Assembly: GCA_015709495.1 (NCBI GenBank)
Contig: CP054189.1
Coordinates: 2,108,001-2,172,000 of the forward strand
Source of the DNA: Chthonomonadaceae bacterium
Lineage (GTDB): Bacteria > Armatimonadota > Fimbriimonadia > Fimbriimonadales > Fimbriimonadaceae
Reading direction: 5' to 3'
Length of the DNA stretch: 64,000 nucleotides
Position 1 is the first letter of the stretch, and each line of letters opens with the position of its first letter. Below the pieces are notes generated by a model. That model had not been told where the DNA came from. It did not search any database and was given only the letters and a program-made list of their open reading frames with translations. Position numbers and translations under genes: made by a program. This document shows, one piece after another, positions 1 through 64,000 of this stretch.

Positions 1-1
1 T

Positions 2-1768
2 GGATTGTTCCGCGCCCAGGCGGTCAAACGGAGTGAAGAGCCGAGAGGCCCTATCCGTTGGGACGCCCGGACCCGTGTCCTCGATCATCAGGCGAACGTT
101 CTCGCTGTCTACGTTCTCAATTCGGATTCGAGCGACCCCGTTGGGGGAGTTGTACTTGATCGCGTTCGACATCAAGTTGATGAGGATTTGGATGGTGCTT
201 TGCTTGTCGCCCAAGAACCACTGCGACGCCTGTTCCTTGTCGGGCGCCTCGACGGAAATGCCCGATTGTTCGGCCATCGGCTTGATGAGCCCGAGCACCT
301 CCTCGATCACGGGTTCAAACGCAAGGCTTTCGAGGGAAACCGAGATCGCGCCTGACTCGATCCTTGAGATGTTCAAGACTTCGTTGATGAGGTTGAGAAG
401 GTGCCTGCCGCCCCGCAAAATGTGGCGCACGTTGTTGCGCTGACGCTCCGAAAGCTCCTCCATCTCCAGCAGTTGCGCGAACCCGAGAATGGAGTTCATC
501 GGGGTTCGAAGTTCGTGGCTCATACGAGAGAGGAACTCGTTCTTGGCCTGGTTCCGACGCTCGGCTTCTTCCCGCTCGCGTTCGGCCTCTTCGGCGGCCT
601 TGATCTCCGTAACGTCCCTCATGAAGCAACGGAAGTGCGTGACGCTGCCTCCCGAGCGCATGGCATTCGCGCTGATCTCGACGGTACGGATTTCGCCGGA
701 AGACGAAATCACGAGCGCGTCTTCCGACTCGACGGTCGCGCCGGAAAGGAGCAGTCCGAGAATGCGGTCGGCTTCGCCAGGATCGACAAAGTACATCCGG
801 AACTTGTTGCCCAAGTAGGACTCGCGGTCGAGTTTGACGATGTTCAGCTCGGCCAAATTGGCGTCTTGAATCGTTCCGTCGGGACCGAGCCACTTGATCC
901 CAACCGGAGCGTTGTCGATGAAGTCTTGGAGCCTTGCGGTGCTTTGCCTCAACTCCTCTTGCATCCGCTCGCGCTCGACGATCTCGCGTTCCAACTCGAC
1001 CGTGCGCTGCCGGACTCGGGATTCGAGCGACTGCTTGTCTCGGTAAAGCTCGGCGTCCCGCCTCTCGACTTCCTGAATGGTACGGTTGAACTGGTGGATG
1101 AGCTGGCCCAGCTCGTCGTTGTTCTTGGACTCCAGTCGCACGGAGTAGTCGCCGGACTCACCCACCGATTTCAGGGTGGTGAGCAACTTGACGATGGGTC
1201 GGGAGATCAGCCGCTGGACCACGCTTCCGATCAACACGGAGCCCGCTATCGTAAGCAGGACGACCGTCATGATCATGCGCAAGAAGTCGTTCTGTTGTTT
1301 GAGGAACGGCTCCATGCTGCCGTAACTGACCACATGGCCCAGCACCTCGCCCTGGACCTTCACCTCGGCGACCGCTTGAATGCGATCGTGTTTGATGAAG
1401 GCGCCCACCTGGGGTGTTGCGGCCAGCGACGGCTCCACCGTGGACCTTCGAGTCATCCAAGCGCTCAAGAGCTGCCCGTCGCTATCGTAAACGGCGGCGC
1501 TTTCGAAGTCGTTGGTCGTCGACAAGGAGGACAGAATCCGGTAAGCCGCTTCTTTGTCACCGAACGCGACTGCCGCGGAGATGTTTTGGGCGATCACTCC
1601 CGATAGCGCGGCGGATTGGTCCAGCAGTTGGCTCTTTTGCTTGTTCGAGATGATCGTGAAGATCGCCGCGCTTGCGCCGACTAGTGCGAGGCAGCTCAAC
1701 CCAGCAAAGAAGGCCGTCAGCTTCACTCGGATCGAGGTGCTGCGTACCCGCTCGAGAACCTTCCTCAC
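2..1768 (-). CDS. sensor histidine kinase, C-terminus beyond window
   Basis: Membrane-bound sensor histidine kinase, open at the left window edge, about 589 residues visible. Order seen: N-terminal membrane helix (about residues 12-35), periplasmic stretch resembling the CHASE8 sensor domain, second helix (about 160-180), HAMP and a coiled coil, a PAS domain, the HisKA dimerisation helix with the phospho-acceptor His in HELRTP (about residue 416), then the ATPase N-box (NAIKYN) and G1 box (DTGPGVP). The GTG start at 1768 overlaps the stop of the upstream YfiR-like gene (GTGA), so they are translationally coupled. With the TonB receptor upstream this forms a sensing triad; the kinase probably reads the state of the YfiR-like protein in the periplasm (inference). 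Whether receiver or output domains follow cannot be seen. Confidence 0.9.
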   Translation of the reverse strand, partial: MRKVLERVRSTSIRVKLTAFFAGLSCLALVGASAAIFTIISNKQKSQLLDQSAALSGVIAQNISAAVAFGDKEAAYRILSSLSTTNDFESAAVYDSDGQLLSAWMTRRSTVEPSLAATPQVGAFIKHDRIQAVAEVKVQGEVLGHVVSYGSMEPFLKQQNDFLRMIMTVVLLTIAGSVLIGSVVQRLISRPIVKLLTTLKSVGESGDYSVRLESKNNDELGQLIHQFNRTIQEVERRDAELYRDKQSLESRVRQRTVELEREIVERERMQEELRQSTARLQDFIDNAPVGIKWLGPDGTIQDANLAELNIVKLDRESYLGNKFRMYFVDPGEADRILGLLLSGATVESEDALVISSSGEIRTVEISANAMRSGGSVTHFRCFMRDVTEIKAAEEAEREREEAERRNQAKNEFLSRMSHELRTPMNSILGFAQLLEMEELSERQRNNVRHILRGGRHLLNLINEVLNISRIESGAISVSLESLAFEPVIEEVLGLIKPMAEQSGISVEAPDKEQASQWFLGDKQSTIQILINLMSNAIKYNSPNGVARIRIENVDSENVRLMIEDTGPGVPTDRASRLFTPFDRLGAEQS

Positions 1769-2280
1769 GGCTGGATCACCTTGGCGATCTGCAACAACTG
1801 GGAGCTAACCACGAGGTTGGAGCGCTTCGCCACCGCATTATTGATCTCAAAACGGACCCTGCCCTCGGCGACGAAGAAGTTGAACATGCCGTACTTATTG
1901 GCAAATCCAGGGCTCTCGCCCACCACTAGAACCGGCTTCTGAGCCAGAGTAGAAAGCTGGGCATACTTCGCCGACTCGGTTGAGGGCACAAACACCATGG
2001 GATAGGCTGCAAGGTCCGCGCTCCATGCGACGTAGGTGACCTGGAACACGTACTTTCCGACCTTGCTTCCGTTGACGGCGCTACCGATCGCCTTGGCGAC
2101 CGAGCTATTTCCCACGACGGCCAAGTGGATCTTCCCGTCGGTGAATTGGCGTCCGGCGGGCCACTCGACGAACCTCGCGAAGTTGAGAAGGAACGCAGCC
2201 TTGACTTCGTACTCCGACCGTTGGGCGAAGAGAGCCGCCGGTGAGAGCGCGAGGCAGACGATTAGCGCTGTTCGCAACAT
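1765..2280 (-). CDS. YfiR-like periplasmic protein (DUF4154)
   Basis: A 171-residue secreted protein with an N-terminal signal peptide (MLRTALIVCLALSPAALFAQ) followed by the YEVKAAFLLNFARFVEWP pattern typical of the YfiR/DUF4154 family. YfiR in Pseudomonas is a periplasmic repressor of a CHASE8-containing membrane signalling protein (YfiN); here the partner gene encodes a histidine kinase instead. The ATG at 2280 is preferred over longer in-frame starts because a GGGAGGGG ribosome site lies just upstream and the signal peptide then starts cleanly. It begins 35 bases after the TonB receptor stop and overlaps the kinase start. Confidence 0.85.
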   Translation of the reverse strand: MLRTALIVCLALSPAALFAQRSEYEVKAAFLLNFARFVEWPAGRQFTDGKIHLAVVGNSSVAKAIGSAVNGSKVGKYVFQVTYVAWSADLAAYPMVFVPSTESAKYAQLSTLAQKPVLVVGESPGFANKYGMFNFFVAEGRVRFEINNAVAKRSNLVVSSQLLQIAKVIQP

Positions 2281-2315
2281 TCGGCCAAATCCCCTCCCTG
2301 CCGTTTTGTCTCTGC

Positions 2316-4304
2316 TCAGTATCGCCACCGAAGTCCTCCGTAGAACGAGCGAGGGACATACGTGGGCGAGGCGCCAATCTCGGGGAAGGCCTCGAGGTGC
2401 TTGGACTGAAGGAGGTTCTGGACTCCCACGAAAGCCTGCATCCCGTTGTTGCCCGACCACGTCAATTGAGCATCGATTCGGGAATAACCGGGAACGTCCC
2501 GCCCCTCCAGCGCTCCGACAAAGTACGCCGAACCGGTGAACCGCAGATTGGGAGCTACCGGCCCGGAGACAATGAAGTTCGCGATCTGCGCGGGGGTGCT
2601 TCCGAGTCGGTCAGTTTCGTACGGGCCAAATGGGTCGCCCGAATCCGAATCGAATCGGAAGGAGTCGTGCAAGTACGAGTAGCTCGCTTGCGCGTCCCAG
2701 TTCGAAGGCAGCTTCCACGATCCCGCGATCTCGATGCCGTACATCGTGGCCGAGAGCTTGTTCCCGAAGCGGAAGGGCGTTACGAGAACGGGGATCGGAC
2801 CCGGCTCGACATACGGGTCCTCGGGCTCGAACGTCCGCAGGTTGCGATACCGGTTGTGGAAGATCGCGATGTCGTAGTACGACGAGTCGTTGGGTTGAAT
2901 CCTGTAGCCCGCCTCGAAGGAATCCACGGTCTCGGGCTGGTAGTCTGGGTTTCCGAACAGCCGCAGCGCCATTGGCATCCCGGGTCCGTCGCTGTACTGA
3001 ACCAAGATGTTGGCGTGGGCGTCGCCTCGGCTGGGCACGCGAACGGCCCTCGATGCGCCCAACCAAGCGGTTTCCGTGTCCTTGGGGTGCCAAGCGACCC
3101 GCGCGTTGGGCTGGAACTCCCACCCCGAATAGTCGTTCTTCTCGAGCCTGGCGCCCACGCTCATCGTCGAAGAACCGTTGAGAGCGAACTCCGAATGGCC
3201 ATAGACGCCGAAGACTCGGTCGTTCGCGAAACCCGGCTCAACGGCGAACGTCGTCGCTTCGTCAATGTAGTCGGATGTATCTCGGTAATTGATGCCCCAG
3301 ACGATCTGGCTGAAATTGGGAAGGGTGTGGATCGTCTTGAACTCGAAGTCCGAAGTCCCCCGATGCTCGTGCATCGTAAAGTCGTTCCGATTGGACTTCT
3401 CGAACGAAAACAGGACTTCGCTGGTCGTCGTGGACGAGGAGGCCCATTCGTAGCGTCCCGACAAGCTGGTCTTGTTCGTAGGCGTGTTAACGTCGACCAC
3501 GGACTGATAGGGCGGCGTTGGGATCGGCAGAAAGACCGATTGGCTCCCATGGTTGGAGCTATTGCGGAAGCTGAGTTCGAACTTCTCGGTGGGGGAAGGC
3601 GTGATGTCGACGCGGATGCCACCGTTGACGCGGTCGCTCGGATGGGATTTCATCCCCGTCATCACTTCCTCGAAGCCGAGGTTGCGCCGGGCGTTGCCAT
3701 AAACCCGGACATACGTGCCGTCGTTCGCCTGGGCGCCAAAGTGGGCCGCCAGCGATCTCGATGCGATCGCCGAGGTGTCCGCTTGGACATACCCTCCGAC
3801 AGTATCGGCGGCGTTCTTGGTGATGATGTTGATGATGCCGTTGACAGCGTTCGAGCCCCAGAGAATGCCGCCAGGACCTCGGATCACCTCGATCCGCTCG
3901 ATGCCTTCGAGGTTGAATTCCTGAAAGTCCCAGTGGACGCCGTTATGAAGCGGAGAGTAAATCGACCTTCCATCGACGAGCACGAGCAGCTTGTTCGCAT
4001 ACCTTCCGTTGAACCCGCGAATGGACACCATCCAACTGTTGCCCTCGATTCTGGCGACATGTAGCCCCGGAACGATCCTAAGGACCTCGGGAACGGAGGT
4101 CGCCCCAAGCCGGGCAAAGTCCTCGCTCGTAATCACGTAGATCGCCGCGGGTAGGCCGCCGGCGGCCTTCGCCTGCTTTGAAAGGGTCGTGACCTTGATG
4201 TTCATCAGGTCGTCGATCCCCAGTTGGTTCAGGTCTTGCGCGGAGGTGAAGGCGCAGGTCCCCAACAGACCGCAAACCGATAGCCTCCAAAGATGCCTTT
4301 TCAT
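2316..4304 (-). CDS. TonB-dependent outer membrane receptor
   Basis: A 662-residue outer-membrane receptor. A signal peptide (residues 1-23) is followed by a plug domain with typical blocks (VPEVLRIVPGLHVARI, VSIRGFNGRYANKLLVLVDGR, IERIEVIRGPGGILWGSNAVNGIINIIT) and then a beta-barrel ending in an aromatic terminal strand (FYGGLRWRY). ATG 4304 is chosen because GAGGG lies about 10 bases upstream. First gene of the receptor / YfiR-like / histidine kinase operon. TonB-dependent receptors paired with DUF4154 proteins and signalling proteins are a recurrent arrangement; the ligand cannot be told from sequence. The protein resembles the colicin-I/vitamin-type receptor class more than SusC types, as it lacks the long N-terminal carboxypeptidase-like domain. 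Confidence 0.92.
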   Translation of the reverse strand: MKRHLWRLSVCGLLGTCAFTSAQDLNQLGIDDLMNIKVTTLSKQAKAAGGLPAAIYVITSEDFARLGATSVPEVLRIVPGLHVARIEGNSWMVSIRGFNGRYANKLLVLVDGRSIYSPLHNGVHWDFQEFNLEGIERIEVIRGPGGILWGSNAVNGIINIITKNAADTVGGYVQADTSAIASRSLAAHFGAQANDGTYVRVYGNARRNLGFEEVMTGMKSHPSDRVNGGIRVDITPSPTEKFELSFRNSSNHGSQSVFLPIPTPPYQSVVDVNTPTNKTSLSGRYEWASSSTTTSEVLFSFEKSNRNDFTMHEHRGTSDFEFKTIHTLPNFSQIVWGINYRDTSDYIDEATTFAVEPGFANDRVFGVYGHSEFALNGSSTMSVGARLEKNDYSGWEFQPNARVAWHPKDTETAWLGASRAVRVPSRGDAHANILVQYSDGPGMPMALRLFGNPDYQPETVDSFEAGYRIQPNDSSYYDIAIFHNRYRNLRTFEPEDPYVEPGPIPVLVTPFRFGNKLSATMYGIEIAGSWKLPSNWDAQASYSYLHDSFRFDSDSGDPFGPYETDRLGSTPAQIANFIVSGPVAPNLRFTGSAYFVGALEGRDVPGYSRIDAQLTWSGNNGMQAFVGVQNLLQSKHLEAFPEIGASPTYVPRSFYGGLRWRY

Positions 4305-4523
4305 CGAAGTTCCCTCGTTAGCCCTTGCGATGGCTTTGTAGTAATTGGATCGGGACACGCACGGACTTTCGTTATGTCGGAGTCTGGAGCATCGCCTCTG
4401 GACTTCCTTTGTTGCGCTTTCTGGCGCAAGATTGATCGTTTATTGTTTGCCTTCGATAGAAAGGCAAGGTGAGCGCGGTCCTGAGCAACGCCAAGTCGCT
4501 TCAGCCGGTACAATCCTCCTTCG

Positions 4524-6566
4524 GTGAAAGTCCCGATCTCGATGCTCCGTGAGTACGTAGATACGACGCTGGAGGCGTCTCCACTGGCCCACCTGTTTAC
4601 GATGGCGGGGTTTGAAGTGGAGTCGGTTGAGGAGGTCGAAGGCGAGCCGGTGTTGGACGTCAACATCATGGCCAACCGCGGGGACGGCTTGTCGATTCTT
4701 GGACTCGCGCGCGAGGTCGCCGCAAAGGACCCTGGGGCCCGCCGAACGCCGCTTTTCGACCGGCTTTCGGGCTTGGCCGCGCGATCCAGTAACGAAGGCT
4801 CGGGTTCGACGAAGTTTTCCATCGACATCCTCACGGAACATTGCAGCAGGTATGCGGCGGGGCTCTTCGAGATCAACGCCGTTCCGACTCCCCCGATGAT
4901 CCAGCGGCGGCTCCTCCAAATGGGGATGCGCCCGATTTCTCTCATCGTCGATCTCACCAACTACGTGATGCTCGAACTGGGGCAACCTCTGCACGCGTTC
5001 GATTTCGACAAGGTTCGTGACGGCAAGATCGTGGTTCGGCAAGCTCGAGAGGGCGAGGTCCTGGTGACGCTCGACGGGGCGGAGCGGAAACTGAACCCTG
5101 AGATGATGATGATCTGCGACTCTGAGAGGCCGATCGCACTGGCGGGAGTGATGGGGGGCCTCGAAACCGAGTTTTCGGGATCGACGCAGCGGGTTCTCTT
5201 GGAGTCTGCCCACTTCAACTACCGTTCGGTCCGTCGAACCCGCCGCTCGCTCGGAATGTCCACCGAAGCGTCGTATCGGTTTGAACGGGGGGTTGATCCC
5301 GAAGGCGTGGTGCGGGCGATCCTGCGGTTCTCGGAGCTACTGGAAGAAGCCGGCGGGGGACGACTGTCGGGCGGTGTGGTGGACCTCTACCCAAGCCCTC
5401 CGGTCCGCGAGGCAATCCAGCTTCGCATGAGTAGGAGCGACGCGCTGCTGGGAATGTCGGTCAGTCCCGGGTCTGCGAAGGGCTACTTGCAGGCGTTGGG
5501 GTTTGAGGTCGAAGGCGCGGAGTCCCCATTTACCGTGGCCGCGCCGACCTGGCGCACCGACATCGAACGCGAGGTGGACCTGATCGAAGAGATCGGACGG
5601 GTTCACGGCTACGAGCACATCCCGGAAAAACTGCCCGAGGGATCGACGACTCCAGGCGGCGTCATAGGCGAATCCCGCGAAGTCGATCGGCTGAGGGAAG
5701 AGTTGGTTCGGTGCGGGCTCGTTCAGGCTGTAAACTACAGTTTCGAGTCCGAGAGCCCGCTGGACGACCCGAACCTGACGAAAGTCGGACCCCGAAACCC
5801 GGTTTCTCAAGACGTTGCGTTGTTGAGGTCGTGCCTTTGGCAGGGGCTGGCAGATTCGTGCCGACGCAACGGCGGCATGGACGTACACCTCTTTGAGATG
5901 GGTCGCGTATTCGGCGGCGACGTCAGCGGAGTCCAGGAGCGCCGGGAGTTAGCGATCCTCTCCGTGGGGTCCCTCGTCGAGAAGCACTGGTCGGATTCCC
6001 AGTCGGTCGCAGTAGGTTTCTACTCCCTGAAGGAGTGCGTCGAGCGAACGATAGCGGCGGTCGAGCGTCCTGTTCGGTTTGAGCCTGCGCCCGCTGACCC
6101 GAGGTTGCATCCGACCCGCCAAGCCGCGATAGTTTCGGCAGAGGGCAACGTGCTCGGCCATTGCGGCCAAATCCACCCAGACGTGGCCGACCAAGTGGGG
6201 CTTTCGCCGGAGACATTTCTGGCAAGGCTCACGATCGACGATTTGTTGGCGATTCCCCGATCCGCTCGGAAGCTCGCTCCCGTGAGCCGGAACCCTGCCG
6301 TCCGAAGAGACATGGCGGTGCTCGTATCCAAGTCAGTGCCGTTTGAGGCGATGCGGGAGCGCATCGTCGAGGCCTGTGGCGAGGTTTTGGAGCGGCTCTG
6401 GGTGTTCGATGTGTTTGAAGGATCGAGCCTCCCAGAAGGAACCCATAGCGTCGGCGTGGCCTTGCAGCTTCGGAAGCTCGGCCAGAACCTTACCGACGAG
6501 GAAGCGAACCAGGTGCGGGATCGGGCCGCAAAGGCGCTGGAATCGCTCGGCGCGAGATTGCGGTAG
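4524..6566 (+). CDS. pheT: phenylalanyl-tRNA synthetase beta subunit, short form
   Basis: Beta subunit of phenylalanine-tRNA ligase, charging tRNA-Phe with the alpha subunit (pheS, not in this window). The B1 core (residues 1-70), B3/B4 region (SLIVDLTNYVMLELGQPLHAFD), B5 and the C-terminal ferredoxin-fold anticodon-binding domain (from PVSRNPAVRRDMAVLV) are all present. At 680 residues it is about 110 shorter than usual because the OB-fold (EMAP-II-like, B2) tRNA-binding insert normally interrupting B1 after about residue 40 is absent: GFEVESVEEVEGEPVLDVNI runs straight into ANRGDGLSILGLARE. Start is GTG without a strong ribosome site; ATG at 4542 is an alternative. Its 3' end overlaps the opposing membrane-protein gene by 77 bases. 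Confidence 0.93.
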   Translation: MKVPISMLREYVDTTLEASPLAHLFTMAGFEVESVEEVEGEPVLDVNIMANRGDGLSILGLAREVAAKDPGARRTPLFDRLSGLAARSSNEGSGSTKFSIDILTEHCSRYAAGLFEINAVPTPPMIQRRLLQMGMRPISLIVDLTNYVMLELGQPLHAFDFDKVRDGKIVVRQAREGEVLVTLDGAERKLNPEMMMICDSERPIALAGVMGGLETEFSGSTQRVLLESAHFNYRSVRRTRRSLGMSTEASYRFERGVDPEGVVRAILRFSELLEEAGGGRLSGGVVDLYPSPPVREAIQLRMSRSDALLGMSVSPGSAKGYLQALGFEVEGAESPFTVAAPTWRTDIEREVDLIEEIGRVHGYEHIPEKLPEGSTTPGGVIGESREVDRLREELVRCGLVQAVNYSFESESPLDDPNLTKVGPRNPVSQDVALLRSCLWQGLADSCRRNGGMDVHLFEMGRVFGGDVSGVQERRELAILSVGSLVEKHWSDSQSVAVGFYSLKECVERTIAAVERPVRFEPAPADPRLHPTRQAAIVSAEGNVLGHCGQIHPDVADQVGLSPETFLARLTIDDLLAIPRSARKLAPVSRNPAVRRDMAVLVSKSVPFEAMRERIVEACGEVLERLWVFDVFEGSSLPEGTHSVGVALQLRKLGQNLTDEEANQVRDRAAKALESLGARLR

Positions 6567-7776
6567 CTGTTGCCTGAGCGGCTGCGGCGATCAGTCCGGC
6601 GGCGAGGAGCATCCGCAAAGCCGTCGGAAGATAGTCGTAATGGGCGAACGGCTTCAGCCATGCCATCGGCAAGAACGCGACGAGCGAGGCGACCCAGCCG
6701 AAGGCAAGGACGCTCGGGCGGGCAACGGCGGCCCGCAAACCCGCGAGATTGGAGGCAACGTTCAGCGCGAGCGAGTAGGGAAGGGACGTGAACCCTACCG
6801 CCCACCCCAGCGCGAGGCTCGAACTGCCCAGCCAAAGCGCCTGGCCCGCCGGAAACGCATATCCGAGGAGCGACATTCCCACGCCAGGACCCGACCGGAA
6901 CTGCTGGCTCTGGTAGCCAGAGGGCGAGAGGGGAACCAGTTGGGTTCGGAGAACCGCATAAGCGCCGACCAACGCGATCGCGCCTGCGACGATCGGCCAA
7001 GCCGGCCTCTTGCCGTCGAGCCAGAAGTGCGCGGCGACGAGCGCGAGGAGGCCCGGCGCGACGACCGCTTGTTCGTAGCATCCGAGCGCGAGCGCCATAA
7101 GGCCGAAAGACACGAGGATCCAACGCGCCCGAGACTCACCCGTCTTTCGGAGGCGTTCGAACCTAGCGTACGCGGAAAGGGCGCCCAGGAGGAAGACCGT
7201 CATAGAGGATGCGGTCCGGCCCGGCAGCCACGCTTGAACGCCGCCGTAAAAGGGCGAAAGTCCGCTCGCGGTGGCGGCTGCGAAGACCCACAGCAGCGAG
7301 GCGTAGGCGGACATTTTCAGGTTTTCGGGACGGAGAACGACAGCGAAGGCTGCGACGATCGCGGCGAGGGTCAGCCCGCTTCCAAACGGAATGGGGCGGG
7401 CGAAGTGCAGGTTGGCAAACAGCAGGCTCGCGCCAGCGGCAAGGAACGGGGAGTCTGTGAGTTCCCGGATGAACCAGAACAGCGCGAGCACGGACAGAAT
7501 GCAAAGGGCCGTGTTCGTCGCGCCGAATCCCGCGCCGTCTCTGCCCCACAACGCGAGGTCCCATTCGAACAGCAGCGTGGAGACGGGCCGGTAGAAGTGG
7601 TTCTGGAGGGGCCAGTCACCGAGGAACCAGCTGAGGGGCGAAGATCGTTCTTCCAGAGCGTTCAGGAGCACCGCCGTATCGGAGTCCTGCAACAGCGAAG
7701 AACTCGTGGGGCTCTGCAGGGCGATCCAAGCGCAGGCAAGCACGGCGATCGCAAAACTGGCTACCCACCGCTTCAC
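6490..7776 (-). CDS. polytopic membrane protein, GT-C-like
   Basis: A 428-residue integral membrane protein with about ten hydrophobic helices. After the first helix there is an acidic luminal loop (LLQDSDTAVLLNALEE) and a stretch HFYRPVSTLLFEWDLALWG, a layout that resembles membrane GT-C glycosyltransferases and O-antigen-associated proteins using lipid-linked sugars. I do not recognise a precise family and this call rests on overall layout. The C-terminal tail is Arg/Pro-rich and is the part that overlaps the 3' end of pheT on the other strand, so it may be poorly conserved. Monocistronic in this window; it is divergent from the thioredoxin gene at 7887. Confidence 0.6.
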   Translation of the reverse strand: MKRWVASFAIAVLACAWIALQSPTSSSLLQDSDTAVLLNALEERSSPLSWFLGDWPLQNHFYRPVSTLLFEWDLALWGRDGAGFGATNTALCILSVLALFWFIRELTDSPFLAAGASLLFANLHFARPIPFGSGLTLAAIVAAFAVVLRPENLKMSAYASLLWVFAAATASGLSPFYGGVQAWLPGRTASSMTVFLLGALSAYARFERLRKTGESRARWILVSFGLMALALGCYEQAVVAPGLLALVAAHFWLDGKRPAWPIVAGAIALVGAYAVLRTQLVPLSPSGYQSQQFRSGPGVGMSLLGYAFPAGQALWLGSSSLALGWAVGFTSLPYSLALNVASNLAGLRAAVARPSVLAFGWVASLVAFLPMAWLKPFAHYDYLPTALRMLLAAGLIAAAAQATATAISRRAIPAPLRPDPAPGSLPRR

Positions 7777-7886
7777 GGCAGAATTATGGCCCTCTCTTCA
7801 GGGCAACTCGGAGCAAACCGGGAACCCTTTTCCTTCGTCAAGCATAATGATGGTAGTAAGGCGCTGGGCGCCAGGAGGTATACGAA

Positions 7887-8408
7887 TTGAAATTCACCGC
7901 AATCATTGCCGCGACCGGGGTGCTGGCGATCGGAATGGCGACCGGGACTCAGGACACCAAGAGCTTCGTTGGAAAGCCGATGCCGAAATTCGCGCTGACC
8001 ACCGTTCAAGGCGCATCGCTCACCAATGAAAACCTGAGAGGCAAACCCGTGCTGTTCGACTTTTGGGCCACTTGGTGCGGCCCCTGCAAGGCTGCGGCGC
8101 CGCATGTGCAGGCGATCTACGAGAAGTACAAGGCGCGGGGTCTCGTCGTGATCGGCGCGAACGTGTTTGAAGGCCGAGGCGGTCAGCCAACGGGTCCCAA
8201 GCCCGCTCTGGACTATGCCACCGAGCATAAGTACACGTACGCGTTCACCTTTGACAGCGACGCGCTTGCCAAGGCGCTCGCGGTGAACGGTATTCCGACG
8301 TTTGTGCTGATGGACCCGAAGGGCACGATCGACAGCGTGTGGGTCGGTTTCGGCAAGAACACGGGCGAGCAGATCGAAGCGCGCGTCCAAACGATGCTTC
8401 CAAAGTAA
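7887..8408 (+). CDS. TlpA/ResA-like secreted thioredoxin
   Basis: A 173-residue thioredoxin-fold protein with an N-terminal signal peptide and the redox motif WCGPC in FDFWATWCGPCKAAAPHV, followed by the cis-Pro loop (NGIPTFVLMDPKG). The family (AhpC/TSA-Redoxin/TlpA) reduces periplasmic or extracytoplasmic disulphides, often for cytochrome c maturation. Start is TTG at 7887, supported by a perfect AGGAGGT at 7873-7879; no in-frame ATG lies near. A strong intrinsic terminator at 8495-8522 separates it from the flagellar operon, so it is probably a single-gene unit. Confidence 0.88.
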   Translation: MKFTAIIAATGVLAIGMATGTQDTKSFVGKPMPKFALTTVQGASLTNENLRGKPVLFDFWATWCGPCKAAAPHVQAIYEKYKARGLVVIGANVFEGRGGQPTGPKPALDYATEHKYTYAFTFDSDALAKALAVNGIPTFVLMDPKGTIDSVWVGFGKNTGEQIEARVQTMLPK

Positions 8409-8494
8409 GTTGGAGCTTTCAAGGTTCGGGTACGGGTCGCTCGCGCCTCCGATGGCCGGCGGCCCGTTCTCTATTGGAATGCGGAAGTTGTCGC

Positions 8495-8522
8495 TCCACT
8501 GTAAGGGTCCAGTGGATTTTTT
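8495..8522 (+). terminator. intrinsic terminator after the thioredoxin gene
   Basis: Inverted repeat TCCACTG (8495-8501) / CAGTGGA (8510-8516), 8-base loop, followed directly by six T. It ends transcription of the thioredoxin gene 18 bases before fliL begins. Confidence 0.8.
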
Positions 8523-8540
8523 CCGAGAATATCTGCGTCC

Positions 8541-9116
8541 ATGTCCGAAACCGTCGAAGAGACACCCAAAAAGAAGGGTGGCCCCAAGTTGCCGATCCTG
8601 CTGGCGCTCGTGATTTTGCTTGCGGGCGGCGGCTACTTTGCGTTTAAGCTCAAGTCCTCGGGAAAAGCGGCCGAAAAGCCCAAGGTCGAACTGGGCGAAG
8701 TCGTGGCTCTGGACGAGTTCCTCGTGAACCTCAACTCCGGAACCGCCTACTTGCGGGCCGAAATCTCGCTTCAGCTCCGAAAGGGCTACGAGAAGGCGGA
8801 CTTCGACAAGAACCTCGCCGCCGTCCGAGACTCCATCGTCATGGAACTCTCCAGCAAGCAAATGGGCGAGGTCACCACCATGGAGGGCAAGATCGCGCTG
8901 AAGCGGCGGCTCGCCGAAGCGATCAACGCGGTGCTGGCGATTTCTGAACCCGAAAAGGAAGCCAAGCCCGAACCCAAGAACGGGCCGAAAGCGAAGAAGT
9001 CCGCGGAGGAGACAGCCCAAGCGTCCTCCCAACCTGGCCCACCGAAAAATCCCGACTGGGATTCAGACGAAGGCCCCGTGCTCCGTGTCTTCTTCACCGG
9101 GTTCACCACCCAGTAG
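8541..9116 (+). CDS. fliL: flagellar basal body-associated protein FliL
   Basis: A 191-residue FliL: cytoplasmic tail, one membrane helix (about residues 17-37), and a periplasmic domain with VVALDEFLVNLNSGTAYLRAE and the following LRxxYEKADFDKN and IVMELSSKQMGEV stretches characteristic of the family. FliL surrounds the stator near the MS ring and supports motor torque. A Lys/Pro/Glu-rich low-complexity segment (about 140-175) is inserted before the C-terminal VLRVFFTGFTTQ strand, which is longer than usual. First gene of the fliL-flhB run, though 213 bases and a possible internal promoter separate it from fliM. Confidence 0.9.
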   Translation: MSETVEETPKKKGGPKLPILLALVILLAGGGYFAFKLKSSGKAAEKPKVELGEVVALDEFLVNLNSGTAYLRAEISLQLRKGYEKADFDKNLAAVRDSIVMELSSKQMGEVTTMEGKIALKRRLAEAINAVLAISEPEKEAKPEPKNGPKAKKSAEETAQASSQPGPPKNPDWDSDEGPVLRVFFTGFTTQ

Positions 9117-9264
9117 CCCGCTCCCAGCATCCCTCGCCCCCGTTGCACGGCCCGGCCCGGCCGGTCGCAATGCTTTGAGGCGGAGCCGCATCGTCAATCG
9201 CCCTTTTATCTTCAAGCTGTTTGTGAGCTTTTTCCGTCGGCGCACTGAGGAAATTGCCGGAGGT

Positions 9265-9272
9265 GCCGATAA
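9265..9272 (+). promoter_or_regulatory. sigma-28-like -10 element upstream of fliM
   Basis: GCCGATAA, identical to the consensus -10 of flagellar sigma-28 promoters, 57 bases upstream of the fliM start. The expected TAAA -35 is not present at the right spacing (TGAG instead), so activity is uncertain. The bases that follow (CACACTGATGAGCCC) resemble those after the much better promoter in front of flgB at 45845 (CACTGATGGGCCC), which argues for a shared signal. Confidence 0.45.
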
Positions 9273-9329
9273 CCACACTGATGAGCCCTCAAACGCCTCG
9301 TTCGAGGGAGCTTCAATGGGAGGAACTGG

Positions 9330-10343
9330 GTGTCGGAAATCCTTTCGCAAGAAGAGATCGCGTCGCTGCTGAACGCCGCCGAACAAGCGTCGGACGAGAT
9401 GCCCGCGCCTCAACAAGCCGAGCCCAACGCCTCTCGCGCTTCAGGCTTGCGAAGCCGAACTAGGGCCCCTATTGCCTACGAGCTGTACGACTTCCGAAGG
9501 CCCGACAAGTTCAGCAAGGAGCAACTCCGCACCCTTCAGATGCTGCATGAGACGTTCGCGCGACTTGCCGGTTCGTCGCTTTCTGCGTACTTGCGCACCC
9601 CCGTGAATATCGACTTGATCAGCATCGAGCAGGTGCCGTTCGAGGAGTATCTCCGAAGCATCAGCCAATCGGTCTTCAATATCCTCTCGCTTCCGCCGCT
9701 TTCGGGCCAAGCCGTACTTGAACTCGAGTTCGGGATCGCCTTTACGATGGTGGACCGGATGCTCGGCGGCCCAGGCAGGGCCATCTCCCGCTCGGTCTTG
9801 ACCGACGTCGAACGGCCTTTGGTCCGGCAGTTGGTCGAAAGGCTCTTTGCCGGGCTGAAGTCGGCCTGGGAGGGTGTGGTCGTCGCCGACCCCACCATCG
9901 AGGGAATGGAGACAAGCGCGCAGTTCGTCCAAATCGCCCCGCCCAACGACATCGTCGTCACGATTCTTTTCGAAGTTCGGATCGGAGACCAGCGAGGTGC
10001 GATGAGCCTCTGCATCCCCTATCTCCTTCTGAAGCCCATCACCACCAAGCTCAGCGCGCAGAAGTGGTTCGCCACGGGCCCCCGACGAGCCAACCATTCG
10101 ACCCGCAACCAAATCACATCGCACATCTCCAGCGCGAGGGTCGAATGCGCCATTCGACTTGGGGAAGCCAAAATGCGGACCCGCGAAGTGCTCGGGCTGA
10201 AGGTCGGTGACATCATCAGGCTCGACCAAGGCGCGACTGATCCCGTGTGCCTTTACGTGGGGAACGTACCCAAGTTCGAGGGTCGCCCCGCGCTCCAAGG
10301 CTCCAAGCTCGTTTTTGCCATCTCCCACCCTGTCAGCAACTAA
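9330..10343 (+). CDS. fliM: flagellar motor switch protein FliM
   Basis: C-ring protein FliM, 337 residues. The N-terminal CheY-P binding segment (EILSQEEIASLLNAAE) is followed by a linker, the CheC-like middle domain (YDFRRPDKFSKEQLRTLQML, LDxxFGG-type block as TMVDRMLGGPGR) and the C-terminal SpoA/FliN-like domain (LKVGDIIRLDQ). It binds phospho-CheY and FliG and switches rotation direction. Start is GTG, with GGAGGA about 6 bases upstream. Followed after 9 bases by fliN. Confidence 0.95.
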   Translation: MSEILSQEEIASLLNAAEQASDEMPAPQQAEPNASRASGLRSRTRAPIAYELYDFRRPDKFSKEQLRTLQMLHETFARLAGSSLSAYLRTPVNIDLISIEQVPFEEYLRSISQSVFNILSLPPLSGQAVLELEFGIAFTMVDRMLGGPGRAISRSVLTDVERPLVRQLVERLFAGLKSAWEGVVVADPTIEGMETSAQFVQIAPPNDIVVTILFEVRIGDQRGAMSLCIPYLLLKPITTKLSAQKWFATGPRRANHSTRNQITSHISSARVECAIRLGEAKMRTREVLGLKVGDIIRLDQGATDPVCLYVGNVPKFEGRPALQGSKLVFAISHPVSN

Positions 10344-10352
10344 GGAAACACC

Positions 10353-11258
10353 ATGGAATCGATTCATCCGTCCTTGTTCGATCGCTTTACCGCACTCCAG
10401 GCCGACCTGTGGCAACAGGTCTCCTTGAGGGTCAGCGAGACTGCGGGCCAAGCCCTCACGATCGGGGGCGAGGTCGAGATCAAGCAACTGCCGCTCGATG
10501 CGCTCTCCACCCTTGAAGACCCGGTGCTGCTCGTCCGGTTCGCGTTCGGCGACACGCCGGAAAACACGCAGCTCCTATGGCTGTCGGGAGAAACCGCCAA
10601 GCAACTCTTGAGGGCGACGAAAAGCGTCGAGGCCGAGGCGTTCGACGAGAGCCATGTCGGCGATCTCCGAACCGTGATGGAATCGATGGTCCAGGGGATT
10701 TGCGTCGGGATTACCGACCTGCACGGAAACCCCGTAGTGGCGACGGGGCTGAGCGTCCGGTTTCAACCAATTGAAGCCCCCGAAAACTTCCAGTCCGCTG
10801 AGACGAACCTTCATGTGGAAGCGCCGATCACGGCATCCGGAGTCGAAGGGAAGCTGTTCTGGATGCTCGATCCCAGCACCTGCGGCTGGATGCTCGGCGA
10901 GTCCGAGGGCACAGGTGCGGGCAGGAGCGAGCCGTTTGGCTCTCTCGAAGCGCCCACGTCCTTCGGCGGGTCGTCGATGGTCGCAGACACCGCGGGAATT
11001 GAATTGCTCCTCGACATCCCCCTCGAAATCAGCGTCGAACTCGGTCGCCTCAAGATGCTCATCCGCGACGTGCTCGATCTGGGAACGGGCTCCATTGTCG
11101 AAATCGACCGAGCCGCCGGCGAACCCGTTGACGTGATGGTGAACGGAAGGCTTGTCGCGAAAGGCGAGGTTGTGGTCATCGAAGACAACTTCGGCGTTCG
11201 CATTACCGAGATCCTGACCCCGCAAGAACGCTTGGAGAAGCTGAACGAGGTTGCGTAA
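10353..11258 (+). CDS. fliN: flagellar motor switch protein FliN, long FliY-like form
   Basis: 301 residues: an N-terminal CheC-like domain of about 200 residues followed by a C-terminal SpoA domain (LLLDIPLEISVELGRLKMLI, DVLDLGTGSIVEID, EPVDVMVNGRLVAKGEVVV) that is classic FliN. The architecture resembles FliY of Firmicutes. In the CheC-like part (DLRTVMESMVQGICVG) the E-x2-N phosphatase signature is not evident, so CheY phosphatase activity is doubtful. It forms the base of the C-ring and docks FliH. Lies between fliM and fliO in one operon. Confidence 0.92.
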   Translation: MESIHPSLFDRFTALQADLWQQVSLRVSETAGQALTIGGEVEIKQLPLDALSTLEDPVLLVRFAFGDTPENTQLLWLSGETAKQLLRATKSVEAEAFDESHVGDLRTVMESMVQGICVGITDLHGNPVVATGLSVRFQPIEAPENFQSAETNLHVEAPITASGVEGKLFWMLDPSTCGWMLGESEGTGAGRSEPFGSLEAPTSFGGSSMVADTAGIELLLDIPLEISVELGRLKMLIRDVLDLGTGSIVEIDRAAGEPVDVMVNGRLVAKGEVVVIEDNFGVRITEILTPQERLEKLNEVA

Positions 11259-11259
11259 T

Positions 11260-11766
11260 ATGCGGCTGCAATTCGGTACGGCGCTCGCGCTCGCAGCCAC
11301 CACTCTGGAGGCGGCGGAGCCCCTCCTGGGGACGAAGCAGGATGCGATCTCCCGGCCGATTTCCGGCGTCTCGGCGACGAGCGGCTTCTACCCCTTGCTC
11401 CAGATGCTCATGGCCATCGCGGTCGTGGCGTTTCTGCTGAAGGTGGCCGTTCCGAGACTCGTCGGCAAGTTCAATAAGCGACTCTCGCCGGTCGATGGGA
11501 GTGGGATCGCCGTCCGGGAGGCCGCGACGCTCGCCACCGGGACCCTATATGTGGTGGAAGTTCGTGGAAAGGCGCTGCTGCTCAGCGTCAGTGCGCAAGG
11601 TGTCTCGTGCCTTGCTGACCTCACCCCGGCGGTAGATTCGCCCGCTTCCGAGCCTGCGTTCTTCGATCTTCTGGATCAAGAGACCGCCCGGACTGCCCCA
11701 GAGCCCCGTGAGAAGGCACCGGTTGAAGAGGCCCTCGAGCGGCTCTGCCAACTGACGAGTAGGTAA
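11260..11766 (+). CDS. fliO: flagellar export protein FliO
   Basis: A 168-residue small membrane protein in the fliO position. It has an N-terminal hydrophobic segment that could be a signal peptide, a second helix (about residues 45-65, LLQMLMAIAVVAFLLKVAVP) and the FliO-type cytoplasmic domain (REAATLATGTLYVVEVRGKALLLSVS). FliO helps assemble the FliP/Q/R export gate. ATG 11260 is chosen because it follows the fliN stop by one base; an upstream in-frame TTG at 11251 would overlap fliN. Confidence 0.85.
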   Translation: MRLQFGTALALAATTLEAAEPLLGTKQDAISRPISGVSATSGFYPLLQMLMAIAVVAFLLKVAVPRLVGKFNKRLSPVDGSGIAVREAATLATGTLYVVEVRGKALLLSVSAQGVSCLADLTPAVDSPASEPAFFDLLDQETARTAPEPREKAPVEEALERLCQLTSR

Positions 11767-11769
11767 TTC

Positions 11770-12543
11770 ATGCTTTGTGTGCATCACCGCCGCGCCCTCA
11801 CTCGGCTGAGCCTGGCAATTCTGCTGGGGCTCCTGGGCGCGCTGTGCGTCGCGCAGCAGGTTCCGATCCCCAAGGTCTCGATGGAGTTCGGAACCGGCAA
11901 CAACCCCGAGGAAGTGAGTACGACGCTGAAGATCCTGGCGATGCTCACCGTCCTGAGCCTCGCGCCGGCCATCTTGATGCTGACCACAGCGTTCACGCGA
12001 ATCGTGATCGTGCTCAGCTTCCTGCGCCAGGCGATCGGTACGCCTTCGATTCCTCCGAACCAAGTTCTAATCGGCCTGAGTCTGTTCTTGACCTTCTTCG
12101 TGATGGGTCCGACCTACCAGAAGATCAACGAAGACGCCATTCAGCCCTATTTGTCCAGTTCGGAAGAGCAGAAGATTTCGTTCGACGAGGCGGTTGAGCG
12201 CGCGCAAAAGCCGCTACGCGAGTTCATGCTGAAGAACACCTACGAGAGCGACCTTCGGCTGTTTCTCGACATGAGGGAGGAGCGTCCCGACCGAGAAAGC
12301 GTCTCGCTGCTTGCCCTCATCCCCGCGTTCATTCTCAGCGAACTGAAGACCGCGTTCATCATCGGCTTCTACCTATTCATCCCATTCCTGATCGTCGACT
12401 TGATCGTCGCCAGCGGGTTGATGAGCATGGGAATGATGATGCTGCCGCCCACCGTCGTCAGCCTCCCGGCCAAGCTGCTCGTGTTCGTGCTTGCTGACGG
12501 CTGGGGCGCGCTGGTTTCGGCGATCTTGCAGGGGTACCGCTAA
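11770..12543 (+). CDS. fliP: flagellar export gate protein FliP
   Basis: 257 residues with signal peptide (to about residue 29) and the four helices of FliP. Family blocks seen: LTTAFTRIVIVLSFLRQAIG, PPNQVLIGLSLFLTFFVMGP, DLRLFLDM, LIPAFILSELKTAFIIGFYL, SMGMMMLPPTVVSLPAKLLV. FliP pentamers form the core of the flagellar type III export gate in the membrane. Its stop overlaps the fliQ start (TAATG). Confidence 0.97.
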   Translation: MLCVHHRRALTRLSLAILLGLLGALCVAQQVPIPKVSMEFGTGNNPEEVSTTLKILAMLTVLSLAPAILMLTTAFTRIVIVLSFLRQAIGTPSIPPNQVLIGLSLFLTFFVMGPTYQKINEDAIQPYLSSSEEQKISFDEAVERAQKPLREFMLKNTYESDLRLFLDMREERPDRESVSLLALIPAFILSELKTAFIIGFYLFIPFLIVDLIVASGLMSMGMMMLPPTVVSLPAKLLVFVLADGWGALVSAILQGYR

Positions 12544-12812
12544 TGGATTCAAAATCCGCGCTCGATCTCGCTCAACACGGCGTTCAAGTCGCTCTGATGG
12601 TGGCCTTGCCTGGGCTCGCCGTAACCCTCTTCATCGGCCTTGCGGTGAGCATCTTCCAAGCGATCACGCAGGTTCACGAAATGACGCTGACCTTCGTGCC
12701 CAAAGTGCTGGGGATCGCAGTCGTGATGGCGTTCTTCGGCCACTGGATGCTGCAACAACTCGTGGCGTATATGTTGCTCTGCTTCGACCACGTAAGCCGG
12801 GTCGCGCAATGA
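12543..12812 (+). CDS. fliQ: flagellar export gate protein FliQ
   Basis: 89-residue two-helix membrane protein, standard FliQ size, with GLAVTLFIGLAVSIFQAITQ and EMTLTFVPKVLGI diagnostic for the family. Four copies wrap the FliP/FliR core. Overlaps fliP by one base and fliR by four (ATGA). Confidence 0.96.
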   Translation: MDSKSALDLAQHGVQVALMVALPGLAVTLFIGLAVSIFQAITQVHEMTLTFVPKVLGIAVVMAFFGHWMLQQLVAYMLLCFDHVSRVAQ

Positions 12813-13579
12813 CGTTCGACGAGGCGTTCATTTGGGGCTTCTTCCTCGTGTTCGCTCGCAGCGGGGCGATGTTCCTCACGACGCCGTTCTTTAACGCTCA
12901 AGCTACTCCCGTGTCGGTTCGAGTTATGGCTGCGCTCGCGGTTTCGGCTTCCCTGACGGTCGCTCTCCGGCCCGCGGGAGTTCCGATCCCCGCTGACCTT
13001 TACGGCATGGCCGCTGCCGTGCTGGCCGAAGTCGTGGCTGGAGTGATGCTCGGTATGTTCGTGAGCCTAGCCTTGGCCGCCCTTCAAATGGCGGGCGCGT
13101 TTCTCGACTTGCAGATCGGCTTGGGCATGAGCCAAGTCATCAACCCCGCAACGGGTGTTCCCGTCACGCTATTGTCGCAATTCAAGTATCTGCTCGGACT
13201 GGTCGTGCTCCTGGCGAGCGACGGACATCACGTACTCCTCCGGGCGTTCGCGGCGAGCCTATCGACGATGCCGGGAGGGTCTGGGCTGAGCCTTGCCGAC
13301 GCTACAAATAGCTTCGTCGCGATGATCGGTGAAATGAGCCTACTTGCCGTTCAAATCGCCGCGCCGGTCCTCGCGATCATGATCGTGGTCGATGCCGCGT
13401 TCGGACTCGTCAACAAGGCGGTCCCCCAGATGCCCGTTATGCTCGTGGGGATGCCGGCGAAGATCTCGCTCGGACTCATCGCGGTCTCAGTGACCCTGCC
13501 CGTCGTCGTCAGCGGCGTGGGTTCGGGACTCGACGTCGCCTTTCGGCACTTGAGCGAACTGTTCCGAGTTCAGGGGTGA
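12809..13579 (+). CDS. fliR: flagellar export gate protein FliR
   Basis: 256-residue membrane protein with the FliR pattern: RSGAMFLTTPFFNAQATPVSVRVM, a cluster of helices, DLQIGLGMSQVINPATGVPV, and VDAAFGLVNKAVPQMPVMLV near the C-terminus. Completes the P5Q4R1 export gate. The ATG at 12809 overlaps the fliQ stop (ATGA); an in-frame open stretch continues further upstream through fliQ but is not coding. Confidence 0.95.
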   Translation: MTFDEAFIWGFFLVFARSGAMFLTTPFFNAQATPVSVRVMAALAVSASLTVALRPAGVPIPADLYGMAAAVLAEVVAGVMLGMFVSLALAALQMAGAFLDLQIGLGMSQVINPATGVPVTLLSQFKYLLGLVVLLASDGHHVLLRAFAASLSTMPGGSGLSLADATNSFVAMIGEMSLLAVQIAAPVLAIMIVVDAAFGLVNKAVPQMPVMLVGMPAKISLGLIAVSVTLPVVVSGVGSGLDVAFRHLSELFRVQG

Positions 13580-13582
13580 TTC

Positions 13583-14650
13583 ATGGCAGAGACCGCCCAA
13601 GAACGCACCGAAGAAGCCACACCTCGCCGCAAGCAGAAGGCCCGGCGCAAGGGCACTGTGGCGAGGTCGAGCGACGCGACGAACGCAATCGTGATCGTTG
13701 TGTTGCTCGGCGTTCTGCCGCTGGTTGGCGCAAACCTGGCGTCCTCGCTGCTTTCGGGGATGCGAAGGAGCCTGCTTTCGATCCCTGAGGCCGCAACCCC
13801 CTCGGCAATCTTCAGCTTTGCGATGGACTTTCTCAAGCCGGCTGCGCTTTCGATCGCGCCCGTGATCGGGACGGCGCTTCTCGTGGGCCTCGCCGCCAAT
13901 TTCTTGCAGGTCGGATTTGCTCTCAGCCCAGAGGCTATGGCGCCCAATCTCAACAAGATCAACCCTGCCAGCGGGCTCAAGCGCCTGTTCTCGCGCAAGA
14001 GCCTTGTCGAGGGAGCAAAGGCGATGGCCAAGAGCGGGCTGTTCGCGTTCATCGCGTACAGTGTCGTGCGGTCGGAATGGAACAACCTTCTCAACCTCTC
14101 CGGCCTACCCGCGCCCGTCGCGATGAGCGTCGTCGGGAGCATTCTGCAGACGATCTTCGTGAGGGTGGCGATTGCTTGGCTCGTCCTTGCCGCGCTCGAC
14201 TATCTGTTTCAGCGCAAAGAGGTCGATAAGGAACTTCGCATGACCAAGCAAGAACTGCGCGAAGAGATGAAGGAGATGGAGCAATCCCCTGAGCTGAGGG
14301 CGGCGATGGCGAGTCGAAGACGGAAGCTCTCGAAGGGAAGGATGATGGAATCCATCAAGACGGCGGATGTGGTCGTGACCAACCCGACTCACTATGCCGT
14401 TGCGATCCGATATGACCGGTCGTCGATGCACGCGCCCAAGGTAGTTGCCAAGGGCGTCGATTATCTCGCGCTACGCATCCGGGAGACCGCCGCGGAGCAT
14501 AAGGTCCCGATCCTGCCGAACCCACCGCTGGCCCGTCAGCTCTATAAGAAATGCGAGGTTGATGACTTTGTCCCCCGCGAACTGTTTCAGGCCGTCGCCG
14601 AAGTTCTCGCGCACGTCTATACGACCTTGCGAAAGGTCCGACTGGCGTAG
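13583..14650 (+). CDS. flhB: flagellar export specificity protein FlhB
   Basis: 355 residues: charged N-terminus (ERTEEATPRRKQKARRKG), four membrane helices, and a cytoplasmic domain with the autocleavage motif NPTH (VVTNPTHYAVAIRYD) whose self-cleavage switches export from rod/hook to filament substrates. Last gene of the plus-strand flagellar run, three bases after fliR. flhA is not adjacent, unlike in many genomes. Confidence 0.97.
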   Translation: MAETAQERTEEATPRRKQKARRKGTVARSSDATNAIVIVVLLGVLPLVGANLASSLLSGMRRSLLSIPEAATPSAIFSFAMDFLKPAALSIAPVIGTALLVGLAANFLQVGFALSPEAMAPNLNKINPASGLKRLFSRKSLVEGAKAMAKSGLFAFIAYSVVRSEWNNLLNLSGLPAPVAMSVVGSILQTIFVRVAIAWLVLAALDYLFQRKEVDKELRMTKQELREEMKEMEQSPELRAAMASRRRKLSKGRMMESIKTADVVVTNPTHYAVAIRYDRSSMHAPKVVAKGVDYLALRIRETAAEHKVPILPNPPLARQLYKKCEVDDFVPRELFQAVAEVLAHVYTTLRKVRLA

Positions 14651-14668
14651 GAAGACCTGGGTTGCCGA

Positions 14669-15580
14669 TCAGTTGTTCGGAGCGCCGGCGTTAATCCAAG
14701 CCACCAGTAAGTCGATTTGGGCTTGGGGCAGGGGCGGGCGGCCCTGAGGCATCCGAACGGCGGTTTGTCCCCTCACCGAGCGAACTAAGGCGCTTGCATC
14801 AGCGTTCTTGGGAACGACCGCCTTCATCACGCCCTCATAAGTTGAGAGGTCGTAGCCGCCCGAAAGCGAAGTAGCGCTGTGACACGGCATGCACGATCGG
14901 TTGATCAGGGCCGTCACTTGCTGAAAGGTCGCCGAGCCGGCCGCCGGGGCTTCGAACTTTTTCGCGCCCTCGGGAGCGACGAATTTGAATCGGTCGGCCT
15001 TTGGAGGCTCTGAGCCAACTTCGATTTCGGTCGCGATCACTACGGCGTCGGTCTTCGCATTCTTGATTTGCATCCCGCGGGCGACGCCCAGCTTGTTGTC
15101 GAGGTACATCGTAATCGAGCTTGCCTGGTCGGCTCGTTCGATCGTGAATTCAGTGACGACGTTGCCCTTGATGTTGCGCGTGGAGCCTTGCCTGGCCGCC
15201 TTGAACAGCTTTCCATCCTCCAGAAAGAAGCTCGCCCAGGCCCAGTAGGGGTCTTGCAGGCATTGAGTCGTTAGCGCGCCCGCATCCTGTGGGGATTCGG
15301 AATAGGCGTTGTCGGCCTTCTTGTATTCGAACACGGTCGTCCCGTCTGCAAGAACGTAGCCGGTTGGCCCTTCGATTCGGAGGAGTCCCGGCTTGGCGTA
15401 TTCGAGGAGGACCGTATACGGCGCCCCGCCCGTCGGCAAGACGCTCAAGGTCAGGCGAAGAGTCTGGGCCTTCTTCATCGCCTGAACGTGGCTGCTCAAC
15501 TGAGGAGGCAGCGCCGCCTGCCATGCCCAACCTACAACGAAAAGGGACGCGAGCGCGATCCCCCCGAGAACCCTATTCAT
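14669..15580 (-). CDS. DUF2092/LolA-like domain fused to c-type cytochrome domain
   Basis: 303-residue exported protein. After a signal peptide (to about residue 21) comes a domain resembling DUF2092/LolA-like lipoprotein carriers (YTVLLEYAKPGLLRIEGPTG, VLADGTTVFEYKK). The last 90 residues form a cytochrome c-like unit with one haem-binding CMPCH motif and a likely Met ligand (VRMPQG), of the kind seen in planctomycete/armatimonad cytochromes. The start at 15580 gives a clean signal peptide; the reading frame extends upstream without support. The combination suggests a periplasmic protein that binds a hydrophobic ligand and a haem, but function is unknown. Convergent with flhB, 18 bases apart. 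Confidence 0.7.
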   Translation of the reverse strand: MNRVLGGIALASLFVVGWAWQAALPPQLSSHVQAMKKAQTLRLTLSVLPTGGAPYTVLLEYAKPGLLRIEGPTGYVLADGTTVFEYKKADNAYSESPQDAGALTTQCLQDPYWAWASFFLEDGKLFKAARQGSTRNIKGNVVTEFTIERADQASSITMYLDNKLGVARGMQIKNAKTDAVVIATEIEVGSEPPKADRFKFVAPEGAKKFEAPAAGSATFQQVTALINRSCMPCHSATSLSGGYDLSTYEGVMKAVVPKNADASALVRSVRGQTAVRMPQGRPPLPQAQIDLLVAWINAGAPNN

Positions 15581-15692
15581 ACGAGAGAGTATACGAAGTT
15601 GGGGGTCCAAGTAGTTACAGGAAGGGACGCGAATCCTTCCGATCCACGGATTCGGGGCGACACGTCGCGGCCCAAACGGGTAACTAGGTTTC

Positions 15693-16121
15693 ATGCGAAT
15701 CGCCGTGGCCTCAGATCATGCCGGTTTCCGGTATAAGACCCGCCTGGTCGCGCTCTTGAGGGAATTGGGGCACTCCGTCGTTGACTTCGGAACGGACTCG
15801 GAGGAGGCGTGCGATTATCCCGAGTTTGTCCGCCCCGCCGCAGAGTCATTGGCTCAGGGCGTCGTCGATCGAGCGATCGTCCTAGGAGGTTCGGGCAACG
15901 GGGAAGCAATGATGGCCAACCGCGTCAGGGGCGTCCGCTGCGCGTTGTGCTGGAGTCTGGAGAGCGCCGAACTCTCCCGGAAGCATAACGACGCCAACGC
16001 CCTTTCATTGGGAGAACGGCTCTTGGAGTGGGACTTGGTGGAAAGGATGGTGCGCGCGTGGCTTGAGACCCCCTTCGAAGGAGGTCGCCATCAGCGCCGG
16101 ATCGACCTTCTCGATGCCTAG
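15693..16121 (+). CDS. rpiB: ribose-5-phosphate isomerase B
   Basis: 142-residue RpiB/LacA-LacB family enzyme of the pentose phosphate pathway, interconverting ribose 5-phosphate and ribulose 5-phosphate. SDHAGF near the N-terminus and the GGSGNGEAMMANRVRGVRCA loop are diagnostic. The loop carries Glu in place of the Cys used by E. coli RpiB, as in the actinobacterial type where Glu is the catalytic base. Its last four bases overlap the end of smc on the other strand. Confidence 0.92.
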   Translation: MRIAVASDHAGFRYKTRLVALLRELGHSVVDFGTDSEEACDYPEFVRPAAESLAQGVVDRAIVLGGSGNGEAMMANRVRGVRCALCWSLESAELSRKHNDANALSLGERLLEWDLVERMVRAWLETPFEGGRHQRRIDLLDA

Positions 16122-19100
16122 CCGTTCGACCGAGTCGGTGCGTAGGCCTCGACGGAAACGATCGCTTTGGGGAGGTCGGCCGGCCGACGCCCAACGTCGT
16201 CAAGGCCTTCGGGGAGCCGCGCGGGAAGGACCACCGAGACTCCAGGTTCGGTCATCGTGACCCCCAACCAGACCGGCGCGCTTTCGATGGTGGTCGCGTT
16301 GTGAGTGATTACGATGAACTGGCACGGATCTGCGAACTCGCGCAAAAGATCGGTAAACCGTTCCACATTGCGTCCGTCGAGGGGGGCATCGACCTCGTCG
16401 AGAATCACGAGCGGGCTTGGCTTCACCTTCAGCAACGAGAATAGAAAGGTGGTCGCGCAAAGGGACCTCTCCCCGCCGCTGAGCAGGTCCAGCTTCTGCC
16501 TCTTCTTTCCGGGCAAGGTGACGTCGATTTCGATTCCCGTTTCGAGGAGGTTTTCGGGGTCGGTGAGCCTGAGTTCGCCGTTACCGCCTGGAAACAGCCT
16601 CTCGAAGAGCCCGCTGAAGGCCGATTGGACCTTCTCAAACGTGGTGCGGAATCTCTCGCGAGTCTGAAGGTCCAACTCGCGGATGGTGGATTCGACTTCG
16701 GCGATGCCCGTGAGGATGTCTTCGCTTTGCGCGGTGAGTTCCTGAAACCTCTCTTCGAGCCGATCGAACGCCTCAATCGCGCCCAAATTGACTTCGCCCA
16801 TCGCCTTAAGCTCGCGCCGAAGCCGAGCGACCAAGGCCGCCGCGTTCGGCGGGACCTCTGTCTCGGCGGCGACTCGCCTTGCCTCGACTTCATCGATCCC
16901 GTACTCCTCCAAGAGCCTCTGGTGGGCGGCCGCGCGCCTTCCTTCAGCCTTCGCCTTGGAAAGCTCCTCAGCATGGGCTCGTTCGGCGGCCTCTTGAGCG
17001 GCCCATCGGGCTTGTTTGGCCTTGGCTTGGAGGTCGAGCGATTGGGCGATGGACGACTGTCTCGACTCCTGCGCATGCTGAAGCTTCGCCGAAACGTCCT
17101 CCCGGAGCCGCGAGAGCGAGTCTCGACGGGAGTGGCTTTCCTTGATCTCCTTGCGTGTTTGCTCCCGTTCGGGACCGACTTTGCTGAGCTTGGATTGGCT
17201 GTGGGTTTGGGCTTCTTGGGCGCGCTTGAGGCGATGATCGGCCTGCTTCACCCGCTCCTCAAGGCTTACGACCGCTTGCTCTGCATCGCTGATCCTACGT
17301 TCGGCCACGTCGGCGTCGGCCGATCTCTCTGAGAACTGGCGCAGCAGCGCGTCGCGCTCGGATTGAAGCGCATCGACTTGGGGAAGTTCGGCAGTCTGGG
17401 CCGTCGACTTCTCCAGGCGAAGGATTTCGGCTTCGAGTCGCGCCGCTGATTTCTGAGTCGCTTGGAACTCCTGCTCCAGGTTGTGCCGCCACTCCTCAGC
17501 CTCCTTGGCCCGCTCGGCCAGTGCCATCAGCTTGGCCTCGGCCTTGCTTGCGGAGTTCCGAAGGGAAGTAAGTTCGTCGCTTAGCTTGCGCTTTTCCGAT
17601 GCCACCTGAGCGGCGTCTTCGGCGATTCGTGAAATCTCAAGCTCTGCCTGAGCCAAATCTGCGCGCCGCTGAACGATCCCCGCCCCTTGGCGAGCCTGAA
17701 TTCCTCCGGTGACGCTGCCCTTGCGGTGGACCACCTCACCATCGAGACTCACGATCCGTCTCCAACCCGTGGTCTTGGCGAGGGTGAGAGCGGTATCGAG
17801 GTTGTCGACGACGATGACGTCACCGAGGAGGGTTTCGATTGCGGGCAGGTGCTCGGGCCGACATTGCACGAGTTCACTGGCCAGCCCGAGGACTCCTGGG
17901 CGTCTGAGGAGCTGCTCCATCTCCCGCGAGGTGGGGCGCGGCCTCATGAGGGTGATCGGCAAGAAAGTCGCCCTGCCGGCCCGGTTGCGCTTCAAATACT
18001 CGATGGCGGCCTTAGCCTCAGCTTCTGAGGGAACGATCAGGTCGTGTACGCTGCTGCTAAGCGCCCGCTCGATAGCGAGAGCGTGCTCGGGTCTTGCGAT
18101 GAGAGACTCGCCCACCGAATCGAACGAGCCCGGAAGCTTGCCTTTGCTTTGCGCCTCCAGAACCGCCCTGGGGCCTTCGTGGAGCCCCTCATGCGTCGCC
18201 AGCGTGGCCTCAATACCTCGTCGAGTGCCCTCCAGCTCCGCCTGGCGCGAGAGAAGCTTGCTTTCTTTCTCGGTAGATTGTTGCCAGGACGCCGCGATGC
18301 TCTTGAGGCTCGATTGGAGTTCAGAGAGTCCCTTTCGCTCCGCCGCAAGTTTGTTCTGGGCCGCATCGCGGTCTTTCGTGGCCTTTTCCAGTTCCTTTTC
18401 CAGTTCGGGAAGCGACTCTTCGATGCCTCGCAACTCCCTCGATGCTTCGTCGAGTCTCTCGCGCCTGTGTTCCTGCTCGATCTGTTGTTTGAGCGCGCGG
18501 GCGTGCTCGTCGCGAGCGAATTGCAGTTTGGCCTCGATCGCCTTCAGTCGTTCGGCCAGTTTCCGGGCCTCTTGTCCTGCGCCCGCGCACTCGACTCGAA
18601 CTCGCTCTAACTCCGCCTTCGCCGCCGCAAGTTCGGCCTCGGCAACCGAAAGCTCCTGCGCGGACTCTCGGATTCGTTGGTCTACGGCGTCGGTGTCTTG
18701 AAAGAGGGTCGTTTCCAGTTGATCGAGAGATTCGAGGCGCTGCTCGCCCAGCTTGATCGCCGACTCCGCCCGCTCATACTCCGTGAGCACCTCGCTCTGC
18801 CTTTCGCGCAGACCCTCCATGGCGCTTTCCAACTCGGATATCCGCTCGGAGACCTTGGCGGCCTGAGCTTCGAGCGCCGCGACCTCTTTGGCTTCGGAAG
18901 CTGCAAGGTCCTGCGCGGCGCGAAGGTTCGCTTGCCTTCGGTCGATTTCCAGCGATGCGGCGTCGAGTTCGTGGGCGAGTTGGGCCACCTCGACCGCCCT
19001 CAAACTCCTCTGGACTTCCCGATACTGAAGAGCGTCCTTGGCCTGCTCGCGCAAGGGTTCGCGCTGCCGCCCCACCTCGGAGAGGATGTCCTCGACACGT

Positions 19101-19666
19101 TGGAGGTGCGCTTCCGCCGACGAAAGGCGCCGCAAAGCGTCCAGCTTCCTCGCCCGGTACCTCTGAACTCCGGCCGCCTCGTCCAACCAGTTTCGGCGAT
19201 CGTCCGGCGACGCTGCGAGCGCCTGGTCGATGTCCTTTTGCCCGACGATCGCATACCCAGATCGGCCCAGCCCGCTGTCCGCCATCAGTTCGGCGACGTC
19301 CTTCAATCGGCAGGTCCGCCGGTTGATCTGGTACTGGCTGTTTCCGCTTCGGTCGATTCGTCGGGTGACCGAGACCTCGCTCGTAGGCACAGGAAGCGCT
19401 CCATCCTCGTTGTCGAAAAGGAGCATGACCTCGGCAAATCCCAGCGGTTTCCGCTTGTTGCTCCCGTTGAAAATCACGTCTTGCCCGATCTCGGCGCGCA
19501 GGTGTTTGGGGTTGCCCTCTCCAAGGGCCCACAAGATCGCGTCGACGAGGTTCGACTTGCCGCAACCGTTCGGGCCGACAACCGCGATGACATCCCCTTC
19601 GACGTCGATCTCGGTCTTGTCGGCAAACGTCTTGAACCCTATCAGGCGGATGCTCTTGAGACGCAT
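16118..19666 (-). CDS. smc: chromosome segregation protein SMC
   Basis: 1182-residue SMC ATPase that compacts and segregates the chromosome, normally with ScpA and ScpB (not in this window). Walker A VGPNGCGKSNLVDAI at residues about 31-45; two long coiled coils rich in Ala/Glu/Arg; hinge in the middle (about 500-680, with GGIQARQGAG at its end); C-terminal ABC signature LLSGGERSLCAT and Walker B LVILDEVDAPLD. Length and order are standard. Convergent with rpiB. Confidence 0.97.
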   Translation of the reverse strand: MRLKSIRLIGFKTFADKTEIDVEGDVIAVVGPNGCGKSNLVDAILWALGEGNPKHLRAEIGQDVIFNGSNKRKPLGFAEVMLLFDNEDGALPVPTSEVSVTRRIDRSGNSQYQINRRTCRLKDVAELMADSGLGRSGYAIVGQKDIDQALAASPDDRRNWLDEAAGVQRYRARKLDALRRLSSAEAHLQRVEDILSEVGRQREPLREQAKDALQYREVQRSLRAVEVAQLAHELDAASLEIDRRQANLRAAQDLAASEAKEVAALEAQAAKVSERISELESAMEGLRERQSEVLTEYERAESAIKLGEQRLESLDQLETTLFQDTDAVDQRIRESAQELSVAEAELAAAKAELERVRVECAGAGQEARKLAERLKAIEAKLQFARDEHARALKQQIEQEHRRERLDEASRELRGIEESLPELEKELEKATKDRDAAQNKLAAERKGLSELQSSLKSIAASWQQSTEKESKLLSRQAELEGTRRGIEATLATHEGLHEGPRAVLEAQSKGKLPGSFDSVGESLIARPEHALAIERALSSSVHDLIVPSEAEAKAAIEYLKRNRAGRATFLPITLMRPRPTSREMEQLLRRPGVLGLASELVQCRPEHLPAIETLLGDVIVVDNLDTALTLAKTTGWRRIVSLDGEVVHRKGSVTGGIQARQGAGIVQRRADLAQAELEISRIAEDAAQVASEKRKLSDELTSLRNSASKAEAKLMALAERAKEAEEWRHNLEQEFQATQKSAARLEAEILRLEKSTAQTAELPQVDALQSERDALLRQFSERSADADVAERRISDAEQAVVSLEERVKQADHRLKRAQEAQTHSQSKLSKVGPEREQTRKEIKESHSRRDSLSRLREDVSAKLQHAQESRQSSIAQSLDLQAKAKQARWAAQEAAERAHAEELSKAKAEGRRAAAHQRLLEEYGIDEVEARRVAAETEVPPNAAALVARLRRELKAMGEVNLGAIEAFDRLEERFQELTAQSEDILTGIAEVESTIRELDLQTRERFRTTFEKVQSAFSGLFERLFPGGNGELRLTDPENLLETGIEIDVTLPGKKRQKLDLLSGGERSLCATTFLFSLLKVKPSPLVILDEVDAPLDGRNVERFTDLLREFADPCQFIVITHNATTIESAPVWLGVTMTEPGVSVVLPARLPEGLDDVGRRPADLPKAIVSVEAYAPTRSNG

Positions 19667-19772
19667 GGCGGATCAGCCGGGCAAGCAGAGGCTATGCTGA
19701 ACAGTGTAGCGGAAACAAAGACGTTGCGGAGCCGATTCCGGATGCTCGGTGAGGTGGAAGCAGGCAAAGACC

Positions 19773-20408
19773 CTAGCTTTCGGGCCTCGAGGGCCTTGGC
19801 ATCGAGAACCGCTCGAGGAGTTCCAAATCGACATACTCCGACGTCCCGAGCCTCCCGACGGCGCGGAGCGTTTCGGGCCTACCCTCGCCGTTCCAAAACT
19901 CCGGCAGGCAATGAACCCGCACAACCTCACCGACCACGTATCGCGCCGCGCCCACCTCGGCGCCGTGCTCAATGATCTGGAACAGCCTGCATTCGAAGCT
20001 GAGGGGCGACTCTGCTACTCGTGAAGGCCGCACAACGTCGCAGGGCAAAGCCGTGAATCCGCTGAGAAGCCACTCGTCTTCGTCTTCGTGCAGCGGCGCC
20101 GAAGAGGCGTTCATCCCGCAGGCCATTTCGCGAGTCACGAGGTTCACCACAAACTCGCCCGTGTCGATCACGTTGCGCAGGGTGTCCTTTCTCGCGCCGC
20201 CTCGGGCGATGGCTGGGCTGAAGGCAAGGCTCATCGGGCTCGATCCCCCAGGGACGAAGAAGCTAAACGGCGCTAAGTTCGGAACCCCGTTCACCCCGAT
20301 CGTGCCCACCAGGGCGATGGGACGAGGGACGACCCCGGCTGCCAGCAGGTCGTACCTTTGGACCAGCGTAAGGTCGCTGGGGTCGAACGCGAGGTGCCGG
20401 TCTGCCAC
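19773..20408 (-). CDS. flavin reductase-like FMN-binding protein
   Basis: 211-residue protein of the flavin reductase-like/FMN-binding split-barrel family, seen from RPIALVGTIGVNGVPNLAPFSFF near the N-terminus, KDTLRNVIDTGEFVVNLVT in the middle and YVVGEVVRVHC. Members reduce flavins with NAD(P)H or use bound FMN in small-molecule redox reactions; substrate not predictable. GTG start at 20408 with GAGG just upstream. Shares its direction with the pseudopilin gene upstream, 29 bases away. Confidence 0.85.
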   Translation of the reverse strand: MADRHLAFDPSDLTLVQRYDLLAAGVVPRPIALVGTIGVNGVPNLAPFSFFVPGGSSPMSLAFSPAIARGGARKDTLRNVIDTGEFVVNLVTREMACGMNASSAPLHEDEDEWLLSGFTALPCDVVRPSRVAESPLSFECRLFQIIEHGAEVGAARYVVGEVVRVHCLPEFWNGEGRPETLRAVGRLGTSEYVDLELLERFSMPRPSRPES

Positions 20409-20437
20409 GCCTCATTATGGGAGATGGCGGCCGCGGT

Positions 20438-21139
20438 CTATCGGATGTCCTTTTTCACCCACTTGGCGTGGAAGTCCAAGTAGAGCTGATTGCGGCCGCC
20501 TACATGGGCGCTCCAGCCGTCTTGGGGAGGACGGCTGCCCCCGACCGACCATAGGGGCGCGGCAAACGGCCACCAGGACCGCTCAAAGAACGGGGACATG
20601 AGCCATTCCTCCTGGCTGACGCTGGTACCGAGCAGATCGGCGACATGTTCGGGGGACCGCGCCCTGAGAAAGCGCGCCGCGTTCGGATTGGTTTCCGCGA
20701 GTTTGTCCGAAATGTAGTTGGTCCATGCCTTTGCCGGGTCATCGAAGCCGTTGGACCGCCACGGACTTGCGAAGTGCATTTGCCAATGGTTGTCTCGATA
20801 AAGGGGCGCGGGTGGGCATTCCCAGATCCCAACCGAACGCGCATACGGGTCGAGAAGAGGCATGAAGCTGCCCATCGAGTTGTACCGTTTCCCCGAGGCG
20901 TTGACCGGCGGAGTGAGTTGCAGGTCAGAGTCGGGAACCCACATCATCCTTCCGTCCGCATCGGAAGCGTACATTAGGGACGCCTTGCCGATCTGCATGA
21001 GGTTGCTCAGGCAGACCGATCGCTTGGCGGCGTTCTTCGCTTGACTCAAGACAGGGAACAAGATCGCAGCGAGAAGGGCGATGATCGCGATCACTACCAG
21101 CAGTTCGATGAGCGTAAACCCGCGCTTCACCTCGCCCAT
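20438..21139 (-). CDS. type II/IV pseudopilin-like protein (H-X9-DG type)
   Basis: 233 residues (242 from an upstream ATG at 21166). A prepilin peptidase site and helix ([20 protein letters not shown]) is cleaved after Gly with methylation of Phe. The rest is a globular domain of the DUF1559 / H-X9-DG class common in planctomycetes and armatimonads. The C-terminal signature appears as [12 protein letters not shown], with Phe replacing the usual Gly. Such proteins occur in very large paralogous families of unknown role, secreted to the cell surface or in a pseudopilus. Confidence 0.85.
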
Positions 21140-21242
21140 TCTGGCAGAGTGGCACCGAACGCGCAACGCTTCTCGGTTAGCGTTTCATGAAGAACCTCGC
21201 TGGAACCCCCGGCCCGAGTTCGGGTACCTTCGCCTACCTACA

Positions 21243-21776
21243 GTGGACGAACTTCCGCAGCTCATTACGTTCGCCGAGATCGAAGCCAAGACCCTGACAC
21301 TGGCAGAGGCGATTCGGCGAGACTACGGCGACGAACCCCTCCTGCTGGTGGGCGTGCTGAAGGGGTCGCTCTTCTTTTTGGCGAGTCTGGCCCTCAAGTT
21401 GGGCCGGGAAGTCGCGATCGACTTCGTCTCCGTCAGTAGCTACGGCGACGATACGGTGTCTTCAGGGGTGGTCCAGATTCGGAAGGACTTGGACATCAAC
21501 ATCGAAGGTCGGAACGTCCTCTTGGTCGAGGACATCGTGGACACCGGCGCGACGCTGGTCCACCTCCGGGAGTTGCTCTCGACTCGGCATCCCAAGTCGC
21601 TGAAGGTCGTCAGCCTGCTCTCTAAGTTGGAGGCAAAGGGGATCGACGTACCCATCGAATACGTCGGATTCGAAATCGAAGACCGGTTTGTGGTAGGATA
21701 TGGTTTAGATCACGCAGAGCGCTATCGCAATCTGCCTTACGTTGCCGTTTTGCCCGGAGAGCACACTTCAGACTGA
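21243..21776 (+). CDS. hpt: hypoxanthine phosphoribosyltransferase
   Basis: Purine salvage enzyme making IMP/GMP from hypoxanthine/guanine and PRPP. The PRPP-binding motif VLLVEDIVDTGATL, LLVGVLKGSLFFLASLA and the C-terminal DRFVVGYGLDHAERYRNLPY are all canonical. GTG at 21243 gives 177 residues, the normal length; the frame is open further upstream to 21081, where it would overlap the divergent pseudopilin gene. No clear ribosome site at the GTG. Followed after 55 bases by rho. Confidence 0.92.
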   Translation: MDELPQLITFAEIEAKTLTLAEAIRRDYGDEPLLLVGVLKGSLFFLASLALKLGREVAIDFVSVSSYGDDTVSSGVVQIRKDLDINIEGRNVLLVEDIVDTGATLVHLRELLSTRHPKSLKVVSLLSKLEAKGIDVPIEYVGFEIEDRFVVGYGLDHAERYRNLPYVAVLPGEHTSD

Positions 21777-21831
21777 GCATCCCTTCTTGGGTCGCCTCTC
21801 TTGATTATCTACCTCGATACGAGAACATTCC

Positions 21832-23217
21832 ATGACTCACACGTTTCGACCTCGCAAGGGCGAAGGTCAGGGGGGAAGCCGTCGCGGCCGTCGCAGCCGC
21901 AGCGATGGGCTTCCTAAGACTGACCAGCAGTCCGATCTCGACTTGCTCCCTGAAATCGACTACCAGAAGTTCGATCAGATGACGCCGACCGAACTCGCGA
22001 AAGCGGCTAAGGCGGCGAAAGTGTCGATGGATCAACCGCGCTCTGCGGTGATCGAGCAGCTCTTGGCCGAGGCCAACGCCGAGTTCGGCGCGATCTACGC
22101 GCGGGGCATTCTCGAGATCATGAACGACGGCTGGGGATTCCTCCGCCGGGAGAACTACGTCCCCTCTCCCAACGACGTGTACGTTTCGCAGTCGCAGATC
22201 AAGAGGTTCGGCCTCAAGCCAGGAGACATGATTTTCGGCCAGGTGAGGCCGCCCAAAGAAGGGGAGCGGTATCAGGGGATGCTCCGCGTCGAAAGCGTCA
22301 ACGGCCTGGGGGCGCTGTCTCCCGAAGTTACCGACCGCCGGACCTTCGACGAACTGACGCCGCTTCACCCCGACGAAAGACTCGAGATGGAGACCGCGTC
22401 AGAGAACATCACCGCGCGGATCATCGACCTCATTTCGCCGATCGGGAAAGGCCAGCGCGGCTTGATCGTCTCTCCCCCCAAGGCGGGGAAGACCTCCATC
22501 CTCAAGACCATCGCCAACGCCGTATCTGCCAATCACCCCGAGGTCTACCTGATGGTTCTGCTCGTGGACGAACGGCCTGAGGAAGTGACCGATTTTCGCC
22601 GGTCGGTGAAGGGGCAAGTCGTCAGCAGCACCTTCGACGAGCCCGCGGAGAACCACATGCGGGTCGCCGAGCTTTGCCTCGAACAGGCCAAGAGGCTGGT
22701 GGAGTGCGGCCGCGACGTGGTCATTCTGCTCGACTCGCTGACTCGGTTGTCGCGCGCGAGCAACCTCACGATCAACCCTTCGGGAAGGACGCTGAGCGGA
22801 GGTCTCGACCCCTCGGCGCTGTATCGCCCTCGAAGGTTCTTTGGTTCGGCGCGCAACATCGAAGAAGGCGGATCGCTTACGGTCATCGCGACGGCCTTGG
22901 TGGATACCGGCAGCCGGATGGATGAAGCCATTTTCGAGGAATTCAAGGGAACGGGCAACATGGAGATCGTGCTCGATCGCGACCTCGCCGAGCGCCGCAT
23001 CTGGCCCGCCATCGACGTCAAGCGTAGCTCGACCCGCCACGAAGAAAAGCTCTTCCGCGCCGACGAACTCGAGGGGGTCGTGCAGCTCCACCGCCTCCTG
23101 GCGAACCAGCAAAACAGTTGGGAAGCCACCGATTCGCTCATCAAGCTCCTGAAGCGAACGCCGAAGAACGCCGTGTTCCTTGAAAGCGTCGTTCAACGAA
23201 TGAAAGCTACGGTCTGA
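21832..23217 (+). CDS. rho: transcription termination factor Rho
   Basis: 461-residue hexameric RNA helicase. A short basic N-terminal extension (Arg/Gly-rich, residues 1-30), the Rho N-terminal SAP-like domain (MTPTELAKAAKAAKVS), the cold-shock RNA-binding domain (GILEIMNDGWGFLRRENYV) and the RecA-like motor with Walker A PPKAGKTSILKTIA and Walker B DVVILLDSLTRL. Standard in length and motifs. The basic N-terminal extension is typical of GC-rich lineages. Confidence 0.97.
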   Translation: MTHTFRPRKGEGQGGSRRGRRSRSDGLPKTDQQSDLDLLPEIDYQKFDQMTPTELAKAAKAAKVSMDQPRSAVIEQLLAEANAEFGAIYARGILEIMNDGWGFLRRENYVPSPNDVYVSQSQIKRFGLKPGDMIFGQVRPPKEGERYQGMLRVESVNGLGALSPEVTDRRTFDELTPLHPDERLEMETASENITARIIDLISPIGKGQRGLIVSPPKAGKTSILKTIANAVSANHPEVYLMVLLVDERPEEVTDFRRSVKGQVVSSTFDEPAENHMRVAELCLEQAKRLVECGRDVVILLDSLTRLSRASNLTINPSGRTLSGGLDPSALYRPRRFFGSARNIEEGGSLTVIATALVDTGSRMDEAIFEEFKGTGNMEIVLDRDLAERRIWPAIDVKRSSTRHEEKLFRADELEGVVQLHRLLANQQNSWEATDSLIKLLKRTPKNAVFLESVVQRMKATV

Positions 23218-23410
23218 AGCGCCCCTGTCGTCGGCGGCGATGAAGCAACGCTTTTCCAGGGCCCGTTGAAAGCACGGCGGGCTAGCGTCTGTTCGCTTGG
23301 GGCTGTGCCGATCGAATTCGATGACCCCTGCGCCCGTTCGAAACGTCTTGTCAACGGAAGCTACGATAGCGAAACGGTAGGGGGCGAGGTCCCTCGCATC
23401 GAACACGGCC

Positions 23411-24592
23411 ATGACGGTTACTTTCAACTTAGCGCTTGCTTTGCTGGCCCTGCAGTCTCCGGCTCTTTCCCTCGAAGATGGCGCGCAAGTCGCGCTTGCT
23501 TTCGCCGAGCGGGCGCGCTTGGGGGCTGCGGGAGTCGCCGTCGGAAGTGCCGAGCCGCTTACCCTTCGCTCCAGCCGACTTCTTCCCGGGAGCCAAGAGG
23601 CCACCTACCAATTAGGCACGGCAACGGTTCGGGTGGACCTGATCCGTCGGTCTGTTGCCTCGTTCGCAGAGGACTTCAGTGGGGTAAGTCTGGCGTGGAG
23701 CGAGAGCGAGCGGTTGGACGAGCACCAGTTGGAATCGCTCGCGTCGGAACTTCTTCGGGATGCCGGGATTAGCGGTCGTGCAGTCGTCCATCATGCCGAT
23801 CTCTATGGGGCCAACGGGCCCGAGGGGTCGATTTGCATCCATGCTCTGCCTACCTCAGGCGGCATTCCCTTTGCCTACGACTGGGTGGTTCTCCTGACGG
23901 TGGAGCACAGGTCGGGCAGGCTGTACCAACTGACCCGGCTGAACTCCCACCTTCCTGAGGTCCCCCCTCAAGCGTCGCCCGACCTTGGGCCCGGTGCGGC
24001 CCGCCTCGCGATGGCTTCCGAGATTCTGGTGGCTCGCCCGCAGGTCACCCTCCTCGCGGCCGCGAAGGACGCAAGGCTCGTGTACTGGGCGCCCAGGCAT
24101 CCGGACTCCTACACGGTGAACCGGTTGACCGAAGCGCAAATCCAAATGGGCCGCGAGAACAAGGCGATTCTTGTGTATTGGGCCTACTTCCTGGCAGAAT
24201 CGCTTGCGCCGAACGAACCTGGGCCAGCGTTTGAGGCGTTCCTCGACGCACGAACAGGGCGCCTGCTGGCGCTCGAAGCCTTCGAAGGGCCTTGGGCTGG
24301 ACTGTCCCTTGAGGACCAACTTCGGCCCTTCGGCTGGGACCTGGGGCCGGGGCCTATTGCGGCGACGGTAGGGGGTAAGACCCATGAACTCTCCCATGCG
24401 GACGTGCTCAAGGTGCAGCAGGCATCCCCTAACGAAGCGGGGGTGCCGGTCCTGCTCCAGCGCGCCCGCCTGATCCTCAACGCGCTCTACTACCCCAAAG
24501 CCAATCTACTCTCGGTCGGAGAAGGTAAGCTCCGGTCGTTCGGTCGGCCGAGTTCCGACCTCGAGGCCGTATTGAAGGGCCGAGAAAGGTGA
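23411..24592 (+). CDS. secreted protein with shared C-terminal module (copy 1)
   Basis: 393-residue protein I do not recognise. It has a signal peptide (to about residue 20), a region of about 280 residues with PepSY-like phrases (VEHRSGRLYQLT at 164-175, EAFLDARTGRLLALE at 275-289), and a C-terminal module at residues 306-380 (begins PFGWDLGPGP, ends KLRSFGRP) that is almost identical to the end of the gene at 25854. The rest of the two proteins is not alignable by eye apart from repeated xDxxTGxLLxLE-type phrases. First gene of a three-gene cassette around the CHAT-like gene. The module might be a binding or anchoring domain; no function can be assigned. Confidence 0.75.
   Translation: MTVTFNLALALLALQSPALSLEDGAQVALAFAERARLGAAGVAVGSAEPLTLRSSRLLPGSQEATYQLGTATVRVDLIRRSVASFAEDFSGVSLAWSESERLDEHQLESLASELLRDAGISGRAVVHHADLYGANGPEGSICIHALPTSGGIPFAYDWVVLLTVEHRSGRLYQLTRLNSHLPEVPPQASPDLGPGAARLAMASEILVARPQVTLLAAAKDARLVYWAPRHPDSYTVNRLTEAQIQMGRENKAILVYWAYFLAESLAPNEPGPAFEAFLDARTGRLLALEAFEGPWAGLSLEDQLRPFGWDLGPGPIAATVGGKTHELSHADVLKVQQASPNEAGVPVLLQRARLILNALYYPKANLLSVGEGKLRSFGRPSSDLEAVLKGRER
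24326..24547 (+). repeat. 222-bp direct repeat, copy 1
   Basis: Encodes residues 306-380 of the first cassette protein. Matches 26787-27008 with only about a dozen mismatches by eye, several of them clustered around the codons for QQASPNE. The match starts abruptly at CCCTTCGGCTGGG and ends at TTCGGTCG. Confidence 0.9.
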
Positions 24593-24654
24593 GGTTGTTA
24601 CGTTTTTTCGCCAAACCTCTTGATGTCTCTCCTATAACGTGCTAAGGTACTTGC

Positions 24655-25881
24655 ATGAGGTGGAATCGTCTCCTCGCAGGGCTTTGGGCAGTATCCTTGC
24701 TGCCCGCGTTGGTTTTGGGCCAGCAACAGCCGCCGTTCAACCAGGCGGGGGTTGGGTATGCGGACTATGGATTCATTATAGATATCGTGGGCTTCAGCGC
24801 GAACAACCAGAAGGTGAGCGGCACCAAGGTGGAGTTCACGGCGATCGCGGAAACGAGCAAGAACACGCCCCAATGGCTGATCCAAGAACCCCCTCCTCCC
24901 GGCTTTGCCCCTTACAACTACGCCTACATCAGGGAGTACCGGCTCACCCTGGGCGGCGAGGTGCTGGTGGATATTGTGAATCAGAACAAGACGTTCGTCA
25001 GCAGGAAAGTCCGGTTCGCGTCCACTCACTTCGCGCACCTTGCAAATGTTCCCATCCAGGTACGGGCTGTGGCCGTGTTCACTTGCACTGATCCCCAAGG
25101 GTACCAGAGGCCGGACGATCGCGTGGTGGAACTCTCCCATACCGTAACCGTCCAAGCCTATAACAAGGGGACTTTCCTAGCGACGGTGGAGAGATACGAA
25201 AACGACCAGTTCGTGGTGGACCCGAGTTCGGCTGAAGCGGAGATCGCCGCGGAGTGTGTGGGGAATGCGATCCCCGGCACCCAGGCCCTGAGGCACGGCG
25301 TCGATCCCGGCACCGTGTCCGCCGCGCAGGCGCTCCGGGCTGCGGACATCGCTCCCAAGTTCAAGGACAGCACGACGTTCTTTACGGTAACGCACGGCCT
25401 TCAATCGCAGGGCCTTCGGGCTTCTCATACGGACGATATGTTGTACTCGTGGATCGAGCAGCAGGTTCATCAAAACCGGACGGTACCGCTTTACAATTTG
25501 GTGGTCCTGATCGCCTGCAACGGAGTCGGCAACGGCACGTCGGGCAGGACTGGCGATGCGTTCGGTGTTTCGGATGGCAACAACGGCAGGCCACCCGCGG
25601 TGAACCAATGCGTCATTGCCTTTTGGCCAGATGTGGGATCCAAGACAAACAAGGAAAACCTGCCCAAATGGGTTGAGGCGTTTTATGATTTGCTCGCAGA
25701 AGGATTTACTGTAGGGGCTGCCGTGACAGAAATCTATGAAAGAGGGATTCGCTTAGTCGGTCCCAATAGTTCTAACGCAATCACGCCAATGAAGATCGGT
25801 GATGTAAAGACCAGGTTGAAGGGATACTATTCAGCCGAGGAGGGTACAACGACGTGGTACATTATACTGTCTTCGCAATAA
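24655..25881 (+). CDS. secreted CHAT/caspase-like protein
   Basis: 408-residue exported protein (signal peptide to about residue 22). The C-terminal half has the layout of a CHAT domain, the caspase-fold peptidase family: a strand ending in the catalytic-type His (FFTVTHG, His247), then LYNLVVLIACNGVGNG with the candidate nucleophile Cys288. This is followed by NQCVIAFWPDV and WVEAFYDLLAEGFTVGAAVTEIYERG, matching the CHAT pattern of a Trp-Pro strand and a helix of the fyxxLxxG-xxxxxAl type. The N-terminal half (25-200) is probably a beta-sandwich domain. It lies between two secreted proteins sharing a C-terminal module and overlaps the next start by 28 bases. Assignment is by pattern only; the CHAT call is moderately sure, protease activity is inference. 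Confidence 0.6.
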   Translation: MRWNRLLAGLWAVSLLPALVLGQQQPPFNQAGVGYADYGFIIDIVGFSANNQKVSGTKVEFTAIAETSKNTPQWLIQEPPPPGFAPYNYAYIREYRLTLGGEVLVDIVNQNKTFVSRKVRFASTHFAHLANVPIQVRAVAVFTCTDPQGYQRPDDRVVELSHTVTVQAYNKGTFLATVERYENDQFVVDPSSAEAEIAAECVGNAIPGTQALRHGVDPGTVSAAQALRAADIAPKFKDSTTFFTVTHGLQSQGLRASHTDDMLYSWIEQQVHQNRTVPLYNLVVLIACNGVGNGTSGRTGDAFGVSDGNNGRPPAVNQCVIAFWPDVGSKTNKENLPKWVEAFYDLLAEGFTVGAAVTEIYERGIRLVGPNSSNAITPMKIGDVKTRLKGYYSAEEGTTTWYIILSSQ

Positions 25882-27059
25882 CTGTTGCTTTAGGCATGCA
25901 CTCGGTTCCGTCGCAACTGGTATCTGAGACACAGGCAGGTCGAATTGCACAGTCATTTGTCGAATTCGTGAATAGTGAGCAATCTGGAGCATCCATCGTT
26001 GCTGTTTTCGATGCGCGCTTGCCAAATGGTCGACTTAGCACGTCTAGTAAATCTTGGGCTTTCGACGGTCAAGGAGTTCGGGTATATGTCGATCGACGAA
26101 GCGGTAGGGTCAAGGTATATGACGCCTACGGTTTGCCGCATCTGAACTGGGTCAAACTGAGTAGCATTGGTCAAATGGTCGACAATAGTCTGTGTCTGCG
26201 CATTGCACGGGCCGTCTATCAGAGGGCAGGTTATCATGAAACGCTGACGATGTTCCGACGCGAGCAACTCGTTACTGCAGACGGAATCTACGGCCCTGAG
26301 GTTCACTTTGTCCGAAACATCGACGGAATCGAGGTGGATTCGACCCTTGGAGTATACTTCCGGTTCCACGCTACATCGGGCCAAGTACTCGAGGTTAGGA
26401 TCGATCCTGAACCTGTGATGCCGCCCGTCCTGACGCCGAGAATCTCTTTACAGGATGCCAGGAGAACCGTTCATGCGGCAATCGCGCGGCACATTGGGCC
26501 GGTAGTACTGTCCGAAGTCGATTGGAAGCCGCTCCGTCTTCGGGCGTGGTATCCAATGGAGCTGAACTTCATCTACCAAGACCTTCCGTTTGACAGGCCG
26601 GCTTATGAGCGGGAGTATAGGACCGTGTTGGTGTACGACGTTTACTACGAAGACGCGAACGCGAGACCGCACCCGGGCAGCGGCTTTCGTCCCGGATGGT
26701 ACATCCGAGTTGACGCAATAACTGGGAAGCTTCTCGTAGTAGAGAAGACAGGTACTGGATTTGGGGCGTCGACTTCCAAACCCGTTCCCTTCGGCTGGGA
26801 CCTGGGGCCGGGGCCGATTGCGGCGACGATGGGGGGTAAGACCCATGAACTCTCCCATGCGGACGTGCTCAAAGTGCAGGCGGGATCTCCTAGCGAAGCG
26901 GGGGTGCCGGTCCTGCTGCAACGCGCCCGCCTGATCCTCAACGCGCTCTACTACCCCAAAGCCAATCTACTCTCGGTCGGTGAAGGTAAGCTCCGGTCGT
27001 TCGGTCGACCCGATGAGGAACTGAAGAAAGCCCTGTTGGCCTTGGCCGCAAAGGAATAG
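25854..27059 (+). CDS. secreted protein with shared C-terminal module (copy 2)
   Basis: 401-residue protein, unrecognised, starting at a GTG that overlaps the CHAT-like gene by 28 bases (ATG at 25896 is an alternative). Signal peptide, then PepSY-like phrases (VYVDRRSGRVKVYDAY, FHATSGQVLEVRID, RVDAITGKLLVVE) suggesting two or three PepSY-type units, and a C-terminal module at residues 312-386 nearly identical to that of the protein at 23411. PepSY domains often inhibit or chaperone secreted proteases, which fits the neighbouring caspase-like gene (inference). The N-terminal 900 bases use AT-richer codons than the surroundings, while the shared module is GC-rich. Confidence 0.75.
   Translation: MVHYTVFAITVALGMHSVPSQLVSETQAGRIAQSFVEFVNSEQSGASIVAVFDARLPNGRLSTSSKSWAFDGQGVRVYVDRRSGRVKVYDAYGLPHLNWVKLSSIGQMVDNSLCLRIARAVYQRAGYHETLTMFRREQLVTADGIYGPEVHFVRNIDGIEVDSTLGVYFRFHATSGQVLEVRIDPEPVMPPVLTPRISLQDARRTVHAAIARHIGPVVLSEVDWKPLRLRAWYPMELNFIYQDLPFDRPAYEREYRTVLVYDVYYEDANARPHPGSGFRPGWYIRVDAITGKLLVVEKTGTGFGASTSKPVPFGWDLGPGPIAATMGGKTHELSHADVLKVQAGSPSEAGVPVLLQRARLILNALYYPKANLLSVGEGKLRSFGRPDEELKKALLALAAKE
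26787..27008 (+). repeat. 222-bp direct repeat, copy 2
   Basis: Second copy of the module repeat at 24326-24547, encoding residues 312-386 of the third cassette protein. The sharp return from AT-richer to GC-rich sequence coincides with its left boundary. Confidence 0.9.
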
Positions 27060-27125
27060 GGCGCTGGCCTACCATTTCGCGCTCTCTCAGGCCGTGGTAA
27101 ACCCGTCAACTCCGGCAACGAAGAC

Positions 27126-27159
27126 GGGGCTGCGGGAAACTTTCGTTTCCCGCAGCCCC
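27126..27159. terminator. 15-bp perfect hairpin between convergent genes
   Basis: GGGGCTGCGGGAAAC (27126-27140), loop TTTC, GTTTCCCGCAGCCCC (27145-27159). Lies between the convergent genes ending at 27059 and 27174, so it can serve both. No long T-run on either side, but the stem is unusually strong. Confidence 0.75.
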
Positions 27160-27173
27160 ACTATCCTATCACC

Positions 27174-28406
27174 TCAGTAGCGGTAGTAGCTACTGCCAAA
27201 CGCCGTGATCTCGTAGCCTCGACCTGACTCGCGCAGGCGGTATTCGTGATACACCGAATCTGATCGCCCCCAAGGGTCCACGAAATCGTGCCTTGCGACG
27301 ATTTCGACCTCACCTCGGTTCCTCCGAACGCTGACGATGTTGTACCGGCGCGTATCGGACTGGTAGATGTTGTCGAGCATGAGCTCGTAGAAGGCGTCGG
27401 AATCCATAGAATAGGCGTACCGGCCGTCGATCAAGATGTCCACTCGGCCGCGCAAGGGAACGAGTCGGCTGATCGCCCTACGGTCCTGCCGCTCGAACGC
27501 GTCCACAAGGTCCTGAATGGCGTAATCGAGATCGTTGTAAGAGTAGTAAGATGAATAGCTCCTGATAGGCCTCCAAGTGTAATACGAACCTTGGAACGGC
27601 CCTAGGTTAATCGTCAGAATCGTCACGTATTGGCGGTTCACATATCCCGGAAGGTAAGGATAGTAGTACCAAGGTGAGATGTGGCAAACTGTCTGATAGG
27701 GGTTGAACACATAGTGCGGGAACCAGAAGTAGTCGTCGCACCAACCCCGATCATAGTGGTAGTAGCCAACCCTTATGGGAGAGTTTCGCACTGCCCGGAC
27801 CTTCTCTTCCCGAAGCACCTGATTGGCGAGCGAGCCTGAGAACACGTCGATCGGCGCGCGGTTCAAGACGTTGGCATCGGGGCGCGAGGCCTGAGTGATC
27901 AGGTTGTTGTTCGAGCCGTAGTTGCGTCCGTCGTTGCGGATTCGGCCCGGAGGGTTCACGGTCTGGTTGCCCGTATTGGCTCGATCAGCGTCGTTTCGGA
28001 CTGGCGGCCGCTCGTTCTGGTTGCCGGTCTTGCCGTCATTTCTCGAAGGGGGCGGCGCGGTGCGGGTCGGCGGGTCCTGCCGACTCGGAGGAGGCGTTTG
28101 CCTTGAGGGGGGAGGCGTCTCCCGAGCGGGCGGTGGAGTCTGCCGAGCAGGGGGCGGCTCTTGCTTCGCTGGTGGCGGGGTTTGCCTTGCGGGCGGCGGG
28201 GTCTGTTTACTCGGCGGAGGGGTCTCTCGCGCAGGGGGAGGCGCCTGCCGCGAAGGAGGCGGTTCTTGCTTGGCCGGAGGCGACGACCGTTGAGGGGGCG
28301 CCTCGCGGGTCGGAGGCTTCCGACTCGGCGGGTCGTCCGCGATCGCGAGCGAAAGTCCAAGAATCCCAGCAAGGGAAATCGTGCCTAATCTACGAATCCA
28401 CATCAT
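27174..28406 (-). CDS. secreted Pro-rich repeat protein
   Basis: 410-residue exported protein (signal peptide to about residue 23). Residues about 25-125 are a low-complexity tract of PPPxRQT / PPPxKQE / PPPARET units, about a dozen in tandem, followed by an Asn/Arg-rich linker. A C-terminal domain rich in Tyr (SYSSYYSYNDLDYAIQDLV, GRVDILIDGRYAYSMDSDAF) resembles a periplasmic NTF2-like or DUF-type fold. The Pro-rich tract may span peptidoglycan or be extracellular. AGGGG ribosome site just before ATG 28406; another ATG follows at 28403. Function unknown. Confidence 0.75.
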   Translation of the reverse strand: MMWIRRLGTISLAGILGLSLAIADDPPSRKPPTREAPPQRSSPPAKQEPPPSRQAPPPARETPPPSKQTPPPARQTPPPAKQEPPPARQTPPPARETPPPSRQTPPPSRQDPPTRTAPPPSRNDGKTGNQNERPPVRNDADRANTGNQTVNPPGRIRNDGRNYGSNNNLITQASRPDANVLNRAPIDVFSGSLANQVLREEKVRAVRNSPIRVGYYHYDRGWCDDYFWFPHYVFNPYQTVCHISPWYYYPYLPGYVNRQYVTILTINLGPFQGSYYTWRPIRSYSSYYSYNDLDYAIQDLVDAFERQDRRAISRLVPLRGRVDILIDGRYAYSMDSDAFYELMLDNIYQSDTRRYNIVSVRRNRGEVEIVARHDFVDPWGRSDSVYHEYRLRESGRGYEITAFGSSYYRY

Positions 28407-28556
28407 CTTGCCCCTGTGCGCGTCGCCAGTTGGCATTGCGCTTCTTACAGTGTACAACCATTCGACGCGCCTTCCCGCCCAGAGTTACCGCGAGGTAAGG
28501 GGGTCCCAGCATCCCCTACAGGAAGAGTCCCGAATTTGCCAACATGGAGAGTGTCT

Positions 28557-29582
28557 ATGAGCAACATGCGGATCGCGATCCTCCCCGGCGACGGAATTGG
28601 GCCTGAAATCATGGCGGCCACTCTGCGGGTCATCGAAGCCATCGGTTTTCAGGGCGACTGGGTGTACTTCGACGCTGGACTGGCCGCCCTCGAAAAGGGG
28701 CTCCCGCCCATGCCGAAAGAGACGATCGAAGGAGTCAGGGAGATCGGCGTCGCGCTCAAGGGCCCCACAACGACCCCCAGCGGGACCGGACACGTCAGCG
28801 CCAACGTCGCGCTTCGTAAGGCGCTGGACCTCTTTGCCAACGTGCGCCCGGCCAAGACGATCCCAGGAGTCGCGGGTCCCTATTCGAACAAGGAAATCGA
28901 CCTCATTATCGTACGGGAAAACACGGAGGGGCTGTATTCCGGGTTCGAGTATCAGCCTCACCCCGACGTCGCGCAGGCGATCAAGGTCATCACGCGGCCG
29001 AACTGCAAGCGCTTGTTTCAGTACACCTTCGACATGGCGCGCCGGCAGGGTCGAAAGCGAGTCACCCTCGTTCACAAGGCGAACATCATGAAACTGACGG
29101 ACGGGATGATGCTCGAAGAGTTCTACAACGAGGCCGCGAACTGGTCGGAGTTTCAAGTGGACGATGTGATCGTAGACAACTGCTGCATGCAGCTTGTGAC
29201 TCGGCCTGAGAAGTTCGACGTGTTGGTCACCGAAAACCTCTACGGCGATATCGTGAGCGACTTGGCGGCTGGGCTGGTCGGGGGTTTGGGCCTCGCGCCG
29301 GGTGCGAACATCGGCGCGACCTGCGCGGTGTTCGAAGCGGTTCACGGCAGCGCGCCTGACATCGCCGGGCAAGGCATCGCCAACCCCATCGCGCTCATGC
29401 TCAGCGCGGCGATGATGCTTCGACACCTTGGCTGCGCCGACCAAGCCGACACGATGCGCGATGCGATTTTGGAGGCGTGCAGGCAGGGAGGATGCCTTAC
29501 GCGCGATCTCGGCGGAAGCGCTTCGACCGATGAGTTCGCTTCGCACATCGTCGACCTAGCGACGACGCCGAGCGCGGTCTGA
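28557..29582 (+). CDS. NAD-dependent isocitrate dehydrogenase family
   Basis: 341-residue beta-decarboxylating dehydrogenase (isocitrate/isopropylmalate family). ILPGDGIGPEI at the N-terminus; substrate-binding TPSGTGHVSANVALRKALDLFANVRP; IIVRENTEGLYSGFEYQ; VTENLYGDIVSDLAAGLVGG with metal-binding Asp; nucleotide-site EAVHGSAPDIAGQGIANPIA. The S-x5-R loop (SANVALR) and the ENTEGLYSG block fit NAD-type isocitrate dehydrogenase, a TCA-cycle role; homoisocitrate or tartrate-type relatives cannot be excluded. Start 28557 is preferred by GGAGAG upstream; the open frame to 28416 is unsupported. Confidence 0.85.
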   Translation: MSNMRIAILPGDGIGPEIMAATLRVIEAIGFQGDWVYFDAGLAALEKGLPPMPKETIEGVREIGVALKGPTTTPSGTGHVSANVALRKALDLFANVRPAKTIPGVAGPYSNKEIDLIIVRENTEGLYSGFEYQPHPDVAQAIKVITRPNCKRLFQYTFDMARRQGRKRVTLVHKANIMKLTDGMMLEEFYNEAANWSEFQVDDVIVDNCCMQLVTRPEKFDVLVTENLYGDIVSDLAAGLVGGLGLAPGANIGATCAVFEAVHGSAPDIAGQGIANPIALMLSAAMMLRHLGCADQADTMRDAILEACRQGGCLTRDLGGSASTDEFASHIVDLATTPSAV

Positions 29583-29595
29583 CGCTCCACCGCTT

Positions 29596-30747
29596 ATGAA
29601 GTGCATTACGCTCGTCGGCCTGGACTGGTTGGGCGAGCCGGGCGAAGGTTCGATCCTCGATCCGATGCCGCCGACTCTGGAAGTGGTGGCCAACCGGAGC
29701 GCGGCCTTTCGGCTGGCTCCCCTTCGGCCGGAGTGCGACCTGCGGCCACCGCTCTTGGGCCTCGCAGGATTCACTCAACGACTTGCGGAAGGGCCGCTCC
29801 GAGTCGCCGCGTTCGAAGCGCACACTCCGCCCAAGTCGGTTCCTCTTTGCCTCGACCTACTTTCGCTCGAGGACGGCGGGATTACCACGCCGCCCCACGT
29901 GACCCCGGAACTCGGGTCGAAGGTAATTGAGCTTGCGGAACGACTCCAAACTCCGAAGCTGCGCCTGATCGAAGGCGAACGCGCGCATCACGCCGCGCTG
30001 TGGCTGGAGGGGAGCCTCGACCTATCTCTAAGGACGCCGGACGAGGCAATCGAGCGGGGCCTGCGACCTTCGCTTCCGGAGGGGGACGGAGAACCGATGC
30101 TACGCAGGTTCATCGACGACTCCATCAACCTGTTGGGCGAGCAGGAGTTCAACCTGCGCCGAATTGATGAGGGGCTTGCGCCAGTGAACCTGATCTGGCC
30201 GTGGGGGCAGGGCTTTCCCCCAGTGATCCCCAATCTCGCCCTTCAGAGGGGAACCCCTTGCCATGTCTTGAGCCCCGCCCTCGGTCTCCGGGGACTCAGC
30301 AAAATGTGCGGGTATACGCACGGCCCAACCTCTGGAACGAACGCGGGGCTCTCCCCACCGTTTGGCGAATGGCTGAAAGCTCACGATTCGCATCCGAACA
30401 CCTTGATCGTCGACGACTCGATTTCGAGTTGCAGAAAGGCGGGGCGGATAGAGGAATCCCGTTGGATCATTCGCGAATTCGATGAAGCGTTCCTTGAAGC
30501 GTTGATGAAGATGCGGGAGGACGACCCATTCCGCCTGACATTGCTCTGTCCGATCACCCTAGGGAGCGGCGAGTTCGGCGGATTGGGTCTGGTCTACGAA
30601 TCCCATTGGAGCAGTAGGAACGTCGTACCCTTTAGTGAGGAGGGCATGAGCGAAGATCGCTTGCCCATCCAGTCGCTCGCCGAGTCCATCGAACGGTCCT
30701 TGTCATGCACGCCCATTTCCGCAACCTTGTTTTCGCATCCCTCCTAA
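29596..30747 (+). CDS. phosphoglycerate mutase (ApgM)-like, metal ligands degenerate
   Basis: 383 residues related to the archaeal-type cofactor-independent phosphoglycerate mutase (alkaline phosphatase superfamily). The family blocks are seen as ALWLEGSLDLSLRTPDEAI, LPEGDGEPMLRRFIDDSINLL and LAPVNLIWPWGQG. However, the N-terminal Asp-Gly and Thr-Pro-Asn-x-Asp region and the C-terminal Asp-His metal-binding clusters (expected D-x3-H and DH-T-P) are not recognisable. It is probably not an active mutase, and might be a regulatory or repurposed relative. Its end overlaps the next gene by 43 bases, suggesting coupling. Confidence 0.65.
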   Translation: MKCITLVGLDWLGEPGEGSILDPMPPTLEVVANRSAAFRLAPLRPECDLRPPLLGLAGFTQRLAEGPLRVAAFEAHTPPKSVPLCLDLLSLEDGGITTPPHVTPELGSKVIELAERLQTPKLRLIEGERAHHAALWLEGSLDLSLRTPDEAIERGLRPSLPEGDGEPMLRRFIDDSINLLGEQEFNLRRIDEGLAPVNLIWPWGQGFPPVIPNLALQRGTPCHVLSPALGLRGLSKMCGYTHGPTSGTNAGLSPPFGEWLKAHDSHPNTLIVDDSISSCRKAGRIEESRWIIREFDEAFLEALMKMREDDPFRLTLLCPITLGSGEFGGLGLVYESHWSSRNVVPFSEEGMSEDRLPIQSLAESIERSLSCTPISATLFSHPS

Positions 30748-33413
30748 CGGGGGCGGCGGCCTGTCATGCCCAACTCACGGCTTCAGAGAAGGATGGGTTG
30801 GTGGATGCCTTGTTCTTGGCCGGATTGAGAATCGAGGACCTCCGCGTGTATCCGTCGCAGCCGCAAACTAAGCATCGATTGGCGCTGCTCGACCAGGCGC
30901 CCGCGAACCCGCTCGAAGCGGTTGCGAACGTCCAAGGGATGCATGAAATCGCCATGCGCGCGCCGAGTTCGCTCCTCGAAACTGCCATTTTGCGGACCTT
31001 CGGCGAACCGAAGCGCTACGGGCTGGAGAGCCCCGTAGACCGCCCTGTGGTCCCCAACGAGATCCCTGAGTCGTTGCAGCCAATCGTGCGCGATCTGGCG
31101 GTGGCGGTCGCCGTAGCTAATGCCCACGTTCGAATCGCTCTCTCGCGCCTTTCGCCCCACGAGCAAAGGGAACTGATCGAGGGCCTTCCGCAGATCGCGT
31201 CACCCGGGGAGTCGTTCGAGTTTGCAAGGCAGAAGCCTCCCTCGCTGGAGCGCGCTTGGGAGCTTCTGGGCCGTGCCGATCTCGACCGCATCCTCTTCGC
31301 GGCCCATATCCTCGCTCTTGGCGTCGAACGCCGCCTGCCCGACCTCAGAAGGGCCGCGGGAGTGACCGATTGGGTGGGAGAGGTTCGCTTTCTTGCAGGG
31401 GGAATGCCCGTGATCGTCGGCGGCAAGGGGCCGAATACCTACACGGATCGGTCGGCAGTCCTGCTCATCGACCTCGGAGGCGACGACTCCTATTCGGGGC
31501 GGCATGGGGCCGGTCCCGGGTATGCGTCAGTTTTGATCGACGTTTCGGGCAACGACACCTACCATGTCCCCGATTTGAGTCTGGGAGCGGGACTCTTGGG
31601 GATCGGCTTCGCTTATGATCTTGCGGGTGATGACATTTATCGAGGGAAGTCGCTTTGCTTGGGCGCAGGGCTTGCGGGCGTCGGGTTGTTCGTCGACGAA
31701 TCTGGCGACGACGCGTATCAGGCGGGCTCGATGACTCAGGGGTTCGGGATGTTCGGGGTCGGTATCTGCAAGGATTCCCGAGGGGCTGATTCCTATCGCT
31801 CGGCAGCGCTTTCGCAAGGGGCGGCGCGGACCCTCGGATTCGGCTGGCTGATCGACGTCGAAGGCGACGACCAGTACGTTTCCTCGGGAGATCGCCGCCT
31901 GAGCGTCCATCCGATGGTGCCTAGGCTCTCCTGCTCGCAAGGGGCGAGCTTGGGTTTTGAGAGCGTTTCCGGAGGGTTCGCCGGTGGGATCGGCCTGCTT
32001 TCGGACCTTGCGGGGAACGATTCTTACCGGGCGGAGGCGCTGGCGCAAGGGGCCGCGATGTGGCACGGCATCGCCTCGCTTTATGACGCGAAGGGCGACG
32101 ACAGTTATCGGGCGGCCCGACAAGCTCAGGCTTCAGCGGACGAGGGCTCGATAGGGATGTTCTTCGATCTCGGAGGGAGCGACCTGTATTTCTCTGAATT
32201 CGGATCCTCCCAATCTTGTGCGGTAGGGCGATCGTTCGCTTTGCTGCTCGACCGCGAGGGGAACGACGCCTATTTGGGGCGATGGAACTCTCCTGCCTTC
32301 GCATCGCGCGGCGGGCTGGCGATTCTCCTCGATGCGCTGGGTGAGGACATCGTCTCAGGTTCTGCGGGTGTGGTTCCCTATCTCAGCGCCGAAGGGGCGA
32401 TCGCGGTGTTCCTCGACCTCGCAGGAACCGACCAGATCGGGGCCCCCCCGGCACTCTCCGGCATTCAGGTGAGGCCTGGCCAAAGCGTGAGCTACGACGT
32501 TCAAGCGAGCCTTGCCGCGCCGTTTTCGACGTCGGAGACCGCGGCGGGCCCGGTACCCGGTTCACGGCAATTGACGAGCGCGAGCGAACTGTCCGATCTC
32601 GTCGCGGCGCTGGGAACCCCACCCGATCCCTCGTTCCCCGCCTCACGCGTCGAAGCCATCAGGAGCCTGGTGGCGATGGGTGTTCCTGCGGTTCGATGGA
32701 TCGGGGAAAACCGCCTCACTAGACTCACCCGCGCAGAGATGTCGGGGTTCGTTGCGGTGGTGGACGGCGTCGGTGTGCCTGCCCGCGAACTCCTCGCCTC
32801 TTGGGTGGGGAACCCCAGTGAGGAGGTCGCGCGGGCGGCGCTCTGGGCGTGTTTGGAGGGTGGCTTCGAGGAAGCGGTCCCTCACCTTGCCGCGGCTTTC
32901 GACCGGTCGAGCCTTAGGTTGCTCGCCCTCGAAGCCGCTGGGCGACTCAATGACGCCAAAGCTGCGCCCAGACTGAACCTCCTTTGCGCGGACCCCGACC
33001 CAGCGGTTGCTTTTCGGGCGATGGAAGCCTTGGCGCGGATGGGGGAGTCTTCGGCGATCGGAACTGCCGACGCGCTTTTGGCAAGCTCCAATCTTCCGCT
33101 TCGGCAGTCCGCTTGGGAGTTGCTCTCTCAGTTCTCCGACCATGTTCGCCGATCGGCGCCAGCGATGATCGCAAGTGGAGATGCGCTTCGAGCTAGGGCG
33201 GGGATCCGCCTCCTTGCTAAGGTCGGCGATGCCGAGGCGCTGCTTGTGATCGCTCGGGCGCTGGACGATCCGCGAACTGGCGTGAAGGTCGAAGCGTTGC
33301 TCGCCCTCGAAGGCAGGTGCCCGCCCGAATTTCGTCCGGTGATCCTCAGGCTTCGCCAGGACCCCGACGCGAGGGTGAGGGCGGTGGCGCAAGCCACGGA
33401 CCCCGGACGGTAA
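30705..33413 (+). CDS. secreted repeat-solenoid plus HEAT protein
   Basis: 902-residue exported protein (signal peptide to about residue 22). Residues about 248-584 contain around twelve 27-residue repeats of the form LLxDxxGxDxYxxxxxxQGAGxxGxG, e.g. LLIDLGGDDSYSG, FAYDLAGDDIYRG, LLSDLAGNDSYRA, LLLDREGNDAYLG. Asp-rich turns on a regular pitch suggest a calcium-binding beta-solenoid. The C-terminal 260 residues are HEAT-like (VARAALWACLEGGFEEAVPHL, DPDPAVAFRAMEALARMG, ALDDPRTGVKVEALLALEG). Overlaps the ApgM-like gene by 43 bases. Function unknown; surface scaffold or matrix role is possible. Confidence 0.8.
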   Translation: MHAHFRNLVFASLLTGAAACHAQLTASEKDGLVDALFLAGLRIEDLRVYPSQPQTKHRLALLDQAPANPLEAVANVQGMHEIAMRAPSSLLETAILRTFGEPKRYGLESPVDRPVVPNEIPESLQPIVRDLAVAVAVANAHVRIALSRLSPHEQRELIEGLPQIASPGESFEFARQKPPSLERAWELLGRADLDRILFAAHILALGVERRLPDLRRAAGVTDWVGEVRFLAGGMPVIVGGKGPNTYTDRSAVLLIDLGGDDSYSGRHGAGPGYASVLIDVSGNDTYHVPDLSLGAGLLGIGFAYDLAGDDIYRGKSLCLGAGLAGVGLFVDESGDDAYQAGSMTQGFGMFGVGICKDSRGADSYRSAALSQGAARTLGFGWLIDVEGDDQYVSSGDRRLSVHPMVPRLSCSQGASLGFESVSGGFAGGIGLLSDLAGNDSYRAEALAQGAAMWHGIASLYDAKGDDSYRAARQAQASADEGSIGMFFDLGGSDLYFSEFGSSQSCAVGRSFALLLDREGNDAYLGRWNSPAFASRGGLAILLDALGEDIVSGSAGVVPYLSAEGAIAVFLDLAGTDQIGAPPALSGIQVRPGQSVSYDVQASLAAPFSTSETAAGPVPGSRQLTSASELSDLVAALGTPPDPSFPASRVEAIRSLVAMGVPAVRWIGENRLTRLTRAEMSGFVAVVDGVGVPARELLASWVGNPSEEVARAALWACLEGGFEEAVPHLAAAFDRSSLRLLALEAAGRLNDAKAAPRLNLLCADPDPAVAFRAMEALARMGESSAIGTADALLASSNLPLRQSAWELLSQFSDHVRRSAPAMIASGDALRARAGIRLLAKVGDAEALLVIARALDDPRTGVKVEALLALEGRCPPEFRPVILRLRQDPDARVRAVAQATDPGR
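31450..32455 (+). repeat. about twelve DxxGxDxY coding repeats
   Basis: Tandem degenerate repeats of about 81 bases (27 codons) inside the gene at 30705. Invariant positions are Asp, Gly, Asp and Tyr, with a Gly-rich second half; repeat six (around 31850-31990) carries an insertion of about 20 residues. Confidence 0.8.
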
Positions 33414-33419
33414 CGAGGA

Positions 33420-33839
33420 ATGGAGACAAACGCAGCCGACCTAACCTGGCTCGAAGGGCGATGGCTGAGCGAATCGGCAGAGGGCGTTTTCGAAGAGACC
33501 TGGAGTTCCGTCCAAGCCGGAACGATTGTGGGTATGGGGAGATTATTCCGAGGTGAAACCACGGTCTTTATGGAGTTCATGTCCATCGAGCCGAATGACG
33601 AAGGTGGCTTAACCCTGTGGATGGTGTTGGGCGCGCCTTCGCGGGGAGAAAAGAAGCCCAAACCGTTCAGACTTGTCGAGACGAGTCCAGACTCCGCGAC
33701 GTTTGAGATGGCCGATAACGACTTTCCAAAGACGATCACCTACACTCGCCTGAACGAGGATCGCGTGGATTGCCATTTGCGCGGCGGGCCCGATGATGAA
33801 ACGCGTCTTGAGACCTACGTCTTTCATCGCGGGCGCTGA
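33420..33839 (+). CDS. DUF6265-like protein
   Basis: 139-residue cytoplasmic protein beginning with DLTWLEGRWLSESAEGVFEETWS and ending in a beta-rich region (ITYTRLNEDRVDCHL), the pattern of the DUF6265 family, a small lipocalin-like barrel of unknown function. Starts six bases after the solenoid gene and is likely in the same transcript. Confidence 0.7.
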   Translation: METNAADLTWLEGRWLSESAEGVFEETWSSVQAGTIVGMGRLFRGETTVFMEFMSIEPNDEGGLTLWMVLGAPSRGEKKPKPFRLVETSPDSATFEMADNDFPKTITYTRLNEDRVDCHLRGGPDDETRLETYVFHRGR

Positions 33840-33878
33840 CGTCCGAAACGCCACGCGCTTCGGGCCGTACTAACAACA

Positions 33879-34760
33879 GTGAGACGCTTCGCAGTCGCTG
33901 TGCTCGTCGCGGTGTCCGGCCTTTGGGGGTGCGGGAGCACGGGGTCCGACGCCCCGCAACCCGAATCCAAGGTGGTTTCCATCGACCTCCCTGCTGGCGC
34001 CGAGGTCGAACTCCTCCTTCTCACGAAGTTGGAAGCCGGGCAAGCCAAGAAGGGTGACGAAGTTCCGTTCCTCGTCGCGAGAGACGTGCTCGACCCTGCG
34101 GGCAACGTGGCGATCGAACGGGGCGCCGTCGTGAGAGGCATTGTCGAAGGGTCGCGGAGCGAAGGGACCCTTTCTTCCATGCTCAACCAGCCCGCGAGGC
34201 TCTCTGTAGCGATTCGGCCGCTGGCTCTGGAGAACGGGCTCAGCGCGGGGCTTGCGAGCCGAAGCGACGACGAGAGCGACACGATCATCGAGTTCACTCG
34301 CGAAAACACGACGCCGAAGAAGCTGAACTCGGAAGATCGGATCGATACGGACGCGGAGGCCAAGCTGCTCGCCGAAGCGCTCGAGCGGGCGTTTAACGGC
34401 GAGGAATTGACCGAGGCGATGACCGAGGTGGACAAGGACCAACTCCTCAGGGACATCGCAAGCCGGTACGGGCTTACGGAAACGAAAGCCTATGTCGAGG
34501 GACCCCGAGGGTCGGTCAGCCTGCTTTCGGAGACGCTGAGGTCTTTGCAGCGAGGCAACGTCACGAGCCTGTCGGGCGGGGAAGTGGCTCTTGCCGTCGC
34601 CGCGATCTCCGAGCTGGCCGACTTTGCGGGCTCGGTGGGGAGCCGCCTTTCCCGTTCGCTCAAGGGAAGGACGATCCGGGCTTATCCGGGAACACGGGTC
34701 AAGGTCTATACCACGACGAAGATCACTTTCCAACGAGAGTCCCAGAACCAGACTGGATAA
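33879..34760 (+). CDS. lipoprotein of unknown function
   Basis: 293 residues with a lipobox (AVSGLWGC, lipid on Cys18). The N-terminal half has LPAGAEVELLLLTKLEAGQAKKGDEVPF and AIERGAVVRGIVEGS, a small beta-domain often found in secreted proteins where it reads like a conjugal-transfer/TrbI-type beta-barrel repeat. The end KGRTIRAYPGTRVKVYTTTKI completes the same type of fold. GTG start at 33879. No specific function can be given. Confidence 0.7.
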   Translation: MRRFAVAVLVAVSGLWGCGSTGSDAPQPESKVVSIDLPAGAEVELLLLTKLEAGQAKKGDEVPFLVARDVLDPAGNVAIERGAVVRGIVEGSRSEGTLSSMLNQPARLSVAIRPLALENGLSAGLASRSDDESDTIIEFTRENTTPKKLNSEDRIDTDAEAKLLAEALERAFNGEELTEAMTEVDKDQLLRDIASRYGLTETKAYVEGPRGSVSLLSETLRSLQRGNVTSLSGGEVALAVAAISELADFAGSVGSRLSRSLKGRTIRAYPGTRVKVYTTTKITFQRESQNQTG

Positions 34761-34865
34761 AACTGTAAACGAAGATCGACCTTCCCTGGAATCGGTCGGC
34801 TATTCTTTCTTCGTACGTACATAATGAGCGGGGCGCGATGACGCTCGCTCTCGCGAGGTATTGCA

Positions 34866-35813
34866 ATGGCGCAAGCAGAAGTTCGGCACGAGGAGGACCT
34901 TTCGAGGTTTCGAGAGGGCCTGACCACGACGTTCGCACCGTTCATCGAGACGGCGCAGAGTCGGGGCGAACTCTACATCGAGCAGCCCTACGACCTCTAT
35001 TCCGAGGAAAACCATGAGGCCTGGCGCAAGCTCTACGCCCGGATGCTGCCGAGGTGGGAAAAGTATGCCAACGAGCACTTCTTGCGAGGCATTTCCAACC
35101 TGTGTCTGGACCCTCAACAGGTGCCCCTCCTCGAGGATGTGAACCGGTTCTTGTGCCCTCTAACCGGGTTTTCGGCTAGAGCCGTGAGCGGATACGTTCC
35201 GGCTTGGCTGTTCTTCGACAGCATTCGGCAGCGAGAGTTTCCCACGACCATCACCATCCGCCGGTCCGATCGGCTCGACTACCTTCCCGAACCCGACATC
35301 TTCCACGACATCGCCGGGCACGTTCCGATGCACACGGACAAGGCGTTCGCCGACACGCTCGTGAAGTTCGGCGAGGTGGCGAGAACGGCCGCGATACGCA
35401 TCCGAGAGGACACCGACCCCGAGCGAAGGGTCCACCGCCTCACCAGCATCGTCAAGGCGATGGCGCGGTTCTTCTGGTTCAGCATCGAGTTTGGGCTGAT
35501 GAAGGAGCGTTCGGGAGGGCTGAAGGTGTACGGTAGCGGCCTGCTGTCCTCGTTCGGCGAGATCGAGCATTGCATCGAGAGCCCCGAGGTGCAGCGCTAC
35601 CCCTTCCAAATGGAGTGGGTCGTGAACCAGTACTTCGAAATCGACCACTACCAGCCCCTGCTGTTCCACGTCGACTCGTTCGATCATCTGTTCAGCTTGG
35701 TGGACGAGTTGGAGAAGTGGGTGCTGGAGGGCCGCGTGGATAACGTCTCTCCTGGCGAACCTGGCGTGAGTGAATCCGACCTTAAGAGCTTCCTGGAAGC
35801 GGACTTGGGGTAG
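34866..35813 (+). CDS. phhA: phenylalanine 4-monooxygenase
   Basis: 315-residue aromatic amino acid hydroxylase converting phenylalanine to tyrosine with tetrahydropterin and O2. The iron site appears as EPDIFHDIAGHVPMHTD (two His) followed by the Glu within FFWFSIEFGLMKE; RRSDRLDYLPEPD and GLLSSFGEIEHC are also typical. It is longer at the N-terminus than the 262-residue Pseudomonas enzyme and lacks an ACT regulatory domain. Monocistronic, with AT-rich promoter-like sequence (ACATAAT around 34819) upstream. Confidence 0.95.
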   Translation: MAQAEVRHEEDLSRFREGLTTTFAPFIETAQSRGELYIEQPYDLYSEENHEAWRKLYARMLPRWEKYANEHFLRGISNLCLDPQQVPLLEDVNRFLCPLTGFSARAVSGYVPAWLFFDSIRQREFPTTITIRRSDRLDYLPEPDIFHDIAGHVPMHTDKAFADTLVKFGEVARTAAIRIREDTDPERRVHRLTSIVKAMARFFWFSIEFGLMKERSGGLKVYGSGLLSSFGEIEHCIESPEVQRYPFQMEWVVNQYFEIDHYQPLLFHVDSFDHLFSLVDELEKWVLEGRVDNVSPGEPGVSESDLKSFLEADLG

Positions 35814-36233
35814 GCAGAGTGTATCCGGCTCGTCTCGTGCCAACATTCGGGCATGGAAACGTCGGACGAGAATTGGGTGCCCCGATCTGCCTTGCTGAGC
35901 AGACCGGGTGAAGGACGCCTGGTTCAAGGTCTACCCAGAGGCCTCGGGGCTTCTTGACAAACGTCCTTTTCGGCTCCCACCTCGTGGAATGCGACTATAT
36001 GTCCGGTCTGCTCGTCGAGGCGGGCTTGGCAGGCCGGCAAGAGCCCCTCATCCCCTCGGTCCCCTTCTCCCCCGGAGAGGCGAAGGGGAGGACCGATGCC
36101 TCGACGCCAAAAGGAACGGGGTCTGACCCGGACACCCCGGCGATTTCGTCGAAAGGTCGAGAAGGACAGCCCGTGGGCGGCACCAGGAGCGCCGCGTACG
36201 TCGCAGCGCCGAACGTCCTCGACGGTCCTTCAC
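35814..36233. other. intergenic region with a REP-like hairpin
   Basis: About 420 bases between phhA and the AroE-like gene with no convincing gene. An open frame on the plus strand runs across it into the opposing gene but has poor composition and no family. It holds one imperfect hairpin, TCGGTCC-CCTTC (36056-36067) pairing with GAAGG-GGA-GGACCGA (36082-36096), in a CCCCTCATCCCCTCGG... context that looks like a dispersed palindromic repeat. Nothing else is apparent. Confidence 0.5.
36056..36096. repeat. imperfect palindrome, REP-like
   Basis: Twelve base pairs (TCGGTCCCCTTC against GAAGG and GGACCGA with a three-base bulge) around a loop of about 14 bases. Could be a dispersed repeat or a bidirectional terminator for phhA and the AroE-like gene. 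Confidence 0.5.
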
Positions 36234-37097
36234 TCAATTCCGCATGCCCAAAGCGAGTCGGACCGGCGCTAAAGGAACGGGCTTATCGAGCCACCACTCC
36301 AACGCCAGCGCCATTTGTTCCGCGAACAGCTCTCTGCCGTCGATGGCTCGCAACCCCCGGTTCCTCGCCTCCCGAACGAAGTCCGTGGCCACATTCCGAA
36401 ACATCCGGTCGAAAACTAGCGTCCCGCGGCGAATGTTCACCCAGTCCAGCGGCGGCATTTCGCCGGCCTTCGCACCCAAGGGCGTCGCGTTGATGATCAG
36501 CGAACAGCCAGAAGGGTTCGGGTGCGGAATCAACTCGATATCGCCATACCTACTCAGGAGCGGAACGAGCACGCTCGATTTCATCCGGCCCTGGTTCCAC
36601 ACGCGGACCTTCCATCCCGCCGTGAGCAGACTCACTGACACCGACCTCGCGCCTTGTCCCGCCCCGAGGACCAGCGCCACACCCGGTTCGAGCGACTCCA
36701 GCCTCTTGGCATAAGCGATGGACTCGGTGTTCTTGGCATAGACGCGCTCGCCTTGAAGCAAGAGCGTGTTCGCCACCCCCATCGAATGCTCGCTCATATA
36801 GAAGCGCTCGCCAAGGCGGGCTGCGGCGACCTTCAGAGGGTTCACAACGTGAACGCCCTTGAAGCCACGTTCGACGAGGCCGTTGACGCAAGACTCGAAC
36901 TTGCCGATCGGCGAGTTGACCCGAACGACCTCGGTGGGTTCGCCCAAGGCCTGCAGAGCGATCCGCGTCAGGGCGCAAACAACGTTGGCGATCGGGTCCT
37001 CGCCCGCGACCGCTATCCGGAGGTCTCCCGACTCGTTGGCTGCTAACTCGGACCATTCCGACAGAGGAGTCGGCGGGGAGCCAAATGCGGCTCCCAT
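36234..37097 (-). CDS. shikimate dehydrogenase-like protein with altered active site
   Basis: 287 residues with the AroE fold: GFKGVHVVNPLKVAAARLG (keeping the catalytic-type Lys), GVANTLLL, Rossmann motif LVLGAGQGARSVSVSLL, INATPLG and C-terminal GRELFAEQMALALEWW. Two key features differ. The N-terminal HSxSP shikimate-binding Ser pair is replaced (GEDPIANVV), and the NTD motif with the catalytic Asp reads NTE. It may act on another substrate or with changed activity, or there may be a second aroE elsewhere. Divergent from the M42 peptidase gene. Confidence 0.75.
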   Translation of the reverse strand: MGAAFGSPPTPLSEWSELAANESGDLRIAVAGEDPIANVVCALTRIALQALGEPTEVVRVNSPIGKFESCVNGLVERGFKGVHVVNPLKVAAARLGERFYMSEHSMGVANTLLLQGERVYAKNTESIAYAKRLESLEPGVALVLGAGQGARSVSVSLLTAGWKVRVWNQGRMKSSVLVPLLSRYGDIELIPHPNPSGCSLIINATPLGAKAGEMPPLDWVNIRRGTLVFDRMFRNVATDFVREARNRGLRAIDGRELFAEQMALALEWWLDKPVPLAPVRLALGMRN

Positions 37098-37222
37098 CGT
37101 ATGGAGCGAGGTCTCAGCGGTCTCGATCGGGGGTTCCTACCTTAACAGAATCTCAGTATGCACGAACAACGGGCGCGGCACAAAGCATCCTCGCAAGAGG
37201 TAATGCCAGGTAAAACATCTCC

Positions 37223-38269
37223 ATGGATGATATCTTGCTCGCTCGACTCACCGAAGCCCACGGCGTTCCCGGCCAAGAGGACCAGGTTCGCCAGATCGTC
37301 ATCGAGGAACTCGCCGGGGAATGCGAAATTCGATGCGACAGCATGGGGAATGTGATCGCCTTTCGCAAGGGCAAGAGTTCCGCAGGCAAGAAGCTGATGC
37401 TCGCCGCGCACATGGACGAGATCGGCTTCATCGTCAAGCACATCGACGACAAGGGGTTCCTTCGGCTTCAGACGCTGGGAGGCTGGGATCCGCGCCAGAT
37501 GGCGAGCCAGCGGGTTTTCGTACACACCCAAGACGGTCCGCTTCCTGGAACCCTCATGGCCAGCCAAAAGCCCAAGCACATGCTGACTCCCGAAGAGATG
37601 AACAAGGCATTGCAGGTTCAAAACTACTTCGTCGACGTGGGGCTTGGGGGTGACGAAGCGAAGGCGCGAGTGAAAATCGGGGACATGGTCACGATGAACC
37701 GCGCGTACCAGCGGATGGGGAAGCTGGCAACCTGCAAAGCGATGGACGATCGCGTCGCTCTGTACGTGATGATCCAAGCCATACGGAAGGCCGCCGAGCA
37801 CGAGGTGGACCTGTACGCGGTCGCGACGGTCCAAGAAGAGATCGGCTTGCGGGGCGCGGCGGCGAGCGGCTGGAGCATCCATCCCGACGTGGTCGTCGCC
37901 CTCGACATCACGCTCGCTAACGACATTCCCGGCATCCCGGAAGAGGACCACGTGACGAAATTGGGAAAGGGAACCGCCCTCAAGCTGATGGACAGTTCGC
38001 TGATTTGCCATCCGAAGGTGGTCGATCACTTCCGCGGGCTGGCCGATCGGAACGGGATCGCCTACCAGATCGAAGTGCTGCCTATGGGGGGGACCGATGC
38101 GGGAGGCGTCCAGCGGCTGCATGGAGGCATCCCGGCGTTTACGCTTTCCATTCCCACGCGCTACGTCCACACGGTGAATGAAACGGTCCACGAGGCCGAC
38201 GTCGATTCCTCGGTGGAGCTCTTGGCCCGGTACATCGAAGACTGCCACACGGGCAATTACGCCTACTGA
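37223..38269 (+). CDS. M42 family metallo-aminopeptidase
   Basis: 348-residue cytoplasmic glutamyl/endoglucanase-type M42 peptidase, usually a tetrahedral dodecamer trimming peptides. Metal and catalytic residues are seen in order: AAHMDEIGF (His), CKAMDDRVA (Asp), VQEEIGLRGA (Glu-Glu), ALDITLA (Asp), and HTVNETVHEAD near the C-terminus (His). GGTDAGGVQRLHGGIP is also typical. Its end overlaps the motE-like gene on the other strand by seven bases. Confidence 0.93.
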   Translation: MDDILLARLTEAHGVPGQEDQVRQIVIEELAGECEIRCDSMGNVIAFRKGKSSAGKKLMLAAHMDEIGFIVKHIDDKGFLRLQTLGGWDPRQMASQRVFVHTQDGPLPGTLMASQKPKHMLTPEEMNKALQVQNYFVDVGLGGDEAKARVKIGDMVTMNRAYQRMGKLATCKAMDDRVALYVMIQAIRKAAEHEVDLYAVATVQEEIGLRGAAASGWSIHPDVVVALDITLANDIPGIPEEDHVTKLGKGTALKLMDSSLICHPKVVDHFRGLADRNGIAYQIEVLPMGGTDAGGVQRLHGGIPAFTLSIPTRYVHTVNETVHEADVDSSVELLARYIEDCHTGNYAY

Positions 38270-38829
38270 GCTTTCGTCGCCGCCTTTTGGAGAAGCTTGG
38301 AGATCTTAGACGCCCGCTCAGGCTTGAGCGCGGCGAGTAGCTCGGCCACCTTATCGGCCTTCATCACAGACAGTTGAAGGGCGAGGTCGTCGTCCGACCA
38401 ATCCGCCACGATCGCGACGAGCGCCGAGGCCTCCATGGTGTTCCAGAGCTTTGCCAGCGCCTTTTGCCCTGAGAGCGGGTCGGACGGGGCCTCGTCGGCC
38501 GTTGCCGACTGTGGAGAAGCGGTTGCTGGAGTTGCCGATGAAGCAGCGGTTGCGGCAGGAGGCGGCACGGCGGGATCCTCAGGAGGCGGTTTCTGCGAGT
38601 CTGTCTGCGACTTGGCTTCCTCGGGCTTGCCTTCGGGCGGCTCGGCCTTCTGGGCGGCGTCCGATTCGGTTTCCGATTCGGGCTTCTCGTCCGTCGCGTT
38701 CGCATAGGCTCCGCTCGCGGCGGCTTTCTTTTTCTCGGGCGACACTCCGGGAATGTGGATCACCCCGGTGAAGATCAACCCGAAGAGGGTCGCGAGCAGA
38801 ATGGGAAGCGCATAGATCGCGTATTTCAT
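38263..38829 (-). CDS. MotE-like flagellar protein (MgtE-N domain)
   Basis: 188 residues: one N-terminal membrane helix (about 5-24), a long Pro/Ala/Glu-rich linker (30-115), then an MgtE intracellular N-like domain (NTMEASALVAIVADWSDDDLAL, MKADKVAELLAALKPERASKI). This is the architecture of MotE/FlbB proteins that lie at the end of flagellar operons and help stator assembly. Start overlaps the transglycosylase stop (ATGA). Last gene of the flgB operon. Confidence 0.75.
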   Translation of the reverse strand: MKYAIYALPILLATLFGLIFTGVIHIPGVSPEKKKAAASGAYANATDEKPESETESDAAQKAEPPEGKPEEAKSQTDSQKPPPEDPAVPPPAATAASSATPATASPQSATADEAPSDPLSGQKALAKLWNTMEASALVAIVADWSDDDLALQLSVMKADKVAELLAALKPERASKISKLLQKAATKAQ

Positions 38830-39422
38830 GGTCGTTCCTTCTTGGCGTTATAGAGGCTCATCACTCGGCGAACGTAGGCCTGCGTCTCCGCGTAGGGAGG
38901 GATGCCGCCGTGGCGCTCGACCGCGCCTGGACCCGCGTTGTACGCCGCAAGAGCCTTTTCGAGAGAGCCGAATTTCTGGAGCATCTGAGACAGGTACTTC
39001 GCGCCGCCTGAGAGGTTTTGTTCGGGATCGAAAGGCTGGGCGACTCCGAGGGCGGTCGCCGTCGAGGGCATGAGCTGGGTGAGTCCGAGCGCGCCCGCCC
39101 GTGAACGCGCCGCCGGATCGTAGCCGCTCTCGGCAGCGACGAGCGAATCGAGCAGGTCCGGATCGAGCCCCTCCCGCAGGGCCGCAGATTCAATCAGAGA
39201 CTTGAGGTGAGTCGGCGAGGAGATCGCCGTCGGACTTGCGCCGAACCCGAACGGATCGAACGGCCGAAGTCCCCCCGACAGGCCGCGCGAGCGAACCTGG
39301 CCCGCGGGCGGATCCGAGGTTGCGTCGGGGCCGCCAGCCGTGCCGAGCTTGTCGGCAATTCGACTCTGCAATTCGGCGATTCGGTTCTGTACGCCCTCGG
39401 GTCCTCGCAAACCGATTCTCAT
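38826..39422 (-). CDS. lytic transglycosylase (SLT), flagellar cluster
   Basis: 198-residue SLT-family muramidase with catalytic Glu in LVAAESGYDPAARSRAGALG, then LTQLMPSTATALGV and AYNAGPGAVERHGGIP. No signal peptide is obvious, consistent with export through the flagellar apparatus as a rod-cap associated, FlgJ-like peptidoglycan hydrolase (inference from position). ATG 39422 overlaps the fliJ stop (ATGA). Confidence 0.88.
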   Translation of the reverse strand: MRIGLRGPEGVQNRIAELQSRIADKLGTAGGPDATSDPPAGQVRSRGLSGGLRPFDPFGFGASPTAISSPTHLKSLIESAALREGLDPDLLDSLVAAESGYDPAARSRAGALGLTQLMPSTATALGVAQPFDPEQNLSGGAKYLSQMLQKFGSLEKALAAYNAGPGAVERHGGIPPYAETQAYVRRVMSLYNAKKERP

Positions 39423-39838
39423 GCGGAACACCTCAACACCGCCCACTCGTCGAGTTCGCGTTGGGCTCGGCGGTCGTACTCCAGTCTGTAGGCTTCGAGG
39501 TCCCTTTCACGGAGTCGTTCGAGCGATTGCAGTTCCTTTCTTGCATGGAGCCATCTCTGGTGAGCAGCTTCTTCTTCTTGCAGGAGAATCGAGAGCGCGC
39601 TCTTGGCCTCAACTTCTTGAAGGTCCAAGGCGTGGAGCAATTGGTCGAGTGCGCGGAGGTCGGAAAGGCTCTGCTTCGCTTGGGAGAGGGCCTCTCTCCG
39701 GCGAGCTTGGATTCTTTCGACGGCCCTTTCGCCTCCGATCCTAGCCCTGGCGGCCGCCGCGAATTCGTTCTTGGCCTCAGTCTCGGCGTGGGCCCGGACC
39801 CGGAGCACCGCGGCCAGGCGGAACCTAAACTTCTTCAT
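39419..39838 (-). CDS. fliJ: flagellar export protein FliJ
   Basis: 139-residue Arg/Glu/Ala-rich coiled coil beginning MKKFRFRLAAVLRVRAHAE, standard FliJ size and position after fliI. FliJ is the central stalk of the FliI ATPase and couples it to FlhA. Overlaps fliI by 14 bases. Confidence 0.85.
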   Translation of the reverse strand: MKKFRFRLAAVLRVRAHAETEAKNEFAAAARARIGGERAVERIQARRREALSQAKQSLSDLRALDQLLHALDLQEVEAKSALSILLQEEEAAHQRWLHARKELQSLERLRERDLEAYRLEYDRRAQRELDEWAVLRCSA

Positions 39839-41141
39839 GGACGACCCCCTTGAGTCCTTCGATCGCCGCGTCCAGCGGGGTCATTTCGTTGCGACTTTGC
39901 CGCAAGAAGCCGTTGATCTTGTCCCAACGCTTGAGCGCCCGGTCGGCCAGAGGCTTGGCGCCCTCCTTATAGGCGCCGATCGCCACGAGGTCCTCCACCT
40001 CACCGTAGGCCGCGATGAGTTCTCGCAGCTTGCGGGCGGTTTCGACATGATCGTCGCCTGCGACCATCGGCATGACCCGGCTGAGGCTATGCGGGAGGTC
40101 GATGGGGGGGTAGTGGCCCTTGGCGGCAAGACTGCGGCTGAGCATGATGTGTCCATCGAGAATCGACCTCGCCGCATCGGAAATGGGCTCAGAGGCGTCG
40201 TCGCCCTCGACAAGGACGGTGTACAGTCCCGTGATCGCGCCCTTGGAGTTGGTGCCCGCCCGCTCCATCAGCTTCGGTAGAGCGGCAAAGACGCTTGGTG
40301 TGTAGCCCTTCGTGCTGGGCGGCTCGCCGATGGCCAGCCCGATCTCTCGTTGAGCCATCGCAAATCGCGTCACCGAGTCCATCATCAGCATAACGGAGAG
40401 GCCCTGATCTCGGAAGTACTCGGCGATCGCGGTGGCGGTGTAGGCAGCCTTCACCCGCACCATCGCGCATTCATCCGAAGTGGCGCAGACCAAGACGCTC
40501 CGTGCGAGACCCTCGGGTCCCAAGTCGTTTTCAATGAACTCGCGCAGTTCTCGGCCCCGCTCGCCAATCAGGGCGATGACGTTCACATCCGCCGACGTGC
40601 CTCGCGCGATCATTCCTAAGAGCGTGCTCTTACCAACCCCCGATCCGGCGAAGATGCCCACGCGCTGGCCTTCGCCAATCGTAAGCATCGCGTCGATCGC
40701 GCGGACCCCGGTAGCGACGGGCCGCTGGATCATCGCGCGCGACATCGGATTCGGGGCCGAGTTGTGGACGGGAATGCGCCGGTGAGTTTCCAGTGCGGGG
40801 CCGCCGTCTGCGGGTTGGCCCAGGCCATCCAAGACCCTGCCCATCAACGAGGGCCCGACGGGGACGGACACGCATTTGCCCGTGGCGTGCGCGATCGAGC
40901 CTGCGCGTACGCCCGCGAGGTCTCCCAGTGGCATCATCAGTACGCGGTCGCCTCGGAACCCCACGACCTCCGCTTGGACGACTTCGGAACCCGTCTCGAT
41001 CCAGCAGGAGTCGCCGATCCGAGCGTTCGGCCCGTTGCTTTCGATCACCAGGCCGACGACTTGCGTGACTCGCCCAGAAACGGAGAGGTTCGGAGCCTGG
41101 TGGATTCGTTCGAGGGCGACTTCGAAGCTTGGAGAGGTCAT
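39825..41141 (-). CDS. fliI: flagellar export ATPase FliI
   Basis: 438-residue F1-beta-like ATPase: Walker A GIFAGSGVGKSTLLGMIARG, catalytic Glu in IGERGRELREF, Walker B SVMLMMDSVTRFAMAQREIGLAIGEPP, and KGYTPSVFAALPKLMERAG. It energises or unfolds export substrates with FliH and FliJ. ATG 41141 overlaps the fliH stop (ATGA); the frame is open further upstream inside fliH but this is not coding. Confidence 0.96.
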   Translation of the reverse strand: MTSPSFEVALERIHQAPNLSVSGRVTQVVGLVIESNGPNARIGDSCWIETGSEVVQAEVVGFRGDRVLMMPLGDLAGVRAGSIAHATGKCVSVPVGPSLMGRVLDGLGQPADGGPALETHRRIPVHNSAPNPMSRAMIQRPVATGVRAIDAMLTIGEGQRVGIFAGSGVGKSTLLGMIARGTSADVNVIALIGERGRELREFIENDLGPEGLARSVLVCATSDECAMVRVKAAYTATAIAEYFRDQGLSVMLMMDSVTRFAMAQREIGLAIGEPPSTKGYTPSVFAALPKLMERAGTNSKGAITGLYTVLVEGDDASEPISDAARSILDGHIMLSRSLAAKGHYPPIDLPHSLSRVMPMVAGDDHVETARKLRELIAAYGEVEDLVAIGAYKEGAKPLADRALKRWDKINGFLRQSRNEMTPLDAAIEGLKGVVHEEV

Positions 41142-41797
41142 GCGGCCTCCTTGTCTTCTCGGAGCGCGCTGAGGATCAAACGGATCTGATTGTCGATCGT
41201 GGAGTCGATGATGCCTCCGTCCGACTCGATTCGGCATCCACCTTGGATGCTCGCATCCTCAACCACGTCGACCCTGTCGAGGGAGGGCGCGCAGGCCAGG
41301 AGTTCTTGCGAGCGCTCGCGGACGACCTCAGAATCGAACGGATTGACCCGAATGCGGGCGACCTTGGCGTGTCGAACTTCCGATAAGGCTCGGCGGACGA
41401 GGGGCAGAACCGATTCCGGATTTGACTCGATCTCGGATGCGAGCACTTTGGCCGCGACCGAGACGGCCAGTTGAGCCAAGGGCAACTCGCAATTCTTCAA
41501 GTACTCGTCCCACGATCGGTCGATGGCGTCCAAGGCTTCTCCGAGCGATGCGCCGAAGCCGCGGATCTGTTCGTCGAACTCGTCTCGCACCTGGCGAATC
41601 CCCTCGTCGCAGCCTGCGGCTACCCCTTGCCGAAACCCCTCGTCGTAGCCCTCCTGCCGCGCGCTCTCCTTCGCTTGCGCAAGGGCTCGTGCGGACCTAC
41701 CCGGACGACCCGATCCGAATTGGGCTTGGATCGCTAGGGCGTCGGCGACGGGCAAGAGAGCTTGAGCGAACGACTTCACCTGAGCGCGCTCAGACAA
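41138..41797 (-). CDS. fliH: flagellar assembly protein FliH
   Basis: 219 residues with a Gly-rich helix (EGYDEGFRQGVAAGCDEGIRQ) showing the spaced G-x3-G pattern and a C-terminal V/A-ATPase E-subunit-like domain (LAVSVAAKVLASEI, GGCRIESDGGIIDSTID). Binds FliI and docks it at the C-ring via FliN. Overlaps fliG by eight bases. Confidence 0.9.
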   Translation of the reverse strand: MSERAQVKSFAQALLPVADALAIQAQFGSGRPGRSARALAQAKESARQEGYDEGFRQGVAAGCDEGIRQVRDEFDEQIRGFGASLGEALDAIDRSWDEYLKNCELPLAQLAVSVAAKVLASEIESNPESVLPLVRRALSEVRHAKVARIRVNPFDSEVVRERSQELLACAPSLDRVDVVEDASIQGGCRIESDGGIIDSTIDNQIRLILSALREDKEAA

Positions 41798-42803
41798 CCA
41801 TCTCCTCCTCGCCGCTCCGGCCGATCGTGATCTCGCCCGCCTCTTCGAGCCGACGGATCGCTCCCACGATCTTCTGCTGAGCCTCTTCGACCACCCGCAC
41901 CCGAACGGGACCCATGAACTCCATGTCCTCTTTCAGCATCGCCACGGCCCGTTCGGACATATTCTTGAACACTTTCTCCTCGACTTCAGGCCCCACGCCC
42001 TTGAGAGCGGTCGCGAGCTCCTTCATGTCGACTTCTTTGAGAATCTGCTGCACGGCCCTGTCGTCCAGTTGGACGATGTCTTCGAACACGAACATCATGT
42101 TCTTGATCCTGTCGGCAAGGTCGGGGTTCGTTTCCGAGAGCATCTCCATGATCAGCCGCTCGGTGGATCGGTCCACGCGGTTGAGGAGGTCGACGAGGGC
42201 CTTCGGGCCGCCTGCCTTGCGAAGGTCCGAAGACAGCACGCTCGAAACCTTCTTTTCAAGAACCTGCTCGACCCTTTGAATGACTTCAGGCGGGGTCTGC
42301 TCCATGCTCGCGATCCTGCCCGCTACCTCGGCCCGGAGGTCCGGCGGGAGCTTGGTCAAGATCTGCGCCGCCGCGCCGGTTGGCATGAACGAAAGCACCA
42401 GCGCGATAGTTTGAGGGTGCTCATCTTGAATGAAGCTCAAGACCTGCGAGGGGTCGGCCTTTTTGAGGAACTCGAACGGCACGACTTGCATGGCGTCGAT
42501 GATCCGCTGCATCGTGTTCGTGGCCTGTTCCGCGCCAAAAGCGTGCTCGAGCACCTTCTTGGCCTGCTCGATACCGCCCTCCGCAATAAAGTCCTGGGCG
42601 ATCGCCATCTCATAGAACTCGTTAATGATGTCTTCGCGCTGATCGGGCGTCACTCGGTCGAGCCGCGCGACCTCGAGCGAAAGCTGCTCGATCTGATCTT
42701 CTTTGAAGTGCCGGATCACCTGTCCGGCGGCCTCGGGGCCGAACACCATCAGCATGATCGCTGCTTTCTGTTTGCTCGTGAGCTCTTCACGCCGACGCAT
42801 CAC
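41790..42803 (-). CDS. fliG: flagellar motor switch protein FliG
   Basis: 337-residue C-ring protein with N-terminal FliF-binding domain (LTSKQKAAIMLMVFGPEAAG), middle domain with DEHPQTIALVLSFM (EHPQTIA motif) and C-terminal torque domain with charged residues contacting the stator (LDDRAVQQILKEVDMKELA, VFKNMSERAVAMLKEDM). ATG overlaps the fliF stop (ATGA). Confidence 0.97.
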   Translation of the reverse strand: MMRRREELTSKQKAAIMLMVFGPEAAGQVIRHFKEDQIEQLSLEVARLDRVTPDQREDIINEFYEMAIAQDFIAEGGIEQAKKVLEHAFGAEQATNTMQRIIDAMQVVPFEFLKKADPSQVLSFIQDEHPQTIALVLSFMPTGAAAQILTKLPPDLRAEVAGRIASMEQTPPEVIQRVEQVLEKKVSSVLSSDLRKAGGPKALVDLLNRVDRSTERLIMEMLSETNPDLADRIKNMMFVFEDIVQLDDRAVQQILKEVDMKELATALKGVGPEVEEKVFKNMSERAVAMLKEDMEFMGPVRVRVVEEAQQKIVGAIRRLEEAGEITIGRSGEEEMVV

Positions 42804-44416
42804 CTATCCTCCAATAGCCACGTCTTGAGAAGCATGGCGACGATGGCGGGCTTCTCCGACGCCATCTTCTTGATCTGTTCGAGGGGAACGTTGAGTTTTT
42901 CTTGAATGTCGCCGATGTCGACCGGCTCCTGATGAGCCGCTTGCACATGGCCTGCCGCGCTGACAGCCCGTTCTAAGCTCCGCTGGCTGGCAGTCGCGCC
43001 CGAACCCGCGATCATCGGGGCTCCCTCACCGCCTCCCGAGTACGCGAGCGTGCCGTCGGGAAGAGCTTGGACGAGGACGTTCTGGCTCTTCGCGGTCTTG
43101 CCGAGCGACTTCAGCACGATGAACGACACCAATACGAGCGCGACGACCGGCAGCAACGAGAACACCTGCTGCATCATCTCCTTCGAGGAATTCGAGGCTG
43201 CGAGCGTCTGGAGTTCTTTGGCGGCCTTGTCGTCGAATTCGGCTTGCGTGACGGCGACCGAATAGTTCGGGTCGTTCGCCTTGGGACCGAGGAATCCGCG
43301 CAGGACGTCCTCCACGGGTTTGATGTCGGTCACTGTCTTGCTGTTGACCAGAACGCTAAGCGAAAGGCTCGTGATCGATCCTGGGGCCTTCTCGGTTTCC
43401 GTGTAGGTTCGATCGTACGGGTATTGAACTTCGTTGTGGCTGCCCTTGTATCCCGTCCCGTTGCCGGCTGCCGTTGTCCCGGCTCCCCCTCCGAGACCTG
43501 CGACACCGCCCGCGCCGGCAGCGTCGCCCGTCATCGTCTCCTGAATCGTAGTGGCCGAGATCGGGTCCGCGTGCGCGGTCATTTTCTCGGCGCGCTCTTT
43601 GGCTTGGTCGTAGTTCATCTCGACACGGACCGTGAGCAGAGAGTTGCCGGGGCCGTACGCCCGGTCGAGGATCGGCTGCAGCTCCCGCTTGATTCTCCGG
43701 GCCTCGGCGATCTGCCCCTCGATCTTGGTGGCGACAAGCCCCGAATAGCTGGCGATTTCCGCCCCGTCGTAGAGGGTCGCGCCGCTCTGGTTTACGACCG
43801 TTACGTTTTTGGGGTCGAGGCCAGGAACGGCCTTGGCCACGAGCGAGGCGATCGCCTTGGCTTGGTCGGCGCCGACGCTCGCTCCCGCCCTCTCGATGAG
43901 AGTCACGCTGGCCGACGGCGGATCGTCTTCGGCGGCGAAAGCGCCTTTCGAGCCCAGGTTGAGCAGAACTCGCGCCGATTCGACGCCGCCGATCACTTCG
44001 ATCGTCTTGGCGATCTCACCCTCACGGATCGCCGTCAGCCGAGCCTCTTCGACCGCCTTCGGGCTCATCATGTTGATGTTCGCAAGGTCATTGTTGCCCA
44101 AGTGCCCAGAACTCGGCGCCATCCCCGAAGCCGCCAACGACGCTTGAACCTGCGCGACCTTATCGGAAGGCACCTTGACGTTGCCTTGCAGGTCGAATTC
44201 GACGGGGATACCCATCCGCTGAATCTCTGCGACGACCTTGCCTTGGTCGGCGGTTGTGAGGCCCCCATACGCCATCGCCATCTTCGGCCGCGTAGCGAAA
44301 TAGAAACTGCCCGCGAGCAGCATGACGAGAAACGCGCTCCCGAAGAGGGTGACGACCTTTTGCGTGCGGTCGGCGGTCTCCCACCAGGTACGAAGTCTTA
44401 AGAGCAATCCACCCAT
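42800..44416 (-). CDS. fliF: flagellar MS-ring protein FliF
   Basis: 538 residues: first membrane helix (about 24-45), ring-building motifs (KVPSDKVAQVQASLAASGM, LARxxEGEIAxTI-type block as AIREGEIAKTIEVI, ARVLLNLG), a Gly/Thr-rich linker (about 300-330), second helix (about 425-448), and a C-terminal FliG-binding tail. Founding ring of the basal body. Confidence 0.96.
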   Translation of the reverse strand: MGGLLLRLRTWWETADRTQKVVTLFGSAFLVMLLAGSFYFATRPKMAMAYGGLTTADQGKVVAEIQRMGIPVEFDLQGNVKVPSDKVAQVQASLAASGMAPSSGHLGNNDLANINMMSPKAVEEARLTAIREGEIAKTIEVIGGVESARVLLNLGSKGAFAAEDDPPSASVTLIERAGASVGADQAKAIASLVAKAVPGLDPKNVTVVNQSGATLYDGAEIASYSGLVATKIEGQIAEARRIKRELQPILDRAYGPGNSLLTVRVEMNYDQAKERAEKMTAHADPISATTIQETMTGDAAGAGGVAGLGGGAGTTAAGNGTGYKGSHNEVQYPYDRTYTETEKAPGSITSLSLSVLVNSKTVTDIKPVEDVLRGFLGPKANDPNYSVAVTQAEFDDKAAKELQTLAASNSSKEMMQQVFSLLPVVALVLVSFIVLKSLGKTAKSQNVLVQALPDGTLAYSGGGEGAPMIAGSGATASQRSLERAVSAAGHVQAAHQEPVDIGDIQEKLNVPLEQIKKMASEKPAIVAMLLKTWLLEDR

Positions 44417-44482
44417 GTTTGTCCCGTTGTTGCGGGGACATTCCTGTCGCGCGCCTTAGCGGCAAGTGCGAGTGCGACTCGC

Positions 44483-44779
44483 CTACACCTGCGTGCGGCT
44501 AATCTCTTGGTACGCTTCGAGCAGCTTGTTGCGAACCTGAAGCGTGAGCTCCATGGCGACGCTCGCGCGTTCCATGGCGATCATTACGTCATGAATATCC
44601 ACCGGCTGACCCGTCATAAGGGCTTCCTGCTGCACCCGAGATTCGTTCTGGGCCGCATTGACCTCCCTCAGGACGTCCATCAGCTTGCTGGCGAAGTCAC
44701 CGCCTTGGGAATCGCCCACGGGCTTCTCGAACTGGGGAAGTCCGAGCGGCTTGGATGTGGCGATGTCGTGGATTCTCAT
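44483..44779 (-). CDS. fliE: flagellar hook-basal body protein FliE
   Basis: 98 residues with GDFASKLMDVLREVNAAQNES, VDIHDVMIAMERASVAMELT and VRNKLLEAYQEISRTQV, the typical helical FliE pattern. Links the MS-ring to the rod. Sits between the small gene at 44809 and fliF. Confidence 0.95.
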   Translation of the reverse strand: MRIHDIATSKPLGLPQFEKPVGDSQGGDFASKLMDVLREVNAAQNESRVQQEALMTGQPVDIHDVMIAMERASVAMELTLQVRNKLLEAYQEISRTQV

Positions 44780-44808
44780 GTCTGTACCTTTCGTGGGAGA
44801 AATTTGGG

Positions 44809-44997
44809 TTAGCGTTCACTCACCGACTTCGTGCCGTAAACTCGCCGCGGTGGCTTTTGCACCAGGGACTCCTCCGGGGCGGTCTGAGCCCTCGTGAGGT
44901 CGGCGTATTCGCCCTCGACGCACTCGGCCAAGTTGCGCAACCGCTGGAGCACGGCCGGCCGCCAGTTTCGATGCCAATTGGAAGGTGAGGAGTACAT
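44809..44997 (-). CDS. small hypothetical protein between flgC and fliE
   Basis: 62-residue frame that exactly fills the gap between flgC (stop at 45002) and fliE (start 44779). A good ribosome site (AGGAAAGG) overlaps the end of flgC, 9 bases before ATG 44997. The product is polar with no membrane segment and I see no homology (CVEGEYADLTRA, PEESLVQKPPRRV). Position and spacing favour a real translated gene; a role in rod or basal body assembly would be guesswork. Confidence 0.5.
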   Translation of the reverse strand: MYSSPSNWHRNWRPAVLQRLRNLAECVEGEYADLTRAQTAPEESLVQKPPRRVYGTKSVSER

Positions 44998-45001
44998 CGT
45001 C

Positions 45002-45394
45002 TTACACCTTTCCTATCGACAGAGCGCTGCGGATCATCGTCCTGGCGGAGTTGAAGGCAGCGATGTTCGCTTCGTACGACCGCGAGGCCGAGATCATGTT
45101 GACCATCTCGTAAATGGGTTCGACATTGCTGTAAATCACGTTGCCCTCGGCGTCGGCAAACGGGTTCCCAGGCTCATGCACGACGCGGAACGGAGCTTGG
45201 TCCTCGACGGTTCGAACCACCTTGACCCCGTCGCGGTCGGGAGCGAGAACGACCTCCAACCTGCGAAACGGGTCCTTTCCGTTGACCCGCATCGTGTTGG
45301 CGTTGGCGATGTTGCTGGAAATCACGTCCATTCGAAACCGCTCGGCGGCGAGGCCGGAAGCTGTTGTCTTGAGGGCGCCCGAAAGGGTGCTCAT
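45002..45394 (-). CDS. flgC: flagellar rod protein FlgC
   Basis: 130 residues with the N-terminal rod-protein helix (LKTTASGLAAERFRMDVISSNIANANT) and the C-terminal EPIYEMVNMISASRSYEANIAAFNS. Its ATG overlaps the flgB stop by one base (TAATG). Confidence 0.95.
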   Translation of the reverse strand: MSTLSGALKTTASGLAAERFRMDVISSNIANANTMRVNGKDPFRRLEVVLAPDRDGVKVVRTVEDQAPFRVVHEPGNPFADAEGNVIYSNVEPIYEMVNMISASRSYEANIAAFNSARTMIRSALSIGKV

Positions 45395-45753
45395 TACCTG
45401 CCACCCCGGATCACGTTTTTGAGCCCGCTGAAATGCCTCGACGTGAGTTCGGCGAGGGTCTGAAAGCGGAGTTCGGTCTCGGCGATCGCCACGACTTCTT
45501 TCTCTAAGTCGACCGAGTTGCCGTTCGACCTCGGGGGCCCTCCCGATTGAGACCGGCCGGAGAGCAGCGGCGAACGCCTGAGGCCCTTTTGCTCCTCGGC
45601 TTCGAGCCGAATGTCGAAGTCGATGTCCTTTCGCTGATAACCGGGCGTGTTCCCATTGGCCAGGTTCTGGCTCAGCAGCGACTGCCTTTGCGTCGCCTTG
45701 CTCATCGCCCTTTGCAGGTTCAGCGAGTGCGTTCCGAATAGTTTTTCAAGCAC
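45394..45753 (-). CDS. flgB: flagellar rod protein FlgB
   Basis: 119 residues with SLLSQNLANGNTPGYQRKDIDF and C-terminal KEVVAIAETELRFQTLAEL, typical FlgB. The GTG at 45753 is chosen because it gives the usual N-terminus (LEKLFGTHSLNLQ) and has GGAGA about 10 bases upstream; an in-frame ATG at 45777 would add eight residues. First gene of the operon, behind the sigma-28 type promoter at 45845. Confidence 0.9.
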   Translation of the reverse strand: MLEKLFGTHSLNLQRAMSKATQRQSLLSQNLANGNTPGYQRKDIDFDIRLEAEEQKGLRRSPLLSGRSQSGGPPRSNGNSVDLEKEVVAIAETELRFQTLAELTSRHFSGLKNVIRGGR

Positions 45754-45844
45754 GGCCGTTGGTCTCCGTCCGCGCATCCGTTCGCCTTTGCGGGCTCGAT
45801 CCTTGAGCCCTTCTGGGTTCCAGGCCTACCTGGGCCCATCAGTG

Positions 45845-45872
45845 TTATCGGCTCAAACGCGCCGGGGCTTTA
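45845..45872 (-). promoter_or_regulatory. sigma-28 (FliA-type) promoter of the flgB operon
   Basis: On the minus strand TAAA (45872-45869), 16-base spacer, GCCGATAA (45852-45845): an exact match to both consensus elements of flagellar sigma-28 promoters. Predicted start about 85 bases before flgB. Lies just after the terminator of the upstream PEP-CTERM gene. Confidence 0.75.
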
Positions 45873-45910
45873 GGGTGATTTGCGAGGGCGGAGTGCCAAC
45901 CCAACACAAA

Positions 45911-45936
45911 GCCACCCACCGAATCCGGCGGGTGGC
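45911..45936 (-). terminator. intrinsic terminator of the PEP-CTERM gene
   Basis: On the minus strand GCCACCCGCCG / CGGTGGGTGGC with a GATT loop (11 pairs including one G-T), followed by TTTGTGTT. It insulates the flgB operon from the upstream gene. Confidence 0.75.
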
Positions 45937-45958
45937 CAAGTGAAACCAGAAGCAGGGA

Positions 45959-46750
45959 TTACTTGCGTCGTCGCGCAAGGAACGCCAGACCCGTTCCCAG
46001 AATCGCAAGCGTCGCAGGCTCGGGCACCGGGTTGTAATACATCAACCCCAACACGTTGCCAGACCCCATCGAACCCACCTCGATGGCTTCACCGGTAGCG
46101 ACGTTCATGGTGTAGAGTTTGTCGGTCGAGTTGTCGGCCATATAGAGCTTGCCGTTGTCGGAGTTGTACGCGAGGCTGTTCGGGTTGGTCGAGTTGATCA
46201 GTGGGCCGATCAACGTCGTCGCTCCGTTGGAGCGGTCCATGGTGTAGAAGCTATCCGCCCCGCTGTTGGTCGCGTACATGATGTCGTTGGCGCTGTCGTA
46301 GCCAAGGTTCGTGAAGGAACTGAGGCCCGAAGTGCCGATCAGAGTCGCGGCGCCGTTGGTCTTGTCGAGACGATACAGGCCGTTGTTGTGCGACGACGCG
46401 CCGTACAGCGTTCCCGTCGACGAATCGTATTCGAGGCCGTGCATGACCACAGAGCTATCGCCGTACGGTCCGAGCAGCGTTGCGGTGAACGTGTTGAGGT
46501 CGAGCGTAAAGAGTGAATCCAAGCTGGTCGAGGTGAGGTAGATCACGTCGTTGGCTCGATCGTAGGCCAATCCACCCGTCGTGCCCGCGTTCGAACCGAC
46601 AGTTCCCAGGAGCGTCTTCTCGCCAGTGAGCATGTTGACCTCGCTGACGGCCCTGGCCGAGTCGATGCTGATGAGCCTACCCTGCGCCAGCGCGAGACTG
46701 GCTACGACAGATAAGGAGAGGACAAGCGTCCCTCTGCAAAGAATTCCCAT
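45959..46750 (-). CDS. PEP-CTERM sorted beta-propeller protein
   Basis: 263-residue exported protein. Signal peptide (MGILCRGTLVLSLSVVASLALA), then about six repeats of the type GLAYDRANDVIYLTSTSLDSLFTLD / LGYDSANDIMYATNSGADSFYTMD, a beta-propeller. The C-terminus is PVPEPATLAILGTGLAFLARRRK in form: PEP motif, helix and basic tail, the exosortase sorting signal. ATG 46750 is preceded by GGAGG. The exosortase itself is not in this window. The domain resembles SMP-30/DUF4394-like propellers; ligand unknown. Confidence 0.9.
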   Translation of the reverse strand: MGILCRGTLVLSLSVVASLALAQGRLISIDSARAVSEVNMLTGEKTLLGTVGSNAGTTGGLAYDRANDVIYLTSTSLDSLFTLDLNTFTATLLGPYGDSSVVMHGLEYDSSTGTLYGASSHNNGLYRLDKTNGAATLIGTSGLSSFTNLGYDSANDIMYATNSGADSFYTMDRSNGATTLIGPLINSTNPNSLAYNSDNGKLYMADNSTDKLYTMNVATGEAIEVGSMGSGNVLGLMYYNPVPEPATLAILGTGLAFLARRRK

Positions 46751-46851
46751 TGATTTCCTCCAGAAAGCAACCACAAGAGTGGCAAACAGTACTCCCAGTG
46801 TATCCAGGGAATCTGGATTAGCAACTCGTATTCTTACCAGGAAGGCCCCAT

Positions 46852-47721
46852 TTAGCCCTTGATCGCGCCCGCCAGCATCGTTTCGTGAATCTTGTCGCGG
46901 AAGAGCCAGTAGAGCACCATCACCGGAATCATCACGATCACGAGTCCGGCAAAAAGCGCGCCCCAGTCACTTTGGTAGTGCTGGACCATCACGAGGTTGG
47001 CGATTCCGAGCGGGAGCGTTCGGTTTTCTTCGCTGGGAATGAGCACGAGCGCGAGAGAATACTCGTTCCAGAGCCCGATGGCGTTGAATATCCCCACAAC
47101 CACGAGCCCAGGCCGAGCCAAGGGCAGCATCACCTTCCAAAACACCCTCGCGTCGCCGCAACCGTCGATCATCGCGGCTTCGGCGAGATCGTCCGGGAGG
47201 GTTTGAAAGAACCCGGTCAGCACGAACACGGTGAAGGGAAGCGAAAAGGCCACGTAGACCGCCACCAGTCCCGTCAGCGTGTCCATCAGGCCCAAGTCGT
47301 TCATCAAGAAGAAGAGCGGGACGATGGTGAGGAAGATCGGGAACATCATGCCGCTCAGGAAGGTCCCGTAGAGAATCTGCGAGCCTCGAAAGGGGTACCG
47401 TGCCAACACGTAGGCCGCCATCGCGCCGATGGGGATCAGGATCGCAAGGGTCGCGACCGTCACCAAGAAGCTGTTAAGAAAGTACTGGCCGATACTCGCC
47501 TTTTGCCAGGCGTTCGAGAAGTTCTCCCACCGCAGAGTCGCAGGGATCCCCCAGGGCGACGAGGTGATCTCGTGTCCCGACTTGAACGAAGTGTAGATGA
47601 CCCACAAAAACGGAAGCAAAACCGTAAGAGCGAAGAGAACCACAAATGCCCTGCCCACGAGAGCGGTCACCGCTTCCACGCCGGAAGGAGATTTCCGACG
47701 CCGTGCCTTCCGCACGTTCAT
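46852..47721 (-). CDS. sugar ABC transporter permease (MalG-type)
   Basis: 289-residue inner-membrane permease with six helices and the EAA loop EAAMIDGCGDARVFWKVMLPLARPG that contacts the ATPase. CUT1-type importer together with the next two genes. ATG overlaps the stop of the other permease (ATGA). Confidence 0.92.
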   Translation of the reverse strand: MNVRKARRRKSPSGVEAVTALVGRAFVVLFALTVLLPFLWVIYTSFKSGHEITSSPWGIPATLRWENFSNAWQKASIGQYFLNSFLVTVATLAILIPIGAMAAYVLARYPFRGSQILYGTFLSGMMFPIFLTIVPLFFLMNDLGLMDTLTGLVAVYVAFSLPFTVFVLTGFFQTLPDDLAEAAMIDGCGDARVFWKVMLPLARPGLVVVGIFNAIGLWNEYSLALVLIPSEENRTLPLGIANLVMVQHYQSDWGALFAGLVIVMIPVMVLYWLFRDKIHETMLAGAIKG

Positions 47722-48605
47722 GCCCTCGCTCCCGTCGGGTCCTTGCGGAAGACGAACATGACGAACGCGCTCAGGGCCATGACGATCGCGAAGTTGGCGA
47801 CCGCCAGAGCCGTCGAGTATCCGTACTGGCTGTTTTCGAAGGCCTGCTCATAAAGATAGGTCAGCATCACTTCGGTCTTGCGATCGGGTCCGCCGTCGGT
47901 CATCAAGAACACGAGCGCGAAGATGTTGAGGGCCGAAATGATGAAGTGAATCACGGCCACCCTTTTGACCGACCACAGGAGGGGCCAGGTGACCCTCCAG
48001 AATTTGCGGAGCCCTCTTGCGCCGTCCAGCTCCGCGGCTTCCTCGACGTCTTTGGAGATCGCTTTGAGTCCCGCCGCAAAGAGCATCACATAGAACCCGA
48101 TCGCGTACCAAACGAACGCCGCGCTCACGGCCGGAAGCGCCGTCTTGGGGTCGGCCAACCAGGTCACGTTGAAATCGGAGAACCCCATCTTTTGGATCGA
48201 CTGCGTGAGAAGGCCAATCGAAGGGTTGTAGACGAACATCCAGAGGATCGCAACGACCACCATGGAGACAATGTGGGGGAACAGGTAGGTCCCGCGCAGG
48301 AACCGGGTGAACCGGGATTGATCTTGCAGCGCGTGCGAGATCGCCAGTGCCAGAGCCATCGTGATTGAGCCTCCCACGCCGACGATCCAGAGGTTATGTT
48401 CGAGCGCTTGCCAGAAGAACTTATCTTCGACCAGGCGTTGAAAGTTCTCCAAGCCGACGAAGGTCTTGTTTTCAGAGACCCCCTTCCAGCGAAACATCGA
48501 GAACTGGAACGCTTGGAGCACGGGCCAGCACACGAACAGCCCGTACACGGCCACCGCGGGGGCTAAGAACGAGGCGACGAAGAGCGTCCGGCCCCGACGC
48601 TTCAT
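47718..48605 (-). CDS. sugar ABC transporter permease (MalF-type)
   Basis: 295-residue permease with LFVASFLAPAVAVYGLFVCWPVLQ at the first helix and the EAA loop EEAAELDGARGLRKFWRVTWPL. Start 48605 overlaps the stop of the binding-protein gene (ATGA). Confidence 0.92.
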   Translation of the reverse strand: MKRRGRTLFVASFLAPAVAVYGLFVCWPVLQAFQFSMFRWKGVSENKTFVGLENFQRLVEDKFFWQALEHNLWIVGVGGSITMALALAISHALQDQSRFTRFLRGTYLFPHIVSMVVVAILWMFVYNPSIGLLTQSIQKMGFSDFNVTWLADPKTALPAVSAAFVWYAIGFYVMLFAAGLKAISKDVEEAAELDGARGLRKFWRVTWPLLWSVKRVAVIHFIISALNIFALVFLMTDGGPDRKTEVMLTYLYEQAFENSQYGYSTALAVANFAIVMALSAFVMFVFRKDPTGARA

Positions 48606-49921
48606 CGGTTGATTTTGCGTTTGGGGACCGTAGCGTCGTTCCGCACCCGCTCGGCTTCCGCTTCGCACCGGTTGACGAACTGCTGAGGGGTGATTTCGCC
48701 GGAGAGCAAGGAGGCCATGGCGTTTTCCGTCTCTTTGCCTAGGGTCGGATACCAAAGTCGGTATTCGACGCTCCAAATCGCCTCGCTGTTTGCGAACGCC
48801 TTGGCCGGCTCGATAAGATGCTCCGGCAAGTTCGCCTGATCGCTGCCTCGAATCGACATCAGGGTGCCCTTCTGCTCCACGAACTTCTTGGCGTTGGTTA
48901 GGCTGGTCATGAACCTAAAGAACTCGATCCCATCCTTCGAGTGCTTGCCCTTAATGGGGATCACCCACGGCTCGATTCCGATGTTGATGTTGGTGGGGTC
49001 GTGGCCGTCCTTTAGCGGTGGTGGAAGCATGAACCGCATCTTCGCGTTGGGCGGCATCACCTCCCGCATTTCGGAGTGAAGCCAAGTTCCGCAAGGGATC
49101 ATCGCAGCCCGGCCTTGAAGGAACTCAGTCTGCGATTCGGTATGGCTCATCCCAATCGCTCCGTTTTGAAACAACCCCCGGTCTCGAAGCATCGCGATCA
49201 TTTCCGCCGCCTTGAGAAAGGCCGGCGAGTTCCAAGCGCCAGGTTCGAGGCTCTGAGCGGCGTCGAGGGCTTCGATCCCGCCCGCGCTGATGGCCCAAGG
49301 AAAAAGGAACCCGGAAATCATGTAGTACGGGTACTTGCCCTGAAAGGTGAGAGGCGCGATTCCTTTCGCCTTGATGTTCTCGGCGAGAGTCAGCAGCTCT
49401 TCGAACGTCGCGGGGGGCGTCCAGCCGTTCTTCTCAAAAACGTTCGGGTCATACCACCAGCCGTTCATGTTGTAGTGGTAGGGAAGCATGTATTGCTTGC
49501 CTTCGTACTGGCCCAACTTGAGGAGTTCAGGCTCGAAGGTGTCGCGCCAGGTGCCCTCGCCCTCAGCGGGGGGCTGTGACAGGGCCTCATCGAGAGCGAG
49601 AAGCTGCCCGTCATAGACCATGGCCCAATAGTCCATCCCCCAACCGGGCCAGGTGACGTCGGGTGGGGAACCCGCGACGAAGCGGGGGCGAAGCTGCTCC
49701 CAGACGCGAGGGTTGCCCCAGACCTTCACCTTTGCCCCAGGGTGAGCGGCTTCGTAGTCCCGCGCGGCCTGCTCAAAGAAGTCGATCCCGTATCCGCCCT
49801 GGAACACTGCGACCTCGACCTCAGCGCTCCCAGAGGAGGACGATCCCCCTTTGTTGCAGCCGGCAGAAATGAACAATAGGGTAGCGGCAAAAGCTACTCC
49901 GAGCAAAAGTTGGGTGCGCAT
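48602..49921 (-). CDS. ABC transporter sugar-binding lipoprotein
   Basis: 439-residue solute-binding protein of the extracellular family 1 (MalE/UgpB-like). Signal peptide with lipobox (LLFISAGC, lipid on Cys21). Family features: [57 protein letters not shown]. First gene of the three-gene operon; no ATPase gene follows, so a shared one must be used. Substrate is a sugar or glycoside by family; not further predictable. Confidence 0.92.
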
Positions 49922-50064
49922 GTGATTCCTCTGGGGGGCTTGCCCTTGGCGCATTTCTACCAGATTCTGCCCAGACCGCGTATCGTTTTCGGCGCAGTTC
50001 TTCTCCGGTACTGTGGCTTCGGTCTGAAGACGGGTCGGCTGGGCTACAATTCTCGAAGGAGCCT

Positions 50065-51144
50065 ATGTCGAACCTCAATAACGTTCCTGAGAGCCAACGA
50101 GGCCTCGTCGACCTTCGGAGTGATACGGTTACGCGCCCAACGCCAGAAATGTACGAAGCGATGCAGCGCGCGCCCCTCGGTGACGACGTGCTGGGCGACG
50201 ATCCAACGGTCGCAGAGTTGGAAGAACTCTCCGCCCAAACCATGGGCAAGGAAGCCGCCGTCTTTGTTCCCAGCGGAACGATGGGCAATCAAATCGCCAT
50301 CGCAAGCCACGTTCGCCGAGGAGACGCGATACTGGTCGAAGAGGAGGCGCACGTGCTTTACTATGAGTGCGGCGCGCCCGGCGTTCTGGCGCAGGCGGTC
50401 ACGTTCACGATTCCTTCGGACAAAGGCTTGATGGACCCTAAGGAAATCGAGCGGCGAATGACGCAACGAAGCCTTCATACGCCGGGGACGACGCTGCTCT
50501 GCATCGAGAACACCCACAATCGGGCTGGCGGAACTGTGGTTCCGCTCGCACGAATGAAGGAGTATCGGGAGGTGGCTCAACTCCACGGCCTCAAGGTACA
50601 TCTCGACGGCGCGAGGGTCTTCAATGCTGCGGTTGCGCTTGGGGTCGAGGCCCGCGAGATCGCCGCAACCGTCGATTCTGTGAGCTTCTGCCTCAGCAAG
50701 GGTCTTGGCTCTCCTGTGGGGTCGGTGCTGTGCGGAGGCGCCGCGTTCATCGACGAGGCGAGGATCTGGCGCAAGAGGCTCGGAGGGGCGATGAGGCAAG
50801 CTGGAATTCTTGCGGCCTGCGGTTTGGTTAGCTTGAGAACTCGAGTCGAACGCCTTGCCGAAGACCACGCCCGCGCGAAGGCCTGCGCCGAAGCGCTGTC
50901 CGAGCTTTCGGGTCTGCGCGTGGATTGGGATCGCGTCCAAACGAACATGGTCCTCGTCGCAACGGATCGCCCCGCGAAGCAGTGGCTCGATTGTCTGCGG
51001 TCGGTGGGTGTCCTGGCGCTCACGCCCGCGCCACATCGGATTCGCTTGGTGTTCCATTCCGACGTCGACGATGTCGGTTTGGGCCGCGCGATCGATGCGT
51101 TTCGCAAGGCTGCGAAGGCTCTTGGGGCCTCTCCCGTGGCGTAA
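50065..51144 (+). CDS. ltaE: low-specificity threonine aldolase
   Basis: 359-residue PLP enzyme cleaving threonine/allo-threonine to glycine and acetaldehyde. [19 protein letters not shown] at the N-terminus, [43 protein letters not shown] and the PLP Lys in [24 protein letters not shown] ribosome site 6 bases before ATG. Divergent from the ABC operon; the REP array begins 18 bases after its stop. Confidence 0.95.
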
Positions 51145-51161
51145 TCGCACCCACGCTTATA

Positions 51162-51603
51162 GGAACGCACGCGTCCCGCGTGGCTTCTACCGCACAATCC
51201 ACCCCTTACTATAAGGAAAGGAAATCGCGTCTCCGGGAGCGCACGCGTCCCGCGTGGCACTTACCGTTCGACCCGCCTCTAGGTAAAAAAAGGGAAGTAG
51301 CGTCTCCGGGAGCGCACGCGTCCCGCGCGGCCTTCGCTCTCCTTCGATCTCACACGTATAAGAGCTTGCGTCTCCGGGAGCGCACGTGTCCCGCGTGGCC
51401 TTCGCTCTCCTTCGCTTTCACACGAATAAGAGCTTGCGTCTCCGGGAGCGCACGCGTCCCGCGCGGCCTTCGCTCTCCTTCGCTTTCACACGTATAAGAG
51501 CTTGCGATTCCGGGAGCGCACGCGTCCCGCGTGGCCTTCGCTCTCCTTCGCTTTCACACGAATAAGAGCTTGCGATTCCGGGAGCGCACGCGTCCCGCGT
51601 GGC
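51162..51603 (+). repeat. REP array, left of RAYT (68-bp period)
   Basis: Seven copies of a short palindrome with the core CACGCGTCCCGCGTG (6-bp stem CACGCG/CGCGTG, 3-base loop, some copies with a substitution). From 51300 the copies (51300, 51368, 51436, 51504, 51572) are spaced exactly 68 bases apart with nearly identical intervening sequence (CCTTCGCTCTCCTTCGCTTTCACAC then a/gTATAAGAGCTTGCG). The two outer copies (51162, 51227) have divergent spacers. The array abuts the RAYT stop codon. Confidence 0.9.
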
Positions 51604-52212
51604 CTACGCGCTCTCTCCCGCGCTACTCCACCGCCACTCCTCCGGCGCAGCACAAAGGCGCGCCTTGACCGGGTTCATGTGGATGTAGTCGACGCATCTC
51701 CGAAAGTGATCTTCATTGCGGATGAACCGATCGAAGCTCTCTCTTTGCCAGAACTTCGAGGGCTGGGAGCAATCGCGGAACGCGTCTTCCTTCAACATTC
51801 TTAGGGCCTCGTGTGCCGTATAGGACTTCCAGCTATGGAGGATTCGGCTCAGTGCTTGACCCTTCTCGGGCGTGACCAAAACGTGAACATGGTTGGGCAT
51901 CACAACCCATGCGTGCAAGCGATAGCGCTCTCCATCGAACCTCAGCAGCGCCGATTGCACCAAGTCGGCGATTCGGGGGTCGCGCAAGTACGCCGCACCG
52001 TGGCCAGCATCGAGCCACCTCTCAATACGCTTTCGCTCCTCCGCGGAGGCTTTGTCCTTGGGAAGGCTCTTGAGTTCTTCTCTCCAAGCCCAAATGCGCT
52101 CCGCGGGGAGGGAGTCGGCGAGCCTAAAGGTGACTGCCTGCGAAATGTCTCCGCCGTCGAAGTGTGGAAGGTAGCCTCGGGAATACCAGCCTCGGGGCTT
52201 GAAGTCAGCCAT
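51604..52212 (-). CDS. REP-associated tyrosine transposase (RAYT, Y1_Tnp)
   Basis: 202-residue HUH-type tyrosine transposase of the IS200/RAYT family. Features: WYSRGYLPHFDGGDISQAVTFRL near the N-terminus, the metal-binding HxH in VVMPNHVHVLVTP, catalytic Tyr in RRCVDYIHMNPVKARLC and the WRWSS ending common in RAYTs. RAYTs are domesticated, single-copy transposases that cut REP palindromes. ATG 52212 (or 52230) is chosen since sequence farther upstream, although open, is translated repeat. Palindromes of the same core flank it on both sides in inverted orientation. Confidence 0.9.
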   Translation of the reverse strand: MADFKPRGWYSRGYLPHFDGGDISQAVTFRLADSLPAERIWAWREELKSLPKDKASAEERKRIERWLDAGHGAAYLRDPRIADLVQSALLRFDGERYRLHAWVVMPNHVHVLVTPEKGQALSRILHSWKSYTAHEALRMLKEDAFRDCSQPSKFWQRESFDRFIRNEDHFRRCVDYIHMNPVKARLCAAPEEWRWSSAGESA

Positions 52213-52313
52213 GGGGACTTTATAGCGCATGGAGGCGCGGCATAGGGATTTGCTGGGATGTGTGCGCTCGCTGGTGTTCGCACGATGTGGAAATGAACGG
52301 AAAGAGTCGCGAA

Positions 52314-52620
52314 GGCCACGCGGGACGCGTGCGTTCCTAAATACGTGCGTTCCCGGAAGTGTGCGTTCGTAGGTGTCCGCGCAACGTGGAGGTGCACGGG
52401 TGGAGTTTCGAGGGCCACGCGGGACGCGTGCGTTCCTAAATACGTGCGTTCCCGGAAGTGTGCGTTTGTAGGTGTCCGCGCAACGTGGAGGTGCACGGGT
52501 GGAGTTTCGAGGGCCACGCGGGACGCGTGCGTTCCTGGACGCGTGCGCTCCTAAACGCGTGCTCCAAAACGCATACGCTCCTAGACGAATGCGCTCATAG
52601 AAACACGCGCCCACAAGGCG
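52314..52620 (-). repeat. REP array, right of RAYT (99-bp period)
   Basis: Palindromic core CACGCGGGACGCGTG (reverse complement of the left-array core) at 52314, 52413 and 52512, spaced exactly 99 bases. The intervening sequence carries further degenerate GCGTGCG(T/C)TCC words and a GTGTCCGCGCAACGTGGAGG segment. From 52540 to 52620 the sequence decays into short repeats of ACGCGTGCGCTCCTAAA type. With 52213-52313 it makes up the 444 bases between RAYT and nuoB; nothing else is apparent there. Confidence 0.9.
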
Positions 52621-52656
52621 ACCCGTGTTCAAGTACACTTGGCGCAGAGGAGTTCG

Positions 52657-53232
52657 ATGCCGAAACGAGTCGAAGAAATCGTCCTTCATGACAGCGCCAC
52701 CCCCACCCTTGGAGGGATGGAGCGGGGCGGGAACGTGGTCCTGGCGCAGGGAGCGATGCTGTTCAAGCAGGCCCGCGCCAACGCCCTATGGCCGCTTACG
52801 TTCGGCCTCGCCTGTTGCGCGATCGAGATGATGAGCACGGTCGCGGCTCGATTCGACCTGGCGCGATTCGGGTCCGAGGCCTTCCGCGCGACTCCGCGCC
52901 AAGCGGACGTGATGATCATCGCCGGGCGCGTCAGCAAGAAGATGGGGCCGGTGCTCCGGCAGATTTACGACCAGATGCCCGAACCCAAGTGGGTGATCAG
53001 CATGGGCGCTTGCGCCAGCAGCGGCGGCGTCTACAACAACTACGCGATCATTCAAGGCGCAGACCAGATCGTACCGGTCGACGTGTACGTTCCCGGCTGC
53101 CCTCCCTCGCCGGACGCACTGATGTACGGCATCATCAAACTTCAGCAGAAGATCAAGGCGCAAGAAGGGACGCTGAAAGCGCTCAAGCTCTGGGAGTTCG
53201 ATCCCCGCCAACTCGAAGAGGTGACCGGGTGA
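52657..53232 (+). CDS. nuoB: NADH-quinone oxidoreductase subunit B
   Basis: 191-residue complex I subunit carrying cluster N2. The four Cys are seen in [18 protein letters not shown] and [14 protein letters not shown] 52657 is preceded by AGAGGA; it has an N-terminal extension of about 30 residues before the core. The GTGA overlap with nuoI shows translational coupling. No other nuo gene is adjacent. Confidence 0.95.
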
Positions 53233-53717
53233 AGGTCGAGCTACTTCGGGACGTCGTCAAGCCGGTCGTAGGGGGAATGATGATCACCCTCAAGAGGCTC
53301 GCGCACGAAAAGGTGACGGTCCAGTATCCCGAAGAACTTCGGGAGCAGTACCCTCGGACGCGCTGGCGGCACTTCCTCACGAAATATGACAACGGGCTGG
53401 AGAAGTGCATCGGATGCTCGCTTTGCGCGGGCGCATGCCCGGCTCGCTGCATCTTCGTCGAGGCCGCAGAGAACACCGAAGAGGAGCGCTACTCTCCGGG
53501 GGAGCGGTACTCAAAGCGCTACGAGATCAACATGATCCGCTGCATCTTCTGCGGCTTCTGCCAGGAGGCTTGTCCGACCGGCGCGATTGTGTTGCGGAAG
53601 AATTTCGAACTCGCCGATTACAAGCGCGAGGATTTTATCTACACCAAGCAGGACCTGCTCGAAAAGTACCCGGGCGAGTCCAACGAGCCGTATCGAGGAA
53701 AGTTCCAGCGCGACTAA
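53229..53717 (+). CDS. nuoI: NADH-quinone oxidoreductase subunit I
   Basis: 162-residue complex I subunit with two 4Fe-4S motifs, [12 protein letters not shown] and [12 protein letters not shown], followed by [20 protein letters not shown] typical of NuoI. GTG start overlaps the nuoB stop; the frame is open much farther upstream but inside nuoB. Confidence 0.95.
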
Positions 53718-53729
53718 GGCGCAGGCTCC

Positions 53730-55448
<1,719 letters not shown>

Positions 55449-55961
55449 AGTTCAAGGCTTCCTGTCCAGATTCCAGGTCCAAGAGAAACCGTTTGCGGTC
55501 CAATCCTCCGCCATACCCTCCAAGACCACCCCCCGTTTCGACGACCCTGTGGCAAGGGACGACGATGGCGAGCGGATTTGCGCCGTTCGCCCGACCCACG
55601 GCTCGCGTGGCCTTGGGGTCGCCCACTCGGTGGGCAAGGGCGGCGTAGCTGAGGGTCTCGCCAAACGGGATCCGCAGAAGCTCCTCCCACACCGCCCGCT
55701 CAAACGGGGTTCCTGCAAGGCGGATCTGAGTCTCGAAGCGTTGGAGTTCCCGTTGGAAGTACCGCTCCAACTCCCCGGCCATTCGGGAGGCCAGGGTGAG
55801 GGATCCGGGATTGGGGCTGCGATCTCTCTCAGCATCCAGCCGGGAAAGGTGCGACTCGAAGCGGTTGGCGTCGGAGAATTCGACCGACCAAACGGCGTCC
55901 TCGTTTGCGCCGATCGAAATCGGCCCCAGGGGGGAGTCCACGACGAGAACGGCCAAGGGGG

Positions 55962-57374
55962 TCAAGGTCGCTTCCAAGGTTTCGATTCTACGTTCCCCAG
56001 CCCCTTTTCGGCCATCAGCCGTTCGATGTCGGCGATCGTGCGGGGAGCGTCTTTGGAGAGGTTCACCGGGCCGCTTTCGCTCACGAGGATGTCGTCCTCG
56101 ATGCGAATCCCGATGTTCCACCACTTCTTGTCGCACGGACTCCCGTCCTTGATGTAGATGCCCGGTTCGACGGTCAGGCAAACGCCGGGCACGAACGTCC
56201 CTGGAAGCGGGTCGTGGACGTCGAGTCCGATCCCATGTCCAAACCCGTGCATGTAGTATCGATTCAACTCGCGGGCGCTTGCGATGAGTCCGAGCGAGAT
56301 GAGCCCCTCGGCCAGCTTCTGTGACACGATGTTGCCGACGCTGCCCGGATTGCCCCCGGGTTTGCAGGCGGCGATACCGGCTTCTTGGGCCGCGAGCACG
56401 ACTTCATAGATCGCGCGTTGTTCAGGGCTGAACTTGCCACCCACCGGAAAGCTCCTCGTGACATCGGCGCTGTAGCCGTGATACTCCCCCGCCGTATCCA
56501 TGCAGATCATGTCGCCCAGTTCCGTCTTGCGGCGGTTGGACTGGTAGTGGAGGATGGTGCTGTTCGGCCCGGAGCCGACGATGGGGGGATATCCGGGGTA
56601 CTCGCAGCCCTCCCTTGCGAAGACGTATTGCACAAGCGCGCTGATGTGCCACTCTCTCATGCCGGGCTCGATGGACCGCATGGCCTCGACGTGGGCCAGC
56701 GCCGAGATTTCCGCCGCCTTGCGGATCAGTTCGATTTCTTTGGGCGACTTCACCCCCCGCATGGCGCTCAGCTTCTGCCTGAGGTTCACGCCTGACCCGA
56801 AAGCCGCGCCCCCGCGCCAGGTCTCGAATTGCGTGATCATCCTGCCCAATCCGCCCCCCGTTGCTTGCGGGGGAACCGAGACGCTGAGCTTGCGTTGGCT
56901 GGCCGCTCCGGCGGCAAGTTGGAGCACCTTCTGAAACTCAGAATTGGGGGCCGCAGCCTCGACTCCCAGCAGCGTGCGCGCGTTCTCCGACCCCATCCGA
57001 TAGCCTTCCCATGTCAACGAAAAGCTGTTGGCCTCGTTGACGAAGAGCACTTCGGTCACAGTCCGGCCACCCAACTCGAATCCGTCGGGCGCTAGGATCA
57101 AGGCGGCGTCGGGTTCTCCGAATCCGGTGAGATACAGGAAGTTGGAGTCGCCACGAAACACGAAGTCGACGTCGTTGTTTCGGTTCCGGGTCGGATTGGT
57201 GAAGAGTACCGCGAGGCTCCCAGGACCCATCGCCTTCTTCACTTCTTTACGCCGAGCCCGGAATTCGTCGGGAGGGAGCGTGTCGGCCTCGTAGACCGGA
57301 TAAGGGGTTGACTGCGCAAGGATCGCCGCCGATGCAGAGACCCAGAACGTCAAAGAAATCGCTCGAAGCCGCAT
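55962..57374 (-). CDS. Xaa-Pro aminopeptidase (M24B), secreted
   Basis: 470 residues with a signal peptide (to about residue 21), an N-terminal aminopeptidase-P domain (RRKEVKKAMGPGSLAVLF, FLYLTGF) and the pita-bread catalytic domain. Metal ligands are seen in MICMDTAGEYHGYSADVTRSFP, HGFGHGIGLDVHD, CLTVEPGIYI and GIRIEDDILV. Removes N-terminal residues before proline; the signal peptide suggests a periplasmic form, possibly serving peptide catabolism with the DUF885 peptidase downstream. Confidence 0.92.
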   Translation of the reverse strand: MRLRAISLTFWVSASAAILAQSTPYPVYEADTLPPDEFRARRKEVKKAMGPGSLAVLFTNPTRNRNNDVDFVFRGDSNFLYLTGFGEPDAALILAPDGFELGGRTVTEVLFVNEANSFSLTWEGYRMGSENARTLLGVEAAAPNSEFQKVLQLAAGAASQRKLSVSVPPQATGGGLGRMITQFETWRGGAAFGSGVNLRQKLSAMRGVKSPKEIELIRKAAEISALAHVEAMRSIEPGMREWHISALVQYVFAREGCEYPGYPPIVGSGPNSTILHYQSNRRKTELGDMICMDTAGEYHGYSADVTRSFPVGGKFSPEQRAIYEVVLAAQEAGIAACKPGGNPGSVGNIVSQKLAEGLISLGLIASARELNRYYMHGFGHGIGLDVHDPLPGTFVPGVCLTVEPGIYIKDGSPCDKKWWNIGIRIEDDILVSESGPVNLSKDAPRTIADIERLMAEKGLGNVESKPWKRP

Positions 57375-57428
57375 GAGGACAGTTTCGCCGTCCTCGCGTA
57401 GGAGTCCTGCCCGATTGGGCCGAGCGGC

Positions 57429-59108
57429 CTACGCGGCGCGCAGAGCGTTGCGAGCGCCTTCTTCTGACCAGGCGTCGAAACTCGGCGAGAACCAGTCGAT
57501 CCCCCAGAGTTCGAACGGCGTCGGGACGCCCCCTGGCCCGTAGTGGCGGACGAGCTTCCTGGCGAGCGCGTCCACGCTCCGTTGAGTCAGCGCGCGCACC
57601 TTTTCAGACGGCTCGGACTTGAAGCTGACTTGGCCCTCGTGGTGGACGAAGACGTCGGTGGCGACGAGTAGCCGGAAACCCGCCTTCCTCAGCCGCCATG
57701 AGAGGTCGAGGTCGTCCATTCCGAGGAACAGCTCTTCATCGAGCCACTCCAATGCCTGCAAAACTGGTCTGCGTAGCATCATGCAGAACCCGATGAGGAT
57801 TCGTGATTCGATCGCATGGCGAGCGTTGGCGCGGGCAATATGCGCTGCGACCGAGTCGTAGGAGTGCTGCCCCGAGGTGCCCATGGGGAGGTGCAACTCC
57901 AGCTTCTGCAAGCCTGCGACGTAATCAGAAAGGGGGCCGACCGCGCCTACGTCGGGCTGGTCAAAGTGTTGCCTGAGCCTTGCGAGCCATCCTTCTGTCA
58001 CGACCGTATCGGGGTTGAGGAGAACGACAAAGTCACCGGTCGAAGCTTTCAAACCCGCATTGGTCCCACCCGAAAATCCCAGGTTCTCAGAGTTCAACAG
58101 GACGCGGATGCGGGGGTCGGCCTGGGCGATTCCGCGGAGAACGTCCGCCGTCCCATCGCGCGAAGCATTGTCGACAAGGATGATCTCGTCGTCGAGCCCG
58201 AGATATCGCAGCACGCTCTCGACGCAGGGACCGATCGTCCGCATCGAGTTGTACGTGAGAATCACCACGGAGATCGAGTCGGATTGCGAATGCTCCGTTC
58301 GTTCGGACTCCGCGTGCGAAGGGTTGCCGGCGATATGTCCGAACCCGTACATCGAAGGATGCGGGCGTACGGTGCCCGCCTCGTCGCGAAGCCCGTCGGG
58401 AATGAACTGGCCCTGCCACTTGGCGATCAAGGTTCTCAGGGGCACGACTTCCCTGGCGTCGCGTCGCAAGGAAGGACTGTTTGGGGAGACCGCGAACTCA
58501 GATTCCCGCCGTACGCAAAGCCTCCAGTTCTGAGATCGGAGCGCAAGGCAGAGCGCGAAGCCAAGCAGGGGCTCGGGGACTTCGGGGTCCCACCCGCCCA
58601 CTCCCCAAAAACAAGGCTTCCGAATCAGAAGGCAGTCGATGTGGACAGCAGAGCAGAGGTCAGTGCTTCCGCCGTCGGGAACCGGAGTTCTGAGAATGGG
58701 CTGGCGAGTCATTCGATCTTCGATCAGCGCGAACCCGTTGGGGAGCGCTTCGCCCTGAACCGTGCGGAGCGAAGGGGTTGCGCCTGCGATCGCGATGTCC
58801 TCTTGCCAATCGCCGGCAAGGGAAGCGAAGTCGGGCGCAGGCCCCCCAACGCCGAACGGCAAGAAGAGCAGGAGTTCGCCCTTGGCTCTCTTCGCGGCGG
58901 CATTGAGAGCGGTCGCCAGGTTCTCGGAATCGTTGCGGCCCGCCTCGACACATTCCCAAGCTCCCGGCCAAGCGGCCTCAGCGGCGGCGAGAAACGCCTG
59001 CGTGGGCTTGGAGTCGAAGCCCACGATAAGGCTCACCTTTGGGTCGGTTGCGGCTTGGCTCTGGTCGAGAGCCTCTCCAACCTCCAAAGCGCGGATTCTC
59101 ATTCCCAT
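57429..59108 (-). CDS. glycosyltransferase family 2 protein, tandem domains
   Basis: 559 residues. The C-terminal half is a GT2 domain: SVVILTYNSMRTIGPCVESVL, DEIILVDNASRDGTADVLR, ENLGFSGGTNAGLKASTGDFVVLLNPDTV and EELFLGMDDLDLSWRLRKAGF (rhamnosyltransferase-like WbbL type). The N-terminal 270 residues look like a diverged second GT-A domain (KVSLIVGFDSKP, ELLLFLPFG). ATG 59108 has GAGGAG upstream; longer frames run into the preceding gene. Last of the glycan cassette. Confidence 0.85.
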   Translation of the reverse strand: MGMRIRALEVGEALDQSQAATDPKVSLIVGFDSKPTQAFLAAAEAAWPGAWECVEAGRNDSENLATALNAAAKRAKGELLLFLPFGVGGPAPDFASLAGDWQEDIAIAGATPSLRTVQGEALPNGFALIEDRMTRQPILRTPVPDGGSTDLCSAVHIDCLLIRKPCFWGVGGWDPEVPEPLLGFALCLALRSQNWRLCVRRESEFAVSPNSPSLRRDAREVVPLRTLIAKWQGQFIPDGLRDEAGTVRPHPSMYGFGHIAGNPSHAESERTEHSQSDSISVVILTYNSMRTIGPCVESVLRYLGLDDEIILVDNASRDGTADVLRGIAQADPRIRVLLNSENLGFSGGTNAGLKASTGDFVVLLNPDTVVTEGWLARLRQHFDQPDVGAVGPLSDYVAGLQKLELHLPMGTSGQHSYDSVAAHIARANARHAIESRILIGFCMMLRRPVLQALEWLDEELFLGMDDLDLSWRLRKAGFRLLVATDVFVHHEGQVSFKSEPSEKVRALTQRSVDALARKLVRHYGPGGVPTPFELWGIDWFSPSFDAWSEEGARNALRAA

Positions 59109-59112
59109 CGTT

Positions 59113-59784
59113 TCAACTCCTCTTGGGAAGGCGCTTGGACAAGACGCCGTATTCCCCAGCCCGAAGCTTTTGCTCGCTGAACATCGTGTGGATCGGACGG
59201 ATGCCAAACCCACCCAGAAAGAAGGCCAGCGGCCAACCCCTTTCCATCGCCTGCTGCTCGACCTTGGTCGAAGGAATCGCATCGAGTAGCTTCATCTGGT
59301 CGAGCTTCAGCAAGGACTCGCGGCTCGCGGCGAACATCGGGCCGAATACGCCGAGCGGCGGGACCCGGTCGGTGCGGTACTGCTGACGAATGAACTCGAG
59401 CTGCCCCTCCTCATCCCATTGGAGAGGGAAGGTGAGCCAAGGCACGCAGCCGACGCCGTAGGTCAGGCGCGAGGTGAACGCCTCCGTCCAGCCGGGTTCT
59501 TTCGGGCGCGCGCTGTCCTGCAAGAAAATGTAAGAGTCCGCGGCGAGCTTCCGAAAGGCGTGCAGGTACGCGCCCGTGTCATATCCCTTGTAGGGGGTCT
59601 GATCGACGGACAGTCGAAGCGGGCCGGAGTAGGCGGCGAGGGTCGAAAGGTACTCCTGCGCTTCCGGAGCCGACGACTGCGTATCGACGATCACGACTTC
59701 ATGGCCGCCATCCCCGCATTCCTCGATCGACCGGATCAGCTCAGGCAGAAACCTGTGTCCGTTGTTCGTGGCGACGACGATCAT
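59113..59784 (-). CDS. glycosyltransferase-like protein
   Basis: 223 residues beginning MIVVATNNGHRFLPELIRSI with HEVVIVDTQSS, YKGYDTGAYLHAFRKLAADSYIFLQDSARP, reminiscent of a GT-A fold (YDTGAY and FLQDS in place of the usual DxD). No established family is recognised. Its start overlaps the GDPD-like gene by 44 bases, and it ends 4 bases before the GT2 start. Confidence 0.65.
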   Translation of the reverse strand: MIVVATNNGHRFLPELIRSIEECGDGGHEVVIVDTQSSAPEAQEYLSTLAAYSGPLRLSVDQTPYKGYDTGAYLHAFRKLAADSYIFLQDSARPKEPGWTEAFTSRLTYGVGCVPWLTFPLQWDEEGQLEFIRQQYRTDRVPPLGVFGPMFAASRESLLKLDQMKLLDAIPSTKVEQQAMERGWPLAFFLGGFGIRPIHTMFSEQKLRAGEYGVLSKRLPKRS

Positions 59785-60361
59785 GTGCCCACCTCTCCGG
59801 GTAATCGGTGCAGACGCCCTCGAAGCCGAGGTACCGCGTGTAATCGATGAACAGGTCTTCGAGCTGCCATCCGTGCAGTTCGGGCGAGACCAAGTAGCCA
59901 TGCCGCACCGAGATCGGAAGGTCGTCGGTGTCTCGAACGTAGTCGAGCCACACCCCATAGAACGGCCCTTCGATTCGTTCGTACCGACTGGTTCTGGCAA
60001 GGGTTCGGAGCCCCAGCTTCTCCGCCCGCAGCATGTCGGGCACGATGAGGTCGGCGGCGAGAACTCGGCTGAGCGGCACATGGGCGCATTCGAGACTGCG
60101 GACCGCATGATCGACGATGCCGCTCTCTTTGAAGTCGAGGATCAGGGGGCCGCTGAATCCCGCCAGTAGCGACTCGAGTTTGGGACATCTCTCAGGGTCG
60201 AAGTGGGCGTCGTGAGCGGCGAACAACGTCCCGTCGAGCGAGCGCGCATCGACTTCGATCCCCCATCCATTCGCCGCGGCTCGCGCCACCTGATCGGGGG
60301 TGTTGGCACGATGGACGTAAACCGTGGACGTGCCGTCGGTAATGGGCTCGTAGGCTCCCAT
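59741..60361 (-). CDS. glycerophosphodiester phosphodiesterase-like protein
   Basis: 206 residues with a GDPD-like core: VHRANTP (His-Arg), WGIEVDARSLDGTLFAAHD (Glu, Asp, His-Asp), GPLILDFKESG, and FEGVCTDYP at the C-terminus. Family members hydrolyse glycerophosphodiesters; those in glycan clusters may act on lipid or phosphodiester-linked sugars. No signal peptide. One of five closely spaced genes. Confidence 0.75.
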   Translation of the reverse strand: MGAYEPITDGTSTVYVHRANTPDQVARAAANGWGIEVDARSLDGTLFAAHDAHFDPERCPKLESLLAGFSGPLILDFKESGIVDHAVRSLECAHVPLSRVLAADLIVPDMLRAEKLGLRTLARTSRYERIEGPFYGVWLDYVRDTDDLPISVRHGYLVSPELHGWQLEDLFIDYTRYLGFEGVCTDYPERWAHDRRRHEQRTQVSA

Positions 60362-61060
60362 TTATGCGGCCACCTGATCGTAATGTCGTTGGAGGTCCTC
60401 GGGCGTCCCGATTCCGAACATCTCGGTCACAGGGAACGTTCGCACAAAGAGCTCTTCTGTGAGTTCATTGAACACCGGGCAAACGTAGAACTCGCCCCGT
60501 ACTCGCTTATCGGCCTGGATCATTCGATTCGCTCCCCGTACCCAGTCCGATCCGCGCCGGAAGGAGTACACGCCGACCGTCGCCCAGTTGCTGATCGGCC
60601 GCTTTTCCGCGACCTCGACGACTCGGCCGTTCTCTTCGCGGGCATAGCTCCACTTCGACTCGGTGGAGGGGAAGGTCATGATTCCGGCCTCCGACTCGTT
60701 CAGGAACCGCAACCAGGCCTCCTTGTCGTAGCGAACGTACTGGTCGCTGTTGGCGATGAGGAGCGGCTCGTCGGAATCGATAAACGTCTCGGCGTGCAGG
60801 ACGGTGCAGGCCGCCCCTTCCGTGGGCCGCTGCACAGGGATAAACGCCACATCCGAACGGTACGGCAGGTTGGTGTTTTGCAGGTGCGCGAGGTGTTCGA
60901 GTCGGCACAAGAGGTAATACTTCGCGCCGGGGACTTCGAGGTTGTCCAGCACGTGCTCGATCATCGACCGGCCTTTGATGGGGATGAACGGCTTGGGGAT
61001 CGAATACCCCGCTGCGACGAAACGCGAGCCTGCGCCGGCCATCGGGATCACAACGTTCAC
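60362..61060 (-). CDS. sugar nucleotidyltransferase-like protein
   Basis: 232 residues of the NTP-transferase family: MNVVIPMAGAGSRF (nucleotide loop), YSIPKPFIPIKGRSMIEHVLDNL, LIANSDQYVRYD and FPSTESKWSYARE. Activates a sugar or similar group with an NTP. GTG start overlaps the HAD gene stop (GTGA). Together with the HAD gene it resembles modules that make an activated precursor for a capsule or surface glycan. Confidence 0.85.
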   Translation of the reverse strand: MNVVIPMAGAGSRFVAAGYSIPKPFIPIKGRSMIEHVLDNLEVPGAKYYLLCRLEHLAHLQNTNLPYRSDVAFIPVQRPTEGAACTVLHAETFIDSDEPLLIANSDQYVRYDKEAWLRFLNESEAGIMTFPSTESKWSYAREENGRVVEVAEKRPISNWATVGVYSFRRGSDWVRGANRMIQADKRVRGEFYVCPVFNELTEELFVRTFPVTEMFGIGTPEDLQRHYDQVAA

Positions 61061-61695
61061 GCGGCCCTCCTAAGCTCCTGGGGTTCTTCGAGAATACGAT
61101 TGAGCAATGTAACGTTTACCTCCTGGGGGCCAGAAACGGCGATGACCGAGCGAGGGCCCGCGGCTTCGGCTGCTTGCAGACCGATGGGGGAGTCTTCGAC
61201 GATCGTCGATTCGTAGGGCTGCAGGCCGAGTCGCTGGCAGGCCGCCCAATAGATGTCGGGGTAGGGCTTGTTGTTGGAGACGGCCTCATTGCCGAGCACC
61301 AAGTGGGGCAGCCGCTCGACCCCGACCGCTTTCAGCATCCGCCCTACGCTCTCGGTGATCGCGTTGGAACAGACACCGATCTTGAGTCCCGACAGCCGGA
61401 GAATCTCCAGAAGCTCGACCTTCGTGGAGTCGGGCTCGATGCGATCTTCGATCAGCTCGATCGTGTACTTCTGCTTGGCCTGGTGGACCGGCTCGTGCGC
61501 GTCCAAGGGCAGTTTGCCTTCCTCGCTGAGGCGCTTCAGCTTGACCGCCGTAGGCAGCCCGTTGAAGCCAGCGAGGTGTTCTTCATAGGGGATAGGGCAG
61601 CCATAAGGCTCAAGCGCCCGGTTGAGCGCCTCGAAGTGCAAATCGCACGCGTTGACGAGGACTCCGTCGAGATCGAAGAGTACGGCTCGAAGCAT
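61057..61695 (-). CDS. HAD-family phosphatase/phosphomutase-like
   Basis: 212-residue HAD hydrolase, subfamily IA: nucleophile DLDGVLVN, motif II VCSNAI, Lys and motif IV KPYPDIYWAACQRLG, EDSPIGLQAAEAAG. Beta-phosphoglucomutase-like cap. First gene of the five-gene cassette and probably supplies a dephosphorylated or isomerised sugar for the nucleotidyltransferase. Confidence 0.87.
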   Translation of the reverse strand: MLRAVLFDLDGVLVNACDLHFEALNRALEPYGCPIPYEEHLAGFNGLPTAVKLKRLSEEGKLPLDAHEPVHQAKQKYTIELIEDRIEPDSTKVELLEILRLSGLKIGVCSNAITESVGRMLKAVGVERLPHLVLGNEAVSNNKPYPDIYWAACQRLGLQPYESTIVEDSPIGLQAAEAAGPRSVIAVSGPQEVNVTLLNRILEEPQELRRAA

Positions 61696-61870
61696 TCGGT
61701 CACCAAAAGTTGATCGGTTGGAAACGCCGCGGCAGGGGACGCGCTCCGCGTTCCGTTCGGCTGTTCCCAGCAGAATTGTCGGCCCCTCGGCGGCGATTTG
61801 GAGGGGCGAAATTGGAGCGTCGAGTGCGCTTTCGGCAGAAAAACCCCTCCATGGGCCTACGCAGAGAAAG

Positions 61871-61884
61871 TTATCGTGTGATAA
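61871..61884. promoter_or_regulatory. palindromic operator candidate before feoA
   Basis: TTATC-GTGT-GATAA, a perfect inverted repeat ending 11 bases before the feoA ATG and merging with a -10-like GATAATATAT. Resembles half-sites bound by iron regulators (Fur/DtxR type), but the regulator is unknown. No ribosome site follows, so transcription might start very close to the ATG (leaderless). Confidence 0.5.
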
Positions 61885-61895
61885 TATATGTAGCC

Positions 61896-62159
61896 ATGAC
61901 TAAAGATGAGGTCACTGCGCGATCTTGGATCCTGCTGGACGCCCTTCCCTTAGGGAGACGGGCGATCGTACGCGCGATTCATCTGAAGGGCGCGGAGCGC
62001 AGGAGGCTGCTCGACCTTGGCTTCACGGTCGGCGCCCAAGTGGAGGCGGTCCAGCGGAGTCCCCTGGGTGATCCGGTGGCCTATCGAGTTCGGGGTTCGC
62101 TTTTGGCGCTCAGAGCCGAACAGGCAAGCGATATCGAGGTGGAGCCATGCGCGGCGTAG
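61896..62159 (+). CDS. feoA: ferrous iron transport protein FeoA
   Basis: 87-residue SH3-like protein: LPLGRRAIVRAIHLKGAERRRLLDLGFTVGAQV and PLGDPVAYRVRGSLLALRAEQA are typical of FeoA, which assists FeoB in Fe(II) uptake. ATG 61896 is chosen since longer frames begin in the promoter region. Overlaps feoB-N by 13 bases. Confidence 0.9.
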   Translation: MTKDEVTARSWILLDALPLGRRAIVRAIHLKGAERRRLLDLGFTVGAQVEAVQRSPLGDPVAYRVRGSLLALRAEQASDIEVEPCAA

Positions 62160-62992
62160 CCGAGGGAAGCGCCAAGGGTTGTGAGGGCTGCGCGAATTGC
62201 GGGCCGACTCTAATCACAGCCGGAATGAACCTCTCGGACTGCGACTATGTGGTAGCGCTCGCAGGGAATCCGAACACGGGGAAGAGCACCGTATTCAACG
62301 CCCTGACCGGACTTCGGCAGCACGTGGGGAACTGGCCTGGGAAAACCGTCCAGAGAGCGGAAGGCGCGATGGCGGTCGGCAAGGGGGATGCGAGAAAGAA
62401 GTACAAGATCGTCGACTTGCCGGGAACGTATTCGTTGCTCTCGCAAAGTACGGACGAAGAGATCGCCCGCGACTTCTTGCTGTTTGGAAGTCCTGACGTA
62501 ACGGTGATCGTCGTAGACGCAACCTGTTTGGAACGGAATCTCAACCTGGTGCTGCAGGTGCTGGAGATCACGAGCCGCGCAGTGGTGGCTTTGAACCTAA
62601 TGGATGAAGCGGAAAGGAACGGCCTGAAGGTCGATCCCCGGGCGCTGGCACGGGACCTGGGGGTACCCGTGATTCCCATGGCTGCCCGGCGCGGCCGTGG
62701 GGTTCGTGAGCTTGTGGCGGCGATCGGGGAGATCGCTGCTAAACCCAACGGCGCGCGGCCAAGGCCCTCGACTCCACTCCCGGCCAAACTGGAGTCGGCA
62801 ATTGAAGACCTCAGCCGTCAGATCCTCGAGGCGTACCCGAACCTCCCCAACGCAAGATGGATCGCACTCCGGCTGATCGAAGGCGATCCCAGCGTGACGC
62901 GGGAGGTCGAAGCCGGCACCCTCGGGCAGATTGGGCACGACCTGAGCGTGGAATCGACGCGGTCAAAGGCCGGCGTGGAGGCCGCATTGTGA
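62147..62992 (+). CDS. feoB: FeoB GTPase domain protein (split FeoB, N part)
   Basis: 281-residue cytoplasmic part of FeoB. G1 ALAGNPNTGKSTVFNALTG, G2 VGNWPGKTV, G3 DLPGTYSLL, G4 NLMDEAERNG, followed by the helical GDI-like region (SAIEDLSRQILEAYP, ALRLIEGD). An N-terminal extension has a Cys cluster (KGCEGCANCGP) not found in E. coli FeoB. The gene ends with a stop that overlaps the start of the membrane part (GTGA), so the transporter is made as two chains. Confidence 0.9.
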   Translation: MRGVAEGSAKGCEGCANCGPTLITAGMNLSDCDYVVALAGNPNTGKSTVFNALTGLRQHVGNWPGKTVQRAEGAMAVGKGDARKKYKIVDLPGTYSLLSQSTDEEIARDFLLFGSPDVTVIVVDATCLERNLNLVLQVLEITSRAVVALNLMDEAERNGLKVDPRALARDLGVPVIPMAARRGRGVRELVAAIGEIAAKPNGARPRPSTPLPAKLESAIEDLSRQILEAYPNLPNARWIALRLIEGDPSVTREVEAGTLGQIGHDLSVESTRSKAGVEAAL

Positions 62993-64000
62993 GCGCGGCC
63001 TCCCCAATTCTTTCGACCTCGCAGCGGTACCGCTCTGAATTCGGCGAAGGGATGCACGACGAGATCGTGGGCGCGCTTTACGAGGAAGCATCGCGCATCG
63101 CCTCGCGGGCCGTCTGGCAAGAGGGCGCGGAGCGCAAGCTGCGATGGGACCAGTGGCTCGATAAGGTCCTGACCAGCCGAATCTGGGGCTTTCCTGCGAT
63201 GGCGCTGCTGTTTGGCGCGGTCTTTTGGGTGACGATCACCGGCGCGAACGTCCCTTCGTCGTTGCTGGGCGACCTCTTGATGGGCACCGTTTACGGTTGG
63301 CTCCACCAGGGAGCGAACGCCCTCCACGCGCCGGAATGGCTGTCCGGATTCCTGATCGACGGCGTGTACCTGGCGATGGCGTGGGTCGTCAGCGTGATGC
63401 TTCCTCCGATGGCGATTTTCTTCCCGGTGTTTACGTTGCTTGAAGACCTTGGATACTTGCCGAGGGTGGCCTTCAATTTGGACCGGGCGTTCAAGGGAGC
63501 GGGCGCGCACGGAAAGCAGGCCCTCAGCATGATGATGGGGTTCGGGTGCAACGCTGCCGGGGTGGTGAGCACTCGAATCATCGACAGCCCGAGGGAGCGC
63601 CTGATTGCCATCCTCACGAACAACTTCTCGATCTGCAACGGCCGTTGGCCGACGCTGATCCTTATGGCCACGATCTTCGTCGCGGCCACCATGCCACCCG
63701 CGTTCGCGAGCGCAGTGGCCGCCGCAACGGTGGTCGGAATCGCCGCCCTGGGGGTGATCTTTACGCTCTTGACCTCGAAACTCCTTAGCAAGACCCTCTT
63801 GAAGGGCGAATCGTCGGTCTTCACCCTCGAACTGCCCCCCTACCGCCCGCCAAGGGTTCTCCAGACGCTCTACACTTCTCTGATCGACCGGACTCTGCTC
63901 GTCCTTTGGCGAGCGGTCGTGATGGCCGCGCCCGCAGGCGCCGTGATCTGGCTGATCTCCAACGTATCGGTCGCCGGAAACTCGATCGCGCACTGGATGG
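62989..64000 (+). CDS. feoB: FeoB membrane domain protein (split FeoB, C part), 3' truncated by window
   Basis: About 337 residues visible, open at the right edge. Starts with a cytoplasmic linker (about 1-75), then helices with the FeoB Gate core: VYLAMAWVVSVMLPPMAIFFP, LEDLGYLPRVAFNLDRAF, GFGCNAAGVVSTRIIDSPRE and LTNNFSICNGRWPTLI. The Gate motifs are of the variant class (GCNAAG and CNGRWP in place of GCNVPA and CGARLP). Forms the Fe(II) permeation path; continues beyond 64000. Confidence 0.88.
   Translation, partial: MSAASPILSTSQRYRSEFGEGMHDEIVGALYEEASRIASRAVWQEGAERKLRWDQWLDKVLTSRIWGFPAMALLFGAVFWVTITGANVPSSLLGDLLMGTVYGWLHQGANALHAPEWLSGFLIDGVYLAMAWVVSVMLPPMAIFFPVFTLLEDLGYLPRVAFNLDRAFKGAGAHGKQALSMMMGFGCNAAGVVSTRIIDSPRERLIAILTNNFSICNGRWPTLILMATIFVAATMPPAFASAVAAATVVGIAALGVIFTLLTSKLLSKTLLKGESSVFTLELPPYRPPRVLQTLYTSLIDRTLLVLWRAVVMAAPAGAVIWLISNVSVAGNSIAHWM

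Follow-up and report, generated by a model that had tools for sequence, protein, structure and literature searches.

To our knowledge, bacterial CHAT and other caspase-like proteins are discussed almost solely as cytoplasmic immunity effectors. A gene of a Chthonomonadaceae bacterium (Armatimonadota; contig CP054189.1) whose product combines an export signal with a CHAT-like C-terminal half therefore raises the question of what such a protein does outside the cell, and with which partner. The window analysed herein is the whole stretch of 64,000 nucleotides at positions 2,108,001 to 2,172,000 of the contig. The first-pass annotation had described this gene and its two neighbours as a tight three-gene cassette; the three open reading frames were confirmed, all on the + strand. 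The features are listed below by their positions in the window.

23411..24592, + strand: P1, 393 aa; an orphan partner of the P3 type, orthologous to P3a, which comes after P2 in G085, a genome of the same species
24326..24549, + strand: P1 copy of the 3' repeat, in the C-terminal beta domain, common to P3; 94% identical to 26787-27010
24655..25881, + strand: P2, 408 aa; CHAT-like protein of clan CD type, exported, comprising a signal peptide, an Ig-like domain and a CHAT-type C-terminal half
24655..24720, + strand: P2 signal peptide, about residues 1-22, read from the sequence
24757..25180, + strand: Ig-like beta-sandwich domain of P2, spanning about residues 35-175 and containing a FASTHF motif, from model strands and Foldseek matches
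25321..25881, + strand: P2 CHAT-type domain, about residues 223-408, from hhalign of the family against CHAT
25393..25395, + strand: P2 His247 in THG, predicted catalytic His
25516..25518, + strand: P2 Cys288 in ACNG, predicted catalytic Cys
25854..27059, + strand: P3, 401 aa, GTG start; propeptide-like partner of triple-PepSY type, exported, with a C-terminal beta domain
25854..25881, + strand: P2/P3 gene overlap of 28 nt, from the ORF coordinates; overlaps are usual in homologous loci
26787..27010, + strand: 3' repeat copy in P3; 94% identical to 24326-24549

P2 carries an export signal and a CHAT-related C-terminal half

The N-terminus of P2 reads as a classical signal peptide, MRWNRLLAGLWAVSLLPALVLG-QQQ, as had been claimed, and a hydrophobic N-terminal segment was found in 56 of 66 P2 homologues compared with 106 of 441 other ORFs. 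A C-terminal membrane anchor was seen in only one of the 66. In the AF2 model of P2, built with four sequences as input, the strands of the Ig-like domain reached a pLDDT of about 55-83 and the CHAT half stayed below 50; Foldseek matched this model to SoxYZ and GH2 Ig-like domains, in each case through the Ig-like half alone.

The His in THG at residue 247 and the Cys in ACNG at residue 288 are both present, and so are the proposed Trp-Pro strand, as FWPDV, and the helix after it. In a first alignment of seven P2 members, H247, G248 and C288 were among only 11 invariant columns. Over 66 divergent homologues, the His247 column held 65 His and one gap, and the Cys288 column 65 Cys and one Ser. 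Since the two residues are invariant in the seven-member alignment and kept in 65 of 66 homologues, their placement is beyond chance.

Profile-profile comparison with hhalign bore out the proposed CHAT layout. The P2 family matched CHAT (PF12770) with a probability of 94.4% (E 8.5e-8), H247 lying on the CHAT His, C288 on the CHAT Cys and the C-terminal GD on GD. The C25 gingipains came second (86.5%, E 4.6e-6), again with His and Cys aligned. Values for C14 (10%) and C11 (0.4%) were not counted as profile similarity, and the reversed and P3-family controls gave 0.1% and 0.3%, respectively. The P2 profile also picks up genuine PF12770 loci (E 5e-8 to 1.5e-6), and its sole PDB profile match is the CHAT protein 8tl0 (E 0.1). 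P2 itself has no Pfam CHAT match, and among 52 members scanned no single one passed the Pfam CHAT cut-off (best E 0.02, in one of the 52); the family was therefore filed as a CHAT relative and not as a member of PF12770. Alignment A3 has 52 members, and not one of them matched the Pfam C25 model at E 0.05. P2 reached E 0.0017 against Pfam NIR_SIR_ferr, which does not pass the cut-off and was seen in one of 52 members; this match was taken as chance, and thioesterases, the only phmmer matches of P2 against the PDB, were rejected (all E >0.6). The C-terminal half of P2 is predicted to carry a His/Cys dyad, which would adopt the geometry of a proteolytic active site.

It could be argued that P2 is a non-proteolytic envelope protein that uses a CHAT-like fold for binding or assembly, with P3 as an accessory surface protein. 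No substrate of P2 is known, the CHAT relationship holds at the profile level only, and the model of the catalytic half has a pLDDT below 50, all of which would fit. However, in a family of 66 homologues that is otherwise very divergent, conservation is highest at His and Cys; short of catalysis this has no easy explanation, and we consider the non-proteolytic reading highly improbable.

P3 resembles protease propeptides

The genes flanking P2 had been said to encode exported PepSY-like proteins. P3 alone matched Pfam PepSY (PF03413) below the cut-off (E 0.015), and six of 29 members of the P1/P3 family matched at E <=0.05 (best E 1.3e-4); the resemblance, which is borne out by these matches and by fold comparison, thus holds at the level of the P3 family. 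The P3 model, which is modest, consists of tandem units of helix and antiparallel sheet, as in YpeB. Foldseek matched it to YpeB 5boi (E 6.4e-6, prob 1.00), and structural superposition of this model (mean pLDDT 53.5) by VIA gave Z scores of 8.8 for YpeB over 204/226 residues, 8.9 for the vibriolysin propeptide and 8.1 for the fungalysin propeptide. PepSY domains occur also in proteins that are not inhibitors, and the target enzymes of YpeB and the M4 propeptides have other folds. A C-terminal membrane anchor was found in 16 P3 homologues. The P2 and P3 genes overlap by 28 nt, which suggests that their translation may be coupled.

P2 and P3 form a conserved pair across Armatimonadota

Across Armatimonadota, 69 of 72 P2 homologues have a P3 homologue directly downstream on the same strand, compared with 3 of 441 control ORFs; the pair is also present in other families of the phylum. 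It is this pair, P2-P3, that is conserved as a unit, and not a set of three genes. Co-occurrence thus holds for P2 with P3 and fails for P1, which lies upstream here, while the G085 order is P2-P3a-P3b. Tandem arrays occur among P2-P3 loci. P2 and P3 distances were correlated (r 0.388) beyond all 2000 within-genome partner shuffles (maximum 0.374); the two co-diverge beyond shared ancestry.

Three of the 72 P2 genes lack a P3 downstream. Orphan P3 genes comprised 15 without an upstream P2 and 9 with only a partial one; P3 genes thus often outlive decayed P2 genes, and this persistence could signal an independent role. P3 might mainly be a foldase or export chaperone, needed for active P2 and with little inhibitory role: it is similar to the M4/M36 propeptides, which are intramolecular chaperones as well as inhibitors, and it is near-obligate after P2. 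By itself, however, such a function leaves P3 genes under purifying selection after the loss of P2 unexplained, and we judge it unlikely.

As a single query, P2 gave no match in a search of genome contigs, and alignment A6 retrieved three loci, duplicates of the G088 and G028 loci. No P2 was found in viral contigs, phages or plasmids, and there is therefore no sign of a mobile element. A phage-defence reading was rejected, with PADLOC matching 0 of 52 members and no defence neighbours. The suggestion of an undescribed system held in that no name for the P2 family was found in Pfam, NCBIfam or PADLOC models, and no description of an exported CHAT protein paired with PepSY was found in the open-access literature. 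With P2 as its founder, an undescribed family of putative exported CHAT-type cysteine peptidases may be recognised across the phylum.

P1 and variation of the locus within the species

P1 and P3 are paralogues with 39% amino acid identity, and their last 224 nt are 94% identical, both of which escaped the first reading. Like P3, P1 is an exported protein of triple-PepSY type. The 3' repeat copies of G085 are likewise 97% alike; given these like-for-like repeats in the window and in G085, gene conversion between the copies is suggested. No P2 gene lies upstream of P1. P1 shares 77% identity with P3a of G085 (dN 0.156, dS 0.80, dN/dS 0.19), which indicates purifying selection, and it is probably a partner kept after the loss of its own P2.

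Between these two genomes of one species, the locus is hypervariable within flanks that are 98% identical. The dS of P1 compares with 0.056 in the neighbouring rho gene, and P2 keeps its N-terminal 75 residues, the rest being swapped. Such a pattern might be expected if P2 and P3 were an effector and its immunity protein in strain antagonism or kin recognition, P2 attacking the envelope of neighbours, P3 protecting the producer and its relatives, and an arms race diversifying both. The tandem arrays, the orphan P3 genes beside decayed P2 genes and the membrane anchors of some P3 homologues would also agree with this. Against it, P2 has a signal peptide, an Ig-like domain and a CHAT domain only, neither a delivery domain nor a secretion partner being seen; inspection by eye saw no secretion system adjoining the loci; and the comparison rests on two genomes of the species. 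We therefore hold it to be rather doubtful. Equally speculative, and perhaps a shade more plausible, is an exported arsenal of CHAT-derived proteases and of cognate immunity proteins of PepSY type, which recombination and gene conversion would have diversified for strain antagonism or self-recognition in Armatimonadota, which would place a caspase-family weapon outside the cell.

Proposed mechanism and implications

P2 is probably a secreted cysteine protease of the CHAT family, and P3 the cognate, propeptide-like protein that restrains it. P2 would be exported by Sec, its Ig-like domain would fold or position it, and its C-terminal half would supply the His/Cys dyad. P3, made from the overlapping downstream gene as an exported triple-PepSY protein built like a detached metalloprotease propeptide and like YpeB, would bind its own P2 and, sparing the producer, keep it folded and latent up to the exit of P2 from the envelope or the removal of P3.

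A CHAT-related lineage has thus been exported, multiplied and paired, across a whole phylum, with a separately encoded propeptide-like partner. The function of PepSY proteins is, as far as we know, mostly unknown; if protease and inhibitor are the true roles, PepSY proteins would be tied to a caspase-class cysteine protease, and a simple two-gene system would be at hand for testing the latency of a caspase-like enzyme. The hypervariability within the species makes the specificity of partner recognition directly testable, and Armatimonadota, a little-studied phylum, carries many copies of this fast-changing gene pair.

Comparison with known systems

As in the CHAT peptidases (PF12770; Csx29/TPR-CHAT of Craspase, SAVED-CHAT), hydrophobic strands in P2 lead into His-Gly and Ala-Cys motifs, the motif order is the same and there is a C-terminal Gly-Asp. 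P2 differs in being exported, in carrying an Ig-like domain instead of TPR or sensor modules, in its pairing with a PepSY protein without CRISPR or defence neighbours, and in that its members score under the cut-off of Pfam. Export, a predicted clan CD dyad and a GD motif near the C-terminal end link P2 to the C25 peptidases (gingipains, PorU), but these are less similar to P2 than CHAT, and neither a long same-chain propeptide nor a type IX secretion signal was noted in P2.

The SleB-YpeB operon of Bacillus spores has the same arrangement as P2-P3, an enzyme gene followed by the gene of an exported multi-PepSY protein; SleB, unlike the caspase-like P2, is a cortex hydrolase, and we know of no hypervariability in that system. 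YpeB inhibits and stabilises SleB (PMC6660665). The M4/M36 propeptides (vibriolysin MCP-02, fungalysin) share the PepSY-type fold with the P3 model, but are part of the protease chain and act on zinc metalloproteases. In SpeB-Spi, staphopain-staphostatin and Bfp-Bfi, the gene of a secreted cysteine protease is co-transcribed with that of a dedicated inhibitor, the role that P3 would play for P2; Spi is a propeptide analogue and the partner of SpeB (PMC2873492). Those proteases are papain-like (C10/C47) and their small inhibitors have unrelated folds, whereas P2-P3 would join a CHAT-type enzyme to a PepSY partner.

The cassette and its products

The host genome, of the phylum Armatimonadota, is a single contig of 2.90 Mb. 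The cassette consists of three genes:

23411-24592, plus strand: ORF of P1, a P3-type paralogue
24655-25881, plus strand: ORF of P2, an exported CHAT-like protein with an Ig-like half
25854-27059, plus strand: ORF of P3, an exported triple-PepSY, propeptide-like partner

A 28-nt stretch is common to the P2 and P3 genes. P1 is a paralogue of P3 (39% amino acid identity), and the final 224 nt of their genes are 94% identical. None of the three products (0/3) scored above the curated cut-offs of Pfam or NCBIfam. Elsewhere in the window, the product of 27174-28457 (minus strand) is exported and has, close to its start, a long proline-rich repeat (PPPxRQT/ETPPP), and 30705-33413 (plus strand) encodes an exported protein of 902 aa with many tandem GDDxY..GxG..L.D-type units followed by HEAT-like repeats.

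P2 as a relative of the CHAT family

When 41 relatives were searched with the P2 sequence alone, 7 genomes had matches; the 7 aligned homologues (18-39% identity) shared 11 invariant columns only, including H247, G248 and C288. The profile of these seven matched in 30/113 genomes of the order, and a 52-member profile in 56/291 genomes of the phylum, often in multiple copies. Among the 66 homologues spanning the catalytic region, the His position is His in 65 (the other has a gap there, in a truncated ORF) and the Cys position is Cys in 65, with Ser in the other; H247 and C288, singled out by the first-pass annotation, are kept across the family. N170, P278, G350, G382-D383, Y392 and W401 were also strongly conserved. 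Four P2-like genes lie in tandem with very divergent partners at L098 (G077:C1:1702000-1719000), and one of the four carries Ser in place of Cys.

Pfam CHAT was matched by only 1 of the 52 family members (E 0.02), and the family profile found a single PDB chain, the CHAT-domain protein 8tl0 (E 0.1), whose His and Cys align with those of the family. Profiles were then compared by hhalign, using alignments made from the genomic matches of each Pfam family within this phylum, with E-values that refer to one-to-one comparisons. The P2 family scored 94.4% against CHAT (E 8.5e-8), 86.5% against C25 (E 4.6e-6), 10% against C14 and 0.4% against C11. Recognised relatives gave 59% (CHAT-C14), 38% (C25-C14) and 24% (CHAT-C25), and the controls stayed at 0.1% (reversed P2, all families) and 0.1-0.3% (P3 family). 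The CHAT layout proposed earlier for the C-terminal half of P2 is supported by this alignment, in which His fell on His, Cys on Cys, and the C-terminal GD of P2 on the GD that terminates CHAT. As an independent check, the P2 profile scored PF12770 loci of four genomes (G175, G200, G206 and G161) at E 5e-8 to 1.5e-6. Because of the hhalign scores and these matches, P2 is taken as a CHAT relative near the CHAT-C25 border, by cut-off outside PF12770. The host genome itself has no PF12770 match; it carries five Peptidase_C14 (metacaspase-type) genes at five loci (e.g. C1:566239-566964) and one C11 gene.

Predicted structures of P2 and P3

The AF2 models were built from four sequences only. In the P2 model (mean pLDDT 46.8), the Ig-like half was reasonable and matched SoxYZ and GH2 Ig-like domains in a structure search; the catalytic half had pLDDT <50, and its order of strand-then-His and strand-then-Cys carries no weight as proof. 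The P3 model (mean pLDDT 53.5) had three units of helix plus sheet, with a beta domain at the C-terminus. Its top Foldseek match was the YpeB C-terminal domain (5boi, E 6.4e-6, prob 1.00; runner-up 5e-3), and VIA gave Z 8.9 for the vibriolysin MCP-02 propeptide (rmsd 5.2, 164 aligned), 8.8 for YpeB (6.2, 204) and 8.1 for the fungalysin propeptide (5.0, 163). By sequence, the P3 profile matched the PepSY-M4 propeptide 9vy3 (E 0.002) and pro-elastases (E 0.02-0.05), and Pfam PepSY was matched by 6/29 family members (best 1.3e-4). Sequence and fold evidence agree and jointly carry the suggested resemblance of P3 to propeptides and YpeB, with a large rmsd and a modest model.

Pairing and co-divergence of P2 and P3

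A P3 homologue lay directly downstream, on the same strand and usually overlapping, of 69/72 P2 homologues with a complete C-terminus, as against 3/441 ORFs of at least 300 aa at the same loci; the P3 profile had been iterated on the counted loci, which raises sensitivity, and one iteration (E 1e-3) already gave 36/52. P2 without a downstream P3 is rare (3/72). At one of these three exceptions, L244 (L244:7138-10332, G169), the P2-like gene has a P3-like domain on its upstream side instead, fused to a long protein of fibronectin-type repeats. The pairing also occurs in other families of Armatimonadota, and L089, L071 and L096 hold arrays of two to four pairs. In the host genome, L029 (G000:C1:1554490-1560044) has two more P2-like genes with PepSY-type genes downstream, and one of these partners has a C-terminal transmembrane segment and a basic tail.

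Distances of the P2 CHAT half and the P3 PepSY part correlated at r 0.388, above all of 2000 within-genome partner shuffles (mean 0.255, max 0.374), which preserve species history. This indicates that P2 and P3 co-diverge partner-specifically, with whole-pair tandem duplicates adding to the signal.

P3-type partners often lack an intact P2 (15 have none upstream and 9 a partial one); this ratio is not unbiased, since some loci were picked as P3 matches and assembly errors may account for some of the partial cases. At L110, P2 has shrunk to 100 aa, with the signal peptide joined to the C-terminal motif. A C-terminal P2-like fragment directly precedes an intact P3-like gene at L108 in the host genome (G000:C1:3562-5288); the L108 profile match recurs in G085, a genome of the same species (C1:2745035). 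In 16 P3 homologues the C-terminus is a hydrophobic segment with a basic tail, probably a membrane anchor; such an ending occurs in only 1/66 P2.

A hypervariable island

In G085, both flanks are ~98% identical to the window at the DNA level, whereas the cassette, ordered P2-P3a-P3b (P3a and P3b being P3-type genes), is not. The two P2 proteins share their first ~75 residues, beyond which identity is 12-33% per 40-residue block. P1 of the window and P3a share 77% of amino acids (dN 0.156, dS 0.80, ratio 0.19), and P3 and P3b 58%; the adjoining rho gene has a dS of 0.056. Within either genome, the partners have homogenised C-terminal beta domains (94% in the window, 97% in G085). Most simply, the ancestor would have had the array P2a-P3a-P2b-P3b, from which P2a was lost in the window and P2b in G085.

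Discussion

The near-obligate partner, its propeptide/YpeB resemblance, the partner-specific co-divergence, the outlasting of the enzyme by its partner and the anchoring of the partner fit a model in which P2 would be a secreted protease and P3 a dedicated restrainer that would shield the producer. The pair may serve housekeeping protection, chaperoning or inter-strain antagonism, the last of which the hypervariability of the locus would allow.

Exported proteases with adjacent inhibitors are an already known kind. What we rate as new is the pairing of a CHAT-related enzyme with a triple-PepSY protein, and the spread and diversification of this pair across a phylum; the combination was not found in Pfam, NCBIfam or PADLOC, nor in the open-access literature that was searched. 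As an enzyme with its restrainer, the P2-P3 pair would have several precedents. SleB and YpeB share one operon; SleB is inhibited by YpeB in vitro and depends on it for stability (PMC6660665); SpeB is paired with Spi, an inhibitor from the adjacent gene and an analogue of the propeptide, and the staphopain and Bfp pairs are further protease-inhibitor precedents (PMC2873492).
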